NCBI GenBank assembly: GCA_949294555.1
Contig: CASFHP010000003.1
Span: 59,473 to 123,472, forward strand
Direction of reading: 5' to 3'
Length of the DNA stretch: 64,000 nt
DNA from: an uncultured Eubacteriales bacterium
Lineage (GTDB): Bacteria; Bacillota; Clostridia; TANB77; CAG-508
Positions 1-64,000 of this stretch are shown here, in pieces; the first letter of the stretch is position 1, and the number at the start of each line of letters is the position of its first letter. The notes below the pieces were generated by a model, which was given only the letters and a program-made list of their open reading frames with translations, had not been told where the DNA came from and did not search any database. Position numbers and translations under genes: made by a program.

Positions 1-1
1 A

Positions 2-994
2 AATGTAACAACAAAAGCTGATTGGGACTTTTACGAATATATGGAATATTGGCTAAAAAATATAATAAAAAATACAGTGGCTAAAAATACCTATACTGGA
101 TATAAAAGAAATGTTGAAAATTATATGAAAGAGTATTTTACAATAAAAGAACATAAAAAAACGGTAAAAGAAATAACGGCTGATGACTTAGATGACTTTT
201 ATAATTTTTTAAGAAATGAAAAAAATTTAAAAAATAGTTCTATTGACCATTACCAGGATAATATAAGTAGTGCATTTAATTCATTACTAAAAAAGAAATT
301 AGTAAGGTATAACCCTACTGATTTAGTAAACCCAATAACAATAGAAACAGTAGAAGTTTCTACTTATAATAAACCAGAAATATTAAATCTTTTTAAAGTA
401 TTAAAAGATGATCCAATAGAATTACCTGCTAAATTTGCTAGTTACTATGGGTTAAGAAGAAGTGAAATACTTGGAATTAGAATTGAGGTTATTGATTTAG
501 AAAAGGATTATTTTATAATTAACCATGTTGCCTTACAAGATGACAACAAAGATGCAGAGCAAAAGTTGTATTTTCTTGATAAAACAAAATCAAAAAAAGG
601 GTATAGGACACTTCCAATATTTCCAGAAATAAAAAAAGATATTATAAACAAAATAGAAAGAATAGAAAAATGTAAAGAATTTTATGGAAATACTTATAAT
701 CATACTTATGATGGATATTTATTTGTTCATGACAATGGAGACTTTATTTTACCAAATTATTTTACCAAAAGATTTGGCAAGATTATTAGAAGGAATAATT
801 TAAAGAAAATAACACCTCATGGTTTAAGACATTCAAATGCAACATTACTACATATGGAAGGTGTAGACATTAGAGATTTACAAGACTGGTTAGGGCATCA
901 AAGTGTTTCTTCAACAAATAGATATACGAGAAGTGATTACCAAAGACAATTAGAAACTGCAAGAGCGGTTGAGAGAATATTTAGTGAAAATTAG
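2..994 (+). CDS. Tyrosine recombinase/integrase, 5' end cut by the window edge
   Basis: Site-specific tyrosine recombinase that would integrate and excise a mobile element. The frame is open to position 2, and the residues before the first ATG (41) read like the usual start of a SAM-like core-binding domain, so the true start lies left of the window. The C-terminal catalytic domain shows the expected set: Arg in YGLRRSE, Lys in KTKSKKGYR, HGLRHSN, LGHQS and a final Tyr in NRYTR. It ends 87 bases from the 3' end of tRNA-Arg(TCT), the usual position of an integrase at the end of its element. The element body must lie to the left. Family assignment is firm; the insertion target is inferred from position. 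Confidence 0.93.
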   Translation, partial: NVTTKADWDFYEYMEYWLKNIIKNTVAKNTYTGYKRNVENYMKEYFTIKEHKKTVKEITADDLDDFYNFLRNEKNLKNSSIDHYQDNISSAFNSLLKKKLVRYNPTDLVNPITIETVEVSTYNKPEILNLFKVLKDDPIELPAKFASYYGLRRSEILGIRIEVIDLEKDYFIINHVALQDDNKDAEQKLYFLDKTKSKKGYRTLPIFPEIKKDIINKIERIEKCKEFYGNTYNHTYDGYLFVHDNGDFILPNYFTKRFGKIIRRNNLKKITPHGLRHSNATLLHMEGVDIRDLQDWLGHQSVSSTNRYTRSDYQRQLETARAVERIFSEN

Positions 995-1080
995 ATGTTC
1001 AAAAAAATGCAAAAAAAAATATCTATGCAAAGCATAAATATTTTAAACGTACTTGGTAGAGAATAAAAATCTCTTTAAAG

Positions 1081-1157
<77 letters not shown>

Positions 1158-1280
1158 ATATTCATTTTTTAGATATTTTTATTTAATACCAAAGTACAAT
1201 TTGTTAGAGAATTTGTTAGAGAAATCATCAGCAAACTCTCAATCCAAGATTTAGCAATACTCTTGAAAGTATGGCAACAA

Positions 1281-1321
1281 TCTTAGAAGGCCTGTGCTCT
1301 ATCCACCTGAGCTACTGACCC
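1281..1321 (-). pseudogene. Detached 5' half of a second tRNA-Arg
   Basis: On the minus strand this carries an acceptor 5' strand (GGGTCAG), a D arm and the anticodon-stem 5' side, closely matching the complete tRNA-Arg about 160 bases away. The match stops at the anticodon loop (TTCTAAGA) and no T arm or acceptor 3' strand follows. Several substitutions separate it from the intact gene. A break at the anticodon loop is a common crossover position for tRNA-targeting integrases, so this may be a recombination scar; decay of a tandem duplicate is the alternative. Confidence 0.7.
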
Positions 1322-1404
1322 ATGGCTAAATAACAATAAATATAATAGCACAAATCTAACCCCGTGTCAATCATTTTAAGACAAAAAATCAAAAAAATCT
1401 CCGA

Positions 1405-1465
1405 AACTCGCTTAAAATATAATATATATACCTTCGAGAAATTGAACACTGCACAGTAACAAGAA
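1405..1465. repeat. Partial copy of the TATATATACCTTCCAGG dispersed repeat
   Basis: AT-rich TAATATATATACCTTCGAGA followed by an AATTGAACACTGCACAGTAAC-type tail. It matches the right arm of the full palindromic copy at 6898-7068 and the fragments near 51003 and 60018. It lies 3' of the minus-strand transporter gene. Confidence 0.5.
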
Positions 1466-1468
1466 ATC

Positions 1469-2089
1469 TCATACATTAAACAATAAACCCAATATACCAA
1501 ATATAATAAATAAACTATTAGAAATGATTTCTATCAAATGCTGATTAAATTTCATACTAATCAGTTTCCCAAAAACAATGGCCAAAACATTACTACAAAC
1601 CATTCCCAAAATAGAGCCAATTATCAAAGAAAGTTTATACTCTGGATATTGAATTCCAAGTCCAATAGAAGAAAGAAAAGTTTTATCACCCAATTCTCCA
1701 ATTAAAATACAAAAAGCAATAATAAATATGTAATTTAATCTTAATTTAGTCAGTTTTGAAATAAGACCAGCTTTGTTGGTTTCTTCGTTATCTGCGGGCG
1801 AAGAATTTTTTTTCATGGAAATGAAACCAATTATGCCAAATAGGATAAAAGAAATATATGTAAATAGGTTTAACAGATAAGAAAAATGGGCATTAGAAAT
1901 AGAACCCAATCTACTTCCTAATAAAATTGCCATTCCATGGCTAAGGAATGTTCCTAGGGCAATACCAATTAATATATTTTTTGTTTTACTTTTTGTGGAA
2001 AATGATAAAACCATAATTTGTGTCTTATCTCCAAGTTCCGCGAAAAAGATGATAGTGAACGATATGATTAATGGGTAAAACATATTCAT
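1469..2089 (-). CDS. UPF0016/Gdt1 (TMEM165) family membrane transporter
   Basis: Small polytopic membrane protein of 206 residues, the usual size of a bacterial UPF0016 two-repeat member. It has two copies of the family hallmark: ELGDKTQ near residue 18 in the first helix and ELGDKTF near residue 131, each starting a three-helix repeat, with a short polar linker (residues about 93-107) between. Characterised members of this family export Mn2+ or exchange Ca2+/Mn2+; Mn efflux is inferred here. GAGG precedes the ATG. I looked for a yybP-ykoY riboswitch, which often precedes such genes, and see none in the short leader. The gene is transcribed away from the ABC operon. Confidence 0.88.
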   Translation of the reverse strand: MNMFYPLIISFTIIFFAELGDKTQIMVLSFSTKSKTKNILIGIALGTFLSHGMAILLGSRLGSISNAHFSYLLNLFTYISFILFGIIGFISMKKNSSPADNEETNKAGLISKLTKLRLNYIFIIAFCILIGELGDKTFLSSIGLGIQYPEYKLSLIIGSILGMVCSNVLAIVFGKLISMKFNQHLIEIISNSLFIIFGILGLLFNV

Positions 2090-2200
2090 AAATAAACCTC
2101 ATTTCCTAACTAATGGATATGTCTGAAAAGAAAAAATATGAGAAAAATAAAAAGGAAAATTTATTTTAGAAAATTGTATTTATCAGAATAAAAAATAACA

Positions 2201-2207
2201 TGTCGAA
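2201..2207 (+). promoter_or_regulatory. Spo0A-box-like TGTCGAA
   Basis: TGTCGAA, the core of the Bacillus 0A box, embedded in TGTCGAATTTTGCAA. The same 15-base stretch recurs at 11983, again in a divergent intergenic region. A Spo0A-like regulator is encoded at 62498. Binding is inference only. Confidence 0.3.
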
Positions 2208-2260
2208 TTTTGCAAATCTAAGTTTCCCTAAGCGTGTAATGTGAATTTTTTGTGAAATTC

Positions 2261-2289
2261 TTTACATCTTAAAAGATAAATGATAATAT
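2261..2289 (+). promoter_or_regulatory. Promoter of the ABC exporter operon
   Basis: TTTACA (2261-2266), a 17-base spacer, and TAATAT (2284-2289), a good sigma-A match. It sits 37 bases before the GTG start, which has AAAGGAGG at 2311-2318. Confidence 0.6.
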
Positions 2290-2325
2290 GTTCATAATAT
2301 TAATAAAATCAAAGGAGGAATTTTT

Positions 2326-3267
2326 GTGATAGAGGTAAAAAATGTTACAAAAAAGTATGGAAAAACAGTAGCCGTAGAAGATATTAGTTTTTCTATCAAT
2401 GATGGAGAAATTATAGGCTTACTTGGTCCAAATGGTGCCGGAAAAAGTACGACAATGAATATTTTAACTGGCTACATTGAACAAACATCTGGGGAGGTAA
2501 CAATCGAAGGATATAATACCTTAAAAAAACCAAAAAAAGCAAAACAGCAAATTGGCTATATGCCAGAAGGGGTACCTCTTTATACAGATTTAACAGTAAA
2601 AGAATTTGTGACATATATGGCAGAATTAAAACATGTAGATAGGAAAGCCAGAAAAGATAAGGTACAAAAGGTTATTGAACAAACTGGTTTAAAGGAAGTA
2701 CAAAACAAATTAACGAGAAATTTATCTAGAGGATATAAGCAAAGGGTTAGTATGGCAGGTGCATTAGTAGGAGAGCCTAAAATATTGATTTTGGACGAAC
2801 CAACAGTAGGTCTAGACCCAAAACAAATCACAGAAATTAGAAACTTAATAAAAGAACTAGGAAAAACACATACCATTATCTTAAGTTCTCATATTTTATC
2901 AGAAGTTAGTCAAATTTGTAACAAAGTTATTATTATTAATAAAGGTAAAATCGTAGCAATTGATACACCAGAAAATCTTGAAAATAGAGTTAATAAAAAT
3001 AATTGTCTTTATGTTACAGTAGAAGATACAGAAAATAAAATAGCAAATATTAAAGATAAAATAAAAGAAATAAAAAATATAGAGTTAGTTCAAGAAAATG
3101 AAGATGGAACAAAACAATATTTAATAGAAGCAGATAAAAATGTTGATTTAAGGAAAAAAGTTTTCTCTGAATTTGCAAAAGAAAATATAACTATTTTTGA
3201 AATGAAGAAAGCAGATACAACCTTAGAAGATGCATTTATGAAATTAATCGAAGGAGGAAATAAATAA
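2326..3267 (+). CDS. ABC transporter ATP-binding protein (GldA-like)
   Basis: ATPase subunit of an ABC-2 type exporter, cytoplasmic face. Walker A GPNGAGKST lies at residues 34-42, the signature at LSRGYKQR near residue 130, Walker B/D-loop ILILDEPTVGLD near 150, and the switch His in SSHILSE. The GTG start is fixed by AAAGGAGG seven bases upstream. A C-terminal region of about 90 residues resembles the accessory domain of GldA/NatA-type ATPases. The next gene starts at its last base (A of TAA/ATG overlap) and the third follows closely, so the three form an operon like the GldA-GldF-GldG sets known from gliding Bacteroidota; in Clostridia the substrate is unknown. Confidence 0.93.
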   Translation: MIEVKNVTKKYGKTVAVEDISFSINDGEIIGLLGPNGAGKSTTMNILTGYIEQTSGEVTIEGYNTLKKPKKAKQQIGYMPEGVPLYTDLTVKEFVTYMAELKHVDRKARKDKVQKVIEQTGLKEVQNKLTRNLSRGYKQRVSMAGALVGEPKILILDEPTVGLDPKQITEIRNLIKELGKTHTIILSSHILSEVSQICNKVIIINKGKIVAIDTPENLENRVNKNNCLYVTVEDTENKIANIKDKIKEIKNIELVQENEDGTKQYLIEADKNVDLRKKVFSEFAKENITIFEMKKADTTLEDAFMKLIEGGNK

Positions 3268-3947
3268 TGTGGGCAATTGTCAAAAAAGAATTTAAATCCT
3301 ATTTCTTGTCACCAGTAGGTTATGTTTTTATAGGATTATTTTTAGTAATGTTTAGTATATTTTTCTATACAGATGTATTTTACTATCAAAGTACAAACTT
3401 TGAATATATTTTCTATTCAGGAGCAACGATTTTAACATTTATTACACCAATTCTTACCATGAGAACAATGGCAGAAGAAAGAAAATCAGGAACAGAACAA
3501 TTATTATTAACATCACCAATTAGCATTACAAAAATTGTTTTAGGAAAATTCATATCAGCTACATTGATTGTAGTAATTACAGAACTTTGTACATTTATGT
3601 ATTTTGGTATACTATCCTTTTTTGGAGCACCACATTTAACAACAGCACTAGTAACTTTGTTAGGATTTTTACTACTTGCCATGAGCTATATATCTTTTGG
3701 ATTATTAGCTTCAAGCATAACAGAAAATCAAATTGTAGCAGGTGTTATAACAATAGGATTTTTCATATTAACTTGGTTTTTACCAAATTTTAGTGATGTA
3801 TTTACAGATTTTTCATTAATCAATTTATTTACAAATTTTCCATCAGGACAAATTGATATTGCAGATACAGTAACATTTGTTACTTTTACAATTATGTGTA
3901 TCTTGCTTACAGTCATTGTTATGCAAAGAAGAAAAAGTGTAAGGTAA
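3267..3947 (+). CDS. ABC-2 type permease (GldF-like)
   Basis: Membrane subunit of the exporter encoded with the ATPase just upstream. It has 226 residues and six predicted helices, and opens with the characteristic KKEFKSYFLSPVGYVF segment of the GldF/NosY-like permease group. The conserved EERKSGTEQLLLTSPIS loop between helices 2 and 3 is the ATPase-coupling region of ABC-2 permeases. The start overlaps the upstream stop, so translation is coupled. The gene ends in TAA, which overlaps the ribosome binding site of the next gene. Confidence 0.92.
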   Translation: MWAIVKKEFKSYFLSPVGYVFIGLFLVMFSIFFYTDVFYYQSTNFEYIFYSGATILTFITPILTMRTMAEERKSGTEQLLLTSPISITKIVLGKFISATLIVVITELCTFMYFGILSFFGAPHLTTALVTLLGFLLLAMSYISFGLLASSITENQIVAGVITIGFFILTWFLPNFSDVFTDFSLINLFTNFPSGQIDIADTVTFVTFTIMCILLTVIVMQRRKSVR

Positions 3948-3961
3948 GGAGGTTAGTAGAA

Positions 3962-5566
3962 TTGAAGGAAAAAGAAGAAAACTTAAAAAATGAAAATACG
4001 CTTCAAAAAGAGAAGAAAGATAAAAAAGACAAAACATCTAAAGAAAAAAAGGCTAAAAAAGAAAAACAGCCAAAAGAGAAAAAGAATAAAAAGAAAGATA
4101 AAGAAACAAGTAAATTTGTTCAAAAAATAAAGAAAAACTGGATAATTGATGGAACGAAAACATGTATATTAATATTATTAATCATTGCCGTTTTTGTAGC
4201 AATTACATTTGGTATGCATAATTTAGACTTGACACCATTAGACTTTACACAAGACAAATTATATACTTTAACAGATGAGAGTAAAGAAAGAGTAAAAGAC
4301 ATTGATAAAGATGTCAATATCTATTTTGTTAATTATTCAGATGATGATTCAGATTTATCATTGGCAAAACAATATAAAAGTGCAAATGAAAGAATTACTG
4401 CAGAAGCAGTTGATGCAGATAGTAGACCAGATTTAGCAGAAAAATACGGAATAGAGAGTGGTTCATCAGGAATTATTGTAGAATGTGGAGACCGTTCAAA
4501 AGTTTTAACATCAAGTGATTTAGTAACATATGATTCTACAACATATGAAACCATTAGTATTGCAGAAGAAAAACTAACAAGTGCCATTTTATCTGTTACA
4601 ACAGATGACATTCCAAAAGTATATTTCTTAGAAGGCTATAGTGACTTTACATTAGACTATAACATGTATTATTTCAGTGTATATTTACAAAATGAAATTA
4701 TGGAAGTGGATACATTAAACATTTTATCAACAGGAAATGTTCCAGAAGATTGTGATACACTAGTAATCACTTCACCTTCAAAAGACTTTGATGATGTAAC
4801 TAAAACAGCAATTATCGATTATATTAATCGAGGGGGAAATATTTTATGGTTAAATGCAGCTATGTCAAATACAATGGATTTACCAAATGTAAATGAAGTG
4901 CTAGCATTGTATGGTGTTAATCCATTTGAAGTTGGAATTATTAGAGAAACAGACTCATCAAGAATGGTATCTGGCTCTCCAGACTTAATTTTTCCAAACC
5001 TAGGATATTCAGACATAACAGAAGATATATATAGTGATGGTGTTATTTTTGTAAATGCAACAAAAGTAAATATTAATGAAGATGGATTAGAAGAACTAAA
5101 TGTTACAGAAACAGACTTAGCAACAACCAGTGAAAGTGCATATTTTAGAACAAACTTTGAAAATAGTACAACAAGTGCAGCAGAGGGAGAAGAAACAGGT
5201 TCATTTGTTGTAGGAGCAGAATTAGAGAAAACAATCACAGAAGCAAATGAAGAAACAGGAGAATCAGCAGTAACATCAACATTAATTATTTATGGAGAAA
5301 ACTATTTCATTTCAGACTATCAATTAGCTGAAAATTCACAATATCCTGCTGTTCAACTTGCTTATAACAAAGACTTAGCATTAAATTCTTTAGCATACTT
5401 ATCAGACAGAGAAGAAGACATTACAGCGAGAAAGAGTACAGGAACAGTCACATATACAGCAACAGAACAACAAGATACAGTTGTTAGAGTTATTATCTTT
5501 GCCGTGCCAGTAGTGATTATCCTAATAGGATTAATTGTATGGCAAAAAAGAAGAAGGAAAAAATAG
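3962..5566 (+). CDS. GldG-like ABC exporter accessory protein
   Basis: Third member of the ABC exporter operon. I take the TTG at 3962 as start because TAAGGAGG (3945-3952, overlapping the upstream stop) lies nine bases before it; the frame is open further upstream but lacks a ribosome site there. The protein (534 residues) has a very Lys/Glu-rich cytoplasmic N-terminus of about 60 residues, one helix (ILILLIIAVFVAITFGM), a long extracytoplasmic domain of the GldG/DUF4350 type (IYFVNYSDDD, TSPSKDFDDVTK, YINRGGNILWL), and a C-terminal helix with a KRRRKK anchor. GldG-type proteins are auxiliary transmembrane components; the precise role is unknown. Confidence 0.85.
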   Translation: MKEKEENLKNENTLQKEKKDKKDKTSKEKKAKKEKQPKEKKNKKKDKETSKFVQKIKKNWIIDGTKTCILILLIIAVFVAITFGMHNLDLTPLDFTQDKLYTLTDESKERVKDIDKDVNIYFVNYSDDDSDLSLAKQYKSANERITAEAVDADSRPDLAEKYGIESGSSGIIVECGDRSKVLTSSDLVTYDSTTYETISIAEEKLTSAILSVTTDDIPKVYFLEGYSDFTLDYNMYYFSVYLQNEIMEVDTLNILSTGNVPEDCDTLVITSPSKDFDDVTKTAIIDYINRGGNILWLNAAMSNTMDLPNVNEVLALYGVNPFEVGIIRETDSSRMVSGSPDLIFPNLGYSDITEDIYSDGVIFVNATKVNINEDGLEELNVTETDLATTSESAYFRTNFENSTTSAAEGEETGSFVVGAELEKTITEANEETGESAVTSTLIIYGENYFISDYQLAENSQYPAVQLAYNKDLALNSLAYLSDREEDITARKSTGTVTYTATEQQDTVVRVIIFAVPVVIILIGLIVWQKRRRKK

Positions 5567-5567
5567 A

Positions 5568-5778
5568 GTCCAATTAGGGACGTTTCTTTTCAAAACATTT
5601 TTATGTTAACATATTGCATTTTGATTAACAAAAATAATGTATATACGATTTTATTCATTAAATGGCTAATATTCTTACATTTGCACATTTAATTTCATAA
5701 AATAGTATATACATTATTTATTATTTTAAATTATTATTAACATAAAAATGTCTCAATAAGAAACGTCCCCAATTGGAC
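5568..5778. repeat. 211-bp palindromic mini-element with GGGACGTTTCTT ends
   Basis: Long imperfect inverted repeat. The left end GTCCAATTAGGGACGTTTCT matches the complement of the right end AAACGTCCCCAATTGGAC, and pairing continues inwards through ACATTTTTATGTTAA. A second nested palindrome carries ATTAAATGGCT and GCACATTTAATTTCATAAAA, sequences shared with the element at 12768-12984. There is no coding capacity. It begins two bases after the upstream stop codon and may also serve as terminator. It resembles MITE/REP-type elements. Confidence 0.7.
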
Positions 5779-5852
5779 ACGAGAATAAATTTTAATAAAA
5801 TTCATAAACTATTACAAAATTAGTTAAAGAAAAGCCGTAAAGGAATAAGTTT

Positions 5853-6866
5853 ATGAGTAAAGTTTTAAAAGCCTTATTTGTTATTATAGGAACATTAGTG
5901 GGTGCGGGATTTGCATCTGGGCAAGAAATTTATATTTTTTTCTATCAATATGGAATAAATGGAATTGCTGGAATTGTTGTTTCTAGTATTTTGTTAGCAG
6001 TTGTAATATATAAAGTTTTAAATATTAGTCAGAAAGAGAAAGTGGAAAATTACAAAGCATTTTTAAATGGGTTTATAAAAAATGAAAAATGTTTAGAAGT
6101 TTTTAATACAGTAATTAATCTATTTATTTTAATTACTTTTTATATTATGATTGCTGGATTTGGAGCGTATTTTGAGCAAGAATTTAAAATAAATGGATTA
6201 ATTGGCAGTTGTTTATTGGCAGTTATTTGCTATGTCGTTTTTTTACGAGATGTTTCAGGATTAATTAAGGTAAATCAGTGGATTGTTCCTATATTGATTG
6301 GCAGTTTGCTTTTCATTGGGATGTCTATTATTGATGTAAAGGACATCTTTCAAATGCAGTATTATTTACCACAAAATCAAAGTAGAAAATGGTTATTAGA
6401 TGGTATTTTATATGGGAGTTATAATACGATTTTGCTAATTCCTGTTTTAATTGCACTAAGAAATCTTGTAACGAATAAAAATAAACAAATTGTTGTTTCT
6501 ATTTTTACAGGCATTTTGGTAATTATTTTATCACTAATTATATCTTTTATGCTGATGAAAGTAGATGTACCTATTGAAAATTTGGAAATGCCAGCAGTAT
6601 ACGTTGCTTCTAAAATTTCAATCGTATTTGAATATATTTATGGGTTCATCATCTTAAGTTCTATATTAACAACAAGTGTATCCTTAGGAACGAGTTTTTT
6701 AGAAAATGTAGCAAAGACAAAGAAAAGTTATAAGCAATTTGCATTTTTGATTTGTGTAAGTTCTGTCATTGTTTCAAATATTGGATTTTCAAATTTGGTG
6801 AATTTGTTATATCCGATATTTGGCTATATTGGTCTTGTACAAATTGTTGCGATTTTGAAGAGATAA
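5853..6866 (+). CDS. YkvI-family membrane protein (LeuT-fold-like permease)
   Basis: Integral membrane protein of 337 residues with about ten hydrophobic segments. It opens with KALFVIIGTLVGAGFASGQEI, the unwound-helix Gly-rich motif typical of YkvI and related amino-acid transporter-fold proteins. Family size and helix spacing fit. No substrate is established for YkvI proteins. The gene stands alone between two palindromic repeats; AAAGGA precedes its ATG. I am confident in the family and make no claim on substrate. Confidence 0.8.
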   Translation: MSKVLKALFVIIGTLVGAGFASGQEIYIFFYQYGINGIAGIVVSSILLAVVIYKVLNISQKEKVENYKAFLNGFIKNEKCLEVFNTVINLFILITFYIMIAGFGAYFEQEFKINGLIGSCLLAVICYVVFLRDVSGLIKVNQWIVPILIGSLLFIGMSIIDVKDIFQMQYYLPQNQSRKWLLDGILYGSYNTILLIPVLIALRNLVTNKNKQIVVSIFTGILVIILSLIISFMLMKVDVPIENLEMPAVYVASKISIVFEYIYGFIILSSILTTSVSLGTSFLENVAKTKKSYKQFAFLICVSSVIVSNIGFSNLVNLLYPIFGYIGLVQIVAILKR

Positions 6867-6897
6867 AGATAAGTAACAATTCAGCATATAATTCAGA

Positions 6898-7068
6898 AAA
6901 CAATTCCTGGAAAGTATATATATTATATTTTTCACTATCCCAACACTTTACATACTCTAACTAAATCAGCTCCCATGGGACTATCGCTGATTTAATAAGA
7001 GTATGTAGCGTGTCGGTCCCCCCGAAACCCGTTCAAAATATAATATATATACTTTCCAGGAATTGTTT
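6898..7068. repeat. 171-bp palindromic mini-element, TATATATACTTTCCAGG family
   Basis: The terminal inverted repeats are perfect over about 34 bases (6898-6931 against 7035-7068), ending in CCTGGAAAGTATATATA and its complement. The centre holds a second hairpin (ACATACTCT...AATCAGC with GCTGATTT...AGAGTATGT). Fragments of the right arm recur at 1405, 51003 and 60018. It is non-coding and looks like a MITE. Confidence 0.75.
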
Positions 7069-7115
7069 GTCAAAGCTGTAACAAAAATAGGAAAGAATTT
7101 AGCTAAAAAGCTAGT

Positions 7116-7150
7116 GAATGCTTGCTTTTTTGCATTCGGTATAGTAGAAT
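7116..7150 (+). promoter_or_regulatory. Promoter with overlapping inverted repeat
   Basis: TTGCTT (7122-7127), a 17-base spacer and TAGAAT (7145-7150). An inverted repeat GAATGC-N10-GCATTC (7116-7137) overlaps the -35 and could be an operator. It serves the DUF5711/CvpA pair. Confidence 0.5.
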
Positions 7151-7180
7151 AGCATTAGCAAAAGATAAGGAGAAATGTAC

Positions 7181-8365
7181 ATGAGAGATTATTGGGAAGA
7201 ACCAGAAGTAGTTCATAAGAAAATAAATTCAAAAAAAATCATCATATCTGTTGTTGTTTCTATTCTTGTTATTGCCATCATTGTTATTACAGCATTATAC
7301 ATTACAAATGTTGACTTTAGAAGTTGGATTGATGTACAAATTTTTAGAAAAGAAGTTTCTCAAGATAGTGTAGCTACAATTGAGTTAGAGGAAAATCAAA
7401 CAACAAATGTGTATGCATTTAATAAATATATTGGAATTTTAAATAAAAATAAATTTTACATATATGGTTCAACAGGGTCACAAGAAACTAGCTTAGACAT
7501 ACAAGTAAATAATCCAGTTTTTGATTCTGAAAATCGATTTTTGATTGTAGGAGAATCAGGTGGTCAAAAAATTTATCTAATAGAAGATAAAGAGATTGCA
7601 TGGGAAAGTGAAATAGAAGGTAATATTACACAAGTATATGTCAATAAAAATGGATATGTAGCAGTTATCATGTCAGATACAAGCTATAAAAGTGTTATCC
7701 AAGTGTTTAATCCAGAAGGAGAAGCATTGTTTAAAAAATTCTTGTCATCAACAATAGCTGTAGATGTGTCTATATCTAATGATAATAAATATTTAGCAAT
7801 AGCAGAAGTAGATACATCAGGGACCATTATCCAATCCAATATACGAATTATCATTATAGAAAAAGCAAGAACTGACCCAGAAAATTCTGAGGAAAAAAAT
7901 TATAAAAGCGAACAAAATAAATTACTTGTCAATATTACATATCAAAAGGATAACAGAATTGTGTGTATGTACACAGATACGATTAATATCATAGAAAATG
8001 ACCAAGAAACAGTGGTGTTTGATAATCAGAATAAAAAGATAACGGCACAATCTGTTAAATTGAATGATTATTTTGCAACAATACAAGAAGAATCATCAGG
8101 AATTTTTTCTGCAAATTCTGTCATTAATATTGTAGATTCCCAAAGTAGAAACACAAAGAATTATACAGTAGACACATCTGTAAAAGAGATGTATACAAAA
8201 GGGGATATTATTGCATTAAATTTAGGAACAGAAGTGGAATTTATTAATACAGGCGGATGGTTAGTAAAACGATATATTGCTAGTCAAGAGGTTACAAATG
8301 TTACGGTTTCAGATAGTATTGCAGGAATTATTTATAGAGATAAGGTTGAGATTATAAATTTGTAA
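7181..8365 (+). CDS. DUF5711-family membrane-anchored protein
   Basis: One N-terminal helix near residues 24-45 (IIISVVVSILVIAIIVITALYI) follows a short charged cytoplasmic tail; the remaining 350 residues are extracytoplasmic with repeating beta-strand units (FYIYGSTGS, KNGYVAVIMSDTSYKSVIQVFN, NKYLAIAEVD) that suggest a beta-propeller. This matches DUF5711, a Clostridia family of unknown function. I place the start at the second ATG (7181): AAGGAG at 7167-7172 is eight bases away, whereas the ATG at 7175 would be only two bases from it. It is followed after 31 bases by cvpA, and the pairing suggests an envelope role. Confidence 0.75.
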   Translation: MRDYWEEPEVVHKKINSKKIIISVVVSILVIAIIVITALYITNVDFRSWIDVQIFRKEVSQDSVATIELEENQTTNVYAFNKYIGILNKNKFYIYGSTGSQETSLDIQVNNPVFDSENRFLIVGESGGQKIYLIEDKEIAWESEIEGNITQVYVNKNGYVAVIMSDTSYKSVIQVFNPEGEALFKKFLSSTIAVDVSISNDNKYLAIAEVDTSGTIIQSNIRIIIIEKARTDPENSEEKNYKSEQNKLLVNITYQKDNRIVCMYTDTINIIENDQETVVFDNQNKKITAQSVKLNDYFATIQEESSGIFSANSVINIVDSQSRNTKNYTVDTSVKEMYTKGDIIALNLGTEVEFINTGGWLVKRYIASQEVTNVTVSDSIAGIIYRDKVEIINL

Positions 8366-8396
8366 TAAAAGCATGTTATAGTAAAGGAGAAAAAAT

Positions 8397-9017
8397 ATGA
8401 GTATCATTGTAGATATTGTTATTGTGGCAATTATTGCCTTATCAACTTTTTTAGCGTATAGAAAAGGTCTAATTACACTAGCTGTACAATTGGTGGCAGC
8501 AGTTATTGCAGTTGTATTGACATTATTATTATATAAACCAGTTTCAAATGTAATTGTTAATGTAACAGGAATTGATGAAGCAATCCAAAGTGCCATTTTA
8601 GAAGAAGCAAATAACATAATGACAAATGGAGAAGAAGGAGCTAATCAAATTGTTGAAAGTATTCAAAATAATATGTTGCCAGAAACAGCAAGAACGATTT
8701 CTATTAATATAATAGAAGGTGCTACGATTTTATTATTGTATATCCTAATTAGAGTTGTTCTAAAATTTGTGACAGCCTTGGCAAATTTAATTTCAAAGCT
8801 GCCAATTTTGGACCAATTAAATCATCTAGGTGGCGTGATTTATGGCATTTTAAGAGGTTTATTAATTGTGTATATTTTATTACTTCTTATAAACTTAAGT
8901 GGAGAAATAGAACCACAAAATCAGGTATATACGGCTGTTCAAGATTCCTATATTGGCAGTATGATGAATGAAAATAATATATTAGACATTTTATTTACGA
9001 AAGTTGAGGAATTATAA
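8397..9017 (+). CDS. CvpA-family membrane protein
   Basis: Protein of 206 residues with four hydrophobic segments arranged as in CvpA (colicin V production) proteins. The first segment has the family pattern DIVIVAIIALSTFLAYRKGLI, and the third and fourth flank the LGGVIYGILRGLLIVYILL motif near the C-terminus. CvpA proteins are linked to envelope homeostasis and stress resistance; the mechanism is unknown. AAAGGAG lies seven bases before the ATG. It is probably cotranscribed with the DUF5711 gene. Confidence 0.85.
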   Translation: MSIIVDIVIVAIIALSTFLAYRKGLITLAVQLVAAVIAVVLTLLLYKPVSNVIVNVTGIDEAIQSAILEEANNIMTNGEEGANQIVESIQNNMLPETARTISINIIEGATILLLYILIRVVLKFVTALANLISKLPILDQLNHLGGVIYGILRGLLIVYILLLLINLSGEIEPQNQVYTAVQDSYIGSMMNENNILDILFTKVEEL

Positions 9018-9047
9018 AGAGAATTTCTTAAAATTTGTCTATATTTG

Positions 9048-9076
9048 TTGATTTTTGAATTCATATTTGCTATACT
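9048..9076 (+). promoter_or_regulatory. Promoter of the LCP gene, extended -10
   Basis: TTGATT (9048-9053), a 17-base spacer, and TATACT (9071-9076) preceded by TGC as an extended -10. The same TTTGCTATACT block is the -10 of the minus-strand radical SAM gene near 59961. Confidence 0.6.
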
Positions 9077-9106
9077 AGTGACATGAATTTTTAGGAGTGA
9101 ATTTAA

Positions 9107-10492
9107 GTGAGTAATAATAAAGTAAACAAAAGTCAAAAGGGGAAAAAGGGGAACCAAAAAACAAAGAAAAAAATGAAAGTATGGAAAAAAGTTCTGTTAG
9201 TTATTCTATTAATTTTATTGATTGCAGGAGGCGTATTTGCATATAGAGTATATAGAAATGGATGGGGATTATCTGGAATGCTTGCAACAGTAGTGGGACA
9301 TGATGAAAACACAAGGAAATCTCTGGGAGAATTGCAAGTTCTCTTAATGGGGGTTAGTACAGACCAAGAAGGGGTAGCTTTAACAGATACCATTATGGTA
9401 GTTTCCTATAATCCAAATACACAAAGAGCAGTGCTATTATCAATTCCAAGAGATACATTTACAGGTACAAATGTGAGAAGAGCAGTAGCGTCTGACAAAA
9501 TTAACTCGATTTATAATATTACAAGAGACCCAATGGAAACCGTAGACGCAGTTAATGAATTAACAGGATTAGATTTGCAATATTATGCAATTGTACAAAC
9601 AGAAGCATTAATAGAATTGGTAGACGCAATTGGACCAATCGAATATAATGTACCAATTGATATGGATTATGATGACCCTACACAAGATTTACACATCCAT
9701 TTAGAAGCAGGTGTTCAACAAATAGATGGCGAAAAAGCAGAACAATTATTAAGATTTAGAAAGAATAATAATGGAACTAGTTTTCCTTCAGAATATGGCG
9801 ATAATGATATAGGAAGAATGAGAAATCAAAGAGAATTTATAACAGCTGTTGTTGAGCAAACTGTAAGACTAGAAAATATTACAAAATTAGGTTCTATAAT
9901 AGATATTGCTAGCAGAAATTTAATTACCAATTTAGACTTTAATGTATTAAAAGACTATTTACCATATGCTGTAGAATTTAGTACAGAAAACTTACAAACA
10001 GCGTCATTACCAGGAAGTGTACCAGATTTAAGCCAAACAAATAATGTTAGTATATTTGTTGCAGATGAAGAAGAAACAGAACAATTAATAACAGAATTAT
10101 TTTATCCAGAACAATTGACAGAAGAAGGAACAACAGACGGAAATACAACCAATACAACAGGAAACACAACGACAAGTTCCAATACAACATCAAGTAGTTC
10201 TTCAAGTACCTCAAAATCAGATATTAAGATAGAGGTTTTAAATGGTACAAGTAATAGTAGAACACTTCAAGAAGTCGTTAATAAATTAAAAGAAGAAGGG
10301 TATAATGTTTCAAGAACAGGAACGACGACTTCAACCAGTAAAACAGTTATAGCAAATAAAACAGGTGTTACGACATCAACAATGAATGACATCCAAGATA
10401 TCTTAGGAACAGGAACAATTTCTGATAGTAGTTCAGGGGGAACTTCTAGCAGAGTAGATGTAACGGTTATTATTGGAAAAGATTATGAATAA
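9107..10492 (+). CDS. LytR-CpsA-Psr (LCP) cell-wall glycopolymer ligase with LytR_C domain
   Basis: LCP enzymes transfer undecaprenyl-linked glycopolymers such as teichoic acid or capsule onto peptidoglycan outside the membrane. The 461-residue protein has a Lys-rich cytoplasmic tail, one helix (VLLVILLILLIAGGVFAYRVY), then the LCP domain with LLMGVSTD, TDTIMVVSYNP, LLSIPRDT and GDNDIGRMRNQREF, which hold the Arg/Asp residues that bind the polyprenyl pyrophosphate. A Thr/Ser/Asn-rich linker leads to a C-terminal LytR_C domain (IKIEVLNGTSNSRTLQEV). The start is GTG with AGGAG nine bases upstream. A strong terminator follows. Confidence 0.93.
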   Translation: MSNNKVNKSQKGKKGNQKTKKKMKVWKKVLLVILLILLIAGGVFAYRVYRNGWGLSGMLATVVGHDENTRKSLGELQVLLMGVSTDQEGVALTDTIMVVSYNPNTQRAVLLSIPRDTFTGTNVRRAVASDKINSIYNITRDPMETVDAVNELTGLDLQYYAIVQTEALIELVDAIGPIEYNVPIDMDYDDPTQDLHIHLEAGVQQIDGEKAEQLLRFRKNNNGTSFPSEYGDNDIGRMRNQREFITAVVEQTVRLENITKLGSIIDIASRNLITNLDFNVLKDYLPYAVEFSTENLQTASLPGSVPDLSQTNNVSIFVADEEETEQLITELFYPEQLTEEGTTDGNTTNTTGNTTTSSNTTSSSSSSTSKSDIKIEVLNGTSNSRTLQEVVNKLKEEGYNVSRTGTTTSTSKTVIANKTGVTTSTMNDIQDILGTGTISDSSSGGTSSRVDVTVIIGKDYE

Positions 10493-10499
10493 ACAAATA

Positions 10500-10532
10500 G
10501 GGGCAGACAAATATATAGTCTACCCCTTTTTT
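10500..10532 (+). terminator. Rho-independent terminator after the LCP gene
   Basis: GGGGcAGAC - loop - GTCTaCCCC followed by TTTTTT. Confidence 0.85.
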
Positions 10533-10565
10533 ACATTATAGGAAATACAATTTCCTATAATGTAA
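10531..10565. repeat. Perfect 15-bp inverted repeat
   Basis: TTACATTATAGGAAA, five-base loop, TTTCCTATAATGTAA. It lies between converging genes and is a likely bidirectional terminator or mini-repeat. Confidence 0.6.
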
Positions 10566-10611
10566 AAAAACATAATTGCACACAAATTTTACGCCAGTAA
10601 AATTTGGCGCC

Positions 10612-10680
10612 GAACAATAACGCGGGTTTTAAAATGTTATAAACAGATAAAATGTTTAAAAAAGTCCGCTATTGTTCTTA
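10612..10680. repeat. Dispersed repeat, copy 1
   Basis: About 70 bases built round TTTTAAAATGTTATAAACAG and ending in CCGCTATTGTTCT. A second copy lies at 13012-13080 with about 80 percent identity by eye. The ends GAACAATA and TATTGTTC are inverted. The minus-strand carboxypeptidase stop lies inside this copy. Confidence 0.65.
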
Positions 10681-11937
10681 TCTTTTTATTTTATTCGAGA
10701 AGAAAATTTCAAAAGTAATCCATAAAACGATAATTAGACCGCCAACTTGCAATACAAACTGAAGCAACTGAGAAGTTTCTACATTATGTGTGGCTACAAT
10801 ATCAGCTTCATACTGAATGCCATCAATTGTGTAAATTGCTTTTCCAAGTACATCTCCCTGAGCAATCGGAGCAGAAATATCATCATTTAGTTGAATTTCA
10901 GGGGTGTAATTTGTGTCAATATCAGCAGTAGCAACCAAAGCATGAATGCTATCGGCAAATGCTAAGTCTAAGACTTTAGTATCTGATGTTCCATTGGATA
11001 CCTCGATTTGTGTAATAACATCTCCAGGATTAGCGATATTTTTTAAAGTAAATTGATTAAATCCATATTCATATAAAGTAATGCTATCTGTATATCTTGA
11101 AGACACATTATTTTCAAATGTTCCTCCTAATATCACACAAATAAGTTCCATGTCATTTCTATAAGCACTAGTAACTAAACACCTTCCAGCCTCTGTTGTA
11201 AATCCTGTTTTTCCAACGGTTACATAGCGATAATAATTTGCACTATCTGGAACAATTAGGTCATTTGTTGAAGTATAAGACCTAATATCTGACTTATTTG
11301 TTGCAGGAATGGAGCATGAAACACTACCAGCAATCCTTCTAAAATCGTCATTTTCCATACAATATTGCATGATTTTTGCTAAATCATATGCAGTCGTGTA
11401 ATGATTGTCATCTTGTAAACCATAAGGATTTGTGAAGTGAGTATTAGTTAATCCAAGTTCATTAATTTTGGTATTCATCATAGAAACAAAACTTTCGATA
11501 GAACCACCCACATATTCTGCAAGAACATTAGCAGCATCATTGGCAGAAAGGACTAGTAACATTTCTAATAATTGTTCAACAGTAAATTGTTCTTCTCCTT
11601 GAATTTCAGCAGTAACATATCCTTCTGGAATGGAGGAAATTGCATCATAGCTGGCAGTTACTGTCTCATTTAAGTCACAATTTTCTAAAACCAATATCGC
11701 AGTTAAAATTTTTGTCGTACTTGCAGGAAACATTCTTTCACTTGCATTTTTATCATATAAAATTCTATTTGTTTCATTATCAATTAAAATAGCAGCCGTA
11801 GAAGAAATTTGAGGCGCATTGCTATCATCTGCATAAACAATCGGCAGATTAGTAAAAAAGAGTGCTATGATAATAAAAGATAATAATATAAACTTTTTAA
11901 CATCCACCTTCATATGTATTTTCAAATTTATTTTCAT
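10678..11937 (-). CDS. D-alanyl-D-alanine carboxypeptidase (peptidase S11, PBP5/DacF type)
   Basis: Low-molecular-weight penicillin-binding protein trimming the terminal D-Ala of peptidoglycan stem peptides. It has an N-terminal signal segment (KKFILLSFIIIALFFTNLPIVYA) and the three active-site motifs in order: SxxK as STTK, SxN as SAND, and KTG in VGKTGFTTEAG. The PBP5-like C-terminal beta domain follows. It ends in a hydrophobic segment (VGGLIIVLWITFEIFF) with a basic tail, a real membrane helix rather than the amphipathic helix usual in PBP5. The length (419 residues) is normal. It is monocistronic, with TAGGAG before the ATG and TTGCAA-17-TATAGT upstream. Confidence 0.93.
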   Translation of the reverse strand: MKINLKIHMKVDVKKFILLSFIIIALFFTNLPIVYADDSNAPQISSTAAILIDNETNRILYDKNASERMFPASTTKILTAILVLENCDLNETVTASYDAISSIPEGYVTAEIQGEEQFTVEQLLEMLLVLSANDAANVLAEYVGGSIESFVSMMNTKINELGLTNTHFTNPYGLQDDNHYTTAYDLAKIMQYCMENDDFRRIAGSVSCSIPATNKSDIRSYTSTNDLIVPDSANYYRYVTVGKTGFTTEAGRCLVTSAYRNDMELICVILGGTFENNVSSRYTDSITLYEYGFNQFTLKNIANPGDVITQIEVSNGTSDTKVLDLAFADSIHALVATADIDTNYTPEIQLNDDISAPIAQGDVLGKAIYTIDGIQYEADIVATHNVETSQLLQFVLQVGGLIIVLWITFEIFFSNKIKR

Positions 11938-11963
11938 TTAAAAAACTCCTAACTATTTTATAT

Positions 11964-11999
11964 GTTAATACTATATAGCATTTTGTCGAATTTTGCAAT
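11964..11999 (-). promoter_or_regulatory. Carboxypeptidase promoter containing a 0A-box-like site
   Basis: On the minus strand TTGCAA, a 17-base spacer, TATAGT. The spacer contains TTCGACA, the complement of TGTCGAA (11983-11989), the Spo0A-box core. A regulator bound there would occlude the promoter. Inference. Confidence 0.4.
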
Positions 12000-12074
12000 T
12001 CTAATTTTCTAAAAAATTAAAGGTTTATAGGTAAATCCTCAGAAAAACCTAAATATAACAAGGAGGAAAAATAT

Positions 12075-12758
12075 ATGTTTGAATTTAATAAAAAACAAAA
12101 AATTATTATAATATTAATTGGTATAATACTTATCATTGCCTTTTTATATTATACTTATGCAAAAGATGAAAATATGCTTCTTTCAGAAGAATTAGAAATA
12201 AGTAATACAACAGAAAATACAGAAGAAAATGAAAATACAACACAAGAGGAACAAGAAATGATTGTTGTGCATGTATCAGGTGCAGTAAATAAAGAAGGAA
12301 TTGTAGAGTTAGAAGAAAATAGCAGAATTTCTGACGCCATAGACAAAGCAGAAGGATTAAAAGAAAATGCAGATACAAAAAATATAAATCTTGCCTTTAA
12401 ATTAGAAGACGGAATGAAAATATATATTCCGACAACAGAAGAAACAGCTGAAGAAATGGCACAAGAAGGTAAAGATGATAAAACACAAAACTATATTACT
12501 TCATCAGGAGGTGTTGTACAAGAAGAAAGTAGTACAAGCACAAGTTCAGGAGAACAAAAAACGGGAATGATTAATATAAATACAGCAACACAAACAGAAT
12601 TAGAAACCTTGCCAGGGATTGGTCCATCGACTTCTTTAAAAATTGTGAATTATAGAGAAGAGAATGGAGATTTTCAGTCAATAGAGCAAATAAAAGAAGT
12701 TAGTGGCATAGGCGATGCAAAATATGAAAATATTAAGGATTTGATTTGTGTAAAATAG
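12075..12758 (+). CDS. comEA: ComEA-type DNA-binding competence protein
   Basis: Membrane-anchored dsDNA receptor of natural transformation. N-terminal helix (IIIILIGIILIIAFLYYTYA), Glu/Thr-rich linker, SLBB domain (MIVVHVSGAVNKEGIVELEE, residues about 60-115), a low-complexity linker, and a C-terminal helix-hairpin-helix pair (GMININTATQTELETLPGIG and IEQIKEVSGIGDAKYENIK). At 227 residues this is a standard ComEA. AAGGAGG precedes the ATG. comEC is not adjacent. Two other competence genes in this window, dprA and comM, carry frameshifts, so the function of the pathway is doubtful. Confidence 0.93.
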   Translation: MFEFNKKQKIIIILIGIILIIAFLYYTYAKDENMLLSEELEISNTTENTEENENTTQEEQEMIVVHVSGAVNKEGIVELEENSRISDAIDKAEGLKENADTKNINLAFKLEDGMKIYIPTTEETAEEMAQEGKDDKTQNYITSSGGVVQEESSTSTSSGEQKTGMININTATQTELETLPGIGPSTSLKIVNYREENGDFQSIEQIKEVSGIGDAKYENIKDLICVK

Positions 12759-12767
12759 AAGCGTTAC

Positions 12768-12984
12768 AATTCACACCTAAAAATTTTTCCAATTAGCCAA
12801 AAGTTATATTATGATTTTTTATTTATTAAATGGCTGGCATTACGAAATATACAAATTCTAACATTATAAAGCAGGCACCTCTCACAGCAAGTCTGAGATT
12901 CTCCTACTTGATAATGTAAGAATTTCTCCATTAGCACATTTAATTTCATAAAAAACCATAATATAACTTTTCTTAGCTGTGCGA
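12768..12984. repeat. About 215-bp palindromic mini-element
   Basis: Imperfect inverted repeat: AAAAGTTATATTATGATTTT on the left against the complement of ACCATAATATAACTTTTC on the right. ATTAAATGGCT and GCACATTTAATTTCATAAAA nearer the centre are shared with the element at 5568. The loop holds a small hairpin-forming segment (CTCACAGCAAGTCTGAG). It is non-coding. Confidence 0.65.
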
Positions 12985-13011
12985 AACAAAGTGAGTTACA
13001 GATAAGTTATA

Positions 13012-13080
13012 CAACGGAATGACGTAGGCTTTAAAATGTTATGAACAGATGAAATGTTAAAAAAACCCGCTATTGTTCTC
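13012..13080. repeat. Dispersed repeat, copy 2
   Basis: Second copy of the repeat at 10612-10680, sharing TTTAAAATGTTAT-AACAG, AAATGTT and CCGCTATTGTTCT. It lies just upstream of the DtxR-like gene promoter. Confidence 0.6.
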
Positions 13081-13130
13081 TAAACTGTAACTAAAATTAG
13101 TTGTAATTTGAAAAAATTATAGGTAATTAC

Positions 13131-13175
13131 TTGACAAAGGTAAGAAAGCATAGTAGAATGTTAGCGAAAGCTAAC
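13131..13175 (+). promoter_or_regulatory. Consensus promoter with palindromic operator for the DtxR-like/Suf operon
   Basis: TTGACA (13131-13136), a 17-base spacer and TAGAAT (13154-13159), followed directly by the perfect palindrome GTTAGC-GAAA-GCTAAC (13160-13175) at the expected transcription start. TTAG...CTAA is reminiscent of DtxR/IdeR boxes, so autoregulation by the encoded repressor is likely. The TTG of the -35 is in frame with the gene and could be mistaken for its start codon. Confidence 0.75.
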
Positions 13176-13187
13176 AAGGAGGAGAAT

Positions 13188-13664
13188 ATGAAACTGACAA
13201 ATTCCCAAGAAGAGTATTTAAAAACCATATATATATTAGAAAAAAGTAGTGGCAAGATTAGGGTTACAGATATAGCTCAAAAACTAAAGATAACAAAGCC
13301 AAGTGTTAATAGAGCCATAAAAAATTTAAGAGATTTAGACTTAATTGAATATGAAGTGTATGGAGATATTAACTTAACTTACCAGGGAGAGGAATTGGCA
13401 AAAGAAATTATTAAGAGACAAGATATTATTAAAATGTTTTTGGTGGATATTTTAGGTGTAGAAGAGGAAAATGCTGAAGAGGAAGCTAAATCTATGAAAC
13501 ATGCCATATCGCCAGACACAACGAAAAAATTGGAAAACTATATTGGTAAAATCATGGATTTAGGAGATTTAGATTGTGATTATGATGAAAATAATCCGAA
13601 ATGTCAAAGTTGTATAAAAGTAACTATAAAACATAGGTTAAGCAAAGAGAAAACAGCAAAATAA
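13188..13664 (+). CDS. DtxR/MntR-family metal- or Fe-S-responsive repressor
   Basis: The 158-residue protein has an N-terminal winged helix (NSQEEYLKTIYILEKSSGKIRVTDIAQKLKITKPSVNRAIK) and the DtxR dimerisation domain with metal-ligand-like residues (LGVEEENAEEEAKSMKHAI). The SH3-like third domain is absent, as in MntR. The start is the ATG at 13188 with AAGGAGG upstream; the in-frame TTG further up is the -35 box. The C-terminus carries three cysteines (Cys130, Cys139, Cys142; C-x8-C-x2-C) in DCDYDENNPKCQSC, which could hold a metal or Fe-S cluster. It lies 50 bases before SufC-type genes, so iron/Fe-S sensing is the best guess. Confidence 0.85.
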   Translation: MKLTNSQEEYLKTIYILEKSSGKIRVTDIAQKLKITKPSVNRAIKNLRDLDLIEYEVYGDINLTYQGEELAKEIIKRQDIIKMFLVDILGVEEENAEEEAKSMKHAISPDTTKKLENYIGKIMDLGDLDCDYDENNPKCQSCIKVTIKHRLSKEKTAK

Positions 13665-13714
13665 TTATCTAAGAAAATATGAAAAAATAGTGAAAACAAG
13701 TATAGGAGGTAAAC

Positions 13715-14428
13715 ATGATATTAAAATTAGAAAATATATGTTTTGAAAGAGATAATAAGAAAATCTTAAACAATATAAATCTAGAAATTGATTTAGGAAA
13801 ATTCATTGCTATTACAGGACCAAATGGTTCAGGAAAATCAACATTGGTAAAAATGATTATGGGAATAGAAAAACCAGATTCAGGAAAAATCATTTTTGAC
13901 GGAAAAGATATTACCAATATGGAAATTAATGAAAGAGCAAAATTGGGAATTAGTTTTGGATTTCAACAACCTGTTAAATTTAAAGGAATTACAGTATATG
14001 ATTTATTAAAAATAGCAGCACATAAAAAAATAACGAAAAAAGAAGCATGTGATGCGTTAGCAAAGGTAGGTTTATGTGCAAAAGAATATGTAGATAGAGA
14101 AGTAAATGGATCTTTATCAGGGGGAGAATTAAAAAGAATAGAAATTGCAACAGTAGCTTTAAGAGGCACAAAATTAACCATATTTGATGAACCAGAAGCA
14201 GGAATTGACTTATGGAGCTTCAACAATTTGATTGATGTTTTCCAAACAATGAGTGAAATTACCAAAGGAACAACCATTATCATATCACACCAAGAGAAAA
14301 TTCTAGAAATAGCAGATGAAATCATATTGATGAAAGCAGGAAAAATTCAAAAAATCGGTACAAGCGAAGAAATTTTGAATTTAGAAATTAAGAACAAGGG
14401 ATGTTGTAAAATCAAAAAAGATTGTTAG
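13715..14428 (+). CDS. sufC: SufC-like Fe-S assembly ATPase
   Basis: ABC-type ATPase of the SUF/SMS iron-sulfur cluster scaffold. Walker A is GPNGSGKST (residues about 34-42), and the SufC-specific FGFQQPVKFKGITV follows the Q-loop. The signature is LSGGELKRIEIA; Walker B TIFDEPEAGIDLWSFNNL carries the SufC DEPEAGIDL variant. The C-terminus CCKIKKDC is cysteine-rich. The next gene encodes a single short SufB/D-like partner, and no SufS, SufU or SufE gene is nearby. This matches the minimal SmsC-SmsB arrangement described as an ancestral SUF-like system. AGGAGG precedes the ATG. Confidence 0.9.
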   Translation: MILKLENICFERDNKKILNNINLEIDLGKFIAITGPNGSGKSTLVKMIMGIEKPDSGKIIFDGKDITNMEINERAKLGISFGFQQPVKFKGITVYDLLKIAAHKKITKKEACDALAKVGLCAKEYVDREVNGSLSGGELKRIEIATVALRGTKLTIFDEPEAGIDLWSFNNLIDVFQTMSEITKGTTIIISHQEKILEIADEIILMKAGKIQKIGTSEEILNLEIKNKGCCKIKKDC

Positions 14429-14631
14429 AGAATGTATTATTTTATAGTTTAGAAAACCATTGATATAGAAACTTAACAAAGAAAATAAATATTAAACAGA
14501 AATATGTATATGTTTTATAATGCTTTAAGCACACAAGTGGAAAGATGCTTAAAAGAAAAAATATTACATTTGTTCGGAATGTAAATTAGGAATGAGAAAA
14601 AATAGAATGGAAATGCAGAAAGAAGAAAGGG

Positions 14632-15576
14632 ATGATAAGAAACATGGAATCAAAAAATTTAAACAATATAGATGAGCAACTTTTAAATGAAGTTTCTAAT
14701 TTAGAAAACATGACAAAGGGAGCATATAATATTAGAAAAAATGGAAAAGGTGTAGAACGAAAAGTAACTGAAAATGTTAATATTGTTACAAAAAAAGATG
14801 TATCAGGAATTGACATCTATGTAAAAGAAAATACAAAATTTGAATTTATACATATACCAGTAATTATCACAGAAAGTGGTTTAAAAGATGTAGTATATAA
14901 TGACTTTTATATAGGAAAAAATGCCAATGTAATTATTGTAGCAGGATGTGGAATTCATAATGACCATCATAAAGACTCACAACATGACGGTATTCATAGA
15001 TTTTACTTAGAAGAGGGAGCAAAAGTAAAATATATAGAAAAACACTATGGAGAAGGCAGTGGAGAAGGAAAAAGAATATTAAATCCAGTTACAGAAGTAT
15101 ATCTAAAAGCAGGAAGTAGTATGGAAATGGAAAGCGTGCAAATAAAAGGTGTAAGCTCAACCATCAGAGAAACAAAAGGGGTTCTAGCAGAAGACACAAA
15201 CTTTGTTGTCACAGAAAAAATTATGACAGATGGAAATCAATTTGCCAAAACAACATTTGATGTAGAATTAAATGGAGAAAATGCAAGCACACATGTTACT
15301 TCAAGGTCTGTTGCTACAGAAAATTCAAAACAAGAATTTGTTTCTAAAATATATGGAAATAGCAAATGTTTTGCCCATAGCGAATGTGACGCCATTATAA
15401 AAGATAATGCCATTGTAACAGCAACACCTGAAATAACAGCAAACAATGTAGAAGCAAACTTAATCCACGAAGCAGCAATAGGAAAAATCGCAGGAGAACA
15501 ACTAATCAAATTAATGACATTAGGACTATCAGAAAAAGAAGCAGAAGATGAAATTATCAATGGATTTTTAAGATAA
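14632..15576 (+). CDS. SufB/SufD-like scaffold protein of a minimal SUF (SMS) system
   Basis: Partner of the SufC-like ATPase; builds Fe-S clusters in the cytoplasm. At 314 residues it is much shorter than SufB (about 460) but keeps the beta-helix core and C-terminal SufC-binding region: GCGIHNDHHKDSQHDGIH, AHSECDAIIKDNAIVTATPEI, ANLIHEAAIGKIAGEQL, then MTLGLSEKEAEDEIINGFL, the classic SufB/D tail. Two possible starts exist: ATG 14632, with AAGGG almost touching, or ATG 14644 (AAGGG 12 bases upstream); the second gives a more normal spacing. It is 203 bases downstream of SufC, likely the same transcript. Confidence 0.87.
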   Translation: MIRNMESKNLNNIDEQLLNEVSNLENMTKGAYNIRKNGKGVERKVTENVNIVTKKDVSGIDIYVKENTKFEFIHIPVIITESGLKDVVYNDFYIGKNANVIIVAGCGIHNDHHKDSQHDGIHRFYLEEGAKVKYIEKHYGEGSGEGKRILNPVTEVYLKAGSSMEMESVQIKGVSSTIRETKGVLAEDTNFVVTEKIMTDGNQFAKTTFDVELNGENASTHVTSRSVATENSKQEFVSKIYGNSKCFAHSECDAIIKDNAIVTATPEITANNVEANLIHEAAIGKIAGEQLIKLMTLGLSEKEAEDEIINGFLR

Positions 15577-15655
15577 ATATGATTGCTTATTCCAGGGAAC
15601 AGAAAGGGACTATAAGCTGTAATTGCAAGTTACAATTTACAGCAAAAAGTACTTA

Positions 15656-15706
15656 AACCTATAACCAGTAATACATAAAATATTTATATATTACTGGTTA
15701 TAGGTT
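15656..15706. repeat. 18-bp inverted repeat after the SMS operon
   Basis: AACCTATAACCAGTAATA, loop, TATTACTGGTTATAGGTT; perfect stem. A shorter GCTGTAATTG/CAATTTACAGC pair precedes it near 15617. The run of T after it is weak, so it may be a mini-repeat that acts as terminator. Confidence 0.6.
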
Positions 15707-15774
15707 GCTTTAGAAAACAACTGTGAATTGTAATAATTGCAAAACAAAAAAGCAAAAAATATTAAAAAAATAGA

Positions 15775-15801
15775 TTGATATTTCTAGAAATGTGATATAA
15801 T
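15775..15801 (+). promoter_or_regulatory. Promoter of the beta-lactamase-like gene
   Basis: TATAAT (15796-15801) with an extended -10 TG one base upstream; TTGATA (15775-15780) gives a short 15-base spacer, so the extended -10 probably matters. Confidence 0.45.
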
Positions 15802-15825
15802 AAAACAAAAAAATGGAGAGTGAAG

Positions 15826-17340
15826 ATGGAAAAAGAAGAAAATTCCAAGAAAAAAGATGTACTAAGAAATGAAAATATCACAAAAAATAGAAATAGCTCA
15901 AAAAAGAAGAATGTGTCGAGAAATAAAAGGCAATCAAAGCAAAATAGCAAGACCAAAAATCAAAAGACATCTAAAAAAAGAAAAAGAAATTCGAGAGAAA
16001 GCGTATCAAAAATAAGAGAGCAAACAGAAAAAGAAAAAAATTTTAGCAGAAGAAATAGAACATTAAAAGAAAATAAATTAAAAATACAAGAAGAAAATCC
16101 AAAAGTAAATGAGACCAAATTAAGTAAAGGAGCTTTAAAAGAAAGTAAACTAAAATCTAAAGAGAAAGATTCAACAGAAAAAGGATCAAAATCAAGTACT
16201 AGAATTTCAATAGAAGACGTGTCAAAAGGAAGAAAAAGAACTTCAACAACAAATTTAGAAAAAAATAGGAGATCATATCCAAAAGGAAAACATACAAAAA
16301 AAAGAAAATTGAAAATGAATTCAAGGGTTTTTACAATCAGGATTGCCATACTCATAGTAATTGTGATTATTATAGGAATAGTTATATATAATACAAATAA
16401 CAAAGAAGAGGAAAAACCAAATCCAGAAATTGCCAATGAACAAGTAGAAGAAACAGTACAAGCGACAAGTGCAGAAGAAGAGGTGATAGAAGAAACCGTA
16501 GATACTAGCGTAGAACAACTAATTGCTGAAATATGTGCAGAAAACAATTTAAACGAAAATAATTTTCACTTTTTCTACTACAATATTGAAGAAAAAAAAT
16601 ATTATTTCTATAATGAAGACACCTATTTTACGGCAGCAAGTACGATAAAAGTTCCAGTAACCATGTTATATTATGACCAGATAGCTGAAGGAAAAATGAC
16701 ATTAGAAGACACATTACTTTATAACAGTGATGACTACGAAGCAGGAGGCGGAACAACAGCTGCCTATTACTCTCCAGGAGAACGTGTCCCATTATCACAT
16801 CTATTAGAACAAACCATTGTAAATAGTGACAATACAGCATTAAATATATTAATGGGAAATCTTGGATATCGACAATGCAAAGAAGAATTAACGAAATACT
16901 CAGATATAGAAATGCCAGAAGAATTTTACACATCAAATGTGGCAAGTGGTGCTTACTATTATGATGTATTGCAATATTTGTATCAAAACGTTGAAAAATA
17001 TAAAGAACTAATAGAATATATGAAAATATCTTCAGGAGGAGAATACCTAAAAGCAAATTTACCTCAATATGATGTTGCCCACAAATATGGATCATATAGT
17101 GGATATGTACATGATTATGGAATTATATATGGAGAAAACACATATTTAATCGGTGTATTCACAAATGGTGTAGCAAATGCTAGCCAGCTAATTGCAGAAA
17201 TCGGAGAACAAGTGGTGAATTGTGTAGAAGCAGAAGAGGGTGAAATAGTAGTAGAAACAAATACAGAGAATGACGTAGAAATATATACAGATACAAATGC
17301 AAATGCAAGCAATGATACAAGTTCTACAAATATGAATTAA
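15826..17340 (+). CDS. Class A beta-lactamase-like serine hydrolase with basic N-terminal region
   Basis: The 504-residue protein starts with about 160 residues that are extremely Lys/Arg/Ser-rich and look disordered and cytoplasmic. A single helix (IRIAILIVIVIIIGIVIY) and an acidic linker follow, then an extracytoplasmic class A beta-lactamase/transpeptidase-like domain. Motifs are SxxK as STIK, SDN in IVNSDNTALN, and KYGS in place of KTG near the C-terminus. These fit the Beta-lactamase2 family, whose members in Clostridia may be peptidoglycan hydrolases or true lactamases; no resistance is claimed. The ATG at 15826 has GGAGAG five bases upstream; a GTG at 15820 is less likely. Confidence 0.8.
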   Translation: MEKEENSKKKDVLRNENITKNRNSSKKKNVSRNKRQSKQNSKTKNQKTSKKRKRNSRESVSKIREQTEKEKNFSRRNRTLKENKLKIQEENPKVNETKLSKGALKESKLKSKEKDSTEKGSKSSTRISIEDVSKGRKRTSTTNLEKNRRSYPKGKHTKKRKLKMNSRVFTIRIAILIVIVIIIGIVIYNTNNKEEEKPNPEIANEQVEETVQATSAEEEVIEETVDTSVEQLIAEICAENNLNENNFHFFYYNIEEKKYYFYNEDTYFTAASTIKVPVTMLYYDQIAEGKMTLEDTLLYNSDDYEAGGGTTAAYYSPGERVPLSHLLEQTIVNSDNTALNILMGNLGYRQCKEELTKYSDIEMPEEFYTSNVASGAYYYDVLQYLYQNVEKYKELIEYMKISSGGEYLKANLPQYDVAHKYGSYSGYVHDYGIIYGENTYLIGVFTNGVANASQLIAEIGEQVVNCVEAEEGEIVVETNTENDVEIYTDTNANASNDTSSTNMN

Positions 17341-17468
17341 AACACGAAATAAAAAGTACAATTTATGAGAAGGGGTATATCGAAAAATTTCCGTGAACTT
17401 TAAAATTTTTATGATATATTTATGATATAATAATTGAATGACTAAATTTTGGCTTTTATGAAATAAAA

Positions 17469-17495
17469 AGAGGATGTCTATTTTGGACATCCTCT
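17469..17495. terminator. Bidirectional terminator between converging genes
   Basis: AGAGGATGTC, seven-base loop, GACATCCTCT, flanked by A/T-rich sequence. It separates the beta-lactamase-like gene from desulfoferrodoxin. Confidence 0.65.
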
Positions 17496-17529
17496 ATGGT
17501 TTAAGCTTAAAGGAAAAATTTAAAAATGT

Positions 17530-17910
17530 TTAATCAACATCTTTTTTCCATAAACCATGTTTATTACAATAAGCATAAATACAAGAACCAGGTATATATG
17601 GAAAACGACATTCAGCATTTTGTTCAGGAAATAATTTAACAGTATATTCTTTATTATCAGCAACCAAAGTTACCCATTCAATAAAATGCTCCTTTTCCAT
17701 AACATGATTTACTTTTACAAAAATCTCATCTTCTACTTTTTCATAAGTAGGGACATGTTTTTCAACCGCAGCATCTACAGAATTTGGTTTAAGAACCTCC
17801 ATTGGTTCATTACAACAAACAATGCCACATCCATCACAATTACAATCTTCTATAACTTTTACAGTTGCTCCGCAAGATTTACATTTTTTAATAACTAAAT
17901 CATTTTTCAT
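17530..17910 (-). CDS. dfx: Desulfoferrodoxin (superoxide reductase)
   Basis: Reduces superoxide to peroxide without releasing O2; a cytoplasmic defence enzyme of anaerobes. The start at 17910 gives 126 residues, the normal length, with AAAGGA upstream; earlier in-frame ATGs would add a tail with no counterpart. The N-terminal desulforedoxin domain has Cys10, Cys13, Cys32 and Cys33. Center II ligands are His52 (EKHVP), His69 and His75 (NHVMEKEHFIEW), Cys115 and His118 (CNKHGLW). Unusually, three extra cysteines (23, 25, 28) sit between the Cys pairs. Leader hairpin CTTTTTGC/GCAAAAAG at 17936-17959. Confidence 0.95.
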   Translation of the reverse strand: MKNDLVIKKCKSCGATVKVIEDCNCDGCGIVCCNEPMEVLKPNSVDAAVEKHVPTYEKVEDEIFVKVNHVMEKEHFIEWVTLVADNKEYTVKLFPEQNAECRFPYIPGSCIYAYCNKHGLWKKDVD

Positions 17911-18420
17911 AATTTTATCCATCCTTTCTTTTAGCCTTTTTGCCATGCATAGCAAAAAGACTTTAATAGAATTTTTGATTACATGGATAGTATATCACAT
18001 TGTAAGAAAAAAATATACAATTTTGATTGAAAAATTAGGGTAAAAAAATCTCTGACAATATTTGGAAACAAAATAAAATTCTTACATTTTTTACTTAAAA
18101 ATGTATAAAAAATTAAAAATATTTTATAATTTTTAATAAAATTTATATTAAAAACAGTTGATTGGTAAAAAAATATAAGAGAGTTTTTTTACCCTATTGA
18201 AAAAAACGTTAATTGAAAGAATAAATTTTGAATTTAAAGAATATTTTTCCATTTTTGGAATATAATAATAGAAATATAAAAAATAAATAATAGAAGGATA
18301 AAGTATTTTTGCTATAAGTTACATTATAAAATAATAGAAGATGAGAAGTTGCTATTTTGGTAATTAGCAAACGAATCAATGAAATTTGTTTTGGTAAATA
18401 TTGTAATTTTGCTCAAAGTG

Positions 18421-18449
18421 TTGACAATGTATGCTATAAGTTGTATAAT
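18421..18449 (+). promoter_or_regulatory. Perfect consensus promoter of tRNA-fMet
   Basis: TTGACA (18421-18426), 17-base spacer, TATAAT (18444-18449), 20 bases before the tRNA. The 460 bases before it (17960-18420) are AT-rich and show no gene or clear structure. Confidence 0.9.
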
Positions 18450-18469
18450 TATATTTGTAAATTTTACAT

Positions 18470-18545
<76 letters not shown>

Positions 18546-18556
18546 AAGATTTTATT

Positions 18557-18589
18557 AGAGTCGCAAGAGATTGTGGACTCTTATTTTTT
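18557..18589 (+). terminator. tRNA-fMet terminator
   Basis: AGAGTC, loop, GACTCT, then TTATTTTTT. A diverged copy follows the right att repeat (near 43491-43521), showing that the duplicated segment includes the terminator. Confidence 0.8.
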
Positions 18590-18615
18590 GCCCATTTGAA
18601 GTTACATAAAATAAA

Positions 18616-18635
18616 TTGGGCACCATTTGGGCACG
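18616..18635 (+). promoter_or_regulatory. Candidate integrase arm sites, left end
   Basis: Two TTGGGCAC motifs (18616 and 18627) spaced 11 bases. The same pair with the same spacing occurs at the right end (43298 and 43309) and a further copy lies near 43367. Terminal location and spacing fit arm-type binding sites of a tyrosine integrase. Confidence 0.45.
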
Positions 18636-18875
18636 GATCTATGTAAAAAGGTCATTGGTAAACCTTGAATTTTCGATATTTAAAAGTATATTTGATTAAA
18701 TTCTATTTGAAATAAAATAAATTGTTTCTGCTTAAATTGTCAAATATAAAATTGTGAAATTAATTAAAAGTATTTAAGCAGAAACCGTCATATCTTGATT
18801 TACTTCTTTATTATTATAATTTTTCATATAATTTTTTTCCTTTCAATTTTTTGTTTAAATTTATGTGATAAGCCT

Positions 18876-20063
18876 TTAATTGGCTTTAAAATATTTTTTT
18901 GTATCTTCCCTATAAAGAAGATTATCAAGTTTATCTGATGCCTCTCTGTCCATTCTCGCAAATGCATGGGCATAGATATTTAATGTTGTAGATGTTTGAG
19001 CATGTCCTAATCTATTACTAACAGTTCTAACATCTAATCCTTGTGCAATAAGCAAAGTTGCATGTGTATGGCGTAAGCCATGAAATGTAATATGTGGCAA
19101 GTTTTTATCTTCTAGGAACTGCCTAAACCATTTTGTAATTGTATCTGGATGCATAGGAGAACCATCCCATTGTACAAATAAACGATTAGTATTAATCCAT
19201 TTGTCTCCTAATTTTAATCTTTTTTCTGATTGTTTTCTTTTGTATTCTTTTAATAATTTAGTAATTGAATCAGGAATACTAATAACCCTGTTTGATGTTT
19301 CTGTTTTGGGATCTTTTGTATAAATTCCAATAGAAGAAACATATTGACTAGCTTGTCTTACTGTAATTGAAGAATTTTTTAAATCTACATCTTGCCATTC
19401 TAATCCTAAAACTTCTCCACGTCTTAATCCTGTGAAAATTGTTAAAAGAATAATGACTCGAAATTTTAATTCTTCACCTTCTAATGCCTTAATTAATGCA
19501 ATTGTTTGTACATCATCATAAAAACTAATACTTGGCTTTTTAGCTTTAGGTGGTCTTACCCTTGATGCAGGATTATATGGAATCATTTGCCAATATACTG
19601 CTTGTTGCAACATAGAATGTAATAATCTGTGATGTTCTAGTACTGTTTTTGAAGATAACTTATGTTTAATATTTTTTCTAATATAAGTTGCTTCACTTAA
19701 TTCTTGATATAAATACATTAATTGCATTGGTTGAATTTTGTCTAAATACATGTTGCCGAGATAGGGGAGAATTCTTGATTTTAACATACTTTTATATCTT
19801 TCATAAGTCTTAGGAGATAAATTTGGAATAGCATAATTGTTAATCCAAAAATCAGCATAATCTCTAAAACGCATCTTTTTTGCAGATAAGGCTTGACCAG
19901 TTTCTATTTCAGATATAAATAATGCTAATTCTTTTCTAGCTTCATTTTTGTTTTTAGCTTGAACAGTCTTTTTATAGATAATTCTTTTGCCTTCTCCTGT
20001 ATAGCCACCAGAAACTCTTAATCTATAAGAATTCTCTCCACGTTTTTCGATATTTCCTACCAC
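18876..20063 (-). CDS. Tyrosine integrase of the tRNA-fMet element
   Basis: Catalyses integration and excision of the 25-kb element. Domains: N-terminal AP2-like arm-binding domain (NIEKRGENSYRLRVSGGY), SAM-like core-binding domain (FRDYADFWINNYAIPNLSPKTYERY), and catalytic domain with GLRRGEVL (Arg), KTETSNRVI (Lys), HGLRHTHA (His-x2-Arg), LGHAQ (His) and NIYAHAF (Tyr). I place the start at GTG 20063, since AAAGGAGGTGAT overlaps the more upstream ATG; this gives 395 residues, normal for Tn916/phage-type integrases. The stop lies 331 bases from tRNA-fMet, with the arm-like sites between. Confidence 0.95.
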   Translation of the reverse strand: MVGNIEKRGENSYRLRVSGGYTGEGKRIIYKKTVQAKNKNEARKELALFISEIETGQALSAKKMRFRDYADFWINNYAIPNLSPKTYERYKSMLKSRILPYLGNMYLDKIQPMQLMYLYQELSEATYIRKNIKHKLSSKTVLEHHRLLHSMLQQAVYWQMIPYNPASRVRPPKAKKPSISFYDDVQTIALIKALEGEELKFRVIILLTIFTGLRRGEVLGLEWQDVDLKNSSITVRQASQYVSSIGIYTKDPKTETSNRVISIPDSITKLLKEYKRKQSEKRLKLGDKWINTNRLFVQWDGSPMHPDTITKWFRQFLEDKNLPHITFHGLRHTHATLLIAQGLDVRTVSNRLGHAQTSTTLNIYAHAFARMDREASDKLDNLLYREDTKKYFKAN

Positions 20064-20105
20064 ACCTTCATCACCTCCTTTCATGTGGTAGGGAATAGTT
20101 ATGAA

Positions 20106-20528
20106 TTAAATATATTTAAATACTTCTTCAGGATAAAGTATTTTGCTTTTATTTTTAAATTCATCAATATCAATCCATTTTGCAATAGTTTTACCATGAT
20201 CATCTATTACTTTATATTCTTCTTGATAATTTTTATCAGGTATTTCAATTAAGTAAAATAAAATCAATTCATGAGCCTTTTTTCCTTGATATGTAAAGAT
20301 GTTTTCTGATATTCCTAAGAAATCTTTGACTATAATATCAACATTGATTTCTTCTAAAAACTCACGTTTTAGAGCTTCTTCACCTTTTTCTAAAAACTCG
20401 ATACCTCCACCTAAGCATCTGTAAAATGTTTCGTTTTTTACTTTGTCAAAACCTTCTGAAACTAATAGCTTATTGTTTTTGATAGCAAGACCTAAAGCAA
20501 TTGGTCTTATTTCTTTAAATTTGTCCAT
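20106..20528 (-). CDS. NUDIX hydrolase
   Basis: Hydrolase of nucleoside-diphosphate-linked compounds, 140 residues. The Nudix box G-x5-E-x7-REFLEEI is complete in GGGIEFLEKGEEALKREFLEEI (around residues 40-61), so catalysis is likely intact. Substrate unknown. First, by position next to the integrase, of five close-packed minus-strand genes that share the direction and AAGGAGG-type ribosome sites: kinase, acetyltransferase, nucleoside phosphorylase, methyltransferase, NUDIX in transcription order. The set looks like a nucleoside or antibiotic-modifying cargo rather than part of the mobility machinery. Confidence 0.88.
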   Translation of the reverse strand: MDKFKEIRPIALGLAIKNNKLLVSEGFDKVKNETFYRCLGGGIEFLEKGEEALKREFLEEINVDIIVKDFLGISENIFTYQGKKAHELILFYLIEIPDKNYQEEYKVIDDHGKTIAKWIDIDEFKNKSKILYPEEVFKYI

Positions 20529-20556
20529 ATTGACCTCCTTATTTATTGATAATTAG

Positions 20557-21321
20557 TTATTTCTTAGCAACTATTCCATATAGGACTCTTTTTAATTCTA
20601 TTCCCTTATCAGTAGTATGTTGAGAAATATATTTGTTAAATAAATCTGCTTCAATTTGATTTTTATGAGTATTACTTAAAGTATCTAATTCTGAAAAGTC
20701 ATCTAAAATAGGAGTTTTAAGAAGTAAAGCAAGTAAGTCATTATCGGTTTTATAATATTCATATTGTACTATTTCTTGTAGATTTATTTCAGAAAATCCA
20801 GCTTCCTTTAAATCATTGTAATCTTTTTGACTAATTGAAATATTATCATTAAATGCTTGACCTCGATTGAAGAGTGTCTTAAGTTCCCAGCAATCATATT
20901 TGTCTACTCCTTCAATGATTAATATTCCATTATTAGCTAAACAATTATATATTTGTTTAGCATCAATAATAGTATGTCTTGCTGTTATAATATCAAATAA
21001 ATTATTAGGAAATTTCATATTAAGATTATCCATTGTTACAAATTTAATTTTTTTATTAGGATAATTTTTCTTATTTATATTAGCGGTCTCAATCATTTTA
21101 GGAGAAAAGTCAGTTGCAATTATCATTCCTGCATCTGGCATTTGTGATAAAGCTTTTTCACCACCACCAGTACCTAAATCCAAAATTAATGAACTTTTAC
21201 TAGAATATTTTGATATTTCTTTGTAAAAATTCCAATCGCTATCTTGTTCTACAGTATATTCTATGTCAGAAAAATCCCAATTTCCAATTTCTTCATATCT
21301 TGTATATTCTAATTCTTGCAT
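20557..21321 (-). CDS. Class I SAM-dependent methyltransferase
   Basis: 254 residues with a Rossmann-type motif I LILDLGTGGGEKAL (near residue 48), acidic motif II ATDFSPKMIE, and a motif IV region LFDIITARHTI. It resembles small-molecule or rRNA-type methyltransferases; NPPY or PC DNA-methylase motifs are absent. The substrate cannot be told from sequence. It lies between the NUDIX and nucleoside phosphorylase genes with gaps of about 15-30 bases, so an operon. ATAAGGAGG precedes its ATG. Confidence 0.83.
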   Translation of the reverse strand: MQELEYTRYEEIGNWDFSDIEYTVEQDSDWNFYKEISKYSSKSSLILDLGTGGGEKALSQMPDAGMIIATDFSPKMIETANINKKNYPNKKIKFVTMDNLNMKFPNNLFDIITARHTIIDAKQIYNCLANNGILIIEGVDKYDCWELKTLFNRGQAFNDNISISQKDYNDLKEAGFSEINLQEIVQYEYYKTDNDLLALLLKTPILDDFSELDTLSNTHKNQIEADLFNKYISQHTTDKGIELKRVLYGIVAKK

Positions 21322-21336
21322 ATATCTAAAGCCTCC

Positions 21337-22092
21337 TTATAATCTTTCTGCAATTTTAAATCCTAAATCTAATATATTTCTTTCCATAAGTTCTTTTGAA
21401 CTATCATCAATTTTTCTTCTATCCCATTCAGTTCCATCTAATGTATCATCACCATATAAGAATTGATATATTGGTATATTCCTAAATTGGCTAACAGCCA
21501 TTATTGAAGCACATTCCATCTCAACGACAATACAACCATCTTCTTTTCTTTTTTTCATGTTTCCTACCGTTTCTCTATAAATAGCATCAGTTGTCCATGT
21601 TTTACCTTTTACATATGGAATATTTAATTCATCAAAAATTGAACAAAGTTTATTTGACGTTTTTACTTCAATATAATCACTAGGTTCAACATAATGATAG
21701 CTAGTACCTTCATCTCTATAAGCAGCAGTAGGAATTATAAAATGTCCCTTTAAAATATCTTTATCTAAAGTACCGCAAGTTCCATATATTAATATTTTTT
21801 TAGCACCCATAGCGATCAGTTCTTCAGCTGTTCCAGCAGTACCAGCACCACCTATAGTAGTCCTTGTTATTGCAAATTCTTTTCCATGAAAATTTAATTT
21901 GTAAATAGGGATAAATAAACCAGCATTAACATGACCTATAATTTTCATTCCATATTCTTCTTGTAAATAATTGAAAAATCTTTCTTTAAAAATTAGAATA
22001 GCAACTTCTGGAAAATTGTCTATTTTATCTACCAAATTTTTAGGACTTAGAATTTCTTTTGTTTTATTATCAAATGTATTAATTATACTCAT
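21337..22092 (-). CDS. Nucleoside phosphorylase (uridine/purine phosphorylase family)
   Basis: 251 residues. Phosphorolysis of nucleosides to base plus ribose-1-phosphate is the family reaction. It shows the phosphate/ribose-binding TTIGGAGTAGTAEELIAMGAKKILIYG region (around residues 78-104) and the base/ribose segment VVEMECASIMAVSQF with the conserved Glu-Met-Glu near residue 180. Length and motif order fit PNP_UDP_1. In this cluster it may act on a nucleoside-like drug or signal instead of core metabolism; that is inference. GAAAGGAG precedes the ATG. Confidence 0.85.
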   Translation of the reverse strand: MSIINTFDNKTKEILSPKNLVDKIDNFPEVAILIFKERFFNYLQEEYGMKIIGHVNAGLFIPIYKLNFHGKEFAITRTTIGGAGTAGTAEELIAMGAKKILIYGTCGTLDKDILKGHFIIPTAAYRDEGTSYHYVEPSDYIEVKTSNKLCSIFDELNIPYVKGKTWTTDAIYRETVGNMKKRKEDGCIVVEMECASIMAVSQFRNIPIYQFLYGDDTLDGTEWDRRKIDDSSKELMERNILDLGFKIAERL

Positions 22093-22105
22093 ATAAAAGC
22101 TCCTT

Positions 22106-22588
22106 TCATATTTTTTTACTTACAATATAATCTCTAATTGTATAGTCATTTTTTAAATAAAAGTTTAAAGCACTCTTATTAGGACCGAAAACTTCAATAT
22201 TTATTCTTTTACAATTAATATTTTTAAAATAATTTTCTATCTCATTTAAGAGTAATTTTCCAATACCATGACCACGTGAAGAATTTTTTACTATTAGTTC
22301 TAATACATTACCTGTTTTAGCGCAATCATTTGTTAGTTTGTCTATTTCATCATTTAGATTTACAACACCAAGAACTAATCCAATAATTTTATCATTTTCA
22401 ATTGCTAAAAATATTTTTCCATCTTGTTTGTTAATAAGTTCTAAGTCCATTTCAAAATAATCATCACGATAGTTATTTGGTAAAATTTGAGTATGCCAAT
22501 CATCTATATCAATAAGATAATTTTGTAAATCAACTAATAAGTCCTTTATTTGCTCATCATATATCGAATCATATTCTATTATTTTCAT
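22106..22588 (-). CDS. GNAT-family N-acetyltransferase
   Basis: About 160 residues. The acetyl-CoA pyrophosphate-binding motif is SSRGHGIGKLLLNEIENYF (R/Q-x2-G-x-G/A), preceded by the expected strand LELIVKN, and the C-terminal NIEVFGPNKSALNFYLKNDY is typical of GNAT enzymes. I choose the ATG at 22588 because GGAGTGGT lies just upstream. The substrate is unknown; relatives include aminoglycoside and streptothricin acetyltransferases, but specificity cannot be read here. Confidence 0.87.
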   Translation of the reverse strand: MKIIEYDSIYDEQIKDLLVDLQNYLIDIDDWHTQILPNNYRDDYFEMDLELINKQDGKIFLAIENDKIIGLVLGVVNLNDEIDKLTNDCAKTGNVLELIVKNSSRGHGIGKLLLNEIENYFKNINCKRINIEVFGPNKSALNFYLKNDYTIRDYIVSKKI

Positions 22589-22627
22589 TAATACCACTCC
22601 TATATTATAGATATTTTATAGTACTTG

Positions 22628-23137
22628 CTATTTTAAAATAAAATTATTATTATTTTGAATTATATTTACTGTTTCTTCAATAGATAAATTAGTTGTATCT
22701 AATATATTATTATTATCGTAATTTCTATTTTTAAAATTATTTAATAATGTAATACAACGTTCTTTCATTTGATAATCTTCAGGGCGTTCTTTATCTCTCA
22801 AAAGTAAAGTTGATTCATCTACTAATAAAACAATAAATTTTATAGTATAATTTTTAAATTCATTTTTTAATAATTCTAAATTTTCTGGTGTAATTATATA
22901 ATTAAATACTACATCAAAGCCATCATCTAAATAGATTCTAATTGTATTTATACATACTTTCCAAAAAGTTTGTAAATGGTTTCCATTTTTCCAAGCTGGA
23001 ATATATCCACCAATAATTTGATGATAAATTTCATCACCTTCGATTAAAGATGACTTATTAAGTTTTTGTGCTAATATTTTTGATACAGTGCTTTTACCAA
23101 CTCCAGCTGAACCTGTAATTACATATAAATTAGGCAT
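22628..23137 (-). CDS. P-loop small-molecule kinase (AAA/shikimate-kinase-like)
   Basis: 169 residues. Walker A GSAGVGKST sits near the N-terminus (residues about 8-16), with a LIEGDEIYHQIIGGY segment typical of gluconate/chloramphenicol-phosphotransferase-like kinases and a lid-region RDKERPEDYQMKERC. The start is ATG 23137, with GGAGG seven bases upstream. It is first in transcription order of the five-gene cluster. It could phosphorylate an antibiotic or nucleoside; the substrate is not determinable. Confidence 0.78.
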   Translation of the reverse strand: MPNLYVITGSAGVGKSTVSKILAQKLNKSSLIEGDEIYHQIIGGYIPAWKNGNHLQTFWKVCINTIRIYLDDGFDVVFNYIITPENLELLKNEFKNYTIKFIVLLVDESTLLLRDKERPEDYQMKERCITLLNNFKNRNYDNNNILDTTNLSIEETVNIIQNNNNFILK

Positions 23138-23156
23138 TTTTAAACCTCCAGATAAT

Positions 23157-24155
23157 TTATTTTTTACATTTATGCTTACTGTCTGGCAAATAAAATTTAT
23201 TACACTCAAAACAGTAATTTGGAATATTACCATTTTTTATATCCAAAAACAATTCATAATACATCAAAGAAAGTAAAGATTTATAAGAAATACTTTCTAC
23301 AATTTCACCTAAATCAGTTTTTACAAAACGTTTTCTAATTCCACCAGTTCTATAAGAAATTTGCTCTAAAGCTTTTTCTAACAAGCTATTATCACAAGAT
23401 AAGTTATAAACTAAACGGTGCATTTCTGATAAATAATCCATATAACAAGATATAGGTTCAAAATATCCGGTTATTTTATATTCTTCTAATATTGAATTAA
23501 AACTATCTTTAGCAGAAAAGTCAACTGTTTTAAAGTTTAGGTCAAATTGAAATAAAGAAGGGTTATAATAATCTGTGTCAAATATTCCTAATTCAAATGG
23601 TTTAAAGATTGGAAAAGAAACATTAAACTTTTCATTTGTAGATTCATAAACTTCTCCAAAGAAACCATATTTACATGCAAAATTATAAATAGTTTTATAA
23701 AAAGTTTCTCTATCAGTTGCATAAGAATTAATATTTAAAAACTCTAAATATATTCTTGAATTTTTTTCTTTTTCATCCAATGGATTAAAGAATATAATTT
23801 TAGAATCTTTGTTGGGACCATAAACTTCTTTACCAGTAAAAGAAGAATATTTTATGGGATTTTTTATTTTTAACCATAATGGTTTTTGACTAGGTAATAT
23901 ATCAATATAATCTTCTAAAGTTTTAAAACTATATTCACTAACTAAAGAATTGTTTTTTCCAGTTAAATATCCAACAGGTACATTAAAAAAGTTAGATAAT
24001 TTATTTAAAACTTCAAATCCCGGTGTGGAATTATTTGATTCGTAATTTGCAATTATTGATCTTTTTTCTCCAATAGCATCTGCTAATGCTTGTTGTGTAA
24101 TACCTTTATTTTTTCTTAATTGCTTTAATTTTTCACTAAAATTTATATTCATCAT
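23157..24155 (-). CDS. XRE-family regulator with long C-terminal domain
   Basis: Phage-repressor-style helix-turn-helix at the N-terminus (LKQLRKNKGITQQALADAIGEKRSIIANYE), then about 260 residues that I do not recognise, ending in a zinc-ribbon-like C-x2-C...C (YCFECNKFYLPDSKHKC). It starts at ATG 24155 after TTGGAG. It is divergent from the excisionase-like gene across a region with two promoters and palindromes, the layout of an element's maintenance/excision switch. The long C-terminus may sense a signal. Its own promoter TTTACA-17-TATAAT overlaps the palindrome ATTTACA-N2-TGTAAAT. Confidence 0.85.
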   Translation of the reverse strand: MMNINFSEKLKQLRKNKGITQQALADAIGEKRSIIANYESNNSTPGFEVLNKLSNFFNVPVGYLTGKNNSLVSEYSFKTLEDYIDILPSQKPLWLKIKNPIKYSSFTGKEVYGPNKDSKIIFFNPLDEKEKNSRIYLEFLNINSYATDRETFYKTIYNFACKYGFFGEVYESTNEKFNVSFPIFKPFELGIFDTDYYNPSLFQFDLNFKTVDFSAKDSFNSILEEYKITGYFEPISCYMDYLSEMHRLVYNLSCDNSLLEKALEQISYRTGGIRKRFVKTDLGEIVESISYKSLLSLMYYELFLDIKNGNIPNYCFECNKFYLPDSKHKCKK

Positions 24156-24183
24156 AAACACTCCAATATATTTTTATGAGAAC

Positions 24184-24213
24184 ATTATAAAACAATAATT
24201 TACATTTGTAAAT
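24184..24213 (-). promoter_or_regulatory. Promoter and operator of the XRE regulator
   Basis: Minus strand TTTACA (24207-24212), 17-base spacer, TATAAT (24184-24189). The palindrome ATTTACATTTGTAAAT (24198-24213) covers the -35. Confidence 0.6.
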
Positions 24214-24242
24214 AATTAAAACAAAAATATTTTAAAAATGTA

Positions 24243-24311
24243 TTGACAAAAAACAAAAACACGAATAAAATGTTTTAAAGCAAAACAACAATGTTTTTGT
24301 TTTAAACAAAT
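24243..24311 (+). promoter_or_regulatory. Early promoter with repeated TGTTTTAAA/AAAACA operators
   Basis: TTGACA (24243-24248), 17-base spacer, TAAAAT (24266-24271). Immediately downstream lie TGTTTTAAAGCAAAACA and GTTTTTGTTTTAAACA, two related inverted motifs that suit repressor binding. It drives the excisionase/replication genes. Confidence 0.6.
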
Positions 24312-24331
24312 TAGACAGGAGGTGATTAGAT

Positions 24332-24571
24332 ATGAGTAATGAAAAATTAAATTCAAATACAAAAGAAAAAAGAGTTTTAGATTCAGTAGAAGCAGCACAA
24401 TATTTGGGTATTTCATATTGGTTAATTCGTAAATTAGTTAGAGAAAAGAAAATACCATATTACAAAATTGAATCTAAAACACTATTTACAAAAGAAATTC
24501 TAGACAAATACATTCAAGATAGTCTAGAAGAACCAAAGAAAAAAGTAAAATATAGTTTTGATGATTTTTAA
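24332..24571 (+). CDS. Excisionase-like helix-turn-helix protein
   Basis: 79 residues with a MerR/excisionase-type winged helix: SVEAAQYLGISYWLIRKLVREKKIPYYKI, matching the HTH_17 family DNA-binding proteins used as Xis or as replication-gene activators in integrative elements. ACAGGAGG precedes the ATG. First gene rightward from the regulatory switch and in line with the replication genes. A role in excision directionality is inferred from position. Confidence 0.85.
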   Translation: MSNEKLNSNTKEKRVLDSVEAAQYLGISYWLIRKLVREKKIPYYKIESKTLFTKEILDKYIQDSLEEPKKKVKYSFDDF

Positions 24572-24609
24572 AATTAAAAAATATTTTACTAAAAAGGTGG
24601 TGATTACTG

Positions 24610-25086
24610 ATGAAAGGAGGAAAGAGATATTGGTTTAAGTTGTACAATAATTTTTTTGACAACGAAAAAATCAAACAAATCAAAAGAAAAAAAGATGGAG
24701 ATAGACTTATTGTGATTTTTATAAATTGTTTAGCAATTGCAGCAAATTGTGAATCTGGAGGATATTTAAAAATAAGTGAAAACAAGTTTTTTACCATAGA
24801 AACATTAGCACATCATATGGGTAGAAATCAGAAAAGTATCGAGAATGCATTAGATATTTTCCAGGAATATAGCATGATAGTACAAGATGAATATGGTTAT
24901 AAAATTAAAAATTGGAATAAGTATCAAAACTTACAAGAGAAAGGGATAAAGGATAAAAAAGAATCCACAAAAATAGGAAAAAATGTGGATACAGAAAGAG
25001 AAAAAGAATTAAAAAAAGAAATAGAAACAGAAGGAGGTGAATTTTATGCAAAACAGAGTTATGGAAAAATCAAAGATTTTATATAG
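24610..25086 (+). CDS. Phage replisome organiser-type protein (N-terminal domain)
   Basis: 158 residues. It opens with YWFKLYNNFFDNEKIKQIKRKKDGDRLIVIFINCLAIAANC, typical of the phage replisome organiser N-terminal domain in Gram-positive phages and elements, followed by a winged-helix-like segment (LAHHMGRNQKSIENALDIFQEYSMI) and a charged tail. Such proteins bind the origin and recruit the helicase loader, here encoded next with a 41-base overlap. AAGGTGG precedes the ATG. Confidence 0.83.
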   Translation: MKGGKRYWFKLYNNFFDNEKIKQIKRKKDGDRLIVIFINCLAIAANCESGGYLKISENKFFTIETLAHHMGRNQKSIENALDIFQEYSMIVQDEYGYKIKNWNKYQNLQEKGIKDKKESTKIGKNVDTEREKELKKEIETEGGEFYAKQSYGKIKDFI

Positions 25087-25900
25087 TATAGAAGAAATCT
25101 TGCAAAATGGTTATCAAATAAAAGCAAATATACCTGAAGATACTAAATGTAAATATTGTAATAAAGTTTTAAAACCAAGAGGGGTATTAAATCCAATAAG
25201 TAAAACAATAAATGTATTTATAGAAAATGAAAAATGTGATTGTAAACAAGCAATAGAAGAAAGAAATAAGGCAAAAGAAAAACTACAAGAAGAATTGATG
25301 AAACAATATGAGAATTTTAGAAAAGAAGAATACAACAAAAAAATAAAACAATATTATGGAACAGATTTTATAACAGAACAATTTAAACAAAAAACTTTAG
25401 AAAATTTTATTACAAATGAACAAAATTCAAAAACGAAATTAGCAGCAGAAAAATTTATATCAGATTTCAAAAACTTTAAGAATGGTATTATATTTGAAGG
25501 AAAAAGTGGAACAGGAAAAACACATATATCAATGGCGATATGCAATGAATTATTAAAAGAAAATACGCCTATAATATTTGGAACATTAACAGAATTAGTA
25601 GATAAGTATGCTAAATTTTATACAAATCATACAGAAAGTGAACTAACAAAATTATATACAAAAGTAGATTTATTAGTTATAGATAATTTAGGAGTAGAAC
25701 CAATGAATGATTGGTTGTTATCTAAATTATTTACAATCATAAATGAAAGAATATTAAATGAATTGCCATATATTATCACAACAAATTATGGCATGGACAA
25801 GCTAAAACAAAGATTAAGCATAGCAAACAAAGTATGTGAAACACCAAATTCTATAATATCAAGATTATATAATATGTGCTATAGAATAGAATGCAAGTAG
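25046..25900 (+). CDS. DnaC/IstB-like helicase loader ATPase
   Basis: 284 residues. AAA+ core with Walker A EGKSGTGKTHIS (around residue 150), Walker B LLVIDNLGVEP, sensor ITTNYG, and an arginine-finger-like SRLYNMC at the end. An N-terminal zinc-binding-like region has CKYCNK and CDC. The ATG at 25046 follows AAGGAGGTG by the right spacing. It overlaps the upstream replisome-organiser gene, as in many phage replication modules, and likely loads the host DnaB-type helicase at the element's origin. Confidence 0.88.
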   Translation: MQNRVMEKSKILYSIEEILQNGYQIKANIPEDTKCKYCNKVLKPRGVLNPISKTINVFIENEKCDCKQAIEERNKAKEKLQEELMKQYENFRKEEYNKKIKQYYGTDFITEQFKQKTLENFITNEQNSKTKLAAEKFISDFKNFKNGIIFEGKSGTGKTHISMAICNELLKENTPIIFGTLTELVDKYAKFYTNHTESELTKLYTKVDLLVIDNLGVEPMNDWLLSKLFTIINERILNELPYIITTNYGMDKLKQRLSIANKVCETPNSIISRLYNMCYRIECK

Positions 25901-26105
25901 AAAAAATTATAGAATATTAAAATTGAAAATAATGTAGCTATTTAATAGTGATCGAATATAAATTGTGAATAGTTTGGAAAATTATCGTTTCATTATTTAA
26001 CTTTATTTTAGATTTATAAAAAAACAAATTTATAATTTAAAATTAGATACAAAAATATAAACTTTTTCAAACTAGCAAAAGAAATAGCTAAGTAAGGAGG
26101 TAAAG

Positions 26106-26729
26106 ATGTTAGAAAGAAGAATTGCAACATATGATAAAACTAATTTTAGAAAAAAATTAAATGAGTTTTTAGAAGTTGCAAAAATATATAAGCAAGACGA
26201 TTTGAATGAGCACAATATTTATCAAGTTTTATATAAAACAGAACAATTTAGAAATGCAATATATAAATGTATAAAACTAAAAAGACCATTAATAGTAGAT
26301 TCACCATTGCCAGGAAAAGAAGATGGAATAAGTGAATACGAAAGTAAATATTCAGATGAAATTTTAAAAATAAGGATTAATGAATTGTTGCCACCAGTAA
26401 GAACACCCTATAATAATAAAAGATTAGAGAATACTTGCCAAGCAATAGGAGAAAAGTATAAAGGTTTATTTGTAAATAGAGAAGTTATTATTAGAGTACA
26501 AGTAAGTGTACCAAGAAATAATTGGGATATAGACAATAGAGATTTAAGATATATTTTGAATGGATTTGTTTATGGTGGACTTATTACAGATGATAATATT
26601 AAATATGTAAGTTATATGTTAGAAGGAATTAATGACAAAGAAAATTATATAAAAATATTTATTGGTGATAAAAGAAATATTTTAAAAATTTGTAGTATAA
26701 ATCCAAAAGAATATTTTGAAAAAGTGTGA
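26106..26729 (+). CDS. RusA-like Holliday junction resolvase family protein
   Basis: 207 residues. The C-terminal half carries NWDIDNRDLRYILNGFVYGGLITDDN, close to the RusA pattern of D-x-DN...L...NG.V..DD, with the acidic residues expected for metal binding. The N-terminal 100 residues are not recognised and are longer than in a minimal RusA. AAGGAGG precedes the ATG. It follows the helicase loader after about 200 AT-rich bases without a gene. Resolving replication or recombination intermediates of the element is likely. Confidence 0.65.
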   Translation: MLERRIATYDKTNFRKKLNEFLEVAKIYKQDDLNEHNIYQVLYKTEQFRNAIYKCIKLKRPLIVDSPLPGKEDGISEYESKYSDEILKIRINELLPPVRTPYNNKRLENTCQAIGEKYKGLFVNREVIIRVQVSVPRNNWDIDNRDLRYILNGFVYGGLITDDNIKYVSYMLEGINDKENYIKIFIGDKRNILKICSINPKEYFEKV

Positions 26730-26902
26730 TTATTAATCAATTTAAAAATATCCAACTAGTCACACTTTTGGAACTTTCAAAAAATCACACTTTTTAATAA
26801 ATCTATAAAAGCCTAAAATAAAGCAAAACTGACATTTTTTATACTTAAAAATTGTACATAGGTAGGGAGTACGTAACAGAAAAAACATATAAATACATGT
26901 AA

Positions 26903-26947
26903 GGGCGACAGGAGGCACAAGATGGTAATCTTGTGTCTTCTGTCGCA
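26903..26947. repeat. Strong 19-bp hairpin upstream of the relaxation-like gene
   Basis: GCGACAGGAGGCACAAGAT, four-base loop, ATCTTGTGTCTTCTGTCGC; nearly fully paired with two G-T pairs. It is GC-rich against a very AT-rich background and has no T-tract, so it is unlikely to be a simple terminator. TCACACTTTT motifs occur twice at 26758-26792. Candidate origin or oriT structure. Confidence 0.5.
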
Positions 26948-27001
26948 TAAAAGTAAGTTGGAAGATAGGTGGAAATGTAAAAAAGGGAGGAAGTGATTTA
27001 A

Positions 27002-27943
27002 GTGGAAAAAGAAAAGAGGATATGTTTAAGGAATAGAGATTTTAATTTTATAATGTATTTATCTGAATATGGAATTATAACAAATGAAAATGTTAATTTA
27101 TTTTATCATTCAAAATATTATTATAAAAATAGATTAGCAAGTTTAGCAAAAGGTGAGTTTGTAGAACGATTATATGGAAAAGTTGTATTAGGAAGAAAAG
27201 GCAAAAGCTATTTAAATAAAATAGGATTAGGTTATAGAAATATAAATAGAAATGAAACTTATAAAAAGAGAATGGAAAGAATTAGTGATGTTTCTTGTAA
27301 GGTGCAATTATCTGGATGGGACTTTGAGCCAAGTTGGAGGTGTAGCGTAAATACTTATACTAAAAGAGGTAATAGATTTATTGGCGTTATGTCTAGAGAA
27401 AAAAGATGGTGGCAAGAAGCTGATGATGATCTTTACAAAAGATCTTATATAGTCTATTTTCTACATAAAGATATTACATCAAGAGAACTAAAGTATATAG
27501 AGAAGGAATTAGATAGAAATAAAAGTGATTTTAGAGGTGCAATTATATTTATAGAAGATGAATGGCTCCTAAACCATCCTAAATTTACAAATATAAATTT
27601 TAGTGAAAATTATATAATTTTATATAAAAAAGAAATATGGGAAATATTCAAAAAAATTCTAGATGAAGACTATATGAAAAATAGAATAATTAATATATTT
27701 GGAGAAGATATTTATAGAGTAAAAGGATACATATATGAAATATATTGCAAAAAGGAAGATGATTTATATACATATATTTTTCCAATGTCTTTTGTTGATT
27801 TTAGTATTATGGATTGGATTAATGATATGGTAGATAGTAGTCTTTTTAGTAATACTAAATTTAATGTTGTTTGTAATGATTTTTGCTTAGAAGAAGTTAG
27901 AAAGGTTTTGAAAGATGAAGTTGAAGTGATTTGCATTACATAG
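27002..27943 (+). CDS. Replication-relaxation-like winged-helix protein
   Basis: 313 residues. The N-terminus (RNRDFNFIMYLSEYGIITNENVNLFYHSKYYYKNRLASLAKGEFVERL) reads as the winged-helix domain of the Replic_Relax family found beside plasmid and mobilisable-element replication or transfer genes. The rest is not recognised and resembles the variable C-terminal halves of that family. It starts at GTG 27002 after GGGAGG, spaced a little far. No relaxase of a known family is visible nearby. Moderate certainty in the family. Confidence 0.55.
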   Translation: MEKEKRICLRNRDFNFIMYLSEYGIITNENVNLFYHSKYYYKNRLASLAKGEFVERLYGKVVLGRKGKSYLNKIGLGYRNINRNETYKKRMERISDVSCKVQLSGWDFEPSWRCSVNTYTKRGNRFIGVMSREKRWWQEADDDLYKRSYIVYFLHKDITSRELKYIEKELDRNKSDFRGAIIFIEDEWLLNHPKFTNINFSENYIILYKKEIWEIFKKILDEDYMKNRIINIFGEDIYRVKGYIYEIYCKKEDDLYTYIFPMSFVDFSIMDWINDMVDSSLFSNTKFNVVCNDFCLEEVRKVLKDEVEVICIT

Positions 27944-28039
27944 ATATTAAAGAAATTTGGAAAATAATGTAGAATTATTGAGAAAAATGAATTTTTATGA
28001 TATAAAATAATAAGAAAATATAAAAAAGAGGTATAAGAA

Positions 28040-29602
28040 ATGAGTAATCAAAATATGAAAGAAAGAGAAGAATTGCATAAAAAAATATGGGCAATAGCAG
28101 ATGAATTAAGAGGAGCTGTAGACGGATGGGACTTCAAACAGTATATTTTAGGAATTATGTTTTATAGATACATATCAGAAAATATAACAAATTACATAAA
28201 TGAAGGAGAAAGAAAAGCTGGAGATAAAGATTTCGATTATACTAAATTATCTGATGTAATAGCAGAAACACAAAGAGAAGAATTAGTTAAAGAAAAGGGA
28301 TTTTTTATATTACCTTCTGAACTATTTTGTAATGTTTGCAAAAGAGCAAAAAATGACGAAAACTTAAATGAAACATTAGAAGGAGTATTTAATGATATAG
28401 AAAATTCTGCAAAAGGAGCAGAAAGTGAAGAAGATTTTGCAGGGTTATTTGATGATATAGATGTAAATAGTAATAAGTTAGGGGCAACAGTAGCTAAAAG
28501 AAATGATAAATTGGTAAAAATATTAAATGGTATTGCAGACATTAAATTAGATGATTATAAAAATAACTCAATAGATGCTTTTGGTGATGCATATGAATTT
28601 TTAATGTCTATGTATGCATCCAATGCTGGAAAATCTGGAGGAGAATTTTTTACACCTCAAGAAGTAAGTGAATTATTAACCAGACTTGCAGTAGTAGGGA
28701 AGAGATCAGTAAATAAAGTATATGATCCAGCTTGTGGCTCAGGTTCATTACTTTTAAAATCCGCTAAAATACTGGGAAAAGAAAATGTAAGAAATGGTTT
28801 TTATGGACAAGAAATAAATTTAACTACATATAACTTATGTAGAATAAATATGTTTTTACATGATATAGGATATGATAAATTTGATATAGCTTGTGAAGAT
28901 ACATTAACGAATCCACAACATTGGGATGATGAGCCATTTGAAGTAATAGTATCAAATCCACCATATTCTATTAAATGGGCTGGAAACGATAATCCACTTT
29001 TAATAAATGACCCAAGATATTCTCCAGCAGGAGTATTGGCACCTAAATCCAAAGCAGACTTTGCATTTATTATGCATTCTTTATCTTGGCTTGCAACAAA
29101 TGGAACAGCTTCAATAGTATGCTTCCCAGGAATACTTTATAGAGGTGGAGCAGAACAAAAAATAAGAAAATATTTAGTAGATAATAATTTTATAGACTGC
29201 ATTATACAATTACCAGATAATCTATTCTTTGGTACATCAATAGCAACATGTATAATGGTATTAAAGAAAAGTAAAAAAGATAATAATATTTTATTTATAG
29301 ATGCTTCAAAAGAATGTGTAAAAGTTACAAACAATAATAAATTAACTAATGAAAATATAGATAATATTGTAAAAATATTTACAGATAGAAAAAATATAGA
29401 CTATGTAGCTAAATTAGTTTCAAATACTGAAATAGGAGAAAATGATTATAATTTATCTGTTTCAACTTATGTGGAAAAAGAAGATACAAGTGAAAAGATA
29501 GATATAGTAGAGCTAAACAAGCAAATTGAAGAAATAGTAGCAAGAGAACAAGTGCTTAGAAATGAAATAAAGAGAATTATAGAAGAAATCGAGGAAGAGT
29601 AA
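28040..29602 (+). CDS. hsdM: Type I restriction-modification methyltransferase subunit
   Basis: N6-adenine methyltransferase of a type I system; pairs with HsdS. 520 residues, a normal length. An N-terminal HsdM helical bundle (WAIADELRGAVDGWDFKQYILGIMFYRY) is followed by SAM motif I DPACGSGSLLL and catalytic NPPY in VSNPPYSIKW, and a C-terminal coiled segment. AGAGGT precedes the ATG. The next gene starts at the base after its stop. It opens the defence cargo of the element. Confidence 0.96.
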   Translation: MSNQNMKEREELHKKIWAIADELRGAVDGWDFKQYILGIMFYRYISENITNYINEGERKAGDKDFDYTKLSDVIAETQREELVKEKGFFILPSELFCNVCKRAKNDENLNETLEGVFNDIENSAKGAESEEDFAGLFDDIDVNSNKLGATVAKRNDKLVKILNGIADIKLDDYKNNSIDAFGDAYEFLMSMYASNAGKSGGEFFTPQEVSELLTRLAVVGKRSVNKVYDPACGSGSLLLKSAKILGKENVRNGFYGQEINLTTYNLCRINMFLHDIGYDKFDIACEDTLTNPQHWDDEPFEVIVSNPPYSIKWAGNDNPLLINDPRYSPAGVLAPKSKADFAFIMHSLSWLATNGTASIVCFPGILYRGGAEQKIRKYLVDNNFIDCIIQLPDNLFFGTSIATCIMVLKKSKKDNNILFIDASKECVKVTNNNKLTNENIDNIVKIFTDRKNIDYVAKLVSNTEIGENDYNLSVSTYVEKEDTSEKIDIVELNKQIEEIVAREQVLRNEIKRIIEEIEEE

Positions 29603-30391
29603 ATGAGATTATCAGATGTGTTATCAAAGAAACCTTCAAAAAACTATGTTCAAATAGACAGCTTTTTACAAAATAAAAAAGGGGTTCCCGGCCAAAGTGT
29701 AAAAATTTCAGTTGGCAATATTGCTTTAAATTATTATTGTCAAGAATGTGAGGATTTGAGAACGTTTTCTTCAAGAGATAAGTTAGAAGCAATTTTTGTT
29801 AATAAGAATACAATAAGTATTGATTGTGTTCTGTTATGTGCTGTATGTAGAAAAGCTATACCATTATGGTTCCTAATTGAAAGTAATAATGATATTACTG
29901 GACAAGCACCAAGAGTACGAATATTAAAGAAAAGTGAAAAAAATATACAAATAGAAGAAACAAATAATAATTATTACAATAAATATGTAGCATTACTAAA
30001 TAAGGCAGAACAAGCATTTAATGAGGATTTAGGAGCTGGTGCTATGGTGTATTTACGAAAAGTGTTTGAAAAAATAACTGTAGATTCTGCAAATGCAATA
30101 AATGTGGAATATGCTAAATATGAAAATGGAAATCCTAAAAATTTTTTTAATCTTCTAAAAAAAGTTGATGAAAGGTGTTCAATTATACCTAGAGAATTTT
30201 CAAGAGATGGATATAAATTATTTAGAGAGTTGAGTAATATAGTTCATGGAGAAAACAATGAAGAAGATGGAATAAAAAAATTTGAACCACTATACAGACT
30301 TGTGGTAGGAATTGTAGAAAACGTAAAAAATCATAAGGAAATAATGGAATCTTTGCAAAAATTGCAATGGAATGTATCTGGAGGTGAATAG
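29603..30391 (+). CDS. DUF4145-like (HEPN-fold) protein inside the hsd operon
   Basis: 262 residues. N-terminal zinc-ribbon-like pairs (YYCQEC and LLCAVC) precede a helical domain with DLGAGAMVYLRKVFEKI and RELSNIVHGENNEEDGI, as in DUF4145 proteins, a HEPN-related family often found near type I restriction genes. The canonical HEPN RNase motif R-x4-H is not exact here (R-x6-H), so nuclease activity is uncertain. It abuts hsdM and overlaps the hsdS ribosome site region, so it is cotranscribed and may modulate the complex or act as a toxin. Confidence 0.65.
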   Translation: MRLSDVLSKKPSKNYVQIDSFLQNKKGVPGQSVKISVGNIALNYYCQECEDLRTFSSRDKLEAIFVNKNTISIDCVLLCAVCRKAIPLWFLIESNNDITGQAPRVRILKKSEKNIQIEETNNNYYNKYVALLNKAEQAFNEDLGAGAMVYLRKVFEKITVDSANAINVEYAKYENGNPKNFFNLLKKVDERCSIIPREFSRDGYKLFRELSNIVHGENNEEDGIKKFEPLYRLVVGIVENVKNHKEIMESLQKLQWNVSGGE

Positions 30392-30392
30392 A

Positions 30393-31586
30393 ATGAGTAA
30401 ATTAGAAGAGCTAATAGAAAAGTTATGCCCTAAGGGAGTTATATATAAAAATATAGGAGATATAGTTACTATAGAAAAAGGTAAACAGCTTAACAAAACA
30501 TTATTATCTGATTCAGGTAAGTATCCAGTAATAAATGGCGGGATAACACCGTCAGGTTACTGGAATGAATATAATTATAAAGAAGGATTAATAACTATTA
30601 GCCAGGGAGGAGCATCTGCAGGTTTTGTTAATTATATTAAAACAAAGTTTTGGGCTGGAGCACATTGTTATGTAGTTTCAGAAGTAAATGAAGGTATTAA
30701 TTATAGATATATTTATCACTTCTTAAAATCTAAAGAAGTAGAGCTACAAAATTTTCAAGTGGGTGCAGGAATTCCAAGTGTTAGCTTGCTAGATATAAAA
30801 AAGTTATATCTAGCAGTCCCACCAATCGAAGTACAAAATGAAATAGTACGAATATTAGATAATTTCACAGAATTAGAAGCAGAATTAGAAGCAGAATTAG
30901 AAGCAGAATTAGAAGCAAGGAAGAAGCAATATGCATACTATAGAAACAAAATGTTTAAATTTGATAGAGATATTAAATACTATTCTTTAAAAGAAGTATG
31001 TATAACGATAAAGGATGGAATGCATAACCTACCTAAGGATAATTCATTAAATGGTGAATATCCTATTTTAAGTGCCCAAAATATTAACAATGGAACAATA
31101 TCTTTTGATGCAAAGAGATATGTTAGTAAAGAAATATATGATAGAGAAAATAAAAGAATAAATCTTGAAAAGAATGATGTATTATTGACTATTGTTGCAA
31201 CAATAGGAAGAACAGCAGTTATAAATGAAAATAATAAAATGTTATTGCAAAGAAGTGTATGTGCATTAAAACCAAACGAAAAGATACATGCTTATTATCT
31301 GAAATATTATTTAGAAACAAATAAAGTTCAAGAATATATGGCAAGAAATGCTCATGGTTCGGCTCAATCAGGCTTATATTTAAATCAAGTAAGTGAAATC
31401 CAAATTCCAGTACCACCATTAGAGGAGCAAGAAAAAATTGTAAATATTTTAGATAGATTTGATAAATTATGTAATGACATCTCTGAAGACCTTCCAGCAG
31501 AAATAGAAGCTAGAAGAAAGCAATATGAGTATTATAGAGATAAATTGTTAAATTTCAAAGAGTTAAAAGTGGAAAATAAGGAGTAA
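30393..31586 (+). CDS. hsdS: Type I restriction specificity subunit with 12-bp repeats
   Basis: Recognition subunit for the type I enzyme. Two target-recognition domains (about residues 10-155 and 195-365), each followed by a conserved helical spacer. Between them lies ELEAELEAELEAELEA, encoded by four exact copies of GAATTAGAAGCA (30870-30917). This is the position of the TAEL repeats of EcoR124I-type HsdS, where copy number sets the spacing of the half-sites. ATG 30393 follows GGAGGTG; a frame extension upstream lacks support. The hsdR gene follows after three bases. Confidence 0.94.
   Translation: MSKLEELIEKLCPKGVIYKNIGDIVTIEKGKQLNKTLLSDSGKYPVINGGITPSGYWNEYNYKEGLITISQGGASAGFVNYIKTKFWAGAHCYVVSEVNEGINYRYIYHFLKSKEVELQNFQVGAGIPSVSLLDIKKLYLAVPPIEVQNEIVRILDNFTELEAELEAELEAELEARKKQYAYYRNKMFKFDRDIKYYSLKEVCITIKDGMHNLPKDNSLNGEYPILSAQNINNGTISFDAKRYVSKEIYDRENKRINLEKNDVLLTIVATIGRTAVINENNKMLLQRSVCALKPNEKIHAYYLKYYLETNKVQEYMARNAHGSAQSGLYLNQVSEIQIPVPPLEEQEKIVNILDRFDKLCNDISEDLPAEIEARRKQYEYYRDKLLNFKELKVENKE
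30870..30917 (+). repeat. Four perfect 12-bp tandem repeats in hsdS
   Basis: Four copies of GAATTAGAAGCA in frame, each adding Glu-Leu-Glu-Ala to the central spacer helix. Slippage would change length by four residues without a frameshift. Confidence 0.95.
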
Positions 31587-31589
31587 TTT

Positions 31590-34500
31590 ATGAGTAAATA
31601 TAATGTAGTAATGGAAATGAGTAATTTAACAGTAGTAACTGAATATAAGCCAATACAAAAGCGCTCTGATTCATATCAAAGTGAAGCAGCATTAGAAAAA
31701 GAATTTATCAAAATGTTAGAAGAGCAAGGATATGATTATTTACAAATACATGATTCTGATACACTCATAAGTAATTTGCGTAAACAATTAGAGTTATTAA
31801 ATAATTATAATTTCACAGATAATGAGTGGGAAAGATTCTTTAATGATAATATTTGTAACAATAATGATGGAATAGTTGAAAAAACGAGAAAGATACAAGA
31901 AGATAATATTCAGGTACTAAAAAGAGATGATGGAACAAGTAAAAATATTACATTGATAGATAAAAAGAACATTCATAACAATAGATTACAAGTTATAAAT
32001 CAATATGAGGAAAATGAGGGAAACTATAAAAATAGATATGATGTAACGATACTTGTAAATGGATTTCCATTAGTACATGTAGAATTAAAAAGAAGAGGAG
32101 TTGCTTTAAAAGAGGCATTTAACCAAATAAATAGATATCAAAGAGAAAGTTTTTGGGCAGGAAGCGGATTATATGAATATGTTCAAATATTTGTAATATC
32201 TAATGGGACAAATACGAAATATTATTCTAATACAACAAGAGAAAGCCATATAAGAGAACAGACTACTACTAGAAATAAAAGTAAAAAAACGAGTAATAGC
32301 TTTGAATTCACATCTTATTGGGCTGATAGCAGCAATAAAATTATTTCAGATTTAGTAGACTTTACAAGAACATTCTTTTCTAGACATACAATATTAAACA
32401 TATTAACAAAATATTGTGTTTTTACATCAGAGAATATGTTACTTGTAATGCGTCCTTATCAGATAGTTGCAACAGAGAGAATTTTAAATAAAATTGAAAT
32501 ATCAACAAATTATAAAAAAGTAGGAACGATAGAATCAGGTGGATATATATGGCATACAACAGGCTCTGGAAAAACACTTACATCATTTAAAACTGCACAA
32601 CTTGCAACTAATTTAGATTATATAGATAAAGTTATATTTGTTGTAGATAGAAAAGACTTGGATTATCAAACAATGAAAGAATATGATAAATTTCAAAAAG
32701 GTGCAGCAAATGGAAACAGGAATACAAAGATTTTACAAAAGCAATTAGAAGATGATACATCAAGAATTATAGTTACAACAATACAAAAACTTAGTGAATT
32801 TGTAAAAAGAAATAAAAATCATCCAGCATATCAAAAACATTTAGTATTGATATTTGATGAATGCCATCGTTCTCAATTTGGTGACATGCACCAGATGATA
32901 GTTAAGAATTTTAAAAATTATCATTTATTTGGATTTACTGGTACACCAATATTTGCAAAAAATGCTGTGAATAAATCAAATCCAAATTTCTGTACAACAG
33001 AGCAAGCTTTTGGGGATAAATTACATACATATACAATCGTTGATGCAATTAATGATGGAAATGTATTACCATTTAGAATAGACTATGTAAATACAGTAAA
33101 AGAAAAAGAGGGAATGACAGATAAAGAAGTAGCAGCAATAAATACAGAAGAAGCGTTGTCATCACATGAAAGAGTAAGTAAAATAGTAGAATATATAATA
33201 GACCATTTTGACCAAAAAACAAAAAGAAATTCATTCTATGATTTAAAGGGACAAAGAGTAAATGGATTTAACTCAATATTTGCTGTAAGTTCAATTCCAA
33301 TGGCTAAAAAATATTATTTAGAGTTCAAAAAACAATTAGAAGAAAAACACAAAGATTTGACCATTGCAACAATATATTCATATGTACCTAATGAGGAAGA
33401 TAATAGTAATGGAATATTAGAAGATGAAGAATTTGAAACAGACTTACTAGATCAAACTTCAAAAGAGTTTTTAGACTTTGTTATAGGGGAATATAATAAG
33501 AAATTTAAAACAAATTTTTCATCGGAGGGGAATGGATTCCAAGACTATTATAAAGACTTATCCGATAGAGTAAAAAATAGAGAAGTAGATTTGCTAATAG
33601 TAGTAAATATGTTTTTGACGGGATTTGATGCAACAACATTAAATACACTATGGGTAGATAAAAACTTAAAACAACATGGATTGATACAAGCATATTCAAG
33701 AACAAACCGTATTTTAAACTCTGTAAAAACATATGGGAATATTGTATGCTTTAGAGATTTAGAAGAAGCTACAAATGATGCTATTGCACTATTTGGAGAT
33801 AAAAATGCAAGTGGAGTTGTATTACTAAAATCTTATGAAGATTATTATTATGGATATGAAGATGATAAAGGAAGAAAACATATAGGGTATGAAGAAAGAA
33901 TAGCAATGTTGATACAAAAATATCCATTAGGAGAGCAGATAATAGGAGAACAAAATAAGAAGGATTTTATAGTATTAATGGGAAATATTTTAAGACTTAG
34001 AAACATATTATCTTCATTTGATAAATTTATAGGAAATGAAATATTATCAGAAAGAGATTTTCAAGACTATATTGGTACATATACAGATCTTTATGAAGAA
34101 TTTAAATCAAAACCAGAAGAAGAGGAAAGCATTAAAGAAGATATAGTATTTGAAATGGAACTTGTAAAACAAGTAGAAGTAAATATAGATTATATTTTGA
34201 TGTTAGTAGCTAAATATCATGATTCAAATTGTGAAGATAAAGAAATATTGGGTTCTATTGATAAGGCTATAAGATCAAGTTTAGCACTTCGTTCAAAGAA
34301 AGAATTGATAGACAAATTTATTTCAAAGATAAATGCAGATACAAATGTTTATAAAGATTGGGCTAAATTTGTAAAACAACAAAAAGAAATAGATTTGGAA
34401 AATTTAATTAAGGAAGAAAACTTAAATGAAGAAGCAACAAGAAAGTTTTTGGATAATTCTTTTAGAGATGGAGAAGTAAAAACAACAGGTACAGATATAG

Positions 34501-34718
34501 AAAAAATATTACCACCAATGAGAAGATTTGGAGGAGGAAATAGAGCAGAAAAGAAACAAACAATAATTAATAAGATAAAGAAATTCTTTGAAAAGTATTT
34601 TGGAATAAATAGTTCAAATGAACATGAAAATAATGAAATAAGATATAATATTACTGATGAAGATGATAGTAATAATTTAGCAATGGTTGCTGAGGAAGAG
34701 GAAGAATATAAGAAATAA
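31590..34718 (+). CDS. hsdR: Type I restriction endonuclease/translocase subunit
   Basis: 1042 residues, as expected for HsdR. The N-terminal PD-(D/E)XK nuclease has the acidic region RYDVTILVNGFPLVHVELKRRG with the E-x-K pair; the SF2 translocase has Walker A in HTTGSGKTLTSFK, DECH in IFDECHRSQFG, motif III FTGTPIF, and motif VI-like QAYSRTNR. The C-terminal helical domain binds the methylase core. The C-terminus is acidic. AAGGAG precedes the ATG. With hsdM and hsdS intact, the system looks functional. Confidence 0.96.
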   Translation: MSKYNVVMEMSNLTVVTEYKPIQKRSDSYQSEAALEKEFIKMLEEQGYDYLQIHDSDTLISNLRKQLELLNNYNFTDNEWERFFNDNICNNNDGIVEKTRKIQEDNIQVLKRDDGTSKNITLIDKKNIHNNRLQVINQYEENEGNYKNRYDVTILVNGFPLVHVELKRRGVALKEAFNQINRYQRESFWAGSGLYEYVQIFVISNGTNTKYYSNTTRESHIREQTTTRNKSKKTSNSFEFTSYWADSSNKIISDLVDFTRTFFSRHTILNILTKYCVFTSENMLLVMRPYQIVATERILNKIEISTNYKKVGTIESGGYIWHTTGSGKTLTSFKTAQLATNLDYIDKVIFVVDRKDLDYQTMKEYDKFQKGAANGNRNTKILQKQLEDDTSRIIVTTIQKLSEFVKRNKNHPAYQKHLVLIFDECHRSQFGDMHQMIVKNFKNYHLFGFTGTPIFAKNAVNKSNPNFCTTEQAFGDKLHTYTIVDAINDGNVLPFRIDYVNTVKEKEGMTDKEVAAINTEEALSSHERVSKIVEYIIDHFDQKTKRNSFYDLKGQRVNGFNSIFAVSSIPMAKKYYLEFKKQLEEKHKDLTIATIYSYVPNEEDNSNGILEDEEFETDLLDQTSKEFLDFVIGEYNKKFKTNFSSEGNGFQDYYKDLSDRVKNREVDLLIVVNMFLTGFDATTLNTLWVDKNLKQHGLIQAYSRTNRILNSVKTYGNIVCFRDLEEATNDAIALFGDKNASGVVLLKSYEDYYYGYEDDKGRKHIGYEERIAMLIQKYPLGEQIIGEQNKKDFIVLMGNILRLRNILSSFDKFIGNEILSERDFQDYIGTYTDLYEEFKSKPEEEESIKEDIVFEMELVKQVEVNIDYILMLVAKYHDSNCEDKEILGSIDKAIRSSLALRSKKELIDKFISKINADTNVYKDWAKFVKQQKEIDLENLIKEENLNEEATRKFLDNSFRDGEVKTTGTDIEKILPPMRRFGGGNRAEKKQTIINKIKKFFEKYFGINSSNEHENNEIRYNITDEDDSNNLAMVAEEEEEYKK

Positions 34719-34743
34719 GAGGTATATAAAATAGCAAAGAAAA

Positions 34744-35601
34744 ATGAAAATAGAATATAAGTTGAATAAAAAAGGATTCTTAAAAGGAATAATTGATTTA
34801 AATCAGAAACAAATAGATAATTGTATTGATATATCAGAAATTAAATTTGCAGATATATTTGGTATTGTTTCAATGACATTATTATTAAAAAAGGAATTTA
34901 ATAATTGTAATAAAATGTCAGTCATAATGCCTCGTAATTTAGATGTATCAAATTATTTACATATATCAGGATTTGTTGATTACATTAAAAAATTTGCAAA
35001 TGTGAAATATAATGGATTAAATATAATTTCTAAATTACATAGCGTTCCTAATATTAGTGATGATAAAGAATATATACCACTTCAAGTAATTCATAATAAC
35101 GATGATGTTGAATTAATTATAGAAAAAATAATTTCATGGTTAAAAAACAAAAATATACCAGAAGACGAAATAAGTAAAATATTTACAGTATTAGTAGAAA
35201 TTTTTCAGAATGCTATAGATCACAGTAATAGTAGAGATGGATGCATATTTGCAATGCAAAAATATCAATCGGAATTGATGATTAGTATTGCAGATTTTGG
35301 AATAGGAATTAAAGAAGCATTAGCAAAAAACAAAAAATATGTAGGAGTTTTTAAAAATAATGAAGAGACTATGAAATATATTTTCACTGAAAAAAATTAT
35401 ATTAACAGTGAAGATGATAAATTTAGAGGAAATGGATTTTATTGTTTAAATAATTTATCGACAGAAAGAAAAATGAATTTCTTTATAATTTCAAGAGATG
35501 GATTTTATTCTTCTGAATATATAAGAGGTAAAAACCAAAGAGAAAGTATGAAAATTTATGATTTAGAAGGAACACATGTGAATTTTTGCATAAATTTATA
35601 A
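34744..35601 (+). CDS. STAS-like plus GHKL-ATPase (anti-sigma-kinase-like) protein
   Basis: 285 residues. Residues 1-115 have a STAS-like alternation (IDISEIKFADIFGIVSMTLLLKKEF). Residues about 130-285 are a GHKL ATPase: N box E152/N156/H160 in VEIFQNAIDH, G1 box DFGIG (184-188) and G2 box GNG (229-231). This resembles SpoIIAB/RsbT-type kinase domains. No close ribosome site precedes the ATG (AGAGGT lies about 20 bases away), so the start is uncertain. It follows hsdR after 25 bases and precedes a STAS-wHTH gene. A partner-switching sensor pair is the natural inference; no known system is recognised. Confidence 0.65.
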   Translation: MKIEYKLNKKGFLKGIIDLNQKQIDNCIDISEIKFADIFGIVSMTLLLKKEFNNCNKMSVIMPRNLDVSNYLHISGFVDYIKKFANVKYNGLNIISKLHSVPNISDDKEYIPLQVIHNNDDVELIIEKIISWLKNKNIPEDEISKIFTVLVEIFQNAIDHSNSRDGCIFAMQKYQSELMISIADFGIGIKEALAKNKKYVGVFKNNEETMKYIFTEKNYINSEDDKFRGNGFYCLNNLSTERKMNFFIISRDGFYSSEYIRGKNQRESMKIYDLEGTHVNFCINL

Positions 35602-35607
35602 AATATA

Positions 35608-35659
35608 TTGACAAATGGAAAAAATATTAGTATAATAATCTCGTAAACAAAATGAGATT
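35608..35659 (+). promoter_or_regulatory. Perfect promoter with inverted repeat at the start site
   Basis: TTGACA (35608-35613), 17-base spacer, TATAAT (35631-35636), then AATCTC-N11-GAGATT (35637-35659), a likely operator for the winged-helix protein encoded next. Confidence 0.75.
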
Positions 35660-35681
35660 TACCAGAAAGGGAGTAAATTTT

Positions 35682-36224
35682 ATGTTTATAATAAATTTAT
35701 ATGAATTAACTAACAAAAATCTAATTTGGGGACATGAAAATGCTAGAAATTATAGAAATATAATTTTAAAAAAATGGAATGAATCTATGGATGATGTTTT
35801 AGTTATAGACTTTAAACAAATTACAATGATTGATTTTTCAGCGGCTAGTGATTTGATTTGTATTCCAATTTCAAGATTACAAGCTGATTTAATAGGAAAA
35901 CATATTATTATTAGTAATGCAGAAAATGAAGTTAGAGAAAATATTGATGTAGCATTAGATAGACAAGAATTATTCTGTATAAATTTATTAGAACAGGATA
36001 CTTATGAAATACTTGGTAAATGTAGTAATGGTTTAAAAGACATATTTAAAGTGCTATATGAAAAGAAAAAAGCAGATTCAAGAACATTAGCAGATATATT
36101 AAATACTACTGTTCAAGTCATTAATAATAGGACAACAACTTTATATAAACTGGGGTTGTTAAAAAGAAGAATGGAAGATGCACCAACAGGAGGAAAGCAA
36201 TATATTTATGAAAGTATAATATAG
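35682..36224 (+). CDS. STAS-domain protein with C-terminal winged helix
   Basis: 180 residues. Residues 1-105 look like a STAS domain: VLVIDFKQITMIDFSAASDL carries the loop where SpoIIAA-type antagonists are phosphorylated (Ser53 candidate). Residues 115-180 form a winged helix (KADSRTLADILNTTVQVINNRTTTLYKLGLLKRR). ATG 35682 has AGAAAGGGAG upstream. It would be the phosphorylatable, DNA-binding partner of the GHKL protein encoded just before. Own strong promoter and operator imply autoregulation. The domain combination is not one I know from a named defence system. Confidence 0.65.
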   Translation: MFIINLYELTNKNLIWGHENARNYRNIILKKWNESMDDVLVIDFKQITMIDFSAASDLICIPISRLQADLIGKHIIISNAENEVRENIDVALDRQELFCINLLEQDTYEILGKCSNGLKDIFKVLYEKKKADSRTLADILNTTVQVINNRTTTLYKLGLLKRRMEDAPTGGKQYIYESII

Positions 36225-36250
36225 TTTGTTATTCAAAATAACATAAAAAA

Positions 36251-36272
36251 GTTAGGTTCGGCAAAACCTAAC
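36251..36272 (+). terminator. Hairpin after the STAS-wHTH gene
   Basis: GTTAGGTT, loop, AACCTAAC preceded by A-run and followed by a poor T-tract. A terminator is likely but weak. Confidence 0.5.
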
Positions 36273-36360
36273 TAATTAGAAAAGGTTTATTTTACTCCGT
36301 TAAAAGTTATAATAAACCATCGATTGATATAATTCTAACATTTATCGGATAAAATGTAAA

Positions 36361-36398
36361 GACCTTTTCTAAAATTTTTTAAGAAGGAGGTCTTTTTG
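36361..36398 (+). promoter_or_regulatory. Attenuator-like hairpin hiding the leader ribosome site
   Basis: GACCTTTTCT pairs with AGAAGGAGGTC (small internal loop) and TTTTTG follows. The 3' arm contains AGGAGG for the leader ORF, so folding would both hide that site and resemble a terminator. ATCGATTGAT at 36320-36329 can pair with ATCAATCGAT in the leader ORF, offering an alternative fold. Confidence 0.5.
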
Positions 36399-36399
36399 T

Positions 36400-36441
36400 A
36401 TGCCTAAATCAATCGATGAAAAAATAACAGAAAAGAGGTAA
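36400..36441 (+). CDS. 13-residue leader peptide
   Basis: ATG-initiated 14-codon ORF, peptide MPKSIDEKITEKR, with AAGGAGG ten bases upstream inside the attenuator hairpin. Its last codons contain the AAGAGGT ribosome site of the ubiquitin-like gene that starts five bases after its stop, so translational coupling is likely. Confidence 0.45.
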   Translation: MPKSIDEKITEKR

Positions 36442-36446
36442 TAAAA

Positions 36447-36704
36447 ATGTTAGAAGAAAAAAATAAACATAAAATCACCATTTACATTAATGGTGAAGAA
36501 AAAGAGGTAGTAAAGGATAAAATTTCATATGAGGAAGTTATAAAATTAGCTTTTGGACATTATGAAAATAGTGAAACTGTAATTTATACTGTAATTTATT
36601 TTAAAGGAAATAATGATAAACCTAATGGTTTTTTACTAAAAGGACAAGTAGTTATGGTTAAGAAGGGGATGAGAATAAATGTCACAAGAACTAATAAATC
36701 ATAG
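36447..36704 (+). CDS. Single-domain ubiquitin-like protein (Multi_ubiq type)
   Basis: 85 residues matching one unit of the multiubiquitin family: ITIYINGEEKEVVKDKISYEEVIKLAF, then VIYTVIYFKGN, GFLLKGQVVMVKKGMRINVTRTNKS. Family members usually carry several tandem copies; here there is only one. No C-terminal Gly-Gly or Cys is present; the chain ends Lys-Ser. It overlaps the E1-like gene by 26 bases, so translation is coupled. In known operons this family travels with E1/E2-like enzymes and is thought to be conjugated or thiolated; the target is unknown. Confidence 0.8.
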   Translation: MLEEKNKHKITIYINGEEKEVVKDKISYEEVIKLAFGHYENSETVIYTVIYFKGNNDKPNGFLLKGQVVMVKKGMRINVTRTNKS

Positions 36705-37839
36705 TGATGACTTAAAAAAACTTCAGAATGAAGGATATGAAATAGATGTAAAAAGTGGATATGGAATTGTTTCCCATATTCCATACTTGAAAGCAAATGG
36801 AGAAATAGATTATGGTACATTAGTGTCAAAAATTGCGTTTGAAGGTGATAAGGCTAAATATAATGGAGACCATGTTATATATTTTTCAGGAGATCAACCT
36901 TGTAATGCAGATGGTACAGAAATCACTCAAATAAAGCATAGTGTTAGCAATTCAATTTTAGCTGGAATAAATGTAAAACGTTCGTTTTCAAATAAACCAG
37001 ATAAAAATTATAAAGACTATTATGAAAAATTTGTGAATTATATAAACATAATTTCTTCTAGAGCCATAGATAAAGATAATACAGTAACGGCAACAACATT
37101 TAAAAAAGTGGTAACAGAAGAAGATTCGGTATTTCAATATGTAGATACTAATTCTTCAAGGGCCGGAATTGATAATTGCAATAAAAAAATATTAGATAAA
37201 AAAATAGCAATTATTGGACTTGGAGGAACTGGAACATATATACTTGATTTAGTATCAAAAACTAATGTCAAAGAAATACATTTGATTGATGGAGATGTAT
37301 TTTGTCAGCATAATGCTTTTAGAAGTCCAGGAGCAGCAAGTAAAGAAATATTTACAAAAAGTTTATCAAAAGTAAGCTACTTTAAAGAAATTTATCAAAA
37401 TATGCATAAGAATATAATAGAGAATGACATATTTATTAATGAAGAAAATGTCAATATATTAAAAGATATGGATTTTGTATTTATAAGCATTGATTCAGGA
37501 ATAGCAAGGAATTTAATAGTAGATTACCTTGTGTCAGAAAAAATACCATTTATAGATACTGGAATAGGATTACAAAATATAAATGATACTATAAATGGAC
37601 TGATAAGAACTACTGTGTTTGACAAAAATAATTATGATAGAATTTCTACATATATTGATTTTGACGAGGATGGAGATGATGTATATAATACAAATATTCA
37701 AATTGCAGAATGCAATGCTCTAAATGCAACAATAGCTGTTATTGAGTGGAAAAAATATTTTAATATATACGAAAATGCTAATAGTAAATGTCAAAATGTT
37801 TATTCAATAGAAATGGGAGAAATAGTACATGAAGATTAA
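36679..37839 (+). CDS. ThiF/E1-like adenylyltransferase with N-terminal E2-like/DUF6791 region
   Basis: 386 residues. Residues about 1-150 match the region fused to E1 in multiubiquitin operons (HVIYFSGDQPCNADG with Cys75, then FSNKPDKNYKDYYEKFVNYINII); an E2-like role with Cys75 as thiol carrier is possible. Residues 172-380 are a ThiF/E1 Rossmann domain: GLGGTGT at 180-186, acidic DGD 204-206, and a candidate catalytic Cys345 in AECNALNA. It would adenylate the C-terminus of the ubiquitin-like protein. AAGGGGATG precedes the start; the next gene overlaps by 11 bases. Confidence 0.85.
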   Translation: MSQELINHSDDLKKLQNEGYEIDVKSGYGIVSHIPYLKANGEIDYGTLVSKIAFEGDKAKYNGDHVIYFSGDQPCNADGTEITQIKHSVSNSILAGINVKRSFSNKPDKNYKDYYEKFVNYINIISSRAIDKDNTVTATTFKKVVTEEDSVFQYVDTNSSRAGIDNCNKKILDKKIAIIGLGGTGTYILDLVSKTNVKEIHLIDGDVFCQHNAFRSPGAASKEIFTKSLSKVSYFKEIYQNMHKNIIENDIFINEENVNILKDMDFVFISIDSGIARNLIVDYLVSEKIPFIDTGIGLQNINDTINGLIRTTVFDKNNYDRISTYIDFDEDGDDVYNTNIQIAECNALNATIAVIEWKKYFNIYENANSKCQNVYSIEMGEIVHED

Positions 37840-38176
37840 TAAATTTAAAGTTGAATTTGTTGATAAAGTTCCTTTAAACTTAAAGAATGGTATATTGTAT
37901 GTGTGTCTTAGCTGCAATGTTATTGTGCATAGATGTGCATGTGGATGTGGTGAAAAAACTGTAACACCAATAGATAAAAAATATGGATGGATAATGAAAT
38001 ATGATGGACAATCTATTACACTTAGACCATCAATAGGAAACTTTAATATACCATGTAGGTCACATTATTATATAACAGATAATAATGTTGAATGGTTAGA
38101 AAACTATCAACAAAAAAATAATAAAAAATGTATATTTGAACGAATTAGGCAATTATTTAAGAGAAGAATAACATAG
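37829..38176 (+). CDS. DUF6527 metal-binding protein
   Basis: 115 residues. RCACGCGEKTVTPI (Cys36, 38, 40) and PSIGNFNIPCRSHYYI (Cys76, His79), with an additional Cys26/Cys29 pair, give the family's probable zinc site. DUF6527 is repeatedly found with multiubiquitin and ThiF genes; its activity (possibly a deconjugase or ligase-like factor) is unknown. The start overlaps the E1 gene. A terminator follows, closing a three-gene operon. Confidence 0.85.
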   Translation: MKINKFKVEFVDKVPLNLKNGILYVCLSCNVIVHRCACGCGEKTVTPIDKKYGWIMKYDGQSITLRPSIGNFNIPCRSHYYITDNNVEWLENYQQKNNKKCIFERIRQLFKRRIT

Positions 38177-38204
38177 GCATCTTTTACATAGATGCCTAAA
38201 AATT
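38174..38204 (+). terminator. Terminator after the ubiquitin-like operon
   Basis: TAGGCATC, nine-base loop, GATGCCTA then AAAATTTAT; stable stem with a modest T-tract. Confidence 0.6.
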
Positions 38205-38221
38205 TATAAAGGAGGTCGTAT

Positions 38222-38587
38222 TTGTATAAGGTATTTAATTTACTAAGTGTATTTATAAGACAATTTTGCCTATCCAATCCATATGCAATGTATTTCGAAA
38301 CAAGTGTATATGCAGATATTTTTAATATAATTATTGGAGGAACCATATTACATTTGCTTTCTTTTTTTCTAACGTCAAGTACTTATGAAAAAGAAAAATA
38401 TCCAAGTTGGTTAGGATGTACATTATATTGTATAAATTATATTTTTAATACTGCTTTAATTAGTTTTTTATGTTATAATTTTAATAAACTAAATTTAACT
38501 TATATTATATCAATATCTTTTATAATTAACTTAATAATATGGATATTAATTGAAATTTTAAAGAAAAGAGTATATAGTATAATATAA
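38222..38587 (+). CDS. Small membrane protein, unknown function
   Basis: 121 residues with three to four hydrophobic segments (FNIIIGGTILHLLSFFL, LYCINYIFNTALISFLC, ISISFIINLIIWILIEIL). TTG start with AAAGGAGG seven bases upstream. No family recognised. It stands directly behind the ubiquitin-like operon and before a phosphoesterase. It could be a membrane effector or an immunity-type protein; this is speculation from context. A SNPYAMYF segment near its N-terminus recalls NNPYALYF in the membrane protein at 41528. Confidence 0.6.
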   Translation: MYKVFNLLSVFIRQFCLSNPYAMYFETSVYADIFNIIIGGTILHLLSFFLTSSTYEKEKYPSWLGCTLYCINYIFNTALISFLCYNFNKLNLTYIISISFIINLIIWILIEILKKRVYSII

Positions 38588-38614
38588 ATAAATTTAGTAC
38601 AGAAAGGAATTATT

Positions 38615-39376
38615 ATGCTTTATATTACAGGTGATTGCCACAGTGATTTTTCACGATTTGATATTGATAAATTCCCCATACAGAATGAAATGACTAAAAA
38701 TGATTATGTTATTATATGTGGTGACTTTGGAGGAGTATGGAATTACTTAGTAGAGAGCACATATGAAAAATATTGGTTAGACTGGTTAAATGAAAGAAAT
38801 TTTACTACTTTATTTGTAGATGGAAATCATGAAAATTTTACAAGATTATATAAATATCCAGTAGAAGAATGGCATGGAGGAAAAGTTCATAAAATAAGAG
38901 ATTCAGTAATACATTTAATGCGTGGGGAAATATTTGATATAGACAACAAAAAATTCTTTACTTTTGGTGGCGCTAAATCACATGACATACAAGATGGAAT
39001 ACTAAATTTAGATGAAGAAGAAAAAATATATACATATAGAAAAAGAGGAGCATTTTTTAGAATAAGAGATTATTCATGGTGGGACTTAGAAATGCCAACA
39101 AAAGAAGAAATGGAAAATGGAATAAGAAATTTAGAAAAAGTAAATTTTAAAATAGATTATATTATAACCCATTGTTGTCCTACCAGTGTACAAGCCATAC
39201 TTAGTGGAGGATTGTATAAAAAAGATTGTTTAACAGATTATTTGCAAGAGGTTTCAGAAAAATGTAAATTTAAGAAATGGTATTTTGGTCATTATCATGA
39301 GAATAGACAAGTTAATTCACAGTTTGTTTTGCTTTATGAAGATATTGCACCATTGAAATATGAGAGTATATTTTAA
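38615..39376 (+). CDS. Calcineurin-like metallophosphoesterase
   Basis: 253 residues. Metal-binding motifs in order: YITGDCHSD (D-x-H), IICGDFGG (GD), VDGNHENF (GNHE), ITHCCPT (H) and FGHYHE (GHxH). All five blocks are present, so it is probably active on a phosphodi- or monoester. Substrate unknown. AGAAAGGA precedes the ATG. Within a defence cargo it may be a nucleotide-degrading effector, but housekeeping roles are equally possible. Confidence 0.85.
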   Translation: MLYITGDCHSDFSRFDIDKFPIQNEMTKNDYVIICGDFGGVWNYLVESTYEKYWLDWLNERNFTTLFVDGNHENFTRLYKYPVEEWHGGKVHKIRDSVIHLMRGEIFDIDNKKFFTFGGAKSHDIQDGILNLDEEEKIYTYRKRGAFFRIRDYSWWDLEMPTKEEMENGIRNLEKVNFKIDYIITHCCPTSVQAILSGGLYKKDCLTDYLQEVSEKCKFKKWYFGHYHENRQVNSQFVLLYEDIAPLKYESIF

Positions 39377-39398
39377 ATAAAAATGTCGCTTTAGAGAA

Positions 39399-39425
39399 AA
39401 AATGTCGCTTTTAAGCGATATTTTT
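39399..39425 (+). terminator. Terminator after the phosphoesterase
   Basis: TCGCTT-TT-AAGCGA extended by A/T pairs, followed by TTTTT. An extra AAAATGTCGCTTT copy lies 20 bases upstream. Confidence 0.65.
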
Positions 39426-39562
39426 ATGACTAAAAATTAAAATAGTTTTATAAATTGATTTTTGTAAGAAATAGACACTCAAAAATTCTAATACAAATGA
39501 ATAATATTTGACGAAAAAATGAATAAAGAATGCAAAAACAGAAAAAATATTATTAAAATTAG

Positions 39563-39591
39563 TTTACTTTTTTATAAAAATAGCATATAAT
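39563..39591 (+). promoter_or_regulatory. Promoter of the AbiL/RloAB-type operon
   Basis: TTTACT (39563-39568), 17-base spacer, TATAAT (39586-39591), 20 bases before the ATG at 39612. Confidence 0.65.
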
Positions 39592-39611
39592 ATATAAGAG
39601 AGGTGAGCGAA

Positions 39612-40892
39612 ATGCTAGTTGAATTTAGTGTAAAAAATTTCATGTCATTTAAAGATAAAGTGACCTTTAGTATGGAAGCAGCAACAGGAACAGAAAATGA
39701 AGAAAACATTATAAACATACCAAATATAAGTGAAAGAATTTTAAAGAGCACAGCAATATATGGAGCTAATGCATCAGGAAAAACAAATTTAATAAAAGCA
39801 TTTACAGCTGCAATATTAATGGTAAGAAAATCCAATAATAGACAAGTGGGAGAAAAATTAATGGAAATGGAACCATTTGCCTTTGATGAAAAAACTAAAG
39901 TAGAACCATGTGAATTTGAATTTGTTTTTTACGCAAAAGGCATGAAATATATATATGGATTTATAGCAGATAAAGAGAAAGTCTATGAAGAATATTTATA
40001 CCAGTACTTTACAGCAAAGCCAACAAGAATATTTGAAAGAACTAATGTAAATGAATATAAATTCTTACAGGCAGATGAAGGAAAATTAAATGCTATAAAA
40101 ACACAAAATATAGACAACAAATTGTTTTTAGCTACAGCAACAACATGGAATTATGATAAAACAAAAGAGCCATATTTGTGGTTTGCAAAAAATATAGACA
40201 CATATTCTGGAGGAATGATATTAAATGATTTTGTGGTAGAGTCATATAGCAAAGATGAAGGAGAAGAATTAAAGAAATTCACATTAAAATTATTAAACGA
40301 AGCAGACATTGTAATAAAAGATTTTAGTGTAGAAATTGAAGAACGTGATGTAGATAGTAATATGCTAATGTTATTAAAGAATTTTAATATTCCTTCACCA
40401 ATGTTACCACAAAAACAAAGAGATGTAAAAATAAGAATGACACATGAAGTTACTAATGATGAAGGAAATATGAAAAACTATGAATTAAATTTAAACAATG
40501 AATCTTCAGGAACACAAATTCTATTTTCATTTGCTCCAATACTAAAAGATGTTTTTGAAAATGGAAAAATATTAGTAATAGATGAAATAGAAAGAAGTTT
40601 GCATCCTAGTTTAGTAGAAATGATTATTAAATTTTTCCATAATCCAAAGATAAATAAAGGTAATGCACAGCTAATATTCAATACTCATGATACAAACTTA
40701 TTATCTTTAGATATATTTAGAAGAGACCAAATATGGTTTGCAGAAAAAGATCCAAAGAAAGGGGCTACTGATTTATATCCTCTTGATGACTTTTCAGTTA
40801 GAAAAAATGAGAATATCCAAAAGGGGTATTTAAATGGAAGATATGGAGCGATTCCTTTTGTGGCTACAGGTGATAGCTTATGGGAAGATTAG
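39612..40892 (+). CDS. AAA-family ATPase of an AbiL/RloA-type defence pair
   Basis: 426 residues, OLD/SMC-like single-chain ATPase. EFSVKNFMSFKDKVTFSMEA opens the fold, Walker A is IYGANASGKTNLIKAF, the signature lies near NNESSGTQILF, Walker B is ILVIDEIERSLHP, and switch NTHDTNLL. This is the AAA_15/AAA_21 type used by RloA, AbiLi and PARIS AriA. Its partner, overlapping by 13 bases, is RloB-like, which points to AbiL/RloAB. ATG 39612 follows GAGAGGTGA. Confidence 0.85.
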   Translation: MLVEFSVKNFMSFKDKVTFSMEAATGTENEENIINIPNISERILKSTAIYGANASGKTNLIKAFTAAILMVRKSNNRQVGEKLMEMEPFAFDEKTKVEPCEFEFVFYAKGMKYIYGFIADKEKVYEEYLYQYFTAKPTRIFERTNVNEYKFLQADEGKLNAIKTQNIDNKLFLATATTWNYDKTKEPYLWFAKNIDTYSGGMILNDFVVESYSKDEGEELKKFTLKLLNEADIVIKDFSVEIEERDVDSNMLMLLKNFNIPSPMLPQKQRDVKIRMTHEVTNDEGNMKNYELNLNNESSGTQILFSFAPILKDVFENGKILVIDEIERSLHPSLVEMIIKFFHNPKINKGNAQLIFNTHDTNLLSLDIFRRDQIWFAEKDPKKGATDLYPLDDFSVRKNENIQKGYLNGRYGAIPFVATGDSLWED

Positions 40893-41509
40893 AAGGTTTT
40901 AAACAAAGAGGAAGAAATCGACAGAATAGAAAGAGAAGACCTATTATTGTAATAGGTTGTGAAGGAAATAATAAAACAGAAGAAATTTACTTTAAAAACT
41001 ACAATAGTAGAAAATGTATTATAAAGTTTTCTACAGGAAATAGCACAGATCCAGTTGGAATTGTTAATGATTTAATAAAATTTACAGATAATGAAATTGG
41101 AAGAGAAAATGATGATAAATATTATGTTGTTTTAGATACGGATGTAAACCAAGATAAACAAAGTCAAATTGATAAAGCAAAGAAGTTAGCTATAGATAAT
41201 GGAGTTGAATTTATAACTTCAACTCCAACATTTGAATATTGGTATAGACTACATTTCGGATATACAACAAAGACATATAATTCAAGTGAAGAAGTTCAAA
41301 ATGATATAAAAGATAAAATAAAAGGCTATACAAAAAGTATGAATACATATCCTGTTTTAAGAAATAAAACAGACATTGCTATAAAAAATGCTAAAAAGGT
41401 TGAAAAGCATCATTTAGATTTAGGACAAGCTTTAGATAACGAAACTTGTAATCCTTATACAGCAGCATATAAAGTTGTAGAAGAATTAATCAGAAGAAAT
41501 AAAAATTAA
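40880..41509 (+). CDS. rloB: RloB-family protein (AbiLii-like effector)
   Basis: 209 residues. KRRPIIVIGCEGNNKTEEIYFKNY, then YYVVLDTDVNQDK and TPTFEYWYRLHFG are the conserved blocks of the RloB/TOPRIM-like family, with acidic residues placed as in a TOPRIM nuclease. It overlaps the ATPase gene, so the two are made together. RloB and AbiLii partners are known from abortive infection and tRNA-targeting defence; the exact target is not shown here. Confidence 0.85.
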   Translation: MGRLEGFKQRGRNRQNRKRRPIIVIGCEGNNKTEEIYFKNYNSRKCIIKFSTGNSTDPVGIVNDLIKFTDNEIGRENDDKYYVVLDTDVNQDKQSQIDKAKKLAIDNGVEFITSTPTFEYWYRLHFGYTTKTYNSSEEVQNDIKDKIKGYTKSMNTYPVLRNKTDIAIKNAKKVEKHHLDLGQALDNETCNPYTAAYKVVEELIRRNKN

Positions 41510-41527
41510 AAGATAAAGGATAGAGAA

Positions 41528-42808
41528 ATGGAACAATTTTTTTCAAATAATCCATATGCATTATATTTTATAGGTTTATTATTCTTAATAATTTCCAATA
41601 AAAATAACAATAATGAAGAAATAGATAAGAATATAATCCTTGTTTATATAATTTTTTCGCTAGTTAATGTATTTAATATTATAGAATTTAAATATAATTT
41701 AACCGTAATATTATTAATATGTTTTATAGAATTACAAATAATAAATTTAAATTCAGGGACGTTACTTGTGAAGTCTTTATATAAAATAGAAGATTTTGCT
41801 TTTATGATGGTAAATAAATATAAAATTATATATTTTGTATTATGTAATTTATTATTAGTGTTATATAGAGCTCTAAATTTTTCTAATATTATTTCAGACA
41901 TTTTAATAGAAAGTATATTTTTTATTTTATTAATACACATAATAAGTAAAATATATAGAAATGAGTTTAGAGTTAATAGCTTTAAACAAATAGAAGATAT
42001 TTTTGAAAAAAAAGCCAAAAAATTTGATTATAAAAATGCATTGAATCAAAATAGTGAAATAAATTTTAAATTAAATATGCTAATAGATATTGAAGATAAA
42101 ACATATATGTTTAGAAAGAGGTCACATAGTTCAATAAGTTTAGAAGCATTAATGTGTAAAATAAATAGACAAGAAGAATATGATAAAATAGTTTCTAAAA
42201 TAGAAGGAAAGCCATTACTATTCTTTTTGTCTAATATAAAAATTACAATAAAATACGCAAAGAAAATAATAACTAAAATACTAAAAGCTATATTTTATAA
42301 AAATGGTATAAAAAGATTTATCAAAAGAGGATATTCAACTATAGAAATGCAATGGATTAGAAATGTAGCAATTTCCATAGGATATGAAAAAGTGTATAGA
42401 AGAAAAATATTTGAAATTATGTACTCAAATATATTTTTTAAAAGTCTAGAGGAAAAAAGAAGATATTATACATATCCAGAGTATTTTTATAAAAATTCTA
42501 GATTAATATTTAAAATGTTAATAGTATATGTATATTTAAATACTGTTCCGACATTTTTATATATTAATAATAATAGGATAAAGATAGACAATATTTTAAA
42601 ATTTTATAAAATAGTAAATGAAGGAGAAATTAAAGGAGAAAATATTATAGAAAGAATTACAAAAGAAGAACTATTTATTTTTATAATGGGATTATCAGGA
42701 AAGAAAATAGATGAAAACTTATATGAATTATACTCAAAGTACATTGAGAAATATAATATTGATACTAAAAAAGTAGATAATATATTAAAACAAATAAATT
42801 ATAATTAA
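41528..42808 (+). CDS. Membrane protein of unknown function linked to the AbiL pair
   Basis: 426 residues. About four helices in the first 160 residues (LYFIGLLFLIIS, IILVYIIFSLVNVFNII, LTVILLICFIELQII, YFVLCNLLLVLY, SIFFILLIHIIS) are followed by a 260-residue Lys/Ile-rich cytoplasmic domain that I do not recognise. It starts 18 bases after rloB, with AAAGGAT before the ATG, so it is in the operon. A membrane partner is not part of the described two-gene AbiL system. A terminator follows. Confidence 0.6.
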   Translation: MEQFFSNNPYALYFIGLLFLIISNKNNNNEEIDKNIILVYIIFSLVNVFNIIEFKYNLTVILLICFIELQIINLNSGTLLVKSLYKIEDFAFMMVNKYKIIYFVLCNLLLVLYRALNFSNIISDILIESIFFILLIHIISKIYRNEFRVNSFKQIEDIFEKKAKKFDYKNALNQNSEINFKLNMLIDIEDKTYMFRKRSHSSISLEALMCKINRQEEYDKIVSKIEGKPLLFFLSNIKITIKYAKKIITKILKAIFYKNGIKRFIKRGYSTIEMQWIRNVAISIGYEKVYRRKIFEIMYSNIFFKSLEEKRRYYTYPEYFYKNSRLIFKMLIVYVYLNTVPTFLYINNNRIKIDNILKFYKIVNEGEIKGENIIERITKEELFIFIMGLSGKKIDENLYELYSKYIEKYNIDTKKVDNILKQINYN

Positions 42809-42815
42809 AACTTTA

Positions 42816-42873
42816 AATAAAATAAAGTGAGTAAAATGAAAAATTAAAAATTCAAATTGCCCACTTTATTTTA
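42816..42873. terminator. Bidirectional terminator
   Basis: AAATAAAATAAAGTG paired with CACTTTATTTTAT across a 28-base loop between converging genes. Confidence 0.6.
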
Positions 42874-42877
42874 TATG

Positions 42878-43201
42878 TTATGAATTTAAACCATTAGTAA
42901 TAAATTTAATAATATCATTAAATCCAGTTATATAATACTTCTCATTCCAATAAACGCAATGAGTTAATAGCTCTTCCCTAAAATCATCAAGAATATCAGA
43001 GACATAGTCAGAATCTTTATCTAGAATAATATCAAGAATCTTTTCGCAAAAAGTATCATAATTAAGAGTATGTTTTTTATCTTTGTCAGTTAAATTACTT
43101 TCTAATTTCTCAAATCTAAACTCTATCCAGTCTCTTAATAATCCATTATCCTCATTATTTGTATTCATATTATTAAAACAACAAAAACATTTTCTATTCA
43201 T
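42878..43201 (-). CDS. Small hypothetical protein at the right end of the element
   Basis: 107 residues from ATG 43201; the upstream in-frame ATG overlaps GGAGG, which is the ribosome site. It begins MNRKCFCCFNNM (C-x-C-C) and then is acidic and helical (LLRDWIEFRFEKLESNLTDKDKK, SDYVSDILDDFREELLTHCVYW). No family recognised. It is the last gene before the right att site and reads inward; a regulatory or excision-related role would fit the place but is not shown. Confidence 0.6.
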   Translation of the reverse strand: MNRKCFCCFNNMNTNNEDNGLLRDWIEFRFEKLESNLTDKDKKHTLNYDTFCEKILDIILDKDSDYVSDILDDFREELLTHCVYWNEKYYITGFNDIIKFITNGLNS

Positions 43202-43297
43202 AATCAAAACCTCCATAAATCTAAATGAATTACAAAATTTTCTTCAAAATTTTGCATACTTAGACTGTAGAAAACAAGTTTTAACAGTCTAAGCAAA

Positions 43298-43375
43298 TTG
43301 GGCTCAAAATGGGCACACAACTGACCAAAAATGAACCAAAATCACATAAATTTACAAAGTCAAAAAATTGGGCAC
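43298..43375 (+). promoter_or_regulatory. Candidate integrase arm sites, right end
   Basis: TTGGGCTC (43298) and TGGGCAC (43310) with the same 11-base spacing and orientation as the left-end pair, plus TTGGGCAC near 43367. Confidence 0.45.
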
Positions 43376-43434
43376 ACCAAATATACCAACAAATACAGCT
43401 GAAGGTTAGATTTACCAATACTTTGCGAGATTTA

Positions 43435-43528
43435 CTCATAACCCGAAGGTCATAAATTCGAGTCTTACCCTTCAACAACAAACTTTATTAAAGTCGCAAG
43501 AAATTGCGAACTCTTATTTTCTGCTTAT
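43435..43528 (+). repeat. Right att repeat: 3' half of tRNA-fMet plus terminator
   Basis: CTCATAACCCGAAGGTC, then TTCGAGTCTTACCC and AGTCGCAAGAAATTG repeat the tRNA-fMet 3' region and its terminator (18501-18594). The copy is diverged, lacks the 5' half, and cannot encode a tRNA. It marks the right boundary of the element. Confidence 0.88.
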
Positions 43529-43673
43529 TTTAACATTTGAATTCTCCAAAAATTTTCATATGAATTATTTAAATATATTTTATAATCCTAGCATGATGAG
43601 GCATTTTTCTGCCTAAAACTAAACAATATTCATCAGATATGCAAATAGTTTAAAAATCTTAAATAAATCTAAA

Positions 43674-43702
43674 TTGACGAAAATATTAATTTATGTTATA
43701 AT
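43674..43702 (+). promoter_or_regulatory. Promoter of the AbiE-type pair
   Basis: TTGACG (43674-43679), 17-base spacer, TATAAT (43697-43702), 63 bases before the ATG at 43765. Confidence 0.75.
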
Positions 43703-43764
43703 GTTATTATAAAATGAATAAAATATGCAATAATTCATATAATAATAACAAAGGGGTGATAAAT

Positions 43765-44409
43765 ATGAATTATAGTGAAATAGTATTAGAATATATAAAT
43801 AAATGTAATTTAGATGATCCAATTTTTATAGAAGATATAAAAAAATATATAAAAGATATTTATAGTAAAAATGAGAAAAAAGTTTTTAAAAACATAAATG
43901 TAATTTTAAATAGAATGTGCAAAAAAAACATAATAAAACAATTCTATAAGGGAATTTATTATAAACCAACTAGAAATATTTTTGGTGAAATGCCACTTGA
44001 TAAAAATAAAGTTATTGTAAAAAAATATATTAAAGATGAACATGGAAATATAAAAGGATATATAACAGGAGCAAAATTATTTAATCAGTTAGGACTTACT
44101 ACCCAAGTTCCTAATATAATTAATATTATAACAAATGAATGTAAAAATTATAATGAATATAAAAATGAAAAATTAGGGGTTGTAATTAAACAACCAAAAA
44201 GTAAGATAAACAACGAAAACTATAAATACTTACAATTATTTGATATTATTAATAATAAAGATCATATTAATATTGAAGTTGAAAATGTTGATGAGATAAT
44301 TTACAAGTTTATAAAAGAAAATAATTTAGATTTTGAAAAAATTATAAAATATGCAAGAGAAACAAAGAATAAAAAAATATTGGAAAAACTATATGTTCTT
44401 GCAAGATAG
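43765..44409 (+). CDS. AbiEi/DUF6088-type antitoxin
   Basis: 214 residues. The N-terminal winged helix (FIEDIKKYIKDIYSKNEKKVFKNINVILNRMCKKNIIKQFYKGIYYKP) and the following IKGYITGAKLFNQLGLTTQVPNIINIITNEC match DUF6088/AbiEi antitoxins. ATG 43765 has AAAGGGGTGAT upstream, and a strong promoter 63 bases upstream would leave the earlier in-frame ATG (43714) almost leaderless, so I reject that start. It is followed by the AbiEii gene after nine bases, the standard antitoxin-first order; AbiEi proteins repress their own promoter. Confidence 0.82.
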   Translation: MNYSEIVLEYINKCNLDDPIFIEDIKKYIKDIYSKNEKKVFKNINVILNRMCKKNIIKQFYKGIYYKPTRNIFGEMPLDKNKVIVKKYIKDEHGNIKGYITGAKLFNQLGLTTQVPNIINIITNECKNYNEYKNEKLGVVIKQPKSKINNENYKYLQLFDIINNKDHINIEVENVDEIIYKFIKENNLDFEKIIKYARETKNKKILEKLYVLAR

Positions 44410-44418
44410 GATTGAATA

Positions 44419-45372
44419 ATGAATTTACATTTAAATAAAGAAACCTTTAAACAGTTTATAAATAAGATAAGTAGTGAAACAAATATTGGAACAGATATAT
44501 TAGAAAAAGATTATTATGTATGTTGCATATTAAATGAATTAGCTATGAAACAAGACGAGCTTCAAGCATATTTTAAAGGTGGAACAGCAATATATAAAAT
44601 ATTAGAAACAATGAATAGATTTTCTGAAGATATAGATTTAACTGTAAAAGTTAAAGAAGGACTTAGTAATAGTCAAAAGAAAAAAACATTTGAAAAAACG
44701 GATTTTGATTATCATATAGAAGGATTAAGGTTAAATAAAGAAAAAAACATTAAAAACGGAAGAAGTGAAGTTGCTTTTTATGATTATGATTCAGTTTTTA
44801 CGATTGATACGGAACCACTACAACGAGCAGGAGAAATTCAAGTTGAGTCAACATCCTTTACAGTTAGTGAACCAGTTGAAGATGCTGTTATAGAACCTAT
44901 AATTTATAAATATGCAAGTGAGGCTGAAAAAGAAATATTAAAAAATAATTTTTCAGTAAAAGAAATAAAAATAAAGATTATTAAATTAGAAAGAATGTTT
45001 ATTGATAAAATTTTCGCAGCGGAATTTTATTATACTAGGAAAGAATATAAAGATACTGCCAAACATATCTATGATATAAGTATTTTACTTTCTAATGACA
45101 AAATAAAAAAATTATTAATAAATGATAATGAAATAAGAAAACTAGTTGGATATAAACGATTAGAGGAAGAATTAAGAACAGAAGGGGTTAGTAAAGATAT
45201 AAAAATAAGAGACTTTTCATATTTAGAATGTAAATTTGACAAAGATTTTATTGAAAATTTCAATAGTATGCAAAATAAATATATAACGAATGAAAAATAC
45301 AAATTAGAAATAGAAGAGGTTAAAGAAAAACTAAAATTCATAAAAAATAAGTTTATAATTTTAGACATGTAA
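44419..45372 (+). CDS. AbiEii-type nucleotidyltransferase toxin
   Basis: 317 residues. The nucleotidyltransferase core has AYFKGGTAIYKIL (GG/S motif near residue 54) and FSEDIDLTV (D-x-D), as in the AbiEii/AbiGii toxin family, whose members modify tRNA or other targets with NTPs. The D-x-D pair and later KLERMFIDKIFA Lys-containing block are intact. It forms a type IV toxin-antitoxin pair with the upstream gene. It lies outside the tRNA-fMet element, in the accessory block to its right. Confidence 0.88.
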   Translation: MNLHLNKETFKQFINKISSETNIGTDILEKDYYVCCILNELAMKQDELQAYFKGGTAIYKILETMNRFSEDIDLTVKVKEGLSNSQKKKTFEKTDFDYHIEGLRLNKEKNIKNGRSEVAFYDYDSVFTIDTEPLQRAGEIQVESTSFTVSEPVEDAVIEPIIYKYASEAEKEILKNNFSVKEIKIKIIKLERMFIDKIFAAEFYYTRKEYKDTAKHIYDISILLSNDKIKKLLINDNEIRKLVGYKRLEEELRTEGVSKDIKIRDFSYLECKFDKDFIENFNSMQNKYITNEKYKLEIEEVKEKLKFIKNKFIILDM

Positions 45373-45603
45373 TGGAAAATAACATAGATAATCCATAAAA
45401 TTTTTATCGAGTTTATCTAATTGTTTTCTTAACATATTCATGTTATTATTGCACAAAACAATTTTTTGTGATAGAATGATGAAAAACAATAGAAATAACA
45501 GATTACTTAGGAAAAAAGGCTGAAAAAAATATAATTTTGGCATAGCCAAAATTTAATACTTTTCCAGCCAAATTTGTGCCTTGAGAAAGGATTGACTTAC
45601 TAT

Positions 45604-46860
45604 ATGGAAAAAAAATATGATGAAAGAAACAAAGTAAACTATTTAGACGGGAAAAGTTGGATAAGAACAGCAATTAATTTTTGGGAAATAGAAAACATTG
45701 AAAATCTAGAAAAAAAGATGATAGAATTTGTATATAAAAAAAGAGTTTCTGGAGAAGTTTTCTCTAATCTAACAAAAGAAAACAAACCAGAAGATATAGA
45801 ATATGATGCAACAATATTCAAAGTAAATAGTATAGAAGAGATAAAAAATGCAACAAAAAAAATAGTAAATAGTGGATACAATTCTTATCATTACTTCGTA
45901 TTAAATAATATTATAGAAAACAATATATTGTTATCAAAATATATCGTAGATATATGCCATTTAAATGGATTAGAATATAGAGGAAGAATAATTGTATATT
46001 TAAAAAATGAAAATACATATGTAACATTACAGTTATTTTTAAATAGAATAGAAGAAAAAAATTTCAAAGACATAAAAAGTATAAAAAAATATGAAATATT
46101 GTATAACCAAAAAGAGGAGCATTTTATTTATAGTAAATCCAAAATAGACAAGATTGGTTTAAAACACCCAGCTCCATTTAGTTATAATGATATAGAAGAA
46201 CTTTGTAATCTCGAGAATATCGAGAATTCAACTATATTAGATCCATTTTTAGGAATTGGTTCTACTATTATAGGGACATACACGAAAAATAATTATACAA
46301 TAGGAATCGAATTAAATAAAGAATATGTAGATTTAATCCTAGAAAGATTCAAGTTGTTAGAGTTGACTGACAAGACAGAAGGAAGATATGAAATTATCAA
46401 TGGTGATTCATTAAAAGAAGTAAAAAAGATAAAGCATAAAGTAGAATATGTTATTACTTCGCCACCATATTGTAATATATTAAAAAATGAAAATAAAGGA
46501 GTACGCCATGATAATACGCAAACTAGACAGGGCGTAGAATTTTATAGTAATAGTAACGAAGACATTGGAAATATTGATGATTATGACGAATATATAAAAA
46601 CGATGAAAAAACTATTTAAAGATATAAAAACCAAGATGAGTCCAGGAGGAAAAGTATATATCGTTATTAGCGATTTTACGGTAGATAAAAAAGAAAAAGA
46701 TGTACATTCAGATGTTATAAAATTCATGTGTGAAGATGGATTTTGCTATAATGGTACTTCTTATTTTATACAAAATCAGAAATCAATTTATCCATTTGGA
46801 TATCCATATAAAATCGTTTTAAATCATATTTTTCAATATGTTATGTGTTTTGAGGTGTGA
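45604..46860 (+). CDS. DNA methyltransferase, TSPPY type (M1 of the restriction operon)
   Basis: 418 residues from ATG 45604 (GAGAAAGGA ten bases upstream; the longer frame begins at an unsupported TTG). SAM motif I is DPFLGIGSTIIGTY and the catalytic motif TSPPYCNIL, the latter typical of N4-cytosine enzymes although some N6-adenine enzymes share it. About 200 residues before motif I are not recognised. Stop overlaps the next start. First gene of a four-gene operon with tight spacing and overlaps. Confidence 0.85.
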   Translation: MEKKYDERNKVNYLDGKSWIRTAINFWEIENIENLEKKMIEFVYKKRVSGEVFSNLTKENKPEDIEYDATIFKVNSIEEIKNATKKIVNSGYNSYHYFVLNNIIENNILLSKYIVDICHLNGLEYRGRIIVYLKNENTYVTLQLFLNRIEEKNFKDIKSIKKYEILYNQKEEHFIYSKSKIDKIGLKHPAPFSYNDIEELCNLENIENSTILDPFLGIGSTIIGTYTKNNYTIGIELNKEYVDLILERFKLLELTDKTEGRYEIINGDSLKEVKKIKHKVEYVITSPPYCNILKNENKGVRHDNTQTRQGVEFYSNSNEDIGNIDDYDEYIKTMKKLFKDIKTKMSPGGKVYIVISDFTVDKKEKDVHSDVIKFMCEDGFCYNGTSYFIQNQKSIYPFGYPYKIVLNHIFQYVMCFEV

Positions 46861-46862
46861 AA

Positions 46863-48131
46863 GTGAAAGAAAAAGAAACAAAAGTATATAAAGAAAGAAA
46901 GAAAAAAGCTCAATTTTTTACGCCCACACAGTTAGTTGATAGGATTTTGCAAGAAGCAGAAATTCCTTTTGAAAATAAAACAATTTTGGAACCTTCATGT
47001 GGTGATGGTGTTTTCATTGAGCAACTAATAGAAAATAATGAAATTTATGCAATAGATAAAGATAAGAACAAGACAAAAGCAATTAAAGAAAAATATCAAA
47101 CTGCAAAAGTAATTACAAAAGATTTCTTACAATATAATCCTAAAATAAAATTTGATGTGGTTATTGGAAATCCACCATTTAATTTACCAACAGATCAAAA
47201 ATATGTTGATACAACAGAAGGATTTGTAAGTCATGCAATTGACCTTTTAAAAGATGATGGATATTTAATTTTTATTTTGCCAAATACTGTTTTAAGAAAC
47301 AAAAAGTATCAAAATTTAAGGAAAAAAATCATTGAGAATACACAAATTTATAAAATAATCGATACTAGAAAAAATGATTTTTTAGGGGCAGATATTGAAA
47401 CAATCGCATTATTTTTAAAAAAAGGACAAGTAGATGTACAAAGATATCAATATAAAAGTAAAAACATTGATAGAATGGTTACATTAACGCGAAATGCAAG
47501 GGATACAATAAAAATAAATAATGACACAATTTCCAATGAAATTGTCAATATGATTGGTACAAGTAGATTGTCAGAAATATTTGATATTTATAGAGGAACT
47601 TCTAATTTAGAACAGTCATTAAGAGGAAAAAACATAAATTTTTATAATGATACAATTTTAACCCAAGGGGATAAGTATTATATCGGATTGCAAAATATAG
47701 CCTATAGATTAGTGGCCAATGTGATAAGGGGAGATGATAAAGAAATTTCGGATACAATTACAATATTAAAGCCAAAAGAAAATATGACTTATGAACAGCT
47801 TTGCTACATAGCAAATTTTTTAGATACCCCAATTGCCAATTATATGATACATGTAAATGCATTAAATGATTCAAAATTAACGATTCATATTGACAAATAT
47901 TATATTGAAGATATATGTATTCCCAACATCCAACAAATAGATGAACAGGAAATCAATACGCTAATTGAAAATTTAGAACCGTTAAGGAATGATAGACAAT
48001 TTGCAGAAGTAAGAAATGAATTTTTTTATGAGAATTATGGTATAAATGGAGAATTAAGAAAAGAAATCGAAACAATGTGGCAATTTCCAAAATATAAGAA
48101 AAAAAGGATGGAAATCGTGTATGGAATATAA
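46863..48131 (+). CDS. N6-adenine DNA methyltransferase (M2 of the restriction operon)
   Basis: About 422 residues. AQFFTPTQLVDRIL leads into SAM motif I ILEPSCGDGVFIEQL and catalytic NPPF in VIGNPPFNLPT, so a gamma-type N6-adenine enzyme of the Eco57I/TaqI group, followed by a target-recognition half. I favour the GTG at 46863, seven bases after TGAGG; a GTG two codons earlier (46857) is too close to it. Two methyltransferases for one system suggest an asymmetric target or one enzyme per strand. Confidence 0.88.
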   Translation: MKEKETKVYKERKKKAQFFTPTQLVDRILQEAEIPFENKTILEPSCGDGVFIEQLIENNEIYAIDKDKNKTKAIKEKYQTAKVITKDFLQYNPKIKFDVVIGNPPFNLPTDQKYVDTTEGFVSHAIDLLKDDGYLIFILPNTVLRNKKYQNLRKKIIENTQIYKIIDTRKNDFLGADIETIALFLKKGQVDVQRYQYKSKNIDRMVTLTRNARDTIKINNDTISNEIVNMIGTSRLSEIFDIYRGTSNLEQSLRGKNINFYNDTILTQGDKYYIGLQNIAYRLVANVIRGDDKEISDTITILKPKENMTYEQLCYIANFLDTPIANYMIHVNALNDSKLTIHIDKYYIEDICIPNIQQIDEQEINTLIENLEPLRNDRQFAEVRNEFFYENYGINGELRKEIETMWQFPKYKKKRMEIVYGI

Positions 48132-48594
48132 TAATGAAAAAGAAATGTATCCAGACATCATTGAAAGTATTAAATATTATATGGATTTTTACGGATATCC
48201 TTGCAAAATTTTTAAAACTTGGCAAGAATTTGAAAATGAATTATATGAAAAGTACCAAAAAGAATTTGATATTTTAGGAAACTTAGGAAAACCAGATATA
48301 ATGGTTATATATACAGATGATATGCAAAAAGAAAAAACTTTAATTATAGAAGTTAAAAAAGAAGATGTAACACTTTTAAATATCGCACAAGCAAAAATGT
48401 ATGGTGATATTTTTAATGCAGATAAAGTTTTTTTAGTTGGCCCATATGAACTAAGGAGAAGTATTAGACAATATTATGATGTCAATCACAATATTTTAAA
48501 ATATAGCAATGGTAGAATGATGAAATTTGTACAATTTAAAGATAAAAAATTAATGTTACAGAATGCTTTTCCAGAGGGAGGGGAATTATTTTGA
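48121..48594 (+). CDS. Small PD-(D/E)XK nuclease-like protein
   Basis: 157 residues. The nuclease core reads GKPDIMVIY (Asp59) and LIIEVKK (Glu77, Lys79), a canonical PD...E-x-K arrangement with preceding helix ESIKYYMDF. It overlaps M2 by 11 bases and the next gene by four. It is short for a stand-alone type II restriction enzyme and may supply the cleavage domain, with the following protein supplying recognition. Could also be a Vsr-like or accessory nuclease. Confidence 0.72.
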   Translation: MEYNNEKEMYPDIIESIKYYMDFYGYPCKIFKTWQEFENELYEKYQKEFDILGNLGKPDIMVIYTDDMQKEKTLIIEVKKEDVTLLNIAQAKMYGDIFNADKVFLVGPYELRRSIRQYYDVNHNILKYSNGRMMKFVQFKDKKLMLQNAFPEGGELF

Positions 48595-49580
48595 TAAGAG
48601 TTACAGAAAATGAAGCATATTTATTAGGCATTTTATTTGGAAAGGGTAGCATAGATCCAGTTGGAGATGGGGTCATTTTAAAATTTAGGGTTAAATTTAG
48701 AAGACCTACAGATCAAAGTCTTAGAGCAGATAATATACACACGGTTCTTCCTGAAAGAGACTATACAGAATCAGTAAATTCTAGATTGATGAATGATTTC
48801 TCATCTATTATAAGACTATTAAAAGATGTTTGGAACATACATGCAACCATTGATCTTCCCAATTCTAGTTCTTCTAGAAATTGGAAGATGAAAGAGATAA
48901 CGATAACAACGGAAGTCATATCTAAAGTTTTTTTACGTTTAAGAGAATTATTAAATACAGATGAATTAGATAATACATCATTAGACAAATTCCCATTCCA
49001 TTTAAACATGGAAAATTCTAGACCGATTTCGCTTGCTTTTATACAAGGGGTTTGTGATTCTTGCTCTTTAGTGCCAAATGAGGCTTCTAATAGCCATGGG
49101 AGCCAAGGAAAGCCTAGAATTCAGTTAGAACCAAGCCAAAGAAGATGGGAACTTCCTATTGGATTATGCAGGCTATTTCAAATTGGATTGGGAATCCCAG
49201 TAAATAATATTAATTGGGGACATCCACAAACTAGAAACAAATGGAGACATCAAAATCATCAATTTAGAGTATACTTAAGAAATATTCCACCACAAATAGA
49301 ACTATATAGATTAGAATATAAAAGAGAAGAATATCATAATTTATATAATAGAAGTAGAATCCAATATAAACAAGGAAAATTATGCCCATATTATAAAAAA
49401 GTTGCTAAAGGAAGTACTGTAACGTTACATAGAAGTGATAATGCCGACTTAAATAGCGATTTGCTAGATGATAGATTAAAAGGGATAGATGTAAATGTTG
49501 ATAGGAAAAAATCTGTCTGCATTTGTCAACTGCTAGGTTGTACACAATGTAAGGATTATTTTAAAGTTGAGATTGATTAA
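48591..49580 (+). CDS. LAGLIDADG-fold protein with degenerate catalytic residues, in a restriction operon
   Basis: 329 residues from TTG 48591, with GAGGGAGGGGA upstream and a four-base overlap with the nuclease gene. Two LAGLIDADG-like helices: LLGILFGKG (residues 11-19) and FIQGVCDSC (150-158). In homing endonucleases the aspartate near the end of each motif binds the metal; here those places hold Lys18 and Cys158, so cleavage is doubtful and DNA binding more likely. The C-terminus has a zinc-finger-like C-x-C-x4-C-x2-C (310, 312, 317, 320). No intein or intron context. Proposed role: sequence-recognition subunit. Confidence 0.6.
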   Translation: MIRVTENEAYLLGILFGKGSIDPVGDGVILKFRVKFRRPTDQSLRADNIHTVLPERDYTESVNSRLMNDFSSIIRLLKDVWNIHATIDLPNSSSSRNWKMKEITITTEVISKVFLRLRELLNTDELDNTSLDKFPFHLNMENSRPISLAFIQGVCDSCSLVPNEASNSHGSQGKPRIQLEPSQRRWELPIGLCRLFQIGLGIPVNNINWGHPQTRNKWRHQNHQFRVYLRNIPPQIELYRLEYKREEYHNLYNRSRIQYKQGKLCPYYKKVAKGSTVTLHRSDNADLNSDLLDDRLKGIDVNVDRKKSVCICQLLGCTQCKDYFKVEID

Positions 49581-49583
49581 ATT

Positions 49584-49943
49584 TTAAAAAATTTGTTTCA
49601 CATGATGAATATAAGGAAGATTGTCTTTTATGAAAATCTCAATAACATCTACACGCACAAACAGATGATGAAGTTTGTGTTTATATAAATAATATTCGCA
49701 AGCCCTAAACAAATGGTTCTGTTTATGTATATTAACAGCATCAATAGGAGAACCATATTTAAGGCTTGTTCTTGTTTTTACCTCAATAAAAACAAGTTCA
49801 TTTTTTGAAATATCTTTAGCAATAATATCGATTTCACCTTGATAACAAGAAAAATTTCTTTCAATAATCAAATAATTTTGTTTTCGTAAATATTCACAGG
49901 CAAAATCTTCGCCCAATTTTCCCGTTATTTGTCTAAAATACAT
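49584..49943 (-). CDS. yraN: YraN family (UPF0102) endonuclease-like protein
   Basis: 119 residues. GKLGEDFACEYLRKQNYLIIERNF, GEIDIIAKD and LVFIEVKTRTS give the PD-(D/E)XK-like core of UPF0102, a small conserved family near dprA/comM in many Firmicutes and thought to act on DNA. GGTGG precedes the ATG. It overlaps the end of the broken dprA gene by 19 bases. Backbone gene; the accessory block ends just to its left. Confidence 0.92.
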   Translation of the reverse strand: MYFRQITGKLGEDFACEYLRKQNYLIIERNFSCYQGEIDIIAKDISKNELVFIEVKTRTSLKYGSPIDAVNIHKQNHLFRACEYYLYKHKLHHLFVRVDVIEIFIKDNLPYIHHVKQIF

Positions 49944-50987
49944 ACATAACCACCTGCCACTCTTTTAATATAACCTTCTAACTCTAGAGAAAAAAGAACG
50001 GTGTATACTTCTGCAACAGATTTAGAGGTTATTTTGCAAATTTCATTAATAGAAATAGGTTCTGTCGAAATGAGTGCATAAATATCTTCAAATTTTGTAT
50101 TATTTAATTTTTTCTTATGTACTAATGCATGTTCCTGGACATTATTAGAAGAGATAGAAGAAAGAAGAGGAGAAGTATCATCGAGATTTAAAGGATGGTT
50201 AGTATCCATGTTTAATTCAGAAGAATAAGTAGCTGTATTGCTAAAATTTTGAAACAGATTACAACTAGATTCTAATGAAGACAAATCAATCGTTTGAATA
50301 TCTTTAAGTTTTCTTATATATTTTTTCAAAGATTTTATTTCCTGAAAAATATCTTCCACACAAGTAACGGCAATAGCACCATTTCTCAGCAAAATATTTG
50401 TTCCAACACCATGTGAATTCCAAATTTCATGTGGTAGAGTAAACAACTTTTTATTTTGTAAAATCGCTAATCTTGCTGTAACACTTGTGCCACTTCTAAA
50501 AGCGGCTTCTATTACTAAAGTTCCCAAAGATAAGCCACTAACAATGCGGTTTCTTTCCAAAAAATATTTGGACTGGTGTTTTGTGTTTGGAGGATATTCG
50601 CTAATGATTAATCCATTATTATCTAAAATTTTTTTATAGAGTTTTATATTTTCTTCAGGAAAAATATGATCAAAACCATTTCCAAGAACAGCAATTGTTT
50701 TCCCAAGTTGGTTATAAGAATATAAATGTGAAACAGTGTCAATACCGTTTAGCTAAGCCACTAACAATGGTAATGCCACATTGTGATAATTCATAAGAAA
50801 ATTTTTGCGCTAATAATCTACCATTTTTTGTACAAGAACGAGACCCAATAATGGCAATCATAGGATTGCGTAATAAATTGGTATTACCTTCTAAATACAA
50901 CACTTGGGGTGGATTGGGGATTACTTTTAATTGTTGGGGATATAGTTTATTATCTATCGAAATTGTTTTTATAAAATCAGTCCTTTC
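49925..50987 (-). pseudogene. dprA: dprA (DNA-processing protein A), frameshifted
   Basis: DprA loads RecA on incoming single-stranded DNA in transformation. Reading from the upstream part, IAIIGSRSCTKNGRLLAQKF and GITIVSGLA lead into a stop (KRY*); adding back one frame by dropping one base in the AAA at 50750-50752 restores NGIDTVSHLYS, AVLGNGFDHIFP, and RNRIVSGLSLG as expected. So a single extra base breaks the gene. The N-terminal part also lacks the usual helical domain and no standard start codon with good spacing is seen. A winged-helix tail is intact. Could be a sequencing error; comM beside it has the same kind of lesion. Confidence 0.85.
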
Positions 50988-51002
50988 TTAATAATATCAT
51001 TT

Positions 51003-51040
51003 ATATATACCTTCCAAGAGTTATACACTGAAACAGACAC
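51003..51040. repeat. Fragment of the TATATATACCTTCCAGG dispersed repeat
   Basis: TATATATACCTTCCAAGAGT followed by TATACACTGAAACAG, matching the right arm of the copy at 6898-7068. It sits between the broken comM and dprA genes. Confidence 0.5.
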
Positions 51041-51055
51041 TAAAATTTAGTAGAG

Positions 51056-52589
51056 TCAACGACACCAATATTTTCGGTCCAAACTTCTATATTGTATAGC
51101 TTCTGCTAAATGCTGTGTTTGAATATGTGCCGAATTATCTAAATCGGCAATTGTTCTAGCAACTTTTAAAATTCTACTATACGCTCTAGCACTTAAGCCA
51201 AGTCTGTTAAAAGCTTCTTCTAAAATGTGTTTGCTTTCTTTGGAAAGTTTGCAATATTTTGAAATTAATTTAGGTGTTAATTCTGAGTTTGAAAAAATAT
51301 GATAATTTTTATAACGTTCTAATTGTAATTGACGTGCTTTGTTTACTCTTTTTCTAATTTCACTTGAAGATTCAGAAGGTAAGTCATTTCCTAATTTTTG
51401 ATAATTAACACCTTCTACTTCTATATGAATATCAATTCTATCTAGAAGAGGACCACTAATTTTATGAATATATTTTTGAATTTGATCTTCACGGCAAGTG
51501 CATTGCTTTTCTTTTGAACCGTAATATCCACAGGGACAAGGATTCATGCTTGCAACAAACATAAAATTACAAGGATAAGTGGTTGAAAAATCAACTCTAC
51601 TAACCGTTATCATTTTATCCTCTAAAGGACCTCTCAGAACCTCCAAAGTAGATTTATGAAATTCTGTTAATTCATCTAAAAATAGGACACCATAATGGGC
51701 AAGACTCACCTCTCCAGGTTTTGGAAATCTACCACCTCCAACCAAAGAGGTTTCAGTAATGGTGTGATGAGGACTTCGAAATGGTCTAGTAAAAATAAAA
51801 GGGGTATCTTCTGAAAGCAATCCGGAAATACTATGGATTTTCGTTATTTCCAGAGCTTCATCAAAAGTTAAATCAGGCAAGATAGAAGGCAATCTGCGTG
51901 CAAGCATAGTTTTCCCAGAGCCAGGACTGCCGAATAAGTAAACAATTATGCCCACCAGCTGCCGAAATTTCCAATGCTCTTTTCACATTTTCCTGTCCCT
52001 TTACTTCAGAAAAATCAAATTCATAAGTGGCATGGTTTTCAGAAATAAAATTGGTTGTTGGTTCTGGAGAAATTGCAAAATTTCCATTTAAATAGTCAAT
52101 AACTTCATTTAGATTAGAAATGGGGATAATCTCTAAATCTTGAATAATAGAAGCTTCTTTGGCATTAGACCTTGGCAAAAGAATTCGTTTAATGCCTAAA
52201 CGTTTGGCTTCAATACAAATTGGTAAAACACCTTTTATAGAACAAATAGAACCATCTAAAGAAAGTTCGCCAATCAAAATGGTATCTGTTAAATCGGCAT
52301 TATAAATAAAACCATTAGCAATCAAAATACCAACAGCAATTGGTAAATCAAAAATTGAACCTTCCTTTTTGGTGCTGGCAGGAGCAAGATTAACGACAAT
52401 TTTTCTACTTAAAAATTCAGAAGTGGAATTTCGTATAGCTGTTTTTACTCTCTCTTTGGCTTCTCTAATACTGGTATCAGGTAGTCCAACAATTTCAAAT
52501 GCAGGCATACCAGCTGATATGTCTACCTGTATATTTACTAAATAACCTTGCAATCCATGCAAAGCAATGCTTTTTACAATTGATAACAT
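51056..52589 (-). pseudogene. comM: comM (YifB-type Mg-chelatase-like ATPase), frameshifted
   Basis: ComM is an AAA+ helicase promoting branch migration in transformation. N-terminal half from ATG 52589 (AAAGGATGAT upstream) shows SIALHGLQGYLVNIQVDIS, IVGLPDTSIREAKERV and NLAPA. The frame breaks inside Walker A: AAGGHNCLLI continues as RQSWLW, while the next frame gives GSPGSGKTMLARRLP. One extra base (about 51932) explains it. The downstream half has FLDELTEF, MNPCPCGYYGS and GPLLDRIDIHIEV, all intact. Either true decay or an assembly error. Confidence 0.88.
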
Positions 52590-52634
52590 GACATCATCCT
52601 TTCGTAATTGGTTACCACTCAGCCCTCTGTACAT

Positions 52635-53092
52635 AAGTGGGAAGTATTAATAAATTATTTATTATTTGGCTCAATATGATATTTAAGAATTGGTTTAAAA
52701 ATATAGAGTATATAATAAATAAAAATATAGAAATTTTTAATGAGAAAAATAAAATTAAACAACATTATTATACTAAATGATTCTTGGGAAATGTGTAAAA
52801 TTATTTATGAAGTATAAAAAATAATAGACTAAAAAATAGCAATTAAAATTCAGAAAAACGAAATTGAATTTTTGGTATAGGAAACAATATAAAACTTTAA
52901 ATTACTTAGAATCAATGTGAGAATAAATATTTTTGTTTATACAACAAGGTTATGTTTCTTATTTTTTGATGAGTAAAGTATACATTGCTTTCCAAAATTT
53001 GTCAATACTTTTTTTAAAAATATAAAATTTTATAAAATAAGATTGCTATATAAAATACTTTTTAGTAAAATAGAAGAGGGGGATGATAAAAA
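52635..53092. other. 458-bp intergenic region without a gene
   Basis: Extremely AT-rich. I see no supported ORF, tRNA or strong hairpin. It should contain the promoters for comM (minus) and the propeller protein (plus). Confidence 0.6.
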
Positions 53093-55093
53093 ATGAAAAA
53101 GTTAATAATTGCAATCATACTTATACTTATTTTAATAGTATCCGTATTAGGATATAAAGTATTGGTGTCCAATAATGAAAAAATGGAATTAGTAGAAATA
53201 TCATCAAAAGCGGAATTAGAGGCAATATATGACAGAGATATGGATGAAATTAGTACACCATTTAAATTATTGACATTACCATTTAGTATTTTTTTTGAAA
53301 GCACAAGAAGCTATACTTATAGTATGGGAGACTGGATAATAAACAGTTCGGAAATCCAAACTGATGGTCTTACAGTACAAGGTAGTTCGGCAGAATCTGT
53401 AACGAGTACACAATCTACAAAAGATTATTCAACAACAAACATACAAGTAGAAAATGTAGACGAAGCAGATATAACAAAAACAGATGGAGATTATATATAT
53501 TCTTTATCAGAAGATAAAGTTATTATTACAGATGTAAGAGATGAAACACAAATGAAAATAGTAGCAGAAATACAACCAAAAGGTATTAATACCATTCCAT
53601 CAGATTTGATTTTATATAATGATAAATTAATTGTAATTAGTGAAGAAATGGAATCTACATCATATTATAATAGTTACTATTATAGTAATGCGACAATTGT
53701 ATCTGTATATGATATTTCCAATAGAGAACAACCAAAAGAAGTTAAGAACTATGAATTAGAACAACCATATTATACATCAAGATGTATAAATGGTAGACTA
53801 TATGTTATTTCATCAGGTTCATTAAAAGAAGAAAATGATGAAATTGTAACATATTATTATGAAGATGGAAAACAAGTCGATCCAGGATATAAAGGCATAA
53901 AAAGGATAAAAGATATAGAAACATCTGACCAGACTATATTATCTATGTTAGATTTAAATAATATAGATGAATCAGTAAAAGTAAATTCGTATTTAATGAA
54001 TGTAGAAAATGCTTATGTATCAGAAAATAATATTTATTTATTAGAAGAAAAATATGAAAGTGCATATAATAATCCTCCTGCAATATCTTCAATATTTGGA
54101 TTAAAAGGTATATTGGGTGCATTTGAATATGAAGAAGATTATGGAACTTACACATATATATATAAATTTAATCTACTTGAAGACGGAAGTATACAATATG
54201 ATAAAAAGGCAAAAGAAAATGGGCAAACCATCAATCAATTTTCAATAGATGAGTATGAAGGAAATTTAAGAGTTGCTTTATATAATAGAGATGGTTCCAG
54301 AATAGTAATATTTGATAACGAAATGAAAAAAATAGGAGAAACTGAAAAATTAGCAAAGGGAGAAAGAATGTATTCTTCTAGATTTTTAGGAAATAAAGCA
54401 TATCTTGTGACATATAAAACAGTTGATCCATTATTTGTAGTAGACTTGAGCAATCCAGAAGATCCACAAGTCTTAGGAGAATTAAAAATACCAGGATATA
54501 GTACATATTTGCATCCTTATGACGAAAATCATTTAATAGGAATTGGAATGCAAACAGAAGAAAAAATATATAGAGATTCATCTGGAAAAGTCACATCAAC
54601 GTCAGCTGTTATCACAGGAATGAAAATGGCATTATTTGATGTAACAGATGTTAATAATCCAATTCAAATTTCAGATACAATCATTGGAGACAGTAGGACA
54701 ACCTCAGCAATTCTAACAAATCATAAAGCATTATTATTCTCAAAAGAAAAAGGATTATTAGCAATACCTGTTAACAATTACACAGAAGATTTTGAGATAG
54801 AAAGTTCATCAGATGACTATGAATCAATGGTTAATTCTTATACAAATTATAATAAAAAATATGTTTCAGAAGGGTATTTTGTATATAATATAAATCTTAC
54901 AGATGGATTTACGTTAAAGGGTACAATCACTCATGAAAAAACTAAGAGCAAATATTCTTATTATAATACATCAAGATTACTAAGAGGCTTATATATTGAT
55001 GATAATTTGTATACAGTGTCAGAAGATTATATAAAAGTAAATAGATTAGATGATTTACAAGAAATTAGTCAATTGAAAATAAAGGAGGATTAG
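53093..55093 (+). CDS. Secreted/membrane-anchored beta-propeller protein
   Basis: 666 residues. The N-terminal signal/anchor helix (LIIAIILILILIVSVLGYKVL) is followed by the family start TTNIQVENVDEADITKTDGDYIY of the C-terminal beta-propeller family (Beta_propel). Repeated blades include LYVISSGSL, LRVALYNRDGSRIVIFD, AYLVTYKTVDPLFVVDL and YSTYLHPYDENHLIGIG. It acts outside the membrane; the function is unknown, possibly protein binding or proteolysis control. GAGGGGGAT precedes the ATG. The DUF4190-like gene follows after five bases. Confidence 0.88.
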   Translation: MKKLIIAIILILILIVSVLGYKVLVSNNEKMELVEISSKAELEAIYDRDMDEISTPFKLLTLPFSIFFESTRSYTYSMGDWIINSSEIQTDGLTVQGSSAESVTSTQSTKDYSTTNIQVENVDEADITKTDGDYIYSLSEDKVIITDVRDETQMKIVAEIQPKGINTIPSDLILYNDKLIVISEEMESTSYYNSYYYSNATIVSVYDISNREQPKEVKNYELEQPYYTSRCINGRLYVISSGSLKEENDEIVTYYYEDGKQVDPGYKGIKRIKDIETSDQTILSMLDLNNIDESVKVNSYLMNVENAYVSENNIYLLEEKYESAYNNPPAISSIFGLKGILGAFEYEEDYGTYTYIYKFNLLEDGSIQYDKKAKENGQTINQFSIDEYEGNLRVALYNRDGSRIVIFDNEMKKIGETEKLAKGERMYSSRFLGNKAYLVTYKTVDPLFVVDLSNPEDPQVLGELKIPGYSTYLHPYDENHLIGIGMQTEEKIYRDSSGKVTSTSAVITGMKMALFDVTDVNNPIQISDTIIGDSRTTSAILTNHKALLFSKEKGLLAIPVNNYTEDFEIESSSDDYESMVNSYTNYNKKYVSEGYFVYNINLTDGFTLKGTITHEKTKSKYSYYNTSRLLRGLYIDDNLYTVSEDYIKVNRLDDLQEISQLKIKED

Positions 55094-55098
55094 TAAAT

Positions 55099-55356
55099 AT
55101 GGAAGAAAATAGAAAAAAGTCAGCAGCAGGAGTTAGTTCACTAGTGTTAGGAATTATATCAATTTTATCAGGATTATTTTACTATATTAGTTTACCAACA
55201 GGAATATTAGCAATTATTTTAGGAGCAGTTAGTACAAAGAAAACAGGAAGTAAACTTGGAAAATCTGGATTGATTACAGGAATTGTTGGTGTTAGTATAT
55301 GTGCATTTTTATACATAAGCATGGTAATTATGTTGTGGTTGGCAAATAATTATTAG
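55099..55356 (+). CDS. DUF4190-type small membrane protein
   Basis: 85 residues with two helices (VSSLVLGIISILSGLFYYISLPTGILAIILGAVS and GLITGIVGVSICAFLYISMVIMLW) separated by a Gly/Lys loop, the DUF4190 pattern. AAAGGAGG precedes the ATG, and it is five bases behind the propeller gene, so they are cotranscribed. Function unknown. Confidence 0.82.
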   Translation: MEENRKKSAAGVSSLVLGIISILSGLFYYISLPTGILAIILGAVSTKKTGSKLGKSGLITGIVGVSICAFLYISMVIMLWLANNY

Positions 55357-55442
55357 ATTAGTGAATAGAGTAAGAAACAATTTTATAAAAGGTGTTTTTG
55401 AAAATTAGTGAAATAAAGAATAGAGTAAAAATTAAGCCAAAA

Positions 55443-55491
55443 ACTTGTCGAATTTTGTAAAATATACAAATTTCGACAAGTTTTTTGTAGA
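55443..55491. terminator. Bidirectional terminator with TTGTCGAA stem
   Basis: AACTTGTCGAA-TTTTGTA, short AT loop, ACAAATTTCGACAAGTT followed by TTTTTT. It separates the DUF4190 gene from the minus-strand fusion gene. Confidence 0.8.
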
Positions 55492-55504
55492 TTATTATTA
55501 ATTT

Positions 55505-56272
55505 CTAAAACTCTTTTTTACCTAAATCTTCAGAAAACCTTAACAAATAGCCATCTGGGTCTTGTACTAAAAATTCCTTATTTCCAAGTAGTTTATCATC
55601 TTGTCTATACCAATTTTTCTCAATCTCAAACGCAATGTCATAGCCACTTTCTTTTAATTTTGAATAAATCAAATCCACAGAAGATACCTCTAATTGAAAA
55701 TTGATTCCATTACCGAAAGGATAAGTAAGAGGAGCTAAATTCCATTTATCATTGTCTGAAATTTCTTGCAACATAAATTGAATTTCTTCCATTGAAAGAA
55801 ATACAAACTTATTCTCAGGTCTTTGATATTCAACCTTAAACCCTAAAGTTTTATAAAATGTAAGACTATTTTCCAAATTGCTTACAGAAAGCTCAGGAAT
55901 AGTTTTATTAAAAACAAGCTCATCATCAGCTCTAATAATTTCACTTTCAAAAAAACGTTCTTGAAATTCAGTTAAAACTCTAATTTCTGCGTTTGAATAA
56001 TTTTTACCTTTAGGAACAACTATTAGTTTATCATCATTATCATTAGTTCTATGAATAATGGCAATACATTTTCCTTTAAAAGTTTTCAAAGGTTCAAAAA
56101 CACCTAATATGTAGCAATCCAATTCTTCGCCATCACCACTTATCGTATTTGGAACATATCCATAATTTACAGGATAAATATGATTAGGATATTTTTCTGA
56201 GTGCCTACTTCCAAGTGGTCTATCCATCACAACATCAACTATTTTATTTAAAAAATTTTTACTATTTGTCAT
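55505..56272 (-). CDS. Inorganic pyrophosphatase-like/VOC (glyoxalase-bleomycin resistance) fusion
   Basis: 255 residues from ATG 56272 (AAAGGA upstream). Residues 1-115 resemble a compact type I inorganic pyrophosphatase: VVMDRPLGSRHSEKYPNHIYPVNYGYVPNT and DGEELDCYILGV, where acidic residues sit as in PPase metal sites, then IIHRTNDNDDKLIVV. Residues about 125-250 are a VOC domain: IPELSVSNLENSLTFYKTLGFKVEY and FLVQDPDGYLLRFSEDLG, the DPDGY(L)LRF ending typical of bleomycin-resistance-like proteins. The join is in one frame with no sign of assembly error. The fused function is unknown. Confidence 0.78.
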   Translation of the reverse strand: MTNSKNFLNKIVDVVMDRPLGSRHSEKYPNHIYPVNYGYVPNTISGDGEELDCYILGVFEPLKTFKGKCIAIIHRTNDNDDKLIVVPKGKNYSNAEIRVLTEFQERFFESEIIRADDELVFNKTIPELSVSNLENSLTFYKTLGFKVEYQRPENKFVFLSMEEIQFMLQEISDNDKWNLAPLTYPFGNGINFQLEVSSVDLIYSKLKESGYDIAFEIEKNWYRQDDKLLGNKEFLVQDPDGYLLRFSEDLGKKEF

Positions 56273-56454
56273 TTTAAAATCCTTTCTTGCATTATAGAAA
56301 AACCTATTCAACAAAAGCTATAATTTAACCAAAGTATAATATGAATAAAAATAAATTTCAATAAAATTGAAAATATTTACAATATATTTTTTACATGATA
56401 AAATAAGCACAACAAGGATAAAATATTTCTAGGGATTTGAGAAAGGAGAAGTAT

Positions 56455-56865
56455 ATGAAAATATTAATTATTTGTAGCAAAGCGTTTTATGATAAAATTG
56501 CACCAATTAAACAAAAATTAGAAGAAATGGGTCATAGTATAGAATTGCCAAACTCATATTATGAACCAGATGCTGAGAAAAAGGCATGGAATTTAGGAAA
56601 TAAAGCACATTCTGAATTTAAACAAAAAATGTTAAAAATGAGTGCAGAAAGAATTGCAACAATGGATGCAGTATTAACTTTAAATTTTGATAAAAACGGA
56701 AAACAAAATTACATTGGAGGAGCAACTTTTTTAGAACTATATGAAGCATTTATGAAAGGTAAAAAGATTTTTATGTATAATCCAATTCCAGAAGGCATGT
56801 TATATGATGAAATATCAGGTTTTTCGCCAGTCATTATAAATGGTAATTTGGATTTGGTTAAATGA
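56455..56865 (+). CDS. Nucleoside 2-deoxyribosyltransferase-fold-like small protein
   Basis: 136 residues from ATG 56455, with GAAAGGAG upstream. KILIICSKAFYDKIAPIKQKLEEMGHSIELP starts a Rossmann-like unit, and MDAVLTLNFDKNGKQNYIGGATFLELYEAFMKGKKIFMYNPIP resembles the nucleotide-pocket region of deoxyribosyltransferase-fold proteins that sense or process nucleotides. Assignment by overall look only. Monocistronic. Confidence 0.6.
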   Translation: MKILIICSKAFYDKIAPIKQKLEEMGHSIELPNSYYEPDAEKKAWNLGNKAHSEFKQKMLKMSAERIATMDAVLTLNFDKNGKQNYIGGATFLELYEAFMKGKKIFMYNPIPEGMLYDEISGFSPVIINGNLDLVK

Positions 56866-57017
56866 GAACGAATAGGGTGTTATAGTATCAAATTATGAAA
56901 GAAAATAAAAATCATATAATGTAATTATAAGATGGAAATAGATGACTTTTATTTTGGGAGAAAAAATAAATTAATGATATTGAAAAGTGAAATTCATAAG
57001 AGAAGGGAAGGATAAAA

Positions 57018-57665
57018 ATGGAAGAAGTTAATCAAAATTTAGAAGACTATATTGAAAAAAAAGTATTACCACAATATGACGCAAATAATGTAGGTGGTCA
57101 TGGAAAGGAACACATAGAAACAGTTATAAATAGAAGTTTTGAAATTGTAAAAGAATTTAATTTAGATGTGAATAAAGATATGGTATATACGATTGCAGCA
57201 TTTCATGATATTGGATATAAGGAAAATCCAGACCAACATGAAGAAGTATCAAGTGAAAAATTTAAACAAGACAAAGAAATTGCAAAATTTTTCAATGATG
57301 AACAGATAAAAGTTATTGCAGAGGCAATTGTTGACCACAGAGCAAGTCTAGAATATGAAGCAAGAAGTATTTATGGAAAAATTGTTTCTTCAGCAGATAG
57401 AGAAACATCAGTAGAAAATATGCTTACAAGGTCAATATTATATCAAGCAGACAAACATAAAGCGGAGAACCCAACCATAGAACAAGTGATAGAATATTCA
57501 TATAAAAAATTATCAAGCAAATATGGAAAAGGTGGATATGCAAAAATGTATTATCCAGATAAAAAATATACACAGTATTTAGACAAAATGCAAGAATTAT
57601 TAGAAAAGAAAGATAAGTTTATAGAAGCAGAAATGAATTTAGCAAAAACATTGGGAAAGGTATAA
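57018..57665 (+). CDS. HD-domain phosphohydrolase
   Basis: 215 residues. The metal-binding set is GGHGKEHIETV (H), AAFHDIGYKE (HD), VDHRAS (H) and SSADRET (D), as in HD-superfamily hydrolases of the YfbR/uncharacterised group. It likely hydrolyses a nucleotide or other phosphoester; the substrate is unknown. GGGAAGGAT precedes the ATG. The phosphotyrosine phosphatase gene follows after four bases, so they form an operon. Confidence 0.88.
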   Translation: MEEVNQNLEDYIEKKVLPQYDANNVGGHGKEHIETVINRSFEIVKEFNLDVNKDMVYTIAAFHDIGYKENPDQHEEVSSEKFKQDKEIAKFFNDEQIKVIAEAIVDHRASLEYEARSIYGKIVSSADRETSVENMLTRSILYQADKHKAENPTIEQVIEYSYKKLSSKYGKGGYAKMYYPDKKYTQYLDKMQELLEKKDKFIEAEMNLAKTLGKV

Positions 57666-57669
57666 GAAA

Positions 57670-58131
57670 ATGATTAAAGTTTTATTTGTATGCTTAGGAA
57701 ATATATGTAGGTCTCCTATGGCAGAATATGTATTTAAGGATATGGTAAAAAAGGAAGGATTAGAAAATCAATTTTCCATTTCTTCAGCTGCAACAAGTTA
57801 TGAAGAAGTGGGAAATGATATGCATTATGGAACAAAAGATAAATTAGACGAAATGGGCATTCCTTATACAAAGCATAAAGCAAGAAGAATTGAAAAACAA
57901 GATTATCAAATATATGATTATATCATTGGAATGGAAGAAAGTAATATTCGAAATATCTTAAGAATTGTAGGAAATGACGAAGAAAAGAAAGTATATAGAT
58001 TACTAGATTTTTCAAAAAATCCAAGAGACATCGCTGACCCATGGTATACTGGGAATTTTACAGTTACATATCATGATATAGTAGAAGGTTGTACGAATTT
58101 TTTGAATTATTTAAAATCGCATTGTTTATAA
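57670..58131 (+). CDS. Low-molecular-weight protein-tyrosine phosphatase
   Basis: 153 residues. The P-loop VCLGNICRSPMAE (C-x5-R-S) is at residues 7-19 and the general-acid loop IADPWYTG near the C-terminus; both catalytic parts are intact. It dephosphorylates phosphotyrosine proteins, often regulating exopolysaccharide synthesis, though a target is not apparent here. AAAGGT precedes the ATG. Confidence 0.95.
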   Translation: MIKVLFVCLGNICRSPMAEYVFKDMVKKEGLENQFSISSAATSYEEVGNDMHYGTKDKLDEMGIPYTKHKARRIEKQDYQIYDYIIGMEESNIRNILRIVGNDEEKKVYRLLDFSKNPRDIADPWYTGNFTVTYHDIVEGCTNFLNYLKSHCL

Positions 58132-58145
58132 GAAACTTAACCTTG

Positions 58146-58203
58146 TTGTATAGGGAAAATCCACATAAGATTAAGATAAAAGACGATTTTTCTTATACAA
58201 TAG
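58146..58203. repeat. Imperfect 16-bp inverted repeat
   Basis: TTGTATAGGGAAAATC against the complement of GATTTTTCTTATACAA, 14 of 16 matched. Terminator or mini-repeat. Confidence 0.5.
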
Positions 58204-58229
58204 AAAATTAGTTAAAGAAGAGGTAATAA

Positions 58230-58964
58230 ATGGCAAACTATTTTATCAAAATAAAAGAAAAAGAAATACCAGTAATTGTAAGAAATTATAGAAATACAAA
58301 TTCTATAAAAATATATTTCAAAGGAAATGTTTTAAACATTAGCAAATCAAAGTATTTATCTAATAAAAAAATGCTAGAAGTGATAAAACAGAATGAAGAA
58401 CAAATCTATGAGCAATATATGAAAATATTGTCAAAAGACAACGACAAAATCAAACATTGGTATACAGGAGAAAAGATAAGCTATAAGGGCGAAGACTTTA
58501 CAATACAACTGCATTATAGTAATAGAAAAAGGCTAAAAATTATTCTAGATGAGAAAAATAAGGAATTCATAATAGAAATTCCAGAAATGTTAAAAGATGA
58601 GGACAATAAAGATATCATTGATAAAGGTGTAAAGAGATTGCTTTGTATAAAAACAAAAGAATATTTAGAAACGCGATTGCCATACTGGAGCAAAAAAATG
58701 CATACCGAATATTGTGAGTGTAAGGTAGGAGACGCGACAAGCAAATATGGAAGTTGTGTTCCTAGTAAAAAAGCGCTGCATTTTAGTAATAGGCTTATCA
58801 TGTTACCAGAAGATAAAATAGATGCCATTATTGTCCACGAATTGTCACATATGACTTATGCAAATCATAGTAAACAATTCTATCATTTGGTTCAAGAGTA
58901 TATACCGAATTATTTTGAGATTGATAAATGGTTGAAGAAAAATGTGAATAGGGTTATGATATAA
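58230..58964 (+). CDS. YgjP-type (M48-like) metallopeptidase domain protein
   Basis: 244 residues. IIVHELSHMTYANHSKQFYHLVQEYIP carries the zinc-binding HELSH with the downstream His/Glu region, and SKYGSCVPSKKALHFSNRLIMLPEDKIDAI just before is the standard YgjP/DUF45 signature. N-terminal basic region (VRNYRNTNSIKIYFKG) is also typical. Function of DUF45 proteins is unclear; often linked to restriction or stress genes. AAGAGGT precedes the ATG. Confidence 0.9.
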   Translation: MANYFIKIKEKEIPVIVRNYRNTNSIKIYFKGNVLNISKSKYLSNKKMLEVIKQNEEQIYEQYMKILSKDNDKIKHWYTGEKISYKGEDFTIQLHYSNRKRLKIILDEKNKEFIIEIPEMLKDEDNKDIIDKGVKRLLCIKTKEYLETRLPYWSKKMHTEYCECKVGDATSKYGSCVPSKKALHFSNRLIMLPEDKIDAIIVHELSHMTYANHSKQFYHLVQEYIPNYFEIDKWLKKNVNRVMI

Positions 58965-58983
58965 AAGGTTTTTTCGGATTTTT

Positions 58984-59043
58984 GTCAATGGGGACGGAGA
59001 TTTTGACACTAAAATTGTGTCAAAAATCTCCGTCCCCATTGAC
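58984..59043. repeat. Near-perfect 26-bp REP-like hairpin
   Basis: GTCAATGGGGACGGAGATTT..., loop of seven, and its complement ending CCGTCCCCATTGAC. One unpaired T. It fills the whole gap between converging genes, ending one base before the radical SAM stop codon. TGGGGACG is shared with the ends of the element at 5568. Confidence 0.8.
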
Positions 59044-59044
59044 A

Positions 59045-59953
59045 TCAAAAATCTTTTCCTTGATACAAATTTTCATCTTTCAACTTTTTATCTAAACCAT
59101 TTAAAATCCATTTTTTATGCAAATCCCATTTAGGAGCAATCAATAAATCCTTAGGAGCGTCTCCAGAAACTCTATGAATAACGATATCAGGAGAAATATG
59201 GGAAAGAATGTATGCTAAACAATCCAAATAATACTCTAAGGAAATTGGCTCATATAGACCATTTGCATACATATCTGCTAAAACCGTATTTTCTATTACA
59301 TAAGTATTGTGAATTTTTAAACCTTGGATATGATGCTGGTTTATAAAATTTACTGTATCTTGTACATCTTCAAAAGTCTCATTTGGCAGTCCAACCATAA
59401 TATGTGTAATAACATCAATTTTGTATTTGTTAAGAAATTTAACAGCATTTGTAAATTGTGTATTTGTATATTTTCTGTTAATAAATTCGCCAATTTTTTC
59501 ATTTGCAGTTTGCAATCCTAATTCTACAGATACATAATATTTCTTAGTATAAGAATGTAAAAGTTTTACAATTTCTTCATTAATACAATCAGGTCTAGTA
59601 GCAACTGATAGACCAATAATTTTCTCATTAATTAACGCACTATCATATTTTTTCTTTAAATTCTCAAGAGAGTCATATGTATTTGAAAAATTTTGAAAAT
59701 ACACAATAAATTTATTTGCTCTATTAGAACGAGGACTTTTGAAAAAATCTTCTACTTGTGCCGAAATATCTTTAAATGGATTTAGGTGTTCCCCTGAGCC
59801 ACATTCACTACAAAAAATACAGCCATTGGTGCTTAAACTACCATCTCGATTAGGGCAAGTGAAATGTCCATCAATGCAAATTTTCAAAACACGCTCTCCA
59901 AATTTGTTCTTATAATATTCATTTAATTTATTATATCTATATATCTTTTCCAT
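59045..59953 (-). CDS. TIGR01212/YhcC family radical SAM protein
   Basis: 302 residues. DGHFTCPNRDGSLSTNGCIFCSECGSG holds the family's cysteine set for the 4Fe-4S cluster (C-x15-C-x2-C pattern), followed by LGLQTANEKIGEFINRKYT, THIMVGLPNETFEDV and LKIHNTYVIENT. The family is widespread and its reaction unknown. ATG 59953 matches the family's usual beginning. There is no ribosome site before it, and the promoter (TTGTTA-17-TATACT) ends seven bases away, so the mRNA may be leaderless. Confidence 0.92.
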   Translation of the reverse strand: MEKIYRYNKLNEYYKNKFGERVLKICIDGHFTCPNRDGSLSTNGCIFCSECGSGEHLNPFKDISAQVEDFFKSPRSNRANKFIVYFQNFSNTYDSLENLKKKYDSALINEKIIGLSVATRPDCINEEIVKLLHSYTKKYYVSVELGLQTANEKIGEFINRKYTNTQFTNAVKFLNKYKIDVITHIMVGLPNETFEDVQDTVNFINQHHIQGLKIHNTYVIENTVLADMYANGLYEPISLEYYLDCLAYILSHISPDIVIHRVSGDAPKDLLIAPKWDLHKKWILNGLDKKLKDENLYQGKDF

Positions 59954-59960
59954 AATATAT

Positions 59961-59989
59961 AGTATAGCAAATTTAAGAAAAAATAACAA
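59961..59989 (-). promoter_or_regulatory. Promoter abutting the radical SAM start
   Basis: Minus strand TTGTTA, 17-base spacer, TATACT with TGC extended -10, seven bases before the ATG at 59953. Transcription should begin at or next to the A of ATG. Confidence 0.6.
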
Positions 59990-60017
59990 TTAGAAAATCT
60001 GTTACAGTTTAGTGTAT

Positions 60018-60058
60018 AATATCTACACCTTCCAGGAATTATCCATTGAACTGTAACA
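60018..60058. repeat. Fragment of the CCTTCCAGGAATT dispersed repeat
   Basis: ATATCTACACCTTCCAGGAA followed by TTATCCATTGAACTGTAAC, the best match to the right end of the 6898-7068 copy and its flank CAAAGCTGTAACAAAAAT. Confidence 0.55.
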
Positions 60059-60074
60059 AAAATTTAGAAAATTG

Positions 60075-60103
60075 TTGAAAAAAGTATATGAATCATATAT
60101 AAT
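60075..60103 (+). promoter_or_regulatory. Promoter of the symporter gene
   Basis: TTGAAA (60075-60080), 17-base spacer, TATAAT (60098-60103). Confidence 0.65.
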
Positions 60104-60165
60104 GTAGAAAATCCTAGAAATATAATTATATTTTTAGTTGCCTTCTAATGAAAAGAGGTAGTATT

Positions 60166-61422
60166 ATGAAAAAATTTTTATCAAATTACAAATCCACAAT
60201 AATTCTTTTAGTTGCGATTATTGTTGGAGCCATCGTAGGAATTGTCTTTAAAGAAAAAGCAACTATCGTAAAGCCACTAGGCGATTTATTCTTAAATTTA
60301 TTATTAGTAATTGTCGTTCCACTAATTTTCTTAACAATTACGACATCTGTTTCTAAAATGAAATCACCCAAAAGGTTAGGAAAAATTGTAGTAACCATTA
60401 TAGGTGTATTTGTGTTTACATCTATCATAGCAGTATTGATAGGCTTTTTAAGCACATATTTTGTAAAATTAGTAGAACCAGAAGATGGAGAACAAATTAG
60501 AGCTTCATTGGAACAAACTACAGAAGAAACGGAAGATACAGAGGAACTAACAATTGCTGATAGAACAGTGCAATTATTAACTGTTGATGATTTTTACAAG
60601 TTATTATCAAAAGATAACATCATTGCATTATTAATATTCTCTATTATTGTTGGAATTGCCATCAATATGTCAGGAGAAAAAGCAAAACCTGTAATGGATT
60701 TTCTAGAATCAGCAAATACAGTGGTACATAATATTATAAAAATTATTATGTATTATGCACCAATAGGATTAGGATGTTATTTTGCAGCATTAGTGGGAAG
60801 TTTTGGTGCACAAATTGCAGTAGGATATTTAAAAACATTTGTATATTATACAATTATTGCAGTACTATTCTATTTTATCATGTACACAATTTATGCCTTT
60901 TTAGCAGGTGGCAAAAAAGGAATAAAAGCTTTTTGGAAAAATGCCATACCACCTACAATGACAGCATTGGCAACCTGTTCAAGTGCAGCTTCTATTCCAA
61001 TAAATATTGAAAGTAGTAAGAAAATAGGTGTACCAGATGACATTGCAGAAACCACCATACCATTAGGTTCAAGCTTTCATAAAGACGGTTCTATCATCGG
61101 TTCTGTATTTAAAATTATGTTTTTAGTATGTTTATTTGGAACAAGTATGTCAACAGCTGGAGATATCTTAGGAATTTTAGGAATTGCGTTATTGGCTAAT
61201 TTATTAATCACAGCAGTACCAATAGGAGGAGGCACAATTTCAGAAATGTTAATCATTTCCATGATGGGATATCCAGTTGCAGCATTACCAATTTTAACAA
61301 TTATTGCAACAATTATAGACCCACAAGCAACAATGCTAAATGTAGTGGGAGATACCGTTTCCTCTATGATGGTAACAAGAGTGGTTGATGGAAAAGACTG
61401 GATGAAAGAAAGCAAAACATGA
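60166..61422 (+). CDS. Dicarboxylate/amino acid:cation symporter (SDF/GltP family)
   Basis: 418 residues, eight helices plus two re-entrant loops. ATCSSAASIPINIE is the serine-rich hairpin HP1; SFHKDGSIIG, TAVPIGGGTISEMLIISMMGYPV (HP2) and IIDPQATMLNVVGDTVSSMMVTRVVDG carry the substrate- and Na+/H+-binding residues typical of the family. An acidic extra loop (EQTTEETEDTEELT) sits between helices 3 and 4. Likely takes up glutamate, aspartate or C4-dicarboxylates. ATG 60166 follows AAGAGGTAG. A strong terminator follows. Confidence 0.93.
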   Translation: MKKFLSNYKSTIILLVAIIVGAIVGIVFKEKATIVKPLGDLFLNLLLVIVVPLIFLTITTSVSKMKSPKRLGKIVVTIIGVFVFTSIIAVLIGFLSTYFVKLVEPEDGEQIRASLEQTTEETEDTEELTIADRTVQLLTVDDFYKLLSKDNIIALLIFSIIVGIAINMSGEKAKPVMDFLESANTVVHNIIKIIMYYAPIGLGCYFAALVGSFGAQIAVGYLKTFVYYTIIAVLFYFIMYTIYAFLAGGKKGIKAFWKNAIPPTMTALATCSSAASIPINIESSKKIGVPDDIAETTIPLGSSFHKDGSIIGSVFKIMFLVCLFGTSMSTAGDILGILGIALLANLLITAVPIGGGTISEMLIISMMGYPVAALPILTIIATIIDPQATMLNVVGDTVSSMMVTRVVDGKDWMKESKT

Positions 61423-61483
61423 TTTTGTGAAGAAAGACTTGTCTCTGGAAAATAAAAGATAAAGTTAAAAATAAAATAAATAT

Positions 61484-61530
61484 AAGCTAAATATCAATAT
61501 AGATAAGTGATATTTAGCTTTACAATTTTT
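61484..61530 (+). terminator. Terminator after the symporter gene
   Basis: AAGCTAAATATCA, loop, TGATATTTAGCTT, then TACAATTTTT. Confidence 0.75.
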
Positions 61531-61678
61531 AAATTCTAGAAAATTCCATTCCTTAGAATTAAAAAAATAAAATTGTACCGAAAAATCTTTACGCTTCCTT
61601 GAAAACTTAAATAGATGTAGTTGAATTAGAAAAGTAGAAAAAAGCTTTCACGAAGCTAGATTTGTTAAAATACCTAAA

Positions 61679-61837
61679 TTAGCTAGTTTTATGTTTTTTA
61701 GAAAATCTTGATTTTAAATAATCTAAAAACATACAGACCAGGGCAGAAACAAAAATAAAACTAAGTATTATAAAAATTTGTTCAATTTGTTCTTCTTTTG
61801 GTAAAGTATATAAATACAACATATAATTTGTTATCAT
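61679..61837 (-). CDS. 52-residue single-helix membrane protein
   Basis: Short ORF from ATG 61837 with a good ribosome site AAAGGTGG eight bases upstream. The protein has a polar N-terminal stretch (LPKEEQIEQ), one helix (IFIILSFIFVSALVCMFL) and a strongly basic tail (KSRFSKKHK). The layout is that of small regulatory membrane peptides. No family recognised. It sits in an otherwise gene-free 580-base gap. Confidence 0.55.
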   Translation of the reverse strand: MITNYMLYLYTLPKEEQIEQIFIILSFIFVSALVCMFLDYLKSRFSKKHKTS

Positions 61838-62004
61838 AAAACATTCCACCTTTTATACCATTTAATACTACAGAAAATTGTTTTTTAGTTCGACTTATAT
61901 AAATTCTTCTATCTTACATGGAATATTTTATCAAACAAGATGAAACAAATCAATATAATATATTCAAAATAATACAAAAAACACAAAAATATTCAAAAAA
62001 AGGA

Positions 62005-62346
62005 CTATTTTTTTATAAAAATAGCAATATCATTAATCATGTGAATAGCCTTTTCTATTTCTTCATCACTGTATTTATCCAGAAGACTTTTCGTTTTGTT
62101 AAGAACATTGTCATCAAGACCATATAAAATATAATCAGCAGAATGACCACTTAAATCTCTTAACTTTTTAATACTTCTATACATTAAATTACCTCTACCT
62201 TCTTCCACTAATCCAAGAAATTGACTAGAAACACCAATCGCTTTTGCTAATTGTGTTTTATTCATATGTAGTTCATTTTCTCTAATATCTTTAATTCTTT
62301 TACCTCTTAAAATTTGTTCATTTTTTTCTAAATCTGTTGTATTCAT
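62005..62346 (-). CDS. XRE-family transcriptional regulator
   Basis: 113 residues. The helix-turn-helix IKDIRENELHMNKTQLAKAIGVSSQFLGLVEEGRGNLMYRSIKKL is clear, followed by a helical tail (NKTKSLLDKYSDEEIEKAIHMINDIAIFI) probably for dimerisation. The start ATG 62346 has GGAGGAG seven bases upstream; a more upstream ATG overlaps that site. Divergent from the Spo0A-like gene across 150 bases, so the two may regulate each other. Confidence 0.88.
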   Translation of the reverse strand: MNTTDLEKNEQILRGKRIKDIRENELHMNKTQLAKAIGVSSQFLGLVEEGRGNLMYRSIKKLRDLSGHSADYILYGLDDNVLNKTKSLLDKYSDEEIEKAIHMINDIAIFIKK

Positions 62347-62497
62347 CAAAATCTCCTCCATAAAATTTATAGATTTATTAAATTATATTTATTTTACAAT
62401 ATAAGATATTTGAACACCTGGTAAAATATTTTGTAGAATTATGGTATTTTATGGAGAAATATGGTATATTGTCATAAAAAAGAAAGGGTGTGAACAG

Positions 62498-63286
62498 ATG
62501 ACAACAAAATCTATGAAAATACTTATTATCGAAGATGATAAGAATGATTGTAACAATTTTATTAACAGTGTGAAAAACAGAAATGATGTAGAAATTATTG
62601 GAATCACAGACTCAGATGTTGAAGGGCTAACATACGTGCAAAATAAACAACCAGAAGGCATCGTTTTAGATTTAGAGTTAAATAACAGCATATCAGGAAA
62701 TACGGATTCTTTAGCATTTTTAACAGAATTGAAAAAATTAAATTTAAGCTATGACCCAATTATCATTGTAACAACACATATCAATTCAAAAAGAATATAT
62801 GATATTGTCCACAGAAATGGTGCAGATATTATCTTATATAAGAATCATCCAGGATATTCAGCAGATTACGTATTAAACAAGTTAATCAGTTTAAGAGAAG
62901 TAACACCTCAAAGGACAATAGAAGTTCTGAAAGAAGAGATAGAAGATAGCAAAAAGAAAATGTCAGATTGTATTGCTAGAGAATTGGATTTGATAGGCAT
63001 TCCATCCAAAATGGTTGGAAGAAAATATATTCATGACGCTATTTTATATCTAATTGAAAACAAAGAAGATAATACAAATGTGATTAGACATTTAACAAAT
63101 ATCTACAAGAAATCTGGAAACACAATAACAAATGGTATTCAAAATGCGATTATTCATGCTTGGAATAAAACAGCAGTAGATGACTTACTAGAATATTATA
63201 GAGCAAGAATAAATCCAGAAACAGGAATACCAACACCAATGGAATTTATATATTATTATGTAGAAAAGATTGAAAGGGAATTCTAA
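62498..63286 (+). CDS. Spo0A-like response regulator
   Basis: 262 residues. Receiver domain: acidic IIEDD (Asp13, Asp14), phosphoacceptor Asp58 in IVLDLELN, Thr in IVTTH and Lys in ILYKNH, all intact. The C-terminal effector resembles Spo0A_C: IGIPSKMVGRKYIHDAILYLIE, NTITNGIQNAIIHAWNKTA (compare the Spo0A R-ERAIRHAIEVAW recognition helix) and TPMEFIYYYVEKI. Key recognition residues differ from classical Spo0A, so it may be a paralogue. ATG 62498 follows AAAGGGTG. It may bind the TGTCGAA sites noted at 2201 and 11983. Confidence 0.82.
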   Translation: MTTKSMKILIIEDDKNDCNNFINSVKNRNDVEIIGITDSDVEGLTYVQNKQPEGIVLDLELNNSISGNTDSLAFLTELKKLNLSYDPIIIVTTHINSKRIYDIVHRNGADIILYKNHPGYSADYVLNKLISLREVTPQRTIEVLKEEIEDSKKKMSDCIARELDLIGIPSKMVGRKYIHDAILYLIENKEDNTNVIRHLTNIYKKSGNTITNGIQNAIIHAWNKTAVDDLLEYYRARINPETGIPTPMEFIYYYVEKIEREF

Positions 63287-63460
63287 AAAATTAAAGAAGA
63301 AAGTATTAGCAAGGACAAAGCTTTCTATGCATAAATATGAAATATAATTTTATGAAACTAAAAATGAACATATCATAGGTATTGATTTGAAAAATGAATA
63401 TTTATGATATGTTTTTTTCTATTTTTCGACATATTTCTACCATTTTTTTCGATAAAAAGA

Positions 63461-63496
63461 TACCGCCTTTTTTGCGTGAATAGGTGGTAATTTTTA
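63461..63496 (+). terminator. Terminator-like hairpin after the Spo0A-like gene
   Basis: TACCGCC, loop, GGTGGTA, then ATTTTTATTT. Confidence 0.5.
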
Positions 63497-63552
63497 TTTA
63501 TAGAAAACAGAAATGGTTTTCTGTAAGTACAAGAGAAAAGGTGGTGAGGGGT

Positions 63553-63606
63553 ATGCAAGAATGGTATGATGATTTTTTAAACTGGATAAGAGATTGGCTT
63601 TTATAA
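63553..63606 (+). CDS. 17-residue amphipathic peptide ORF
   Basis: ATG at 63553 preceded by AAGGTGGTGAGGGG; peptide MQEWYDDFLNWIRDWLL, then TAA. Four Trp and regularly spaced acidic residues make an amphipathic helix. The T-rich hairpin at 63618-63655 closes the unit, and an AGAAAAC/GTTTTCT hairpin precedes it. Expression and role are unproven. Confidence 0.4.
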   Translation: MQEWYDDFLNWIRDWLL

Positions 63607-64000
63607 TTTCAAAAAATAAAAAGATAATCGATTGTAAATATTGATTATCTTTTTTATTTTTATGATATAATATAATTGATTAATCTGTGAACACAGCAAT
63701 TTTTCAATAATATTAATAACCCTGTGTGTAATAACCGCATGATTATATTCAAACACAAGTATATCTCCATTTTCTATTTTACTAGGTTCTACTTTTTCAT
63801 ATATAACTGCATCTCCCCGATAATAAACCGGATTCATAGAGTCAGATCCTATTGCAATCATCTTATAATTAAATAATCCTGACACTAACAAAATAACTAC
63901 ACCCAAAAACAAAGTGACTGAAATAACCATCAACTTAACAAAAAAACTTCTAACTTTTATTACTGTTTTTTCATTATAATTAACTATTTTTTTAATATTT
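63601..64000 (-). CDS. Signal peptidase I (SipW/archaeal type), start beyond the window, C-terminus short
   Basis: The frame is open through 64000, so the N-terminus lies outside. Visible part: a membrane helix (LMVISVTLFLGVVILLVSGLF), the catalytic-serine block IAIGSDSMNPVYYRGDAVIY, GDILVF, and VITHRVINII, where His replaces the usual Lys as in SipW-type enzymes. After that point homology stops: the expected block with the tandem-Asp (GDAN) motif is absent and a run of unrelated Ile/Lys/Tyr codons follows, partly over the terminator. Probably truncated, perhaps inactive. Confidence 0.7.
   Translation of the reverse strand, partial: NIKKIVNYNEKTVIKVRSFFVKLMVISVTLFLGVVILLVSGLFNYKMIAIGSDSMNPVYYRGDAVIYEKVEPSKIENGDILVFEYNHAVITHRVINIIEKLLCSQINQLYYIIKIKKIINIYNRLSFYFLKL
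63618..63655. terminator. Bidirectional terminator
   Basis: AAAAAGATAATC, loop, GATTATCTTTTT; A- and T-tracts on either side suit both directions. Confidence 0.75.

Follow-up and report, generated by a model that had tools for sequence, protein, structure and literature searches.

A JAB-free relative of the Bub operons with a serine-ended ubiquitin-like protein encoded in overlap with its E1

The 64,000 nucleotides analyzed here (the window; contig CASFHP010000003.1, positions 59,473 to 123,472 of the forward strand, from an uncultured Eubacteriales bacterium of the gut) contain a real, intact operon of an already known kind, made of three overlapping codirectional genes for a ubiquitin-like protein (Ubl), a fusion of DUF6791 to the E1-type domain ThiF (E1), and a DUF6527 protein. 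It can be classed with the polyUbl operons that Iyer et al. 2006 called type 6e, and it is related to the Bub operons. In loci of this type, which come from many phyla, the Ubl encoded in overlap with the E1 ends in Ser and the register of the overlap is fixed. We favor, with moderate confidence, the view that this is a DNA-damage-inducible protein-modification operon of the Bub/Iyer-6e kind, in a JAB-free branch characterized by DUF6791. The parts of the operon are as follows.

36447-36704, forward strand: Ubl, single-domain Multi_ubiq protein of 85 aa (Pfam PF14452, 6.5e-12; PDB 9cd2, 5.1e-12)
36679-37839, forward strand: DUF6791-ThiF fusion of 386 aa, with an N-terminal domain carrying Cys75 and an E1 adenylation domain (Pfam, AlphaFold2, Foldseek)
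37829-38176, forward strand: DUF6527 protein of 115 aa with a probable metal site (Pfam, 4.5e-22)
36679-36704, forward strand: 26-nt Ubl/E1 overlap, read in two frames as the Ubl tail VTRTNKS-stop and as E1 residues 1-8
36901-36903, forward strand: codon for Cys75, a candidate nucleophile of the E2 type located 10 residues past the invariant His65 (Cys in 93/100)
37684-37686, forward strand: codon of Tyr336, in a low-confidence loop of the E1, candidate non-cysteine catalytic residue (99/100)

The first-pass annotation had described a one-domain Multi_ubiq protein, a fused ThiF/E1, and a DUF6527 protein, and this content holds, as Multi_ubiq (6.5e-12), DUF6791 (1.1e-51), ThiF (1e-15), and DUF6527 (4.5e-22) all score above the curated Pfam cutoffs; the profile searches on which it had staked the assignment matched throughout. 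In NCBIfam, the fusion falls into the hypothetical PRK06153 group (1.6e-142). The motifs listed at that stage are present (GLGGTGT at residues 180 to 186, Cys75, Cys345, CACGC, and PCRSH), and of the interval given then, 36361-38176, the end is right while the start lies in the leader, outside any gene. The E1 and DUF6527 genes overlap by 11 nt in the window. Of 90 loci, the window among them, 86 have a DUF6527-like open reading frame past the Ubl-E1 pair, so that the association of the genes is not due to chance and the triad recurs in other genomes. The four loci with no scored DUF6527 comprise one with 346 nt left past the E1 (L053) and three unmatched by the motif (L075, L083, and L089). 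In addition, L097 has no annotated DUF6527 past its E1, which we counted against our preferred reading.

These comparisons draw on a genome scan that returned at least 582 coding relatives among at least 597 pattern matches, and the locus set leans toward close kin because the best 80 of these relatives were used. Together with the window, seven loci from plasmids, and two from genomes of the same family, those 80 make up the 90 core loci; L002, near-identical to the window, was not counted. Ten further loci (L093 to L095 and L097 to L103) bring the E1 proteins to 100, of which 97 are distinct, and L096, a partial match, was dropped. Of 195 genomes in the window's family, four encode DUF6791, including the window's own, which is also the only one to do so among 391 genomes of a sample of the class. 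Matches were found in 114 of 72,556 plasmid records. Carriage by phages was considered and set aside: none of 50,697 phage records matched, and in IMG/VR, the figure was 4 of 35 pattern matches, one of which (L096) showed only 24% identity over part of the E1.

The tail of the window Ubl, VTRTNKS, confirms the Lys-Ser C-terminus noted at first. A single ubiquitin unit and the lack of a Gly-Gly end had both been called odd; both observations are correct and neither is odd. By length from the first ATG, the Ubls of 89 loci, window included, have one domain in 42 cases, two in 15, and three in 32 (L030, truncated by its contig, was left out), and domain number changed at least 20 times on the tree. 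A single unit was accordingly rejected as an anomaly. As for the end, Ser is the C-terminal residue of the E1-overlapping Ubl in 99/99 testable loci, L093 falling outside the count as its contig begins at the E1. Prior trimming of the tail, raised in the first-pass annotation as one of two possibilities, is not supported, since an invariant terminal Ser argues against a tail that must be trimmed and implies no such step. On the sequences compared, a Ser end is the rule in the DUF6791 branch and, as far as we have checked, this is new. The sole Ubl without a terminal Ser is the product of a second, nonoverlapping Ubl gene in L094, which ends in LTNNA; we counted it, too, against our preferred reading. 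The window Ubl aligns with residues 146 to 222, the last 77, of PDB 9cd2 (5.1e-12), both last residues included; that protein, titled ZDHYS365 multi-ubiquitin domain protein, has 222 residues whereas the window Ubl is one domain, and both end in Lys-Ser.

The overlap that encodes this tail keeps one register in 99/99 loci. It measures 26 nt in 95 of them and 41 nt in four (L097 to L100) because the E1 there starts five codons earlier, the register being unchanged. Among the 90 core loci, all have the 26-nt overlap, 87 by automatic assignment and three (L034, L040, and L012) after a longer spurious open reading frame was discounted. The E1/DUF6527 junction, by comparison, varies, with 20 different values in 85 loci when starts are chosen by rule, and it is also variable, from 4 to 32 nt, in the annotated plasmid loci L006 to L012. 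E1 codon 8 is CNT in 90/90 loci and specifies His in 38, Arg in 35, Leu in 16, and Pro in 1, while the Ubl frame always reads Ser. In 72 loci with less than 80% identity, the mean entropies at E1 codon positions 1, 2, and 3 are 0.58, 0.93, and 0.57 bits over codons 3 to 8 of the overlap, compared with 0.98, 0.74, and 1.69 bits over 355 codons farther along the E1. When the overlap is instead divided into Ubl codons, variability again peaks at the third position, the usual pattern; selection is therefore exerted mainly on the Ubl tail, and as judged from these entropies, the E1 frame is the less constrained of the two. The origin of the overlap is explained by a common ancestral overlap, and its retention is the finding. 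As far as we have checked, the fixed register is new: among the papers listed in our literature search, none dealt with a Ubl/E1 overlap, with the reservation that key papers lay beyond its reach and may already describe it. It is unusual for a register to be kept in every testable locus across many phyla while the modifier frame bears the stronger constraint, and this offers independent support for use of the Ubl end in its encoded form.

The E1 has its own set of invariant positions. Gly180, Gly182, Gly183, Gly185, Asp206, Arg215, Lys231, Asp272, and Arg310 are each conserved in 100/100 proteins, and we take the roles of this glycine loop and these charged residues to be those known for E1 enzymes in general. 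His65, Pro74, Ser104, Tyr111, and Tyr121 are likewise found in 100/100. The AlphaFold2 model (pLDDT 87.9) has BubCD as its best Foldseek matches (E 1.3e-13), followed by UBA5, with ThiF, MccB, and PaaA also matched. At the profile level, DUF6791 did not match E2 enzymes, and its probability against the E2-like BubB was 0.5%, not significant, so that profile comparisons give no support to DUF6791 as an E2. The strand order of the model and the spacing His65-x9-Cys75, which resembles the spacing in E2 enzymes, are suggestive only, and that DUF6791 is E2-like is a guess.

Cys345, listed in the first-pass annotation as a candidate, must be rejected as the E1 cysteine: this column is Cys in 6/100 proteins and Leu in 91. 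Cys75, listed there as a candidate E2-like Cys, fares better but is weakened, being Cys in 93/100, and hence not strictly conserved, with His in four (L018 and L098 to L100) and Tyr in three (L015, L017, and L051). The replacements correspond to at least four changes on the tree, one of the Tyr proteins (L015) being 82% identical to that of the window, and neither the Ser tail nor the register of the overlap is lost in loci lacking Cys75. The loss of Cys75 in several lineages, as it appears from these sequences, is new as far as we have checked. The 7 of 100 full-length loci without it, together with the unproven E2 fold of DUF6791, count against our preferred reading. Besides column 75, Cys is frequent at column 270 alone (41/57).

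Tyr336, by comparison, is found in 99/100 proteins, and the exception, L102, has a Tyr one column away. We therefore entertain, as a tentative possibility, a cysteine-free conjugation in which the E1 would use the loop Tyr336, through an oxyester or in general catalysis, with Cys75 as an accessory. The three counts just given for Tyr336, Cys75, and Cys345, with column 270 as the only other frequent Cys, speak for it, as does the PDB title "BubCD(D104A/Y370F)-BubB-BubA(155-229)", in which the Y370F mutant hints at the use of a Tyr in the JAB type. In the native numbering of the Citrobacter locus L104, Tyr370 and Asp104 are invariant in 6/6 JAB-type E1s; author numbering is assumed for Y370F because the PDB index of the chain has an offset of 2 relative to L104, and by that index, residue 370 would be Arg, which speaks against the argument. 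One hhalign run places Tyr336 opposite Tyr370, but the two stay unaligned in another hhalign run and under three modes of MAFFT (four of five alignments). Since the loop is shorter in the DUF6791 branch, the correspondence is positional only, and in the model the loop has a pLDDT below 50 at residues 333 to 337.

A second alternative, distinctly unlikely in our opinion, dispenses with protein conjugation altogether: the E1 would adenylate the Ubl for sulfur carriage or for small-molecule or peptide modification, in the manner of ThiF/MoeB, MccB, or PaaA. The matches of the E1 model to ThiF, MccB, and PaaA are in its favor, and so are the lack of an E3 and of a validated deconjugase and a C-terminal Ser unlike ubiquitin. 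Nevertheless, the closest structures are BubCD and then UBA5, no rhodanese or biosynthetic domain was found among 18 window proteins scanned, and the context is one of defense and DNA damage. Preferring protein modification, we also weighed a role of the Ubl chiefly in assembly or scaffolding, under E1 control, instead of tagging. Triple-domain Ubls reportedly form filaments (Gong et al. 2025), and triple-domain forms account by length for 32/89 loci; however, the one-domain Ubl of the window has no tandem array, and the E1 residues and Ser tail are invariant, so that we judge this very unlikely.

The type 6e operons of Iyer et al. 2006 (PMC1779556) have one to three Ubl repeats, an N-terminally fused E1, and a small metal-binding protein, to which Multi_ubiq, the E1 with its N-terminal domain, and DUF6527, for which metal binding is predicted, correspond in the window. 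In the section on type 6e, JAB and non-JAB variants are both assigned to this type, some E1s carry an uncharacterized domain in place of JAB, suggested to be JAB-like in role, and a solo Ubl occurs in one species. We infer, since the 6e text gives no Pfam names, that this domain X is DUF6791. The metal motif differs: C-x3-C-x35-38-H-x2-C as printed for 6e and C-x3-C-x35-C-x2-H in the window. Neither the overlap nor the Ser end is mentioned in the 6e section and table row of PMC1779556.

For comparison with the JAB type, seven operons were taken from 161 plasmid records that carry an E1 of this kind, and one, the archaeal L109, was set aside. The E1 profile of the window branch matches the JAB-type E1 (E 4.9e-16), and the DUF6527 profile matches the DUF6527 protein of the Citrobacter Bub operon (E 2.4e-12). 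That operon consists of capK, capS, Multi_ubiq fused to Prok-E2_E, JAB-ThiF, and DUF6527, and it shares with the window Multi_ubiq, an E1, DUF6527, and the upstream capK and capS, whereas in the window, DUF6791 replaces JAB, BubB is missing, and the stop codon sets a Ser end. Indeed, the window E1 has no Pfam match to JAB, and Prok-E2_E (BubB) has no match among the ten neighboring proteins scanned. Prok-JAB is present in 6/6 comparators, in four of them over the cutoff. Their Ubls have a free Gly end (L107), a free Gly-Arg end (L110), or a fusion to BubB (L104, L105, L106, and L108) with Gly at the inferred Ubl/E2-like junction (NNG in L104 and L105, TDG in L106, and TEG in L108); in L104 numbering, the PDB construct BubA(155-229) would end at the junction Gly. 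These sequences suggest that a Gly end can be freed by proteolysis in the JAB type; the DUF6791 type would instead encode its Ser end and do without JAB, a contrast that is new as far as we have checked. The statement in the first-pass annotation that the biochemistry is largely unknown is outdated for the JAB-type relative, for which BubCD structures are deposited and the text of PMC13373217 used here cites two papers on Bub. CBASS Cap2 and Bil are more distant: the PADLOC E1-E2 models match mainly the ThiF part (best 1e-10) and leave the E2 part unmatched, and neither CD-NTase nor JAB was found among the ten proteins scanned.

DUF6527 is probably a zinc protein, given that His34, Cys36, Cys38, Cys40, Cys76, Ser78, and His79 are each found in 55/55 sequences. 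Its model (pLDDT 91.9) had no match in the PDB at an E value of ≤0.001, and therefore no function is assigned to it from its fold. A catalytic Ser78 is a weakened candidate, as the position, aligned by eye, is Ser in the JAB-type L104 and Cys in L107 and L110. Past DUF6527 lie a metallophosphoesterase gene, AbiLi/AbiLii-like genes, and a possible fourth gene.

38222-38587, forward strand: small membrane-type open reading frame, clade-specific possible fourth gene (in L002, L003, L005, and L013 to L015)

Upstream of the operon, we noted four features.

34744-35601, forward strand: CapK-like GHKL kinase lacking the N-terminal HTH of the studied CapK (HATPase match under the cutoff; BLASTP 1e-06)
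35608-35636, forward strand: sigma-70 consensus 5' of capS, 12/12 with a spacer of 17, the single perfect match of the region
35652-36224, forward strand: CapS-like STAS-wHTH repressor with a conserved phospho-acceptor Ser (BLASTP 5e-07)
36276-36372, forward strand: long, imperfect hairpin of the Ubl gene leader, with perfect arms of 11 nt

The first protein, of 285 aa, has a weak BLASTP match (1e-06) to the protein at the CapK position of the Citrobacter locus L104, of 368 aa, and the CapS-like protein has a similarly weak match (5e-07) to WP_001567865.1 of Citrobacter braakii (L104), the CapS studied in PMC13373217. The phospho-acceptor column is Ser in 5/5 sequences, so a GHKL kinase is followed by a STAS-wHTH protein with the conserved Ser. 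As in the CapK-CapS systems described in the available text of PMC13373217, the pair stands behind a restriction-modification (R-M) system and before a Ubl operon; it differs in that a Pfam scan of the window CapK gave no HTH match and in that the published TTAA palindromes of CapS, with 3 and 13 matches in the window, occur neither in the capK-capS intergenic region nor in the Ubl leader. According to the same text, deleting the HTH of CapK had no effect. We counted the absent operators, the missing HTH, and the 53 of 90 loci with no recognized regulator against our preferred reading. Promoter-like matches in the region, four versus a shuffle mean of 6.9, are not above chance. The leader hairpin is kept in close relatives with either type of regulator. 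It was discarded as a known RNA, as none of the eight Rfam matches listed reaches the gathering score, and as a multicopy element, as it occurs at a single place in its own genome, plus its reverse complement.

The R-M system is of type I, with HsdM, HsdS, and HsdR, and a gene within it (29603-30391) has no Pfam match at 0.001. Together with the AbiLi/AbiLii-like neighbors, it supports the placing of a conjugation-type Ubl and E1 operon in a defense neighborhood. In the available portions of PMC13373217, capKS precedes 231 Bub operons, 88 of 443 capKS pairs lie directly behind an R-M system, DNA damage induces CapKS-controlled operons, and CapP-, CapKS-, and WYL-type regulators control Bub operons upon DNA damage. 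Among our 90 loci, ten queries recognized CapP-type regulators in 30, CapK with CapS in four, WYL in two, and CapS alone in one; these counts are a lower bound, and the matches, located within upstream open reading frames, need not adjoin the operon. The same cassette stands behind a CapKS pair in L002 and behind a pair of an HTH protein and an IrrE-type peptidase in L003 and L005 (in L003, Peptidase_M78 at 5.7e-07 and HTH_19 at 1.3e-06, slightly under the cutoff). The part of PMC4963859 consulted states that 70% of Multi_ubiq proteins adjoin DUF955 genes, taken there for toxin-antitoxin loci. The exchange of CapKS, CapHP, and WYL regulators before one cassette supports the view of these operons as stress or phage induced. 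Phage defense or a stress response would be the likely purpose of the operon, although the same portions of PMC13373217 describe Bub operons as not shown to protect against phage.

Our working model is that DNA damage would activate the CapK-like kinase, which would phosphorylate the CapS-like repressor and thereby release transcription, steps that others have demonstrated in homologues. The Ubl would be made already mature and Ser ended, its end fixed by the overlap with the E1 gene. The ThiF domain, as its invariant residues suggest, would adenylate the carboxylate of the C-terminal Ser, and in what is the weakest step, the activated Ubl might be handed to a nucleophile of the E1 polypeptide itself, usually Cys75 or a site aided by Tyr336, and from there to a target amine. 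The metal-type DUF6527 protein might, as a guess, assist as a target adaptor or a deconjugase. We retain a DNA-damage-inducible protein-modification operon as the best explanation because of its domains, the BubCD match, the JAB-type E1 profile, the common DUF6527, the homology and arrangement of CapK and CapS, and the exchange of regulators, and likewise because of the invariant E1 residues, the Ser end without exception, the fixed register, the constraint on the Ubl frame, and the R-M and AbiLi/AbiLii-like neighbors. In the literature that we could reach, which did not include the main Bub papers, we found no conjugate, adenylation, or phage test of the DUF6791 branch.

A bolder proposition, which we regard as rather unlikely, is that the DUF6791 branch represents a separate chemistry, with an unprocessed Ser-ended modifier, a stop codon locked by overprinting, no JAB, and a cysteine-independent E1/E2-like enzyme, the tail and the E1 evolving as one unit that passes from phylum to phylum and swaps its DNA-damage regulator and its number of ubiquitin domains. 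A JAB protease would not be needed because the stop codon, locked by the overprinted E1 start, would set the mature end, and independence from cysteine would follow because Tyr or His could take the place of Cys75 while the loop Tyr336 is kept. Under our preferred reading, a JAB-free, Ser-ended branch is now placed beside the structurally studied Bub enzymes, and the terminal Ser, Cys75, and Tyr336 provide testable points for such an E1.

Two elements flank the Ubl-E1-DUF6527 triad, one on each side:

36276-36372: imperfect hairpin of 97 nt, 5' of the Ubl gene, with perfect arms of 11 nt
38222-38587: small membrane-type ORF with a TTG start, immediately 3' of the DUF6527 gene

The leader hairpin is present also in L002, a locus nearly identical to the window, and in the comparison loci L003, L005, L013, L014, and L015, whichever type of regulator stands there (a CapKS pair in the window and L002, an HTH protein with an IrrE-type peptidase in L003 and L005). 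The predicted folding energy of 36274-36374 is -25.6 kcal/mol, versus a mean of -9.9 (sd 2.6) for mononucleotide shuffles, and none of the 8 Rfam matches listed for the hairpin attained its gathering score. A 13-codon ORF (36400-36441) preceded by an AGGAGG site lies immediately 5' of the Ubl gene, and its copy in L002 is identical. The membrane-type ORF is retained only within the close clade of the window.

L094, from an IMG/VR contig, carries a complete triad immediately followed, on the opposite strand, by a second, free Ubl gene (6522-6749, minus strand), the product of which ends in LTNNA, without a terminal Ser. In L109, a Halanaeroarchaeum plasmid locus, two unnamed small genes precede an archaeal ThiF-type E1 whose N-terminal stretch appears JAB-like by eye.

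Downstream, the operon is adjoined by an AbiLi/AbiLii-like pair (39603-41509) encoding an AAA_21 ATPase and an RloB-like protein. Farther on, two DNA methylase genes and a gene for a DUF6088 protein (43714-48131) lengthen the defence island around the operon.
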